A DNA stretch of 22,877 nucleotides, from the IMG/VR virus record IMGVR_UViG_3300015374_000069, positions 1 through 22,877 of that record; one strand, written 5' to 3'. Below are positions 1-22,877 of the stretch, piece after piece. The stretch is from a virus. The translations under genes and the position numbers were made by a program. Numbering within the stretch: the first letter of the stretch is position 1; each line of letters starts with the position of its first letter. Below the pieces are notes generated by a model. The model was not told the origin of the DNA. It saw only the letters and a list, made by a program, of their open reading frames with translations, and did not search any database.

Positions 1-3000
1 CGGAACGCCTTGTCGTCGCCCTGAGCCTGCGCCTTGGCCTCGGCAAGCTGAATCTTCAAGGGCACGGTGAATTGGTCCTTGACGGCGCTCTGGGCTTTCT
101 TCGTTGCGCCAGCGATTTCGTCCCGAATCGACTTCAGCGCTTGGAGCGCTTGCACCAGCTTCTCGCCGTGGAGGTGCGGAAGCTGCCGCAGGATGTAGGC
201 GATCTCGGCCTGCCACGCCCGAATGTCGTCCTTCATCGTTTTGGTCAGCGCGGCGCGGGCCTCGCGGATGCGGAGCTTTACGGGTAGCTCAAACGACTTC
301 GCGGCCTTGGCAGCCGGGTCCTTTGATGGGTCGCCTCCACCGCCACCTCCACCGCCACCTCCACCGCCAGCGCCCTTCTGGAGTTCCCTGCGGGCCTTCT
401 CCTGCAAGCCTTTGAGCGCTGCGGCGATAGCGGGGCCGACGCTGGCAATACCCTTGACGATGGTGCCGAACAGCGCTGCGGCGATGCTATGGCCGAGCGA
501 GCGTGCGGCAGCTACAGCGGCGGGCCTGATCTTGCGAATCTTGTTCGGTAGCTTCGCTAGCTCTGCGAGGAATTGGATCGTTGCATCTGGCACCGCAAGC
601 CCATGACCGATTGCTTTTCTCAACGCATCGGCCGCATTGCGTACCTTCGGCTTCAATGCCTCCATTCCGGCCGGGATGCCGAGCAGGTTGGAGAGCAGCC
701 GCGCACGAGCGGCGGCCTGGTTGGAGACGGTCTGCGCGATCTTGGCGAGTTCAGGCTGCGTGCTGCGGTTCGCGTCAGCGAACTTCTGAGCGCCGACTGC
801 GAGATTGATGTAGGAGTCGCGCAAGCCCTTCAGCTTTTTCGTCGCGTCGCCGATCTGCGTAGAGGCTGTGGCGGCGGCGAGTGAAGCAGCCGTACTATCG
901 GTCGCATGGGCGATAAGCCCCTGGAGGTAGCGATAATCGCGTGCTGCGTTCCTGGCCTTGCCGCCTAGGTCCTCAAGTGTGCGGCCGAAGCCCTTGGTCT
1001 GCTTCGCGGCGTTCTGTCGTGCTGAGGCCGTGCGATTCTCCGTGTTGGTGAGGTCGTTTTCGGCCCGCTGTACCTCTAGGAGCGCCTGCTTGTAGCTAAG
1101 GACAGCCTGCGCTCGGTCCTGCGCTGACGCCTTCGGGTCATGCTCAACCCGGATCATTTCCTTCCGGGTCGAGAGGGCTGTGAGCTGTGCCTGCTGGACG
1201 GCGAGGTGCGCCCCCTTTAGGTCGAGCAGCGCACCGCGTAGATCGCGCACCGCTCGGCCAGCGCTATGAACCGAATCAGCGACGCGCTGGTTCGCTTCGG
1301 CCACGTCGTCCGACCTGTTTGCAAACACGGAGTAGGCGATAGCGGCTGCGCCTGCTGCGATTGCGAGAGTCAGGAGAATGGGGTTGGCTGCCGCGAGCGC
1401 GAGCGAGGCGTCTGCTGCCGCTGCTGCTGTCACGGTCAGCAAGCGCAATTCGGCAACGACTACCGTGATAGCCCCCTTGATCGCTGTGAAGGCGACGATC
1501 AATTTGCGACCCGCATAGACGGCGGCCACGATGCTGAGAACCGTTGTGGCGAACGCGCGGCCAGCCGCCGTGTTGAGCGCGTCAGCGACGCCCTTGATAG
1601 CCGCGAGGATGGGCGGCAGGACGGCGGCCAACGCCTTGAACGCGACGACCAGCGTGCCGCCGATGATGCCCACGATGGGCTTGGCGATGGTCGCCAGCGC
1701 CTTGAATACCGAGGCGATGGTTGCCCTGATCCGTCCGAAGTTCGACCGCAGCACCTCGTAGAGCTGCGCGGCAGCCTCGTTGATTTTGGCGAACAGGTCG
1801 GTGAATGTCCGGCTCACCGTCGCTGCGAAGTCCGGCCCGCCAAGTACCCCGGCCAAGCGCTTCAGCAGGTTCGTTGTGATCCGCTCCGCGCCGACGAGAA
1901 CGACGCTGATCTTCGCCGTGACCGTGGGCTGCTGCTCAATCTTTTTGATGAACTCGCGGAAGTGAATAGCGGCCTTGGTTGTCGCTTCGGCAACGTGCGT
2001 GGCGAGCGGTGCGAAGATGTCGCCGATGGTGATGCCTGCGGCTTGTACCGCAGCCTTCATTTGCGCGAAGCGGAACGCCGAGTCCTTGGCAATAGCTCCG
2101 AACGCTGTGTTTAGTGAATTGGTGCTATCCCGCGACTTTCTCAGCACTTCGATCACCTGCGGGAATTGCTTACCAATCAGCGCCAGGATGCCTCTGAACG
2201 CCCTCATATTCGGGAAGGCTTTGGCGAGCGCATCCGTATTGCCTTCAAAGTGCGATTTGAGCTGCGTCAGGAAGCCGATCATCCCCGTCGGGCCTTTGAT
2301 CGTTTTCTTCAGCCCCTCCACGGTGAGGCCGACAGACTTGAACGCCTTGACCGCCTGCGGCGTGGTTTTGAGCAGCGAGGCGAACGCCTGCTGTAGCTCA
2401 ATCGCAGCCGTCTGAGGTTCAACGCCGAGGCGGGTGATGGACGCCAGCGCACCACCGAGGTCGCCGAACTTCACGCTCAGGGCCGCAGCAACATTCGCCA
2501 CGTTCCCGAGCGACGGAGCGAAGGCGTCGGCCTCACCCTTACCAAGCCGGACGGTGGAGACGAATACGTCGGCGGCCTTCTGTGCCGAGAGGTTCGCCTC
2601 GCCGTAGGCGTTGATCGCGCTTGTGAGCGCGTCGGCCACGGTCTGCGTGTCGCCGAGGCCCGCGCTGGCAGCCTTCGCCGATACCTCCACGACCTTCATC
2701 GCGTTGCTGGCGCTGATGCCAGCGGAGGCGACGAAGTAGAGAGCCTTCGCTAGCTCGTTCGGCGTCTTGCCGACAATGGGCGCGAGGCGCAGCAGCTCGT
2801 CGCTGAGGCCCGCCACGGCGTTCTGGGACACCTGCGCCAAGCCCACCGTCTTTTGCATGGTGTCGTTGAACTCGACGGTCGCGCTCGTCGTGTTCTTGAT
2901 GATCGTGGCGATGCCCGCAAACGCGATGAATTGCGCCGAGGCGAACGCGACGGCGCGGCCGAGGCCGCCGAAGCCGACCGTGGCGGCGAAGGCACCACGG

Positions 3001-3113
3001 CCGGAGCGCACGATCTCGCTGTTCCAGATGCCCGCCGAGCGCCTAGAGCTGGCGAACGCGCGGTTGAGCGAACTCGCGTTCCCCAGGATTTCGACTTCGA
3101 TGCGGCGGGCCAT
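1..3113 (-). CDS. Tail tape measure protein (C-terminus beyond the left edge)
   Basis: Sets tail length and acts in tail assembly and DNA ejection. The frame opens at ATG 3113 and stays open to the window edge, giving at least 1037 residues. The N-terminal part (residues about 70-380) has the pattern of the phage tape-measure domain: MARRIEVEILGNASSLNRAF at the start, then Ala/Gly/Ser-rich helices such as LAKALYFVASAGISASNAMK and a VEFNDTMQKTVGLAQVS segment. Hydrophobic stretches fall near residues 515-590 (for example ANPILLTLAIAAGAAAIAY). Charged, helix-forming sequence rich in Ala, Gln and Lys follows. A run of 12 glycines lies near residue 920. The start codon overlaps the stop of the frameshifted chaperone (TAATG), so translation is probably coupled. 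Long plus-strand ORFs over this gene are shadows. Tape measure identity is firm; full length is unknown. Confidence 0.93.
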   Translation of the reverse strand, partial: MARRIEVEILGNASSLNRAFASSRRSAGIWNSEIVRSGRGAFAATVGFGGLGRAVAFASAQFIAFAGIATIIKNTTSATVEFNDTMQKTVGLAQVSQNAVAGLSDELLRLAPIVGKTPNELAKALYFVASAGISASNAMKVVEVSAKAASAGLGDTQTVADALTSAINAYGEANLSAQKAADVFVSTVRLGKGEADAFAPSLGNVANVAAALSVKFGDLGGALASITRLGVEPQTAAIELQQAFASLLKTTPQAVKAFKSVGLTVEGLKKTIKGPTGMIGFLTQLKSHFEGNTDALAKAFPNMRAFRGILALIGKQFPQVIEVLRKSRDSTNSLNTAFGAIAKDSAFRFAQMKAAVQAAGITIGDIFAPLATHVAEATTKAAIHFREFIKKIEQQPTVTAKISVVLVGAERITTNLLKRLAGVLGGPDFAATVSRTFTDLFAKINEAAAQLYEVLRSNFGRIRATIASVFKALATIAKPIVGIIGGTLVVAFKALAAVLPPILAAIKGVADALNTAAGRAFATTVLSIVAAVYAGRKLIVAFTAIKGAITVVVAELRLLTVTAAAAADASLALAAANPILLTLAIAAGAAAIAYSVFANRSDDVAEANQRVADSVHSAGRAVRDLRGALLDLKGAHLAVQQAQLTALSTRKEMIRVEHDPKASAQDRAQAVLSYKQALLEVQRAENDLTNTENRTASARQNAAKQTKGFGRTLEDLGGKARNAARDYRYLQGLIAHATDSTAASLAAATASTQIGDATKKLKGLRDSYINLAVGAQKFADANRSTQPELAKIAQTVSNQAAARARLLSNLLGIPAGMEALKPKVRNAADALRKAIGHGLAVPDATIQFLAELAKLPNKIRKIRPAAVAAARSLGHSIAAALFGTIVKGIASVGPAIAAALKGLQEKARRELQKGAGGGGGGGGGGGGDPSKDPAAKAAKSFELPVKLRIREARAALTKTMKDDIRAWQAEIAYILRQLPHLHGEKLVQALQALKSIRDEIAGATKKAQSAVKDQFTVPLKIQLAEAKAQAQGDDKAF
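333..368 (-). repeat. Short tandem repeat encoding 12 consecutive glycines in the tape measure protein
   Basis: Three imperfect copies of a 12-bp unit (GGTGGAGGTGGC on the minus strand) sit in frame and encode an uninterrupted Gly12 run, flanked by GlnLysGlyAla before and AspProSerLys after. It probably forms a flexible linker between the helical part and the region that leaves the window. Such a tract is prone to slippage, so copy number may vary between relatives. Confidence 0.9.
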
Positions 3114-3349
3114 TATTCAGGCAGCGAGTTGAACATGGAGACGTAGAGGGCCAGAGAGATTTCCTGCATCCGATCTGGCGTGAGGCCGGGGTAGAAGTGC
3201 AATACCCACGGTCGGCACATCAGTCCGGGGTCACGTTGAATTTCTCGGATTCCAGTTCGGAGGTCGCCGGGGGACTTGGCGGGTCGGTCGGCGGCAATAA
3301 GCGCTCGTCGGACGATGCTCCGTTCGTAGTCCTCTCGGTCGTAAGGTCC
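3113..3349 (-). CDS. Tail assembly chaperone, -1 frame extension (gpT-like part of a gpGT-like fusion)
   Basis: No independent gene is listed here, but the -1 frame relative to the chaperone ORF is open from the slippery site to TAA at 3113-3115. It encodes 78 residues with ordinary protein composition, beginning GPYDREDYERSIVRRALIAA and ending SLALYVSMFNSLPE. It has no good start of its own. A slip at the C6 run would fuse it to residues 1-124 of the upstream frame, giving a product of about 202 residues. Its TAA overlaps the tape measure ATG. In lambda-like phages the G and GT products load onto the tape measure protein during tail assembly. Position directly before the tape measure gene and the open -1 frame support this; the exact slip site is inferred. 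Confidence 0.75.
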   Translation of the reverse strand, partial: GPYDREDYERSIVRRALIAADRPAKSPGDLRTGIREIQRDPGLMCRPWVLHFYPGLTPDRMQEISLALYVSMFNSLPE

Positions 3350-3720
3350 GGGGGGTTCGGCCCATCCCCGTTGGCCGCCTCGCCAGGAGACGGCAGATCG
3401 ACAGCGATACCTGCATCCTCGTCGCCACCGACGAAGCTGACTTCACCGAGCGGCATATCCATGACCAGCCTGCTGATCCGTTCGACGGATCGCTCGGGAT
3501 GGGCGGCGCGGATCGACGTTGCCATCAGCGCCATCAGAACGGGGGCGCGGCCTCGCTCTAGGGCGTCGTCCACGATGTCGAAGAACTCCTGCACGGGCAT
3601 ATGCGTGAAGTAGTCGATGAGCATGAGGTCCTTGCCCACGTCCGATACACGCCAGCGATAGAACTCGCCCTGGTACTCAAAACCTTCCTCTTGCGGAGCG
3701 ACTGTCATGTCATCCGCCAT
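3220..3720 (-). CDS. Tail assembly chaperone, zero-frame product (gpG-like)
   Basis: 166 residues starting at ATG 3720, chosen because AGGTGA lies 5 nt upstream; a GTG at 3729 is possible. Residues 1-105 look like a compact folded domain (YQGEFYRWRVSDVGKDLMLI, then PVQEFFDIVDDALERG and a helix-rich segment). From about residue 105 the sequence turns Pro/Ser/Asp-rich and looks disordered. The gene lies between the major tail protein region and the tape measure gene, the standard place for tail assembly chaperones. A second frame (-1) opens near the end and carries a more protein-like sequence. The 44 residues after the slip site in the zero frame are low complexity, so the unshifted product ends in a Pro/Ser tail. 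Family identity rests mainly on position and the frameshift architecture. Confidence 0.8.
   Translation of the reverse strand: MADDMTVAPQEEGFEYQGEFYRWRVSDVGKDLMLIDYFTHMPVQEFFDIVDDALERGRAPVLMALMATSIRAAHPERSVERISRLVMDMPLGEVSFVGGDEDAGIAVDLPSPGEAANGDGPNPPDLTTERTTNGASSDERLLPPTDPPSPPATSELESEKFNVTPD
3349..3355 (-). promoter_or_regulatory. Candidate -1 ribosomal slippery heptamer C CCC CCG
   Basis: In the zero frame the mRNA reads AAC CCC CCG GAC. The P-site Pro codon CCC can re-pair perfectly after a -1 slip, and the A-site CCG re-pairs as CCC. This is the only homopolymer run of this length I see between the folded N-terminal domain and the zero-frame stop, and the -1 frame is open from here to the tape measure start. 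Slippage efficiency cannot be judged by eye. Confidence 0.65.
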
Positions 3721-3729
3721 ACGAATCAC

Positions 3730-4104
3730 CTACCTGTAGAAGTGAGCAATTACCACGTCGAGAGCCTTGTGGAATTCTTCCGTCGTGCGGAGACTATTCG
3801 CTTTCCGCGCTGGAAGCAAAGCTCGCTTCATTTGCAGGTCGCCGTACTCAGGATGTTCCCCTGTCGTCTTGCGAAGTGACTGCCGGATTTTCACGCTGCG
3901 TGTCGTGACACTCACCTTGTATCCAGCAGCGGATTTCTTGCTGTACGGCTCCAGGCGACGCGCAGCGTCGGCACGCACAGGTTCGCCGATGGCCTTCAGA
4001 GCAGTAGTGACGGCGGCCTTCGTCTCGGGTCCAGCCCGATTGATCGCCTGAACGAACGGGCGGTAGTTCTTGACAACCAGGTAGGGCCGAAACTCGGCCG
4101 CCAT
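3730..4104 (-). CDS. HK97 gp10-like tail completion / minor tail protein
   Basis: 124 residues from ATG 4104, three bases after the major tail protein stop, with no clear Shine-Dalgarno, so probably translated by coupling. The middle has the look of the gp10-like family: a basic, Ala-rich helical region (DAARRLEPYSKK), a beta segment (KVSVTTRSVKIRQSLRKTTG) and then HPEYGDLQMKRALLPA, resembling the conserved ending where these proteins describe their own N- or C-terminal arm. Such proteins cap or complete the siphophage tail or join it to the head. Here the gene follows the major tail protein instead of preceding it, which is somewhat unusual. Family assignment is moderate; a tail role is supported by context. 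Confidence 0.55.
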   Translation of the reverse strand: MAAEFRPYLVVKNYRPFVQAINRAGPETKAAVTTALKAIGEPVRADAARRLEPYSKKSAAGYKVSVTTRSVKIRQSLRKTTGEHPEYGDLQMKRALLPARKANSLRTTEEFHKALDVVIAHFYR

Positions 4105-4107
4105 CAG

Positions 4108-4539
4108 CTACGGAGCGACCGTGCCCCAGGTGAACAGCGAGTCCGGGGCGGGCTTGAACGAGGCTTCGATCTCGCCACGCGCGTTCAGCTCTCCAGACAG
4201 GCCGTTGTAGTCGAACATGAGCGCCGAGCCGCCGAACAGCGGGTTCGTGGCAGCGGTGCCGAGACGACCATCCGGCTGAATGTAGATAGGGAACGCGCTC
4301 CCACCCTGGTAGAGCGGGTAGAGCGTCGCGTGGACGCTGTTGGCACCGAAGTCCTGAAGGAAGCCGATGGTGATGGTGGCGTCCTCCAACCCGGCCAGGA
4401 ACTCGCGCGTCAGGGTGTTGGAAAACCCGGACACATCGACCTGTTCCTTCGTCTGAGGAGAGTCCAGACGGAAGGCGTGCAGCGACAGGTCCTGGTTATT
4501 CACCACCACCTTGTCGCTGGTATTGAGGAACTTAGCCAT
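4108..4539 (-). CDS. Major tail (tube) protein
   Basis: 143 residues from ATG 4539 with AAAGGAG upstream at good spacing. The length and beta-rich pattern fit siphophage tail tube proteins. It starts MAKFLNTSDKVVVNNQDLSL, then has VDVSGFSNTLTREFLAGLED and a central TITIGFLQDF strand, and ends with a conserved-looking GELNARGEIEASFKPAPDS segment near the C-terminus. Similar proteins form the hexameric rings stacked around the tape measure protein. It lies just upstream of the gp10-like protein and the chaperone. The first 8 bases overlap the end of the last glycosyltransferase (ATGGCTAA), so it is coupled to that cassette. Strong expression is expected and the good ribosome binding site agrees. 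Confidence 0.8.
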   Translation of the reverse strand: MAKFLNTSDKVVVNNQDLSLHAFRLDSPQTKEQVDVSGFSNTLTREFLAGLEDATITIGFLQDFGANSVHATLYPLYQGGSAFPIYIQPDGRLGTAATNPLFGGSALMFDYNGLSGELNARGEIEASFKPAPDSLFTWGTVAP

Positions 4540-5155
4540 TCCTCACTCCTTTCACTGTTACGAGCGGTATGGGCCGCTCCTCCCTTTCTACGACCTGTAG
4601 AGACTCAGCGAATAACTCTGGCACCGAAAACACTGTCCATTGGTCGGCATCGTGCCGAAGGCGGCGGTACTCATTGAGCAGAGATTCGCGTTCTTCTCTA
4701 CGCCGGACGAGAAACTTGTGATGCTCAATAGCGACAGGTGCTTGCTCGCCTGAGCCGTAAGGCGATCCGTCGTGAACCCTGTGTCGTCCCCCGGATTTTG
4801 CCTTGATCGACAGCCGCGTTTGCAGGTCTGGGTACAGCGGTGGCGTTGGAATGTAGTGGTGCGTATCGCCCCAGAGGTGTAGTCGGGGGAAGCACCAATG
4901 GTCTGCGGCTTCATAGGAGCAATCCCTGAGCCATTCGACCATTTCCGGCGACGGCAATTCATCGTCATCCAGGCGCAGGATGTAACCGTCAGCGCACTCA
5001 GCCACCGCTTCGTCCAACGCATCTTCGATGGTCCGAATGTGCGAACCGTCGTACTCGACCATTTCGCCGTCGAGTAGATCGGCCAGATCATCGAACGCTT
5101 GCAGGAAGCGGCCAGCGTGCGGTGCGTAGCGCGTGACGCAGAGTATGGTGAGCAT
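4532..5155 (-). CDS. Glycosyltransferase, GT-A fold (family 2-like)
   Basis: 207 residues. The start is ATG 5155, which overlaps the previous stop (TGATG); a longer open frame upstream only shadows the preceding gene. The N-terminus MLTILCVTRYAPHAGRFLQA is the typical nucleotide-binding beginning of GT-A enzymes. The metal-binding acidic motif is RLDDDE (Asp63-65), placed as in family 2 sugar transferases. Further on, FPRLHLWGD and EHHKFLVRRREERESLLNEY match the acceptor-side region of small glycosyltransferases of this kind. No membrane segment is seen, so it is probably cytosolic and uses a nucleotide-sugar donor. It is the third of three coupled glycosyltransferase genes and is followed by the major tail protein gene. 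Donor and acceptor are unknown; virion proteins are the best candidates by context. Confidence 0.78.
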   Translation of the reverse strand: MLTILCVTRYAPHAGRFLQAFDDLADLLDGEMVEYDGSHIRTIEDALDEAVAECADGYILRLDDDELPSPEMVEWLRDCSYEAADHWCFPRLHLWGDTHHYIPTPPLYPDLQTRLSIKAKSGGRHRVHDGSPYGSGEQAPVAIEHHKFLVRRREERESLLNEYRRLRHDADQWTVFSVPELFAESLQVVEREERPIPLVTVKGVRNG

Positions 5156-5829
5156 CAGTCCGGCACCGCCAACATCAGCGGGTAGGCCATCACTTCGACC
5201 TGAGCCTCGTGGACGGGAAGATGCGGCTCGTCTTGCAGTAGCTCTGAGCGGTCGATATGCGCGAGGTCGTAGGAGTACGTCAGACCTTGCGGCCTCATGT
5301 TGTGCATGATCGGGTAGGCGTCGATCACCCCGAGCTTCAGATGCTCCTCTTTCAAGCGGTACGGCCAGATCAGGTCCAGCCCCCATCCCTGCTCCGCGCC
5401 CTTGTCGAACGGGAAGATGTGTGGGTAGGCAACGCGGGCGACCGAGAACAGCGGCCCGATCTCCACGAACCGCGTCTCGCGGCCGAGCAAATCGTCGTGG
5501 CGACTGTTGATCGGGTAGGTGTGGATGCTGCCCGGAAGGTGCGCGGGTTGAGCAAGCGCGAAGCCGAGCTGCTTCTGCACGGCGATGTACGAGTCGAGCC
5601 AGCCTTCCGCGAGGTTCGTGTCGTCGTCGGTGACGACCACGAAGTCGAATTTCTCCACGTCTTTGAGCAGGCGGTTCAAGGCCGGGTACTTCGGCTCTTT
5701 CGTCGCCTCGGTCATTTCCATCCAACGCTGTTCGACCTCATGCTCCTGGCTCGCGCCGAACACCCCGGCTAGATGCTCCTGCGTGTTCGGGATGTCGCTC
5801 AGGTAGATGCCGACGATGAGAATGTTCAT
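5155..5829 (-). CDS. Putative glycosyltransferase with DDD motif
   Basis: 224 residues from ATG 5829, which overlaps the previous gene by 4 bp (ATGA). The N-terminus MNILIVGIYLSDIPNTQEHL is an alternating hydrophobic strand as in sugar transferases. The central FDFVVVTDDDTNLAEGWLDS (DDD at residues 68-70) resembles the metal-binding motif of GT-A enzymes. Downstream segments include HIFPFDKGAEQGWGLDLIWP, reminiscent of the acceptor region in families such as DUF707, where a WGLD-type motif is common. No membrane segments. Tightly coupled to a GT4 enzyme upstream and a GT2-like enzyme downstream. The activity class is likely but the family is uncertain, and substrate cannot be read from sequence. 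Confidence 0.65.
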   Translation of the reverse strand: MNILIVGIYLSDIPNTQEHLAGVFGASQEHEVEQRWMEMTEATKEPKYPALNRLLKDVEKFDFVVVTDDDTNLAEGWLDSYIAVQKQLGFALAQPAHLPGSIHTYPINSRHDDLLGRETRFVEIGPLFSVARVAYPHIFPFDKGAEQGWGLDLIWPYRLKEEHLKLGVIDAYPIMHNMRPQGLTYSYDLAHIDRSELLQDEPHLPVHEAQVEVMAYPLMLAVPD

Positions 5830-7019
5830 GCCGTGACCTTCGCTGTCTTGCGCTCACGGGCACGGCGGACCTGTCGTGATTCGGCCGGGACTAGCTGCTC
5901 CAGGGCGGGCAGCCAATATTCGATCAGCACCTTGTCGGCGTCGTACTGCGACGCGAACTCGACGCATTTGTCGCTGCGCTCCTGGTCGCCTCGTGCTTCG
6001 TAGGCGGCTTCCAGGGCCGCGATGATCGACGGCACGAAGGGCATGAAGAACCAGGACACCCCGGCGTTGTCCCAGAAGGGCTGTCCGTCCACGAGCCAGC
6101 CGGGGCCAGCCAGCTCACTCATGGCCGAGTGGTCAGACGTGATGACGGGAACGCCGCACGCCTGCGCCTCGACAATCGGGATGCCGAAGCCCTCGCCCAT
6201 CGACGGCTGAAGCAGCACGTCGAACGCCTGGTAGATCGACGCCAACGTCGAGGCGGGCATCCCGAGGTGCCAGATCGCATCCTCGGGGAAGCGCACGCGG
6301 CCCTCCGGCGTGTCGCAGGCGGTAGCGATCAGGTCAAGGTTCATCCCGACGTGCGTGTTCGCCTCGGTGTGCGCGTAGAGGTAGGCGTCGTCATGGCGCT
6401 TGGCGAACGCCGCGAACGCCTGTAGCGCCTCCGGGTACGCCTTGCGGTGGACGACCTGACCGCGATTCGCGGCGACCATTCCGACCAGGAAGGCGTCCTG
6501 GTCGATGCCCAATTCCTTCCGCACCGCTGCCTTGATCTCCGGCCTCGGCTTGAACAGCTCCGTATCGACGCCGTGCGGCACGTAGAGCGGCTTCAGCTTG
6601 AAAACCTCCATCCACTCCTGCCCGAAGCGGCTCATGGCGATGGGCTGGATGCGCTTGTCCTGTAGGACGTGCAGGATCGGCGGCGGGATCGGGTAATGGT
6701 CGAGCGGTGCCCATAGGCCCATCGGAGCGCCGATGTCGTCCTGCCACTCGTCCACCTTGAAAACGTGAGCGTCGGCCAGCGAGATCACTAGGTCGGCGTT
6801 GAAGTCCTTGATGTACGTCGGCAGCGCCTTGTTGCCCCAGGAGCCGTCGGCCGGGTAGGTCGTGATCCCCTGGATTTCCCACCGCGCCTCTTGGATGCCG
6901 AAGTTGCACATCATGGCAACGTCGTGGCCGAGTGCCTGAAGGCGGCGCAGAAATAGGTTCGTCTGCTCGCCGTAGCCGGAGGGTGCCCAAAATGCGTTGG
7001 AGAGCCACAGGATTCTCAC
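5826..7019 (-). CDS. Glycosyltransferase family 4 (GT-B fold)
   Basis: 397 residues, starting at GTG 7019, which overlaps the stop of the preceding gene by 4 bp (GTGA) and places the conserved first strand RILWLSNAFWAPSGYGEQ at the N-terminus. A longer frame upstream exists but covers the neighbour. GT-B signs: the Gly-rich SGYGEQ loop near residue 15, PLYVPHGVDTELFKP at about residues 144-158 (the interdomain linker typical of GT4), GMVAANRGQVVHRK at about 180-193, and EGFGIPIVEAQACGVPVITS with Glu276 and Glu284 forming the EX7E donor-binding motif. Length is normal for the family. It opens a three-gene glycosyltransferase cassette between neck and tail-tube genes. It should transfer a sugar from a nucleotide donor with retention of configuration; acceptor unknown. 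Confidence 0.9.
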   Translation of the reverse strand: MRILWLSNAFWAPSGYGEQTNLFLRRLQALGHDVAMMCNFGIQEARWEIQGITTYPADGSWGNKALPTYIKDFNADLVISLADAHVFKVDEWQDDIGAPMGLWAPLDHYPIPPPILHVLQDKRIQPIAMSRFGQEWMEVFKLKPLYVPHGVDTELFKPRPEIKAAVRKELGIDQDAFLVGMVAANRGQVVHRKAYPEALQAFAAFAKRHDDAYLYAHTEANTHVGMNLDLIATACDTPEGRVRFPEDAIWHLGMPASTLASIYQAFDVLLQPSMGEGFGIPIVEAQACGVPVITSDHSAMSELAGPGWLVDGQPFWDNAGVSWFFMPFVPSIIAALEAAYEARGDQERSDKCVEFASQYDADKVLIEYWLPALEQLVPAESRQVRRARERKTAKVTA

Positions 7020-7435
7020 GGCTGCACCGTCAGTAGCCATGTGCATCCCAGGAGGGCCGATCCGCCCGGATCGGTGAAGAACCCCCACTCGCTAGGTGGG
7101 CCGCAATACGAGTTCTGAACCGTGTTGCCGATCTGCTGGTCGGCGAACAGCGCCGTTCGCACGGCGGTATCTGATCCGGGGTCCATGAGACTGAGCAAGA
7201 GTTCCTGCGCTCCTTCGCGGTCGGGGGTATTGACGCGGGCGCGGATGACGAAGCTGAGTTCGCTCACCTGCCCGTAGGCGATGTCGGCGAAGAACGGATC
7301 GGCGGGGTACATATCAATCGCAGGCGGGGTCGGATTCCACATCATCGACGGCTCGACCTGAAGGTCCTCAATGTCCGAGAGCGCGTCGAGGAGAAGGTCA
7401 GCGATGGCCCGCATGATCGTTGGGGCGTCGCTCAT
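7016..7435 (-). CDS. Neck / tail terminator-like protein
   Basis: 139 residues from ATG 7435, which overlaps the previous stop by 4 bp (ATGA). The N-terminus is an amphipathic helix (MSDAPTIMRAIADLLLDAL), followed by beta-strands (QVSELSFVIRARVNT) and a helix with EGAQELLLSLMDPGSD. This layout is common in small siphophage proteins that terminate the tail tube or sit in the neck, and the gene order portal-protease-capsid-connector-this protein-tail tube fits. I do not see a diagnostic motif, so the label rests on fold-like pattern and position. Confidence 0.55.
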   Translation of the reverse strand: MSDAPTIMRAIADLLLDALSDIEDLQVEPSMMWNPTPPAIDMYPADPFFADIAYGQVSELSFVIRARVNTPDREGAQELLLSLMDPGSDTAVRTALFADQQIGNTVQNSYCGPPSEWGFFTDPGGSALLGCTWLLTVQP

Positions 7436-8061
7436 GCGATCCCCCATTCCATCTTCAGCGGAGCCAGCTTTACGGCATGGCGCTCCCAGGAATTGCTCGT
7501 GGCGAAGGCGGGTGATTCAACGCCGCCAGCACCGATCAGACCGAACGGTGACTGCGCCTGCTGCCAATGCTCCACGGCGCGTTCCAGACAGACTTCGACT
7601 GCGAGCGCAGGCGGATTGGCGTAGGGGGCGTCGGAGTTGCCGACCTCATGGTCGATTTCCCGTGACGCTGCGATCAGGACGCGCTCCAAGGCCGCATGAC
7701 GAGCCGTGGCATCGACCTTCACCAGCCGAGCCAACTCATCGACGCTGGCGTAGGGCGCGGTGAGGAATTCGCTGTTCTGCGCCGGGATGGACGGAAGGCT
7801 GACGTTGCTGCTGCCGTCGGCGAAGATGACGCGATACCAAAGGTCGGCCGTGCTGCTGGCAAGCGACGTGGTGAAGCTCCTGCTCTGAGGGTCGGCCGGG
7901 TCCACATCCGTCGGCGAGAGCGCGATCACGTCGATCTGCGTCCAGATCGTGTCGTCGGAGAGCGTGTCGGTGTCGCTCTCCTCAATCCGTACCTCGCTCC
8001 AGGGGATCGAATCGAAGCGAGCCGGAGGCGTGTAGTCCTCAAAGGAAATGATCTGCGTCAT
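7432..8061 (-). CDS. Head-tail connector (gp6-like adaptor) with N-terminal beta domain
   Basis: 209 residues from ATG 8061, with GGGAGGA five bases upstream. The N-terminal half (residues 1-95) looks like a beta-sandwich of fibronectin type III kind (WYRVIFADGSSNVSLPSIPA). The C-terminal half begins PYASVDELARLVKVDATARH and continues with helices LERVLIAASREIDHEVG and LAVEVCLERAVEHWQQAQSP, a pattern typical of gp6-like head-tail connectors (stretches of helix beginning with a YASVDEL-type motif). These dock under the portal ring in the neck. Starts 4 bp inside the end of the repeat protein gene and ends in a 4-bp overlap with the next neck gene. The added beta domain is a variation on shorter family members. 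Confidence 0.72.
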   Translation of the reverse strand: MTQIISFEDYTPPARFDSIPWSEVRIEESDTDTLSDDTIWTQIDVIALSPTDVDPADPQSRSFTTSLASSTADLWYRVIFADGSSNVSLPSIPAQNSEFLTAPYASVDELARLVKVDATARHAALERVLIAASREIDHEVGNSDAPYANPPALAVEVCLERAVEHWQQAQSPFGLIGAGGVESPAFATSNSWERHAVKLAPLKMEWGIA

Positions 8062-9941
8062 GTGATCCTCCCGCCGACAGGCACCGCTACGCGCCCCGAC
8101 TTCCCGAGTTCAAGTCCGAGCGGCGGTTGCTCGCCGAAGTCGATGGTTCCGCTGTCCCATTCCCCGCCGATCACCGTGGCGGCCCATTGGGAATTGATGT
8201 GGAAGATCAAATTCATTGCGCTGTCGCCGTACACCAACACCACGCCGTCGGTGACACCGATGTAGTTGAGCGCCATCGACGCGGAGGCAAATGTCTCGCG
8301 TGTCGAGGTGGATGCCGGGGTGAACAGGAACCCGGCAATCGGTGGCCCAAATGGTCCCATTCCGCCGAAGATGTAGCGGTGGGTGGCTGTCACGCCGAAT
8401 GTCGTGCGCGTGCCACTCGTGCTGGCACCGAAATGCAGGCCAAATGCTGACGAACCGAACGCGCCCGAGGCGGTTGTGAGAATCTGGAACAGCAGCGCTG
8501 TGGTGGTCGAGTCGAAGGTGGTGCGTACACCCGTACTCGTTACGGCAAACACCTCGCCCATCGCGCTCACGCCGAACGTGCTGCGGATCGCGGATGTCGT
8601 AAGGCCGAGATTCAACGCTGTGCTGGTGGAGGCGAATGTATTTCTCCTGCCGCTGGAGGTGGCGCTGAAGTTCAGCCCCGTACTTGTCGTGGCGAACGTC
8701 GAGCGGCTGCCCGAGGTCGTGATGCCGACCGAGAGTGCCATGCTCGCCGAGCCGAAATAGGTCTGGAAGCCACCTGTTACGAATCCGTCCGTCGAGACGG
8801 AGTAGTTGAGGGACGTGCTGGAGGCTCCCAACCTCGTGCGCGTCCCCGCCGTAGTGATGCTGACCGTTTCCGTCGTCGTGGTCGCCCCGAACGTCGTGCG
8901 TACCCCCGAGGTCGTGAAGGTGTCGGTGAGCGCTGTCGCTGTCACGCCGAAGGTCTTTTTGAAGCCCGACGTGACGACGCTGAACGTCTCAGCCATGACC
9001 GAGGCTGCGAAGGCACCGAGCCTGCCGACGGTGGTGAAGGTGTCCGTCAGGGCAGTCGTCGTAGCTGCGAACGTCTTTCGCACGCCCGACGTGGTGATCG
9101 TGTCGGTGAGGGCCGTGCTTGTCACGCCGAACGTCTTTCGCACGCCGGAGGTTGTGATCCCGTCCGACAGCGAGGTAGTCGTGGTGCCGAAGGTCTTGCG
9201 AACGCCTGACGTTGTGATCGTGTCCGTAAGCGCGGTCGTCGTTGCTCCGGTCTGCATCGTGGACTTGAAGCCGACCGAGCAGGTGAGCGCACGAGCAGAG
9301 GTCGTCGCCGACCAAGTGACCGTCGCCGTGCCCGACGATCCCGCAGAGCTGGAGCCTGTCTTGAACAGGTCGGACACCTCAACGACGTGCCCGGTGCCCG
9401 TCGTCGTTTGGTTGTCGTAGCGCTCGGTGAACGTGGCAACGGTCGAGGTCTGCCCTGACGACTCCAGAATCTTCACGGCGATGCCGACCACGAGCGAGTT
9501 GTTCGTGCCTGTGGTGAACGCCGGGATGACGGAGGTGGTCGTCTGCGCCGAGAGATCAGACGAGGCAACCGTGCCATCCAGCGTTGTAGTCGTGCCTGTC
9601 CAGGCGAGAATCTGTGCGCCGGACGAGTCACCGCTCGTGCCTGTGGTCAGCCCCGTCCAGGTGATCGTCGGGCTGTCCGTCGCGGTGCCATCAGCAATCC
9701 GCGTGAACACATAGATTTTCCCGCCCGAGGCTGTGCCCGAGGCGACCGGGAAGCCTGTCGGCAGGCTCCAGCCGCTCGGCGTCGAGACAGTGGCGGAGTT
9801 CGATCTGCTCTCGGTAACGCAGAGCAAGAGGTCCCCAGACTGCCGTGAAGCCGGAGCCGTCGGTGTGAGGCTGGTCGGATTCGCAACATTGTTTGCCGTG
9901 AACGAGGACGTTCCGGCTGCACGGAAGGTGGGGTTTGCCAC
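8058..9941 (-). CDS. Thr/Ser-rich repeat fibre-like structural protein
   Basis: 627 residues if it starts at GTG 9941, which shares a base with the TAG of the preceding gene (TAGTG); no Shine-Dalgarno is seen, so coupling is likely. Upstream in-frame sequence only covers the neighbour. Residues 1-225 form a beta-rich domain (SGDLLLCVTESRSNS, then SGAQILAWTGTTTTLDG) like N-terminal domains of environmental phage tail proteins. Residues about 232-575 are some 16 copies of a 20-residue unit, typified by TALTDTITTSGVRKTFG, almost entirely Thr, Ser, Gly and hydrophobics. The C-terminus is a short non-repeated segment. The repeat probably builds a beta-helical or stacked beta fibre. Being placed between capsid and connector genes, it may be a head fibre or a tail fibre. 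High Thr/Ser content makes it a plausible glycosylation target. Confidence 0.8.
   Translation of the reverse strand: MANPTFRAAGTSSFTANNVANPTSLTPTAPASRQSGDLLLCVTESRSNSATVSTPSGWSLPTGFPVASGTASGGKIYVFTRIADGTATDSPTITWTGLTTGTSGDSSGAQILAWTGTTTTLDGTVASSDLSAQTTTSVIPAFTTGTNNSLVVGIAVKILESSGQTSTVATFTERYDNQTTTGTGHVVEVSDLFKTGSSSAGSSGTATVTWSATTSARALTCSVGFKSTMQTGATTTALTDTITTSGVRKTFGTTTTSLSDGITTSGVRKTFGVTSTALTDTITTSGVRKTFAATTTALTDTFTTVGRLGAFAASVMAETFSVVTSGFKKTFGVTATALTDTFTTSGVRTTFGATTTTETVSITTAGTRTRLGASSTSLNYSVSTDGFVTGGFQTYFGSASMALSVGITTSGSRSTFATTSTGLNFSATSSGRRNTFASTSTALNLGLTTSAIRSTFGVSAMGEVFAVTSTGVRTTFDSTTTALLFQILTTASGAFGSSAFGLHFGASTSGTRTTFGVTATHRYIFGGMGPFGPPIAGFLFTPASTSTRETFASASMALNYIGVTDGVVLVYGDSAMNLIFHINSQWAATVIGGEWDSGTIDFGEQPPLGLELGKSGRVAVPVGGRIT
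8210..9250 (-). repeat. About 16 tandem 60-bp units encoding 20-residue repeats
   Basis: The unit encodes roughly G-x-T-x-T-A-L-x-x-x-I-T-T-S-G-V-R-x-T-F. The first four copies are close to identical in protein and similar in DNA; later copies diverge and two carry short insertions. Copies stay in frame throughout. The absence of plus-strand stops over this stretch creates long spurious plus-strand ORFs. Confidence 0.85.
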
Positions 9942-10333
9942 TAGGCGGCTGTGGGGGTGATGGCGACGGTCAGCGAGCCGGATGCGATGGTGAAGGTGTC
10001 GCCGACGGCGACCGTCTTGGAGGCTGCGAGATCGTCCGAGCCGAGGAACGTCCCTGCCGATGATGCGGTCCAGAACGAGACGTGCGAGTACGTCTCGGCC
10101 GTGCTTACGTTCGTCCAAACGAGATCAGCGTTGGTCGAGATCGAACCTCCCGAGGCTGTGCCGAAGGCCGCCTGCTGTCTCGTCGTATTGCCTGCGGCGG
10201 CCGTAGTGCCAGCAGAGCCGGGATCGGCCGTGTGCAGCTTGACCCAGAAGGCTGCATTGCCGCCGTAGGACGTGCCCTTGCAGTAGGCCGTAATCATCGA
10301 GTTAGCTTCGGTGTCCTTGATTCCAACTGCCAT
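9941..10333 (-). CDS. Small virion structural protein (common environmental phage family)
   Basis: 130 residues from ATG 10333 with GAGGAGGA upstream. The sequence begins MAVGIKDTEANSMITAYCKG and continues with AFWVKLHTADPGSAGT, then TWTNVSTAETYSHVSFWTAS-like beta segments and ends SLTVAITPTAA. I recognise this as a family seen often in siphophage genomes, usually annotated as a structural or tail-fibre-associated protein; the exact role is not known to me. It is the first gene after the capsid hairpin region and is directly coupled to the 627-residue repeat protein. A small beta protein followed by a large fibre protein also occurs at 20158-16643 in this window. Confidence 0.75.
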   Translation of the reverse strand: MAVGIKDTEANSMITAYCKGTSYGGNAAFWVKLHTADPGSAGTTAAAGNTTRQQAAFGTASGGSISTNADLVWTNVSTAETYSHVSFWTASSAGTFLGSDDLAASKTVAVGDTFTIASGSLTVAITPTAA

Positions 10334-10351
10334 TGATTCCTCCTCTCAAAT

Positions 10352-10411
10352 GGCCCCGAGGGGGCCGCCCCATTCCTGGCTTTGTGGAAACCGTGGACGC
10401 GGGCGGCCCCC
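10352..10411 (-). terminator. Two competing hairpins downstream of the capsid gene (possible attenuator)
   Basis: On the minus strand GGGGGCCGCCC (10401-10411) can pair perfectly with GGGCGGCCCCC (10360-10370) over 11 bp with a 29-nt loop. Alternatively GGCCCC (10361-10366) pairs with GGGGCC (10352-10357) across a 3-nt loop, followed by ATTTGAG. The two folds share bases and exclude each other. The site lies between the capsid stop and the next ribosome binding site. A partial terminator or mRNA-stabilising element that lowers expression after the abundant capsid protein is likely; no long U-run is present. Confidence 0.6.
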
Positions 10412-10444
10412 TTTTGCGGCGCAGGGGCTTCCTCTCCTATGCGG

Positions 10445-11740
10445 CTAGGAGAGCTTGACGAACCTCTGCGGATCGAACACCTTGCTCTGGAAGGCACCGA
10501 TCACGCCGACCTCCATCCCGCCGATGGCAGGCTCGACGGCTCGCATTTCGACGGGTGCCCCCGGCGTCTCTCCGACCAGGAACGCCGACGAGTCGCCGAC
10601 GATGGCCCGGTTGGTGTCGAAGCCGTAGCTCCCCACGACGCGGAGGCCACGGAAGGTGCCCGTCATCGAAGCGATGTCGAGGTTGCCGACCGCGCTGATG
10701 TTGAGGACCTGATCGGTTGCGATGCCCGCGAGGGCGAAGAACCGATTGGCCGAGAGGTAGAGCGTGTTCGTGCGTGCCCGTCCACCCGTGGTGCTGTAGA
10801 TGGAGCTGATGGCCGCAACGATGGCCGCCGACCACGCCGCGAAGTTCTCCGTCCCGGCCGTTCCGAGCGGCACCGAGATCGTGCCAATGGCCGTGCCGGA
10901 GAGTTCGGTGCAAGCGGCCGTCTCGGTCGCACGCCCGTAAGCCTCAGCAGCCAGATCGAACCAAAGCTGAAGGGCGTTCGGGGTGGACCAATTGATCGCC
11001 TGCCACGACAGGTCGCCTGCACCCAGGTAGGTGTCAGCCGTCATATCTTCCAGGCTGACCTCCATCTTCTGCGTGCCTGCCTCGGTCTTTTCAGACCCCT
11101 GCTTCAGCACCTCGGGGCGCTGCCCGATCTTCGGGTAGGTCAGCTTGCCGCTGGACAGATCGACCCGGCGAGCGGTCGTGACCACGGGCCGGGAACCGTC
11201 GATGATGTCCATGATCTGCGCCATGTGCTGCGGCGGGAGCAGACCTTCGATGTCGCTCGTTGTGGTGTTCTGGACGGTGCGCTGCAACCGCTCCATCGCC
11301 TGCTCTCGCACCTGAGTAGCCCCACCGGGGCCATCCACCTGCGAGGCGATGAGATCGAAGCGGCTGAGGATCACGTCGCGGGCGTAGGCCGCATACGTGC
11401 GGTACACGACCGGGCCGTCATCGCCGAACTCCACGAGGCCCGTCCCGGTGCCGAGCGATGAGCCGTTGCCGCCGCTCTGATCCTGGCGACCACGAAGCAC
11501 GGCCGAGACATCCCTCGCCCCGTCCACGCGCTCCAGGTCGTCAGCGAGCATCCCGATCTCCGTCTCCAGCTCGGTGAGGTGGGTGCGGTGACGAGAAAGC
11601 TGCTCGGCCTCGTACTCGGCGAGTTCCCGATGCTCCTCCTCGGCGAGTTCGATGATGTCGCCGATCTTCTCCTCGGTGCGGGAACGCTCGTCGGCAAGCC
11701 GCTCCAAGCGCATCCGCGTTACGTTCACAAGCCCTGACAC
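10445..11740 (-). CDS. Major capsid protein, HK97 fold
   Basis: 431 residues. Start chosen at GTG 11740 because GGGAGGA lies 7 nt upstream; an in-frame start at 11815 has no such site. Residues about 8-80 are a charged coiled coil (RLADERSRTEEKIGDIIELA), the delta or scaffolding domain that is cleaved in HK97-type heads, followed by a Gly/Ser linker at about 85-105. The rest has the capsid pattern: LLPPQHMAQIMDIIDGSRPV, KLTYPKIGQRPEV, WQAINWSTPNALQLWFDLAA, TLYLSANRFFALAGIA and the ending GVIGAFQSKVFDPQRFVKLS. No separate scaffold gene is seen, consistent with the fused delta domain. Served by its own promoter at about 11887-11915 and preceded by the prohead protease gene. Confidence 0.9.
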   Translation of the reverse strand: MSGLVNVTRMRLERLADERSRTEEKIGDIIELAEEEHRELAEYEAEQLSRHRTHLTELETEIGMLADDLERVDGARDVSAVLRGRQDQSGGNGSSLGTGTGLVEFGDDGPVVYRTYAAYARDVILSRFDLIASQVDGPGGATQVREQAMERLQRTVQNTTTSDIEGLLPPQHMAQIMDIIDGSRPVVTTARRVDLSSGKLTYPKIGQRPEVLKQGSEKTEAGTQKMEVSLEDMTADTYLGAGDLSWQAINWSTPNALQLWFDLAAEAYGRATETAACTELSGTAIGTISVPLGTAGTENFAAWSAAIVAAISSIYSTTGGRARTNTLYLSANRFFALAGIATDQVLNISAVGNLDIASMTGTFRGLRVVGSYGFDTNRAIVGDSSAFLVGETPGAPVEMRAVEPAIGGMEVGVIGAFQSKVFDPQRFVKLS

Positions 11741-11838
11741 GGGTTGTTCCTCCCTTTCGTTCTGTATGGGCTTCCGTGGCGGGTGTCGCTTGCCTTCGCG
11801 CGGGGGTGTCGCCATTCGCAGCGATGTGCCCGTGTCCG

Positions 11839-11860
11839 AAAGGCGGCGATGTGCGCCTTT
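11839..11860 (-). other. Hairpin in the capsid mRNA leader
   Basis: AAAGGCG (11854-11860) pairs with CGCCTTT (11839-11845) around an 8-nt loop CACATCGC, giving a 7-bp stem about 20 nt after the predicted transcription start. No U-run follows on the minus strand, so it is more likely a 5' stabilising structure than a terminator. The loop word GCACATCGC recurs about 25 nt downstream. Confidence 0.5.
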
Positions 11861-11886
11861 ATTTCTTGCGAACTACAACTGCCTGC

Positions 11887-11915
11887 ATATAAGTAGATTA
11901 CGGGGTTCACGTCAA
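11887..11915 (-). promoter_or_regulatory. Sigma70-like promoter for the major capsid gene
   Basis: Minus-strand -35 TTGACG (11910-11915), 17-nt spacer, -10 TTATAT (11887-11892); an 18-nt reading gives TATATG. Transcription would start near 11880, leaving a leader of about 140 nt before the capsid GTG at 11740. The AT-rich -10 stands out from its GC-rich surroundings. Confidence 0.7.
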
Positions 11916-11918
11916 GGG

Positions 11919-11958
11919 GTATTTCTGCGTTTTGGCCTGGTTTTGGCCGAGTATTTCT
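11919..11958 (-). repeat. Ordered direct repeats A-B-B-A upstream of the capsid promoter
   Basis: On the minus strand the order is AGAAATAC (11951-11958), GGCCAAAAC (11940-11948), GGCCAAAAC (11929-11937), AGAAATAC (11919-11926), each separated by exactly 2 bp. Both words are exact copies. The block ends 3 bp upstream of the -35 element. Its position and symmetry suggest binding sites for an activator or repressor of late transcription. The stretch is outside the coding sequence (the protease stop is at 11967). Confidence 0.7.
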
Positions 11959-11966
11959 CCAGCTCG

Positions 11967-13322
11967 CTAGCCCCCGGCCAATGCCCGAAGGCCGTCGGGC
12001 GGTGTCTTGCCAGCCGCCGCGTAGTAGCGGAGCAGCTTGCGGGCCGCTGATGCCCGCATCGCCGGAGTGACATCGGCGAGTGGAGTGCGAGCGCCTTCCA
12101 GGGCCGCAGCAGCAGGCCCGAGAGCATTGACGTTCAGCGTCCCATCCGGCTCCAGCACAGGGACAGAGCAGCGTTCTTTGACGCTGGCATCCCCGCCACG
12201 GTCGATCAGCGTGGCCCGCTGGTACTCCTCCTCCGTGTACCGAGAGGCCGATCCATCCCACGGCTTCTGCGTGACAGCGATCCGCTTCAGCGGCCGATGC
12301 GGTGACACGGCCTTGCCGCGAGCCATGCCCACGAGCTGCGGCGGCGGGTCGATGAGAGCCTGGTTGTAGTAGCGCATGAGCATCTGCGCGGCCCGCATCT
12401 TGATCGACGTGGACAGTCCTCGGAGCGCTCCCCGCTGAAGAATCGCCACGGCAGGCTCCAGGGCGTTCATGTTGATCGCCCCGTCCGGCTCCAGAACAAC
12501 GAGATCGCACCGTTCCTTTGCAGGTGCATCGCCGCCGCGATCCACCAGGCAGGCAGCCTCGTACTCCTCGTCCGTGTAGCGATCCGGGTCTGGGTTCCAC
12601 GACCCATGTGCGATGGCCGTGCGCTTGATCGCATGGATGCCGAGTGCTTCCAGCCGCTCCGTTAGCTCTGGATCGGCGTGCGGGACTTCGATGTCGGCGA
12701 GGACGGGCGCGGCTCGTACAGCCACGACCTCTGCGCCCTGGAAGGCAGGGAAGCGGCAGAGGCTCACCTTGTCGATGTGAGCGCGGAGCCGCTGCATGAT
12801 GCCGCGCTCGTTCTTGCGCGACTTCAGCGGGATGTATTCGACCGACATCCCGGTCAGCAAGCCGTCGTTCACCATCTGGAGCGCCTTGTCTCCGTCGGCG
12901 TTGTCGTGAACACGGAAGCTGGCCCGCAGGAAATTGGCACCCTCGTCGGCGAGTGAGACTCCATGCCCAACGATCCCGCGCAGCCCGCCCTCATGCTCAA
13001 AGTTGAGCCACACCTTCACCTTGTCGGCTGCCCTGGTCTGCTTGTCGAACGCGCCTGGTACGAACTCCTCCATGTACGGGATGAAGAACGGCGGATCGGC
13101 CACCTGCGCCGGGGTGTTGTAGGGAACGATGCGGGCGTCGATGGTGCGACCATCGCCCTGCTCCATTTCGACCGCGTACTCCCGTGTGCGAACCGTGCGC
13201 TCCAGCGCGTCCTCGGGCGGGTCGGTCGGCGGCGTCTCCTCGCCGGGTTCAGCTTCCGGCTCCGGCTCCGGCGTCGGCTCATCCTGCGGCTCGGCTTCCG
13301 GGTCGATGACTGTTTCGCTCAT
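11967..13322 (-). CDS. HK97-type prohead protease with duplicated C-terminal domain
   Basis: 451 residues from ATG 13322, chosen because GAGGAGGT lies 4 nt upstream; the longer frame to 13436 runs over the portal gene. Residues 1-40 are an acidic Pro/Glu segment. Residues 43-207 are the protease: RTREYAVEMEQGDGRTIDAR, then VWLNFEHEGGLRGIVGHG with candidate catalytic His110 and GLLTGMSVEY with Ser160, followed by LCRFPAFQGAEVVAVRAAP. This enzyme cleaves the capsid delta domain during head maturation. Residues about 236-335 and 348-450 are two copies of one domain, sharing RYT(D/E)EEY, L(V/I)DRGGDA, KERC, VLEPDG, N-x-NAL and a C-terminal RYY helix. A single copy of such a domain is familiar in some phage proteases; two in tandem are unusual. 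The portal stop is 10 bp upstream. Confidence 0.87.
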   Translation of the reverse strand: MSETVIDPEAEPQDEPTPEPEPEAEPGEETPPTDPPEDALERTVRTREYAVEMEQGDGRTIDARIVPYNTPAQVADPPFFIPYMEEFVPGAFDKQTRAADKVKVWLNFEHEGGLRGIVGHGVSLADEGANFLRASFRVHDNADGDKALQMVNDGLLTGMSVEYIPLKSRKNERGIMQRLRAHIDKVSLCRFPAFQGAEVVAVRAAPVLADIEVPHADPELTERLEALGIHAIKRTAIAHGSWNPDPDRYTDEEYEAACLVDRGGDAPAKERCDLVVLEPDGAINMNALEPAVAILQRGALRGLSTSIKMRAAQMLMRYYNQALIDPPPQLVGMARGKAVSPHRPLKRIAVTQKPWDGSASRYTEEEYQRATLIDRGGDASVKERCSVPVLEPDGTLNVNALGPAAAALEGARTPLADVTPAMRASAARKLLRYYAAAGKTPPDGLRALAGG

Positions 13323-13332
13323 GTGAACCTCC

Positions 13333-14580
13333 TCACGGGGACAGCACCCCTTCGACCACAGCGTCCTGAGCCATAGCGGGCCGCAGCGGTTGGACGTTGG
13401 TGTTGGAATTTGCGACGGCAGGCGTCCTGAGTTCATCGACAGCGCCTAGCTCATCACCCTGCTCTAGCGGCGGAAGCCGCAGGACGGCCGCGCGGTACTC
13501 GTCCACAGTGACCGCGCCGTCAGCCAGCAGTTGCGACCACGCCTTGACCAGCTCCGGCAGCGGCGGGGCGAGAATGTCGCGGGCGTCGAATTCGACCCAG
13601 GAGCCGCGCGGCAGCATTTGGGCCGAGAGCGCTTGTGAGATACGGAACTGCGCTGGCCGCAACTCCGTGCGCCACCACTGTTCGATCAACATATCCGGCG
13701 ACTGATAGGTCAAGCTGCCCTCCAGCGGCATCCCGAGCAGGAAGGGCGGGACACCGAAGGCCGAGGCGATGACGCGAGCCTCAAACTGCTGCGCGTCGAG
13801 GAGCAGCAGGTCCTTGGGCGAGAAAGCAAGCTGCTCAAATTCGATCTCGGGCGGAAGGACTGCGGGGAGGCCGCGACGGACCGCTGAGGCCAGCGCCCAC
13901 TGATTCTGAATTCCCGCCGCCTGAGCCTTGTCGATCTTGTGACCTTTTTGCAGCTTCAAGACGGCGTGCGGAACGGACCCCTCGCCGACCATTACCTGCC
14001 CGAGTTCGCCAGCCGCGAGCGAGGCCCACAAGTGCGGGGCATAGGAGCGGAGGGCGCTGGTGCCCCGCAACCCTCCGCGCGGATCGCGGGTGATCTGCAC
14101 CACGCGCGACGAGTCGAGCAGGGTGTTGCCCGAACGGTATTTCCTCGTCCCGTCAGCGTTCTGCTCGACAGAGATCGGCTCCGGGTTGAGGACGGTCCAG
14201 CCGGACGGCAGGCCGTTCGCATAGGTCGAGGTGACGTAGAGGAAGGCGTCGCCCCATCCGTACATCGACCATGTGGCCGCGAAAACGGCATCGCCGATGC
14301 CGTTCGGATACCAAATCGGATCAGGATTCGATACCCAGGCGGGCGTCGTGGTGCCGAAGAAGCGCAGGGGCATGGAGGCGATCTCCTGGCAGCAGAGCTG
14401 CATACAGCGATTCGCCACCCACACGCGGTCGATCAGGCGCGGTGTGAAGCCCGTGCCCTTCAGCGTCTCCCAGAAATTGTGCATCTGGGTGTCCCAATCG
14501 ACGGTCGTGTCCTGGCGCTCTAGGGTGTCGTCGCGCTTGAACGTCGGGAACAGATCACCAAATTTCAATCGGGCCACCAC
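13333..14580 (-). CDS. Portal protein, HK97 / lambda-like family
   Basis: 415 residues, starting at GTG 14580 inside the end of the terminase gene (26-bp overlap). A second GTG follows at once, and TTG 14568 is also possible, since GGAGG sits very close to the first GTG. Portal hallmarks: VWVANRCMQLCCQEIASMPL near residue 55, the YGWGDAFLYVTSTYANG segment, VVQITRDPRGGLRGTSALRS at about 165-185, a helical stretch with GQVMVGEGSVPHAVLKL, then LLLLDAQQFEARVIASAFGV and PFLLGMPLEGSLTYQSPD. The C-terminal region has a WWRTELRPAQFRISQALSAQ helix. It forms the dodecameric vertex through which DNA enters the capsid. Order terminase-portal-protease-capsid is canonical. Confidence 0.9.
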   Translation of the reverse strand: MVARLKFGDLFPTFKRDDTLERQDTTVDWDTQMHNFWETLKGTGFTPRLIDRVWVANRCMQLCCQEIASMPLRFFGTTTPAWVSNPDPIWYPNGIGDAVFAATWSMYGWGDAFLYVTSTYANGLPSGWTVLNPEPISVEQNADGTRKYRSGNTLLDSSRVVQITRDPRGGLRGTSALRSYAPHLWASLAAGELGQVMVGEGSVPHAVLKLQKGHKIDKAQAAGIQNQWALASAVRRGLPAVLPPEIEFEQLAFSPKDLLLLDAQQFEARVIASAFGVPPFLLGMPLEGSLTYQSPDMLIEQWWRTELRPAQFRISQALSAQMLPRGSWVEFDARDILAPPLPELVKAWSQLLADGAVTVDEYRAAVLRLPPLEQGDELGAVDELRTPAVANSNTNVQPLRPAMAQDAVVEGVLSP

Positions 14581-15994
14581 CCTCCGGCATTTGCATAGCG
14601 GCCCACAGCGCTAGCGTCGATGAGACGAGCGGGCTGATGTCCACGTTGGAGTCCTTTCTCGACCAAGCCCATGCGTCTCCGAGCGGCCTGGTCGCAGCGC
14701 CCTTGATGGCGTTGCGGAGGTCAGCGCTGCCAAGGTGCCGCAGCGTCTTTTCATTCACGGCGTCGAGCAGGAGGCCGCAGGCTTGTCCATGCTCGGAAGC
14801 GGTCATGCCTTCGATCAGCACGCCCGCCTCCTCGACGGCGTGCATCATCGACCCGGATGGCCCGAAGGTGTCGCAGACGACCATGTGCGGCTCGTGGTCA
14901 TCGACGTACCTACTGAGGGCATCGGGAATCCAGCCCGTGCCGTTCTTCTGCGCGATCACCTCGACGTGCCATTGCCCGTCGGCGTTACGACCAGCAGCAG
15001 CGATGGACGCCTTGCGCTCCGGTGAAATGTCGTAGGCGAGGCAGACGGGGTTGAGCAGAACGGAGTTCGGATCGGCTAGCTCGTCCCACTGTTCCAGCGG
15101 GATCATCGTGACCGTTACCTCGTCGGTGCGCGGCCAATCGCCGACGTTCAGACGCTCGACGGCGAAGATGCGTCGCTCGACTGAGCGCTGCTCGTGAGCG
15201 ATGTGTTCGGGTCGGATGCGAATGTCGAGCGCCGGGTTTGATTCCCGCCACAGCGTTTGGTCCACAGCCAAATCGTCTGTTATCTCGGAGGGATTGTCGA
15301 AGTCGAGCGACCACTCGGCATAAACGAGCGAGGGGTCGTTGCCCTCCTGACCACGTTCACGGAGGCGGGCGAGGACGACCCCGTGTTCATGGACGAGCTG
15401 GTCCACCGCCGACCCGCCGTACCAAACCTGCGGATCGGGACGTGCAGAAAGCGTTGGTAGGAGTGCCCCCATCGCCATATCAGGCAGGAACATGGCCTCG
15501 TCCAAAATGAGGAGGTCGCAACTGAATCCACGGCCGCCGCCTTTCGTTCGTGTCCGGTATCGGATGCGGTTTCCATTCGTAAGTTCGACCCCCTCCTCGC
15601 CGTGCGAGCGCCGAATCTGCTTGATCTGGCGCTCCAGCTCGGGCGTGTCCTCAATGTAAGAGAGCAGTCGGCGGAACGCCTCCAGCGAGGTGTCGAATTG
15701 GTGCGCCGAGTGGATGACGAATTGGTCCTTGAGCAAGAACAGGCTGGCTAGCTCGCGGGCCTCCTCGATAGCGCCTTTGCCGTTCTGCCGGGGGACGACG
15801 CACCCGACTTCAAAAGCCGCCCACCTGCCATCGTTGCGTCCACAGCCATGAATCAGCATGAACTCCTGCCACGGGTCGAGCTTCAGGCCCGCGCGAGCGG
15901 CGAGGTCGATAGCCTCCCGGCCGAACGAGTCATCGTCGTACTCAGGCCATGACGCGATGCGGGGCGGGACATATGGCGGTGCGGCTGTTACCAC
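14555..15994 (-). CDS. Terminase large subunit (ATPase and nuclease)
   Basis: 479 residues from GTG 15994, preferred because AAGGTGAG lies 6 nt upstream and the overlap with the HNH gene shrinks to 7 bp; GTG 16054 is an in-frame alternative. The ATPase domain has the phage-type Walker A VVPRQNGKG (Lys73), HSAHQFDTSLEAFRRLL at about 95-111, RTRTKGGGRGFS and Walker B LLILDEA (Asp165-Glu166), then SARPDPQVWYGGSAVDQ as motif III. The nuclease half carries acidic residues at LAYDISPERK and VVCDTFGPSGSM, and near the end GDAWAWSRKDSNVDISPLVS. It is the motor that packages DNA into the prohead and cuts concatemers. The overall pattern is that of actinophage terminases. The neighbours HNH and portal fit. 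Confidence 0.93.
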   Translation of the reverse strand: MVTAAPPYVPPRIASWPEYDDDSFGREAIDLAARAGLKLDPWQEFMLIHGCGRNDGRWAAFEVGCVVPRQNGKGAIEEARELASLFLLKDQFVIHSAHQFDTSLEAFRRLLSYIEDTPELERQIKQIRRSHGEEGVELTNGNRIRYRTRTKGGGRGFSCDLLILDEAMFLPDMAMGALLPTLSARPDPQVWYGGSAVDQLVHEHGVVLARLRERGQEGNDPSLVYAEWSLDFDNPSEITDDLAVDQTLWRESNPALDIRIRPEHIAHEQRSVERRIFAVERLNVGDWPRTDEVTVTMIPLEQWDELADPNSVLLNPVCLAYDISPERKASIAAAGRNADGQWHVEVIAQKNGTGWIPDALSRYVDDHEPHMVVCDTFGPSGSMMHAVEEAGVLIEGMTASEHGQACGLLLDAVNEKTLRHLGSADLRNAIKGAATRPLGDAWAWSRKDSNVDISPLVSSTLALWAAMQMPEGGGPIEIW

Positions 15995-16251
15995 GCTCGA
16001 CTCACCTTCAGGTGTCGGGAGTTCGTCTTGTTCGCTGCTGCAATCAGGTTGCACCGCTCATGTTCTGGCCCTGAGTACGTGCTGCGATCATCGGTGTGTC
16101 CCAGATGCCATTTCTGGCCTGGTCGAATCGGCTTCTCACAGCGCGGGCAGATCACCGTCCCTGTGGCAACCAGCGGTGCGAGACGTTGGCGCGTCGCCTG
16201 ATGCGTGCGACCGTATCCCCGCGCCGCTGCGCTTCGCAGGTGCCGCCTCAT
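15988..16251 (-). CDS. HNH endonuclease next to the terminase
   Basis: 87 residues from ATG 16251, overlapping the previous gene by 4 bp (ATGA), without a clear ribosome binding site of its own. Zinc-binding pairs are visible: Cys35-x2-Cys38 in CPRCEKPIRPG and His64-x2-Cys67 in PEHERCN. The catalytic core WHLGH (residues 48-52) followed by GPEHERCNLIAAAN matches the HNH fold. Small HNH proteins beside the large terminase take part in cos-end cleavage in several siphophages such as HK97. That role is likely here by position. The C-terminus overlaps the terminase ribosome binding site. Confidence 0.88.
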   Translation of the reverse strand: MRRHLRSAAARGYGRTHQATRQRLAPLVATGTVICPRCEKPIRPGQKWHLGHTDDRSTYSGPEHERCNLIAAANKTNSRHLKVSRAW

Positions 16252-16442
16252 TCGTCGCTTGACACCTTGACGCCCGAGCGCTTCGGCCTCGGCGCTGGTT
16301 CCTCGGCTGCGCCTTCCTCCTCGGCTACGCCTTCCTCCTCGGCTGCCTCCTGTACCGCTTCCAGCGCTGGCTTGTCCTTGTCGTACTTTGTCGCGGTGAC
16401 TGCAAATTCCCCCGCCTCGCGGCGCTCTCTATACGACGGCAT
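16248..16442 (-). CDS. Small Glu/Ala-rich protein of unknown function
   Basis: 64 residues from ATG 16442 with AGGAGGA 5 nt upstream. It begins MPSYRERREAGEFAVTATKY and then has an acidic repeat-like stretch (residues about 30-50, Glu/Ala with three EEEG/EEG/AEEP-type units), ending basic-acidic PRPKRSGVKVSSDE. It is probably disordered. It is the first gene of the packaging block and is coupled to the HNH gene by an ATGA overlap. It occupies the slot where a small terminase subunit often lies, but I see no DNA-binding motif, so I do not call it that. Confidence 0.65.
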   Translation of the reverse strand: MPSYRERREAGEFAVTATKYDKDKPALEAVQEAAEEEGVAEEEGAAEEPAPRPKRSGVKVSSDE

Positions 16443-16476
16443 TTCGTCCTCCTACGGGTGAATCAGGGCAGAAGAA

Positions 16477-16494
16477 AACCGCCTTGCGGCGGTT
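16477..16494 (-). terminator. Intrinsic terminator
   Basis: On the minus strand AACCGCC, a GCAA tetraloop and GGCGGTT form a perfect 7-bp stem, followed by TTTTCTTCT. It lies after the 1037-residue fibre gene and before the packaging genes, so it should end or reduce transcription from the first late block. It is also downstream of the possible promoter at 16551-16579. Confidence 0.75.
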
Positions 16495-16550
16495 GGGGGG
16501 TGGCTTTCGCATGGGCGTGCGTGCGTGTGGTCGCACTCCACGTTGTCAAG

Positions 16551-16579
16551 ACAGTAGCCTAGCGAATAGAATTATGCAA
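16551..16579 (-). promoter_or_regulatory. Possible promoter for the packaging block (face to face with a plus-strand candidate)
   Basis: Minus-strand -35 TTGCAT (16574-16579), 17-nt spacer, -10 TACTGT (16551-16556). In the same AT-richer island the plus strand offers TTGTCA (16543-16548), 18 nt, TAGAAT (16567-16572), which matches consensus better but would transcribe antisense to the fibre gene. A minus-strand start near 16544 would meet the hairpin at 16477-16494 after about 50 nt. Which is active cannot be told from sequence. Confidence 0.35.
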
Positions 16580-16585
16580 TCGCAC

Positions 16586-16645
16586 GGCCAGGTGCGGCCG
16601 GGTACGGCAGGGCGCAGTAGGGCCAGGTCAGGCATGGCAGGGTCA
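16586..16645 (+). repeat. Degenerate pentanucleotide array, 12 units of GGYNN
   Basis: Reading the plus strand in fives from 16586 gives ggcca, ggtgc, ggccg, ggtac, ggcag, ggcgc, agtag, ggcca, ggtca, ggcat, ggcag, ggtca. Eleven of 12 units begin GG and every third base but one is a pyrimidine, while positions 4 and 5 vary. The array is intergenic and just touches the end of the 1037-residue fibre gene. A second array of the same kind, on the other strand, lies at about 22742-22870. Confidence 0.8.
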
Positions 16646-19600
16646 AAATCTCTGCCAAATATGGATACCGGATGGCGTTGGGGAAATGTCACCGCCTTCG
16701 CCGCCTTCAATGGTTGTCGGTGGGACACTGACGGTCCCTCCGTCGGGAGAAGGCCCACCGCCGAAACTAACGCCAGGAGCAGCAGTACCACCACCAGGCC
16801 CGATGGGGATAATGGTGCCGCCAATGGTGGGGCCGAACACGATGTACGGCGTGTTGAACAGCACGACGTACCAGCTCGCCCCAATGAAATAGGTGCCGTC
16901 ATCCCAAACGGTATCGGGGCCGTCGATGTCCAGGTTGTTCGGCAGATCGACCACGGGCACGCTGTCGAACACGACGCCATTGCGGTTGATGAGGATTTGG
17001 GCGTAGGTCGCGTCGATGCCGAAGCCCGTGTAAACGTAGGCATAGTTGTGCCAATCCCACGAGGCCCAATGTGGGACACGGCGGTTGCCCTGGCGCACGG
17101 CGAGGCAGCACATGGGCCAGCCTTTTTCGTCATATCCGCCGTGCCCGGACCCTCGCGTGAAGAAACGGTCGGTTTTTGGGAGCGTCACAGTGGTCCAGGC
17201 GACCGGATTAGGTGTAGGCACCGCAAAGCCAGCGACATCGCTCGCGTCAGGAGCAATGCCCGTGACGAGCGGCACGGGATCATCCCACTCGCCGTTCACG
17301 CTGCCTGTGAAGGTGTCATAGGTTCCCGTGGTATCCACGACGATCCCGTTAGGGTCCGTGAATGTCACATCCGCATCGCTCGTTGAGACACGCTTTAGGC
17401 CGAACCAGGACTGAAGGGACACGCTCCGAGGCCCGAGATCAAGCACGCTCGCCTCTGGGTTTGTGAAGCGCACAACAGCCACATCGCCCACGTCGATGTC
17501 CGTGTCGATGCGCGAGGGATTTGACAGGGCTGCGGGGCAATCGTCTGAGGTGGTAGCGGGCGCAGCGATGGCGTTGGGCTGCGGCCCATCCGTGCGACTA
17601 CTGCCCGTCGTGCCTACCCCGGCATCGAACACGCCGAGGACTTCCGTGACGTGCATTGGGTAGCGGTCGCCAGAGAGGTACGCCTGCGAGCTGTCGAAGC
17701 AGATCAGCCAGCCTGGATAGGTGAAGCTGCCCGTCGAGTTGATGTTGGCCGTGAAGCTGTTGGCGATGGCCGAGCCAGCCGTGATCGCCTGGTCGTAGGT
17801 GTCATCCCAGGTGGCGTCGTCGCCAATGCTGTGACCGACGGCGGTTGTATTACTGAGGGCGCGATGCCATACCCGATAGACGCCCGCAGATGTCTGCCGT
17901 AGGCCGATCACCTCGCTGCCGACTGTGACTACGAATCCGGCGTCACTCGGCCAGCTTCCATCACCAGCTACGTGAACGATTCCGTCAGACGATGAAATGT
18001 TGCGTGTAAGCGTGGCCGTTACGCTCATGCCGTTCGGGGCGAGGCGCACACCGAATACTTCGCCTCCATTACCCGGACCACCATATCTAATCGCTGCGTC
18101 GTAAATCGTGAAGATCGCCCATACGTGCGTGCGCGATGCAATGAATGGGACATCAATTTCCGGTTGCGTGACTAGCGGCGTATAGACGACCGTGACTGAA
18201 CCGATAAACGGGACCGCGACGTATCCCAGAAACGTCAGCGCATAGACCGTCGTAGTGCTGGAAATGAAGCCGAGCGGGACGATCGGTAACGTCGGCGTAT
18301 AAACGACGGTGGTGCTGGCGATGAATGGACAGGGAAGCTGCGCGTTGTATTTGAGCGCATAGAGCGCCGTTACGCTGTTGATAAACGGGATGTCTTGGAT
18401 GTAGCCATTTAGCCCCGGTGTATAGACAGCCGATACGCTTGCGATGAACGACGGTAGGATGATCCCCGCGTAGGCGAAGTCGTCCACACGGGCGGCGGTG
18501 CCCGTGTCACCAATAATCATTCCGGTCTTGGCGTTTCTCGCGGTCGTATCATCGACCGCTCCGAACATTCGCCAAGCGCCGCCCGTTTTCCACCAAAATT
18601 CCAGCGTATCGCCGAGCGTTTTCATGCCGAGGAGATCGCCTGCGGCAAGGCCCGGATATTGGTAGATAATCTTCGGCTGGCCGATGTCCGAGCCAAGGTT
18701 GCCGCCCTGCGTATAGGCGACACGCACCGATCCAGGGACCCCTGAGCGCGGCTCAATTGTGACCGTGTAGCCGTTCCAAGTATTGCCAGCGCCTTCGCCG
18801 GAGAAGTGAGCGCCGAACCCGATCTGCGCTGCGGCGTTCACGGGCGGTAACACCGCCACCGTGACGTAGCCCTGGAAGTCGTTGGCTGGCCCGCTTCGCT
18901 CCGACCCGCGTGATAGAGCAGCCGATACGGTGCCCACCCGGTTAGTGACCAGCTTCAGCCCTGAGGCGTCGATTTTCGACCAGGGTGCGGCGAGCGGGTT
19001 CTCGTCTGCTCGCGTGAAGCTGTCTAGAACACCCGCGTCCGGGTCGGGACTGCGCGTGTATTCGCGGATCGCAACGAATACTTGCGTGTTGGTGCGAGCA
19101 GACGATGTGTTGTTGGTTACGTCCACCGTGTCGCTGGTGAGCGTGGCGATCCTGAAGCCGCCGAGAACGCTCATGTTCGTGTTGTCCACGCCACCCGTTG
19201 TCCCGTCCACGGTGAGCTGGGTGTAGTCGCTGTCCCAGGTGAACGAATCCGTGCTTGGCCCTGCGCTACCTAGACAGTGGAGCAGCAGATATTCGCGTGA
19301 GGGCAGGCTGGACAGTGAGATCGCGGCGGGGTCCTGGCCTGAGCCACCGTTGAATCCATTATTCGTCGCCTTCTGGACAAGGCAGATGTCGGAGGTGCCG
19401 AGCGAGAACCGACGGGCCGAAATCGCCTTGGCCGTTCGTGCAGTTACCGACGTGCAAGTGATGGTGCCCCCCGACGACAACTGAGCCTCCGCGACACTCC
19501 CGAAGATGCCGCACTCAGAGCCGTTCGCTGCCGCAGTCCCCCCGACGTACTGACCGAGGTAGCGATAGAAGTTGCCAGCCGAGTCGGTGACGTAGTGGCG

Positions 19601-19756
19601 TAGCCCGTCGAACCCCGACGTATCGGTGTTGTCCCACGCCATCATCACCACGATTAGGTCGCCGACATTGACCGTTTGGCTCGTAGTCAGCGCGACAGTG
19701 GTGCCTGAGGTCTTGCTGTTAGCTGTGCCTAGACCACCCAGGTCGGCGAACGCCAT
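16643..19756 (-). CDS. Large tail-fibre-like / minor tail protein
   Basis: 1037 residues from ATG 19756, 12 bp after the previous stop, with only a weak ribosome binding site. Residues 1-235 form a beta-rich domain (TSGTTVALTTSQTVNVGDLI, then GTITCTSVTARTAKAISARR). Residues about 243-432 resemble a concanavalin/LamG-type lectin domain (VLDSFTRADENPLAAPWSKI, later DTLEFWWKTGGAWRMFG). Residues 437-549 are six repeats of about 20 residues beginning FI(A/G/N/S)S and containing VY. The remaining 490 residues are beta-rich with aromatic and Gly-rich stretches, ending in a Gly/Pro tail and GIHIWQRF. The domain types suggest host-surface or glycan binding. No enzymatic motif is seen. It ends at the pentanucleotide array and terminator. 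Confidence 0.8.
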   Translation of the reverse strand: MAFADLGGLGTANSKTSGTTVALTTSQTVNVGDLIVVMMAWDNTDTSGFDGLRHYVTDSAGNFYRYLGQYVGGTAAANGSECGIFGSVAEAQLSSGGTITCTSVTARTAKAISARRFSLGTSDICLVQKATNNGFNGGSGQDPAAISLSSLPSREYLLLHCLGSAGPSTDSFTWDSDYTQLTVDGTTGGVDNTNMSVLGGFRIATLTSDTVDVTNNTSSARTNTQVFVAIREYTRSPDPDAGVLDSFTRADENPLAAPWSKIDASGLKLVTNRVGTVSAALSRGSERSGPANDFQGYVTVAVLPPVNAAAQIGFGAHFSGEGAGNTWNGYTVTIEPRSGVPGSVRVAYTQGGNLGSDIGQPKIIYQYPGLAAGDLLGMKTLGDTLEFWWKTGGAWRMFGAVDDTTARNAKTGMIIGDTGTAARVDDFAYAGIILPSFIASVSAVYTPGLNGYIQDIPFINSVTALYALKYNAQLPCPFIASTTVVYTPTLPIVPLGFISSTTTVYALTFLGYVAVPFIGSVTVVYTPLVTQPEIDVPFIASRTHVWAIFTIYDAAIRYGGPGNGGEVFGVRLAPNGMSVTATLTRNISSSDGIVHVAGDGSWPSDAGFVVTVGSEVIGLRQTSAGVYRVWHRALSNTTAVGHSIGDDATWDDTYDQAITAGSAIANSFTANINSTGSFTYPGWLICFDSSQAYLSGDRYPMHVTEVLGVFDAGVGTTGSSRTDGPQPNAIAAPATTSDDCPAALSNPSRIDTDIDVGDVAVVRFTNPEASVLDLGPRSVSLQSWFGLKRVSTSDADVTFTDPNGIVVDTTGTYDTFTGSVNGEWDDPVPLVTGIAPDASDVAGFAVPTPNPVAWTTVTLPKTDRFFTRGSGHGGYDEKGWPMCCLAVRQGNRRVPHWASWDWHNYAYVYTGFGIDATYAQILINRNGVVFDSVPVVDLPNNLDIDGPDTVWDDGTYFIGASWYVVLFNTPYIVFGPTIGGTIIPIGPGGGTAAPGVSFGGGPSPDGGTVSVPPTTIEGGEGGDISPTPSGIHIWQRF
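18110..18448 (-). repeat. Six tandem repeats of about 20 residues in the fibre-like protein
   Basis: Units begin FIASVSAVYTP, FINSVTALYAL, FIASTTVVYTP, FISSTTTVYAL, FIGSVTVVYTP and FIASRTHVWAI, each followed by 8-11 variable residues usually ending in Pro. Odd and even copies alternate between VYTP and LYAL/VYAL endings for the first five, suggesting that a double unit was duplicated. Confidence 0.85.
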
Positions 19757-19768
19757 GACGTTCGCTCG

Positions 19769-20158
19769 CTAGGCGATAGAGAACAAGCCGGAGGCGTTGA
19801 AAACCACGGTGATGTCGCCGCCGTTGGGCGTGAACGACGTGACATCAAACACCGCTACGAGCCGTGAGGTCGAGTCCGTCCCCGTGTCGGCGTAGAGAAT
19901 GACGTGAGTGAAAGCCGAACCGCTTACGGCCGAGACGGTGATGTCGTTCGCGTCGAACACACCGTTCGTGGTCGTCTTGCCAGCGAGGTTTCCCGAGCGG
20001 GCAATAATCGACCCGCCCGTCAGATCACTGACGAACTCCCAGGTAGTTGTGATTGCGGCCGAGTAGAACAGAATCTTGATGTTGTTGGCCGTCATATCCA
20101 CGGCAGTTGAAGCACCGAGGATGTGGCCCGCGCCCTTCGGGAAAAGCTGACTAGCCAT
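19769..20158 (-). CDS. Small beta-rich virion structural protein
   Basis: 129 residues from ATG 20158 with GGAGGAG seven bases upstream. It begins MASQLFPKGAGHILGAS and contains NNIKILFYSAAITTTWEFVS, GNLAGKTTTNGVFDANDITVS, FTHVILYADTGTDSTSRLVA and the C-terminal ITVVFNASGLFSIA. This pattern matches a widespread family of small phage structural proteins usually found beside tail-fibre genes; the precise role is unknown to me. It overlaps the upstream gene by 8 bp and is followed by the 1037-residue fibre protein, which it may attach or accompany. Confidence 0.75.
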   Translation of the reverse strand: MASQLFPKGAGHILGASTAVDMTANNIKILFYSAAITTTWEFVSDLTGGSIIARSGNLAGKTTTNGVFDANDITVSAVSGSAFTHVILYADTGTDSTSRLVAVFDVTSFTPNGGDITVVFNASGLFSIA

Positions 20159-20390
20159 GAATCTGCTCCTCCACGTCTCGTGTAGCAGCGGTGGTCAGGT
20201 TGCCCGCTTCGTCAATTTCATATTGCGCGTCTCCGACCTGTGCGACCAACGGACCTGAATCGCCGGGGTCGCGCCGCGTCACGGAAATTGGCTGATCCGC
20301 GTTGGCTGCAATTAGGAAGTCGAGAGCGCTTGACTCGACATCAGACATCTGGATGCGGCCCGGTTGCAGCACTTCCGCCTGAAGATACAC
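20151..20390 (-). CDS. Small conserved-looking phage protein, function unknown
   Basis: Up to 79 residues. The start is unclear: GTG 20390 gives the full frame, while ATG 20348 gives 65 residues beginning MSDVESSALDFLIAANADQP; neither has a Shine-Dalgarno. The core has a beta-like C-terminal half (PLVAQVGDAQYEIDEAGNLT) that resembles a short beta-hairpin domain. It overlaps the next gene by 8 bp (ATGGCTAG), so the two are translationally coupled. It may be an accessory structural protein. A weak promoter-like pair (TTGAAT, 17 nt, TGTATC) lies just upstream of the GTG. Confidence 0.65.
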   Translation of the reverse strand: MYLQAEVLQPGRIQMSDVESSALDFLIAANADQPISVTRRDPGDSGPLVAQVGDAQYEIDEAGNLTTAATRDVEEQIHG

Positions 20391-20432
20391 CGTTTAGGCG
20401 GCGAAAATTCAATGGCATGACAGCCAGGTGTA

Positions 20433-20741
20433 TTATCGGCCGTGGCGACGCACGATGGACACGGCGAGCGGGTTCGGCTTGATCGCCCGGACGCGCTTCG
20501 TTCGCAGGCAGCGTTCTAGCCGGGGCGCGGGTAGCACCCGCCAGGGCATCCTCCTGAGGCTCCGGCTAGAGGCCGTGGCGGAAGGGCCGCCGAAGCGACC
20601 CTTTCCGCGCTTGTTCCCCTCGACACCCGGACCGCGGGGCTTTCCCACCCGCCTCCGGTACGCCGCGCACTTCAGGCGATTGCGACCGAACTTGCGGTTC
20701 TTCCGCGTCGGCTTCGCCTTGTGCGGCTTCGATTCGGCCAA
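20433..20741 (-). CDS. Small strongly basic protein, TTG start
   Basis: 102 residues from TTG 20741. The start is supported by AGGAGGTGA, a full anti-Shine-Dalgarno match, 7 nt upstream. The N-terminal 35 residues (AESKPHKAKPTRKNRKFGRN then RLKCAAYRRR) resemble short Lys/Arg-rich phage proteins with a CxxYR motif that I have seen in environmental phage genomes, mostly about 50-60 residues long. The C-terminal half is Arg/Pro-rich with no such resemblance, so it may be an extension or result from a frame change; another minus-strand frame over the same DNA also reads basic and stops at about 20566. Charge suggests nucleic acid binding, but function is unknown. It appears to be the first gene of the late operon. 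Confidence 0.65.
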   Translation of the reverse strand: MAESKPHKAKPTRKNRKFGRNRLKCAAYRRRVGKPRGPGVEGNKRGKGRFGGPSATASSRSLRRMPWRVLPAPRLERCLRTKRVRAIKPNPLAVSIVRRHGR

Positions 20742-20760
20742 GTGGCCTCACCTCCTGTTG

Positions 20761-20825
20761 AGGGCGAGGCCGAGCGGGGGTGCGCGACTTCGCCCTAAAG
20801 GGCTGGCAATCCGGTCATGCCGGAT
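20761..20825 (-). other. Two hairpins in the leader before the basic protein gene
   Basis: AGGGCGA (minus strand, 20790-20796) pairs with TCGCCCT (20761-20767) over 7 bp around a 22-nt loop, ending about 10 bases from the Shine-Dalgarno of the TTG-started gene. Further upstream ATCCGG (20820-20825) pairs with CCGGAT (20809-20814) around CATGA. Neither has a U-run. They may mask or expose the ribosome binding site or stabilise the 5' end of the late mRNA. Confidence 0.45.
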
Positions 20826-20881
20826 ATGCGCTCAGAGGTGAGGCGAGTCGTCTTGAACATCTACGTGAATGGAAGCATACC

Positions 20882-20912
20882 CAAAAACACAACCGCCCCC
20901 ACAAGGGGGGCG
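20882..20912 (-). terminator. Intrinsic terminator at the end of the candidate RNA
   Basis: On the minus strand CGCCCCC (20906-20912) pairs with GGGGGCG (20894-20900) around a 5-nt loop CTTGT, giving a 7-bp GC stem, followed by GGTTGTGTTTTTGG. The U-rich tail exists only on the minus strand, which fixes the direction. It separates the candidate RNA from the late operon about 140 bp further on. Confidence 0.75.
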
Positions 20913-21200
20913 ATTAGTGCGGGAGAGGGGATTGCCTACCCCCAAGACCTAGACCAATGGCTTTTCCATGAGGCCTGGTTCAGTCTGCCTGACTCTCGGC
21001 GGCTCGTAGCTCCGTCGCTAGATGGTGTCCACCTACCTGCCGTGGCCCGAGGTTTCCGGCGAGCGCTTGCTACACGCCTCCGGCCTACCCTTCACTCCTA
21101 GCTCGTCAGCACCTTCCCTACCTCGTACCCCTGGTCACAGGATACGTCGTCGGGTCAGTCACTCCCTGTCCGATTGAGGGGGCGACCCCCGACCGAACCG
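20882..21200 (-). ncRNA. Candidate structured noncoding RNA of about 320 nt, family not recognised
   Basis: The stretch between 20742 and 21285 holds no convincing protein gene. On the minus strand it has a promoter at its start, an intrinsic terminator at its end and many short helices between them. Pairings, in plus coordinates: 21178-21182 with 21186-21190; 21137-21141 with 21165-21169; 21044-21052 with 21077-21085 (8 bp and one mismatch); 21019-21025 with 21029-21035 (7 bp including one GU); 20993-20997 with 20923-20927. The last helix closes a multibranch region holding three hairpins, of which 20951-20955/20972-20976 with 20957-20960/20966-20969 and 20927-20930/20939-20942 are clear. 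The cloverleaf-like arm lacks a T-loop consensus, so it is not a normal tRNA. I find no signatures of RNase P, tmRNA or group I/II introns. Confidence 0.6.
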
Positions 21201-21230
21201 TTGCACCCTATAGAGCTGGCGTGGTAGAAG
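21201..21230 (+). promoter_or_regulatory. Possible promoter for the plus-strand gene set
   Basis: Plus-strand -35 TTGCAC (21201-21206), 18-nt spacer, -10 TAGAAG (21225-21230), about 55 bp before the ATG at 21286. It shares DNA with the oppositely oriented promoter of the candidate RNA, so polymerase binding to one would block the other. Confidence 0.4.
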
Positions 21231-21234
21231 TCAA
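21207..21234 (-). promoter_or_regulatory. Sigma70-like promoter of the candidate noncoding RNA
   Basis: Minus-strand -35 TTGACT (21229-21234), 16-nt spacer, -10 TATAGG (21207-21212). Five of six bases match at -35 and four of six at -10, in otherwise GC-rich DNA. Transcription should start near 21200. Confidence 0.55.
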
Positions 21235-21285
21235 GTCGCAACACCCCGTAACGCCCGTCACACCCGCAACAGGAAGGAGCAACGC

Positions 21286-21684
21286 ATGGGCGAAGAAGTA
21301 GCCAAGCAGCCGACCTACGAGGAGCGTCGGCTAGCCGCCAAGGAACACGCAGCGAAGGTCATGGGCGACGCGACGGCCGAGAATTTCATGGCCGCCGCAC
21401 AGGATCACACGCTCGCCGATGAGTACCGCGACCTCGTGGAGTGGTACACGGACGCCTATGACGCGGCGATGATCGACACCTATCACGACGATCCGGCCGC
21501 TCCAACGGCGGCGCTGCAATCCATCGTGCGGCGGAAGGTACGTGAGACGCAGCCGCAGAAGTTCGACCGTCTCCGCGAGCTGGAGCGTGTGATGGAGCGC
21601 CAGCACAAAACGAATCAGAATATGTCGTCTGCTGCTTTTGCGACCATTACGGCGCAGAAGCTAGAAAGTGAGTGGGTCGCATGA
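21286..21684 (+). CDS. Helical protein of unknown function
   Basis: 132 residues from ATG 21286, with GGAAGGAG six bases upstream. The sequence is helix-rich and charged: EERRLAAKEHAAKVMGDA, then a Tyr/Asp-rich centre (DEYRDLVEWYTDAYDAAMID) and a C-terminal half with FDRLRELERVMERQHKTNQN. No signal peptide, membrane segment or recognisable motif. First of three plus-strand genes running away from the late operon, probably non-structural. It overlaps the next gene by 4 bp (ATGA), so the two proteins may work together. I do not recognise a family. Confidence 0.8.
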   Translation: MGEEVAKQPTYEERRLAAKEHAAKVMGDATAENFMAAAQDHTLADEYRDLVEWYTDAYDAAMIDTYHDDPAAPTAALQSIVRRKVRETQPQKFDRLRELERVMERQHKTNQNMSSAAFATITAQKLESEWVA

Positions 21685-21890
21685 AACTGTACGAGTACGC
21701 GGTCATCCGCGACGAAAAGGAAGATCGGGACGGTGAGGTTGTGCAGGAGGCGAAGATCGTTGTCGAGCCGACCGCCGTTCTAGCCCGAGACGACGCGCAG
21801 GCGCAGCTCTTGGCCGCCCGTTCGATTCCCGAGGAGGAAATCACGAACGGCAACCTGGACCGTATTTCGGTCGTGGTGCGCCCTTTCTAG
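21681..21890 (+). CDS. Small conserved-type phage protein (MKLYEYAVI family), function unknown
   Basis: 69 residues from ATG 21681, chosen for the 4-bp ATGA overlap with the upstream stop; a GTG nine bases earlier is less likely. It begins MKLYEYAVIRDEKEDRDGE, continues with AKIVVEPTAVLARDDAQAQL and LAARSIPEEEI, and ends RISVVVRPF. This strand-helix-strand pattern resembles small proteins of phages in which a beta-sheet pairs with one helix, and I have seen similar sequences in environmental phages without an assigned role. Translationally coupled to the helical protein. Confidence 0.8.
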   Translation: MKLYEYAVIRDEKEDRDGEVVQEAKIVVEPTAVLARDDAQAQLLAARSIPEEEITNGNLDRISVVVRPF

Positions 21891-21922
21891 GACGGGCACC
21901 ACTCGCAGATACGGCGAAGGAA

Positions 21923-22162
21923 ATGGAGCATGACGGTGGCTGGACCTACGTGGAGCCTGCCGTTACGACCGGAACCGACATCACGAAGTTTATGGGTGGC
22001 TGGACGAACGTGAACAGCACGAGCGGACCGCTGATCGCCACATCGTCCGTGCCGAACGTGATTTGGCAGAACACGAGCAGCAACGCCACCTACGCCTCGG
22101 CGTCGAACATCATCACGCCGGAGGGCAAGACGTTGAAGCGCACGGGCGCTGTCTATACCTAG
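21923..22162 (+). CDS. Small Thr/Ser/Asn-rich protein, function unknown
   Basis: 79 residues from ATG 21923. The likely Shine-Dalgarno GAAGG is too close (about 2 nt), so the start is poorly supported. Two near-copies of a short motif appear: GGWTYVEPAV and GGWTNVNSTS, both followed by TTGTD or TSGPL. The rest is rich in Thr, Ser and Asn and ends GKTLKRTGAVYT, like a fragment of a virion beta protein. A 27-residue frame starting at ATG 21930 has better spacing to the same Shine-Dalgarno but less natural sequence. Last plus-strand gene before the terminator at 22177. Confidence 0.5.
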   Translation: MEHDGGWTYVEPAVTTGTDITKFMGGWTNVNSTSGPLIATSSVPNVIWQNTSSNATYASASNIITPEGKTLKRTGAVYT

Positions 22163-22176
22163 TCCTGAAACGACGA

Positions 22177-22210
22177 AGCGCCCCGGCCACTGAGGAAGGA
22201 CCGGGGCGCT
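22177..22210. terminator. Strong hairpin between convergent genes (likely bidirectional terminator)
   Basis: AGCGCCCCGG (22177-22186) pairs perfectly with CCGGGGCGCT (22201-22210) around a 14-nt loop that can add CC/GG pairs. It lies between the plus-strand gene ending at 22162 and the minus-strand gene ending at 22271. There is no long U-run on either side (CTCTCG on plus, TCGTCGTTTC on minus), so efficiency is uncertain. Confidence 0.7.
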
Positions 22211-22270
22211 CTCGCCACTGAAGGGGCAAGGCATCGACCGAGAAGGAAGCTGCGCCTGCCGTACCGCAGT

Positions 22271-22468
22271 CTATACGTCCTGCGTCTCGTCCACCTGCTC
22301 CGCATCGGGCCAGAGCTTGCGGGCCTGCTCAACCGCATCGACGTGCCGTGCGTAGCCTTCGCTGGAAGCGACGACCTCGCCGTTGGCCGCGAGTGCGCTG
22401 AATCGGAACTCCCCCGCCGCGTCCGAAAAAATGCGGACCCTCAGAGGTTGCTCCGCGCCTTCGCTCAC
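22271..22468 (-). CDS. YegP / DUF1508-like small protein
   Basis: 65 residues from GTG 22468, which overlaps the stop of the Lsr2-like gene by 4 bp (GTGA). A longer frame upstream is a shadow of that gene. Residues 9-55 follow the DUF1508 pattern: RVRIFSDAAGEFRFSALAAN, then GEVVASSEGY and a final helix DAVEQARKLWPDA. These small alpha-beta proteins occur in many bacteria and phages; their biochemical role is not established to my knowledge. Single-domain length is usual, whereas bacterial members often have two copies. Pairing with a chromatin-type protein is the main clue to role. Confidence 0.75.
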   Translation of the reverse strand: MSEGAEQPLRVRIFSDAAGEFRFSALAANGEVVASSEGYARHVDAVEQARKLWPDAEQVDETQDV

Positions 22469-22668
22469 GCCGCCGCTTCTGCTGGCTTGCGACCGCGCTT
22501 CTGGCCGCGCTTGCCCTTCGACGCCATTTCCTCCACCTCGGACGCAGCCACGTCGAGCGTGACTCGCCCCCGGCGTGCGTCGGGGTACGTGATCGCAACC
22601 TGAGCTTCCTGCCCCGGTGCGATTTGCTCGCCAGAAAGGTCGCTGACGAGAACAGTTTGCCTTGCCAT
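22465..22668 (-). CDS. Lsr2-like N-terminal domain protein
   Basis: 67 residues from ATG 22668, with TGGAGGTGAA two bases upstream, a near-perfect ribosome binding site. The order matches the N-terminal dimerisation half of actinobacterial Lsr2: MARQTVLVSDLSGEQIAPG (strand and turn), VAITYPDARRGRVTLDVAAS (strands), EVEEMASKGKRGQKRGRKPA (helix and basic tail). The C-terminal AT-hook-like DNA-binding domain of full Lsr2 is missing; only the KRGQKRGRKP basic tail remains. Such a protein could dimerise with host Lsr2 and disturb silencing of phage DNA, or organise phage DNA itself. Homology is by eye and moderate. It is the first gene of a minus-strand pair. Confidence 0.65.
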   Translation of the reverse strand: MARQTVLVSDLSGEQIAPGQEAQVAITYPDARRGRVTLDVAASEVEEMASKGKRGQKRGRKPAEAAA

Positions 22669-22690
22669 ATTTCACCTCCAGCGATAATTC

Positions 22691-22716
22691 GTTTACGCCG
22701 CTTTGCAGGAGTTTAC
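22691..22716 (-). promoter_or_regulatory. Direct repeat GTAAAC, 20 bp apart, upstream of the Lsr2-like gene
   Basis: Minus strand GGTGTAAAC (from 22719) and GGCGTAAAC (from 22699) are 20 bp apart, two helical turns, in an AT-richer island before the Lsr2-like gene. They may be an operator. I see no convincing -35/-10 pair. Confidence 0.3.
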
Positions 22717-22741
22717 ACCAAAAGCGAGAGGTAATTGTTCC

Positions 22742-22870
22742 GAGCCGCGCCAAGCTGCGCCTTACCGCACCGGGCCGAGCAACTGCGCTGCCATGCCCCG
22801 TTCAGGAATTAGCCTCGCCCTGCCTGCCGTGCCTCGCCGGGACCAGCCCCGCGTGGACCAGCCAAGCGCA
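22742..22870 (-). repeat. Second degenerate pentanucleotide array (NNGGC units)
   Basis: On the minus strand the sequence breaks into fives such as GGGGC, TGGTC, CCGGC, GAGGC, ACGGC, then after a 12-nt interruption GGGGC, ATGGC, later TCGGC, CCGGT, GCGGT, AAGGC, GCAGC, TTGGC, GCGGC. A few units have 4 or 6 bases. It occupies the right end of the window, where I see no gene. Confidence 0.65.
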
Positions 22871-22877
22871 AACCCGC

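Follow-up and report, generated by a model that had tools for sequence, protein, structure and literature searches.

The window, by which we mean the whole 22,877-nucleotide stretch of viral DNA analysed, carries late and structural genes on its minus strand (20741 to 3) and, on their upstream side, a gap without a credible protein gene (20742-21285). The earlier note on this DNA had pointed to about 540 bp of this kind, and the observation holds. Indeed, the sole open reading frame across the gap (20817-21101, plus strand, 94 aa) scores as non-coding, with -0.157 bits/codon versus about +0.19 to +0.49 in most neighbouring genes; it has no Shine-Dalgarno sequence, and comparison with PHROGs gave no match. 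Read along the minus strand, 20884-21234 opens with a promoter-like site; ~320 nt without a credible gene follow, and then an intrinsic terminator, which stands between the RNA and the late genes directly downstream of it:

21207..21234, minus strand: sigma-70-type promoter, TTGACT-16 nt-TATAGG, 9/12 to consensus, with a predicted transcription start at about 21202-21199
20884..21201, minus strand: predicted manA-type RNA transcript of ~320 nt, with promoter and terminator, no coding signal and a manA core
20884..20916, minus strand: intrinsic terminator, an 11-bp stem (20916-20890) followed by the T-run TGTTTTT

Both signals had been named in the earlier note and both were recovered. The two strands of the 22.9-kb window have only 7 sites of this quality between them, of which the promoter is one; a stricter default scan missed it because its -10 element does not end in T. 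The terminator is the sole strong one on the minus strand of the window; it begins 3′ of the core, and no bases are contested between the two. ARAGORN and an Rfam scan at gathering score found no tRNA, no tmRNA and no other Rfam family in the RNA region, in agreement with the view that it is neither tRNA nor tmRNA. Our results thus support a phage-encoded structured noncoding RNA gene of ~320 nt at 20884-21201 (minus strand), with its own promoter and terminator, much as first proposed.

The folding energy of this stretch is no better than that of dinucleotide shuffles (z -0.93; 14 of 100 shuffles were as stable), and the six helices of 4-8 bp originally listed are by themselves not above chance. 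Since energy does not separate the stretch from its shuffles, structure was judged by comparison. An unexceptional folding energy is what unconstrained intergenic DNA would give, and the gap might then hold no functional RNA; the joint occurrence of a manA core, a promoter and a terminator makes this the least probable of the explanations considered.

Relationship to manA RNA

A permissive Rfam search yielded a weak match to manA (RF01745) at 11.9 bits (E 1.4 over all families), below the gathering cut-off of 55.2 bits, and for this reason we describe the RNA as a distant relative and do not file it under RF01745. The match nevertheless aligned the best-conserved pieces of manA, namely GGGAGUGACUGA, AAGGUG and the terminal CUU-GGGGGUA...AAUCCCCU-CUCCC. 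On viral contigs, the pattern of the terminal piece retrieved genuine manA RNAs of cyanophage type and a GC-rich one (L012, 73.8 bits), together with a near-identical record of the window's phage; further manA relatives were taken from annotated cyanophages.

Covariance models were built with the window copy left out. The first (R1, 15 manA RNAs) found the copy of the window's phage in a search of 493 kb at 16.9 bits (E 0.004), and the second (R2, the R1 set plus six further relatives) found it in 499 kb at 17.3 bits (E 0.0018). With filters off, R1 gave a poor 7.7-bit alignment at this place that was not ranked first; in whole-record searches R2 had no match at the window copy and R3 reached 14.4 bits. 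The extra length of P2 and P3 probably explains why the scores depend on the setting. Bit score alone is not decisive, because an apparently coding locus preselected by pattern, L024, reached 18.5 bits; for the same reason the scores of L034, L045, L043 and L064 were not taken at face value, and L041, at 55.6 bits, was considered a safe manA relative.

The window copy matches 30 of the 31 positions in the invariant manA blocks GGGNGUGACUGAA and CUUGNGGGUA...AAUCCCNNCNCCC, while the best of 3000 dinucleotide shuffles reached 25/31 and the rest of the window 23/31; the choice of the two blocks followed the Rfam lead, yet no stretches of the family are more conserved, and the margin is large. Furthermore, the models that had left the window copy out align it with the closing helix, P2, P3, P4 and P5 in the manA order, and this alignment agrees with the one made by hand (AGGGAGUGACUGA, CCC...GGGAAGGUG, CUGAC...GUCAGGCAGACU...GGUCU, U, GGGGGUAGGCAAUCCCCU, CUCCC). 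The features of the core, all on the minus strand, are:

21168..21198: P1 hairpin; as in manA, its end lies 1-2 nt ahead of the closing helix
21162..21166: 5′ strand of the closing helix, GGGAG, which covaries in the family; UGACUGA follows at 21161-21155
21110..21154: P2, CCC (21154-21152) with GGG (21118-21116), then AAGGUG (21115-21110)
21125..21145: added inner hairpin of P2, GUAUCC (21145-21140) with GGGUAC (21130-21125)
20989..21109: P3 domain, CUGAC (21109-21105) with GUCAG (20993-20989); the interior, ~111 nt, is enlarged and lacks comparative support
20945..20986: P4, AGACU (20986-20982) with GGUCU (20949-20945)
20926..20943: P5 hairpin, GGGGG-UAGGCAAU-CCCCU, with the conserved UA...AAU loop
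20921..20925: 3′ strand of the closing helix, CUCCC

Low covariance-model scores and their dependence on search settings are what one would expect if the structured RNA had no relation to manA and its conserved blocks matched by coincidence or convergence. Such an origin would have to account for the block matches in the right order and spacing, for five matching helices and for a P3-P4 junction (CAGGCAGA) identical to that of some cyanophage manA RNAs, and we regard it as very improbable. The homology rests on blocks, order, helices, promoter and terminator taken together, and it is this combination that is decisive: the RNA is a distant, enlarged relative of manA (RF01745) and not wholly new. 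As a consequence, the description of the RNA as previously undescribed does not hold for its core, even though an Rfam scan at gathering score returns nothing and the permissive search was needed to see manA.

The likeness to RF01745 extends to the order and pairing of P1, the closing helix, P2, P3, P4 and P5, to the nucleotides UGACUGA, AAGGUG and UA...AAU, and to the promoter at the 5′ end. On the other hand, the window RNA differs in its enlarged P2 and P3, in having a strong terminator of its own and in lying below the Rfam threshold, and its core measures 247 nt versus about 142-205 nt in manA relatives. In manA, P3 contains three hairpins, with GGUGGU and ACCA loops; in the window copy the P3 interior is enlarged and not alignable to them.

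Across 21 sequences, changes on both sides were observed in 28 of the 31 core pairs, 98.8% of cells were paired, and the covariation score was 0.647 versus 0.07-0.15 in slid controls; because the sequences were fitted to the structure and the alignment includes the window copy as one row, these figures support the family core rather than the window copy. Close relatives found for the window copy itself are limited to near-identical records, and a direct DNA search of the phage collection returned nothing meaningful. The closing helix occurs in the family as GGGAG/CUCCC, GGGUG/CACCC and GGGCG/CGCCC. In the window RNA, CUCCC pairs with GGGAG ~240 nt upstream, and this homology-supported helix conflicts with the cloverleaf closed by GAGAG/CTCTC that had been drawn from the sequence. 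Forcing the manA core on the window RNA costs 5 kcal/mol above the minimum free energy of -140.4, which in our judgement falls inside the usual error of such predictions.

Several other readings of the matches were discarded. The helix drawn with square brackets in Rfam is not a pseudoknot but the nested closing helix. A weak Rfam match to asX2 was mainly to the terminator hairpin, and one to MIAT exon 1 had no structure (E 9). Descent from, or mimicry of, tmRNA was set aside, as the 28-nt similarity between the manA of P-SSM2 and cyanobacterial tmRNA is absent from other members. Scanning viral and genome contigs with patterns of the 3′ or 5′ block gave, besides known manA RNAs and a few divergent members, mostly chance or coding matches.

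In the manA alignment A2, the P3a loop GGUGGU is complementary to the P3c loop ACCA, and the two may kiss. Both loops are nearly invariant, which makes covariation uninformative on this point, and the second loop is missing in L012.

Genomic layout of manA RNAs

The known sources of manA are marine metagenomes, cyanophages and two gamma-proteobacteria, and Weinberg et al. (2010) proposed a cis-regulatory role because the RNA often lies in potential 5′ UTRs (PMC2864571). This label has been repeated in recent papers (PMC9964418, PMC12197685), and we did not find a family-wide case against it stated in the openly licensed literature searched.

We compiled 75 distinct manA RNAs, mostly closely related cyanophage copies and hence not 75 independent cases. 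In 71 of them a sigma-70-type promoter scoring at least 10/12 ends 19-45 nt before the closing helix (background at random positions, 2.9%), which would place the start of transcription at P1 or shortly ahead of it; the remaining four sit directly behind a tRNA. The window promoter has the same position relative to the core as in these 71 relatives. A tRNA follows within 60 nt in 13 of the 75, and a terminator within 130 nt in 12 (background 3%). In most cases a gene on the same strand lies downstream of the manA RNA, as expected of a leader. In nine annotated cyanophage genomes the RNA is present exactly once per genome (P-SSM2 and P-SSM7 have one manA gene each), and the neighbours vary among cyanophages, including tRNA-Gly, pstS, talC, gp23, purL and ferredoxin; in P-TIM68 a neighbouring gene is on the opposite strand. 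In L008 the order is tmRNA, tRNA, manA, tRNA, and a gap of 1 nt separates manA from the tRNA on either side.

With the leftward late genes directly downstream, the window copy could be a cis-acting leader, a riboswitch or attenuator whose fold decides between termination at 20916-20890 and readthrough into the structural genes. The proposal of Weinberg et al. would accommodate such a role, and a promoter at the 5′ end of the RNA also suits a leader. What speaks against it is that core and terminator follow one another without competing for bases, and that the relatives are single-copy in their genomes, have varied neighbours (an opposite-strand gene in P-TIM68) and occur in tRNA arrays and before tRNAs. 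We therefore consider a leader unlikely, if worth keeping in mind.

Processive antitermination RNAs such as HK022 put and EAR are found between the promoter and the terminators of a long operon. The window RNA resembles them in being a structured RNA in this very position, and a terminator sometimes directly follows its relatives, so that the nascent RNA might modify the polymerase, let it pass the terminator and have the long late operon transcribed. Unlike put and EAR, however, manA family members also occur inside tRNA arrays, and they stand before single tRNAs as well as before genes; the Rfam results hold no put- or EAR-like match and no relation to either. An antiterminator is in our view improbable. 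Since the late genes lie downstream, the leader and the antiterminator both keep some probability for the window copy.

Taken together, single copies, varied neighbours, tRNA arrays and terminators favour manA as an autonomous RNA gene, probably trans-acting, over the accepted cis-regulatory label; action in trans is suggested by the genome layout. The earlier note had compared the genomic setting with that of ROOL and GOLLD, and the comparison fits the manA family: ROOL and GOLLD are structured RNAs of phages, of unknown function and frequently close to tRNA islands (PMC12286853), a setting that manA relatives share. They are much larger than the window RNA and without sequence relation to it (their Rfam models gave no match to it even at E 10), and nanocage formation, in contrast to ROOL and GOLLD, is not known for manA.

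Divergent manA-like RNAs were also seen in other phage contigs (L041:10127-10331, L034:3891-4032, L045:11447-11601, L043:2233-2265 and L012:4670-4832). Most are below or near Rfam detection and several lie near tRNA genes, which suggests a family wider than RF01745. Two further observations concern the tRNA and tmRNA genes of these contigs. On the cyanophage-type contig L008 (4480-5119), the tmRNA at the head of the tight tRNA-manA-tRNA array is of the cyanobacterial (permuted) type, although the contig is classed as viral. On the phage contig of L034, ARAGORN reports a tRNA at L089:2655-2726 with a CTA anticodon (listed as Pyl), a possible UAG suppressor.

The phage and a possible role of the RNA

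The window's phage is unlike the usual carriers of manA. Its genome is GC-rich, its terminase shares ~40% identity with the terminases of Rhodococcus, Gordonia and Mycobacterium phages, and ARAGORN found no tRNA in the near-identical 54.5-kb record. Because the terminase is nearest to those of actinophages and the genome is GC-rich, the host is likely actinobacterial. A search of the ten actinophages with the nearest terminases recovered no copy of the RNA.

Other features of the window were recorded in passing. Its right end (22730-22877) and L087:1-300 both contain many GCC triplets spaced 5 to 6 nt apart (GCCNNGCC-like repeats), and the right end may join the L087:1-300 region of the 54.5-kb record. 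The protein encoded at 8058-10118 carries a tandem repeat of ~20 residues (TTALTDTITTSGVRKTFG-like), visible as DNA repeats in self-comparison (8300-9500, minus strand), and two proteins within the structural operon (4588-7088, minus strand) look glycosyltransferase-like by eye.

Returning to the RNA, we think it quite probable that an autonomous gene for a noncoding RNA lies here, distantly homologous to manA (RF01745) and enlarged relative to it. Host RNA polymerase would transcribe it from about 21200, the transcript would fold into the P1 hairpin and the closed multibranch core P2-P5, and it would end at about 20884 as a stable RNA of ~320 nt. Less certainly, this RNA may act in trans during infection, with the conserved unpaired UGACUGA, AAGGUG and UA...AAU nucleotides as a putative binding surface for a protein or the translation apparatus. 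Earlier suggestions that it controls the switch from early to late genes or enters the virion drew no supporting finding from this analysis.

For the family as a whole we lean, on balance, towards seeing manA not as a riboswitch family but as a broad class of phage RNA genes, autonomous, single-copy and acting in trans, placed at varying genome positions and in tRNA arrays, which would range from marine cyanophages to a GC-rich phage with an actinophage-like terminase and an enlarged P3, and would stand beside ROOL and GOLLD. With this finding, a structured RNA family hitherto known almost exclusively from marine sources reaches a very different phage, and part of this family lies below the detection limit of Rfam. 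Furthermore, the evidence from promoters, tRNA arrays and single copies argues against the cis-regulatory label that manA has carried.
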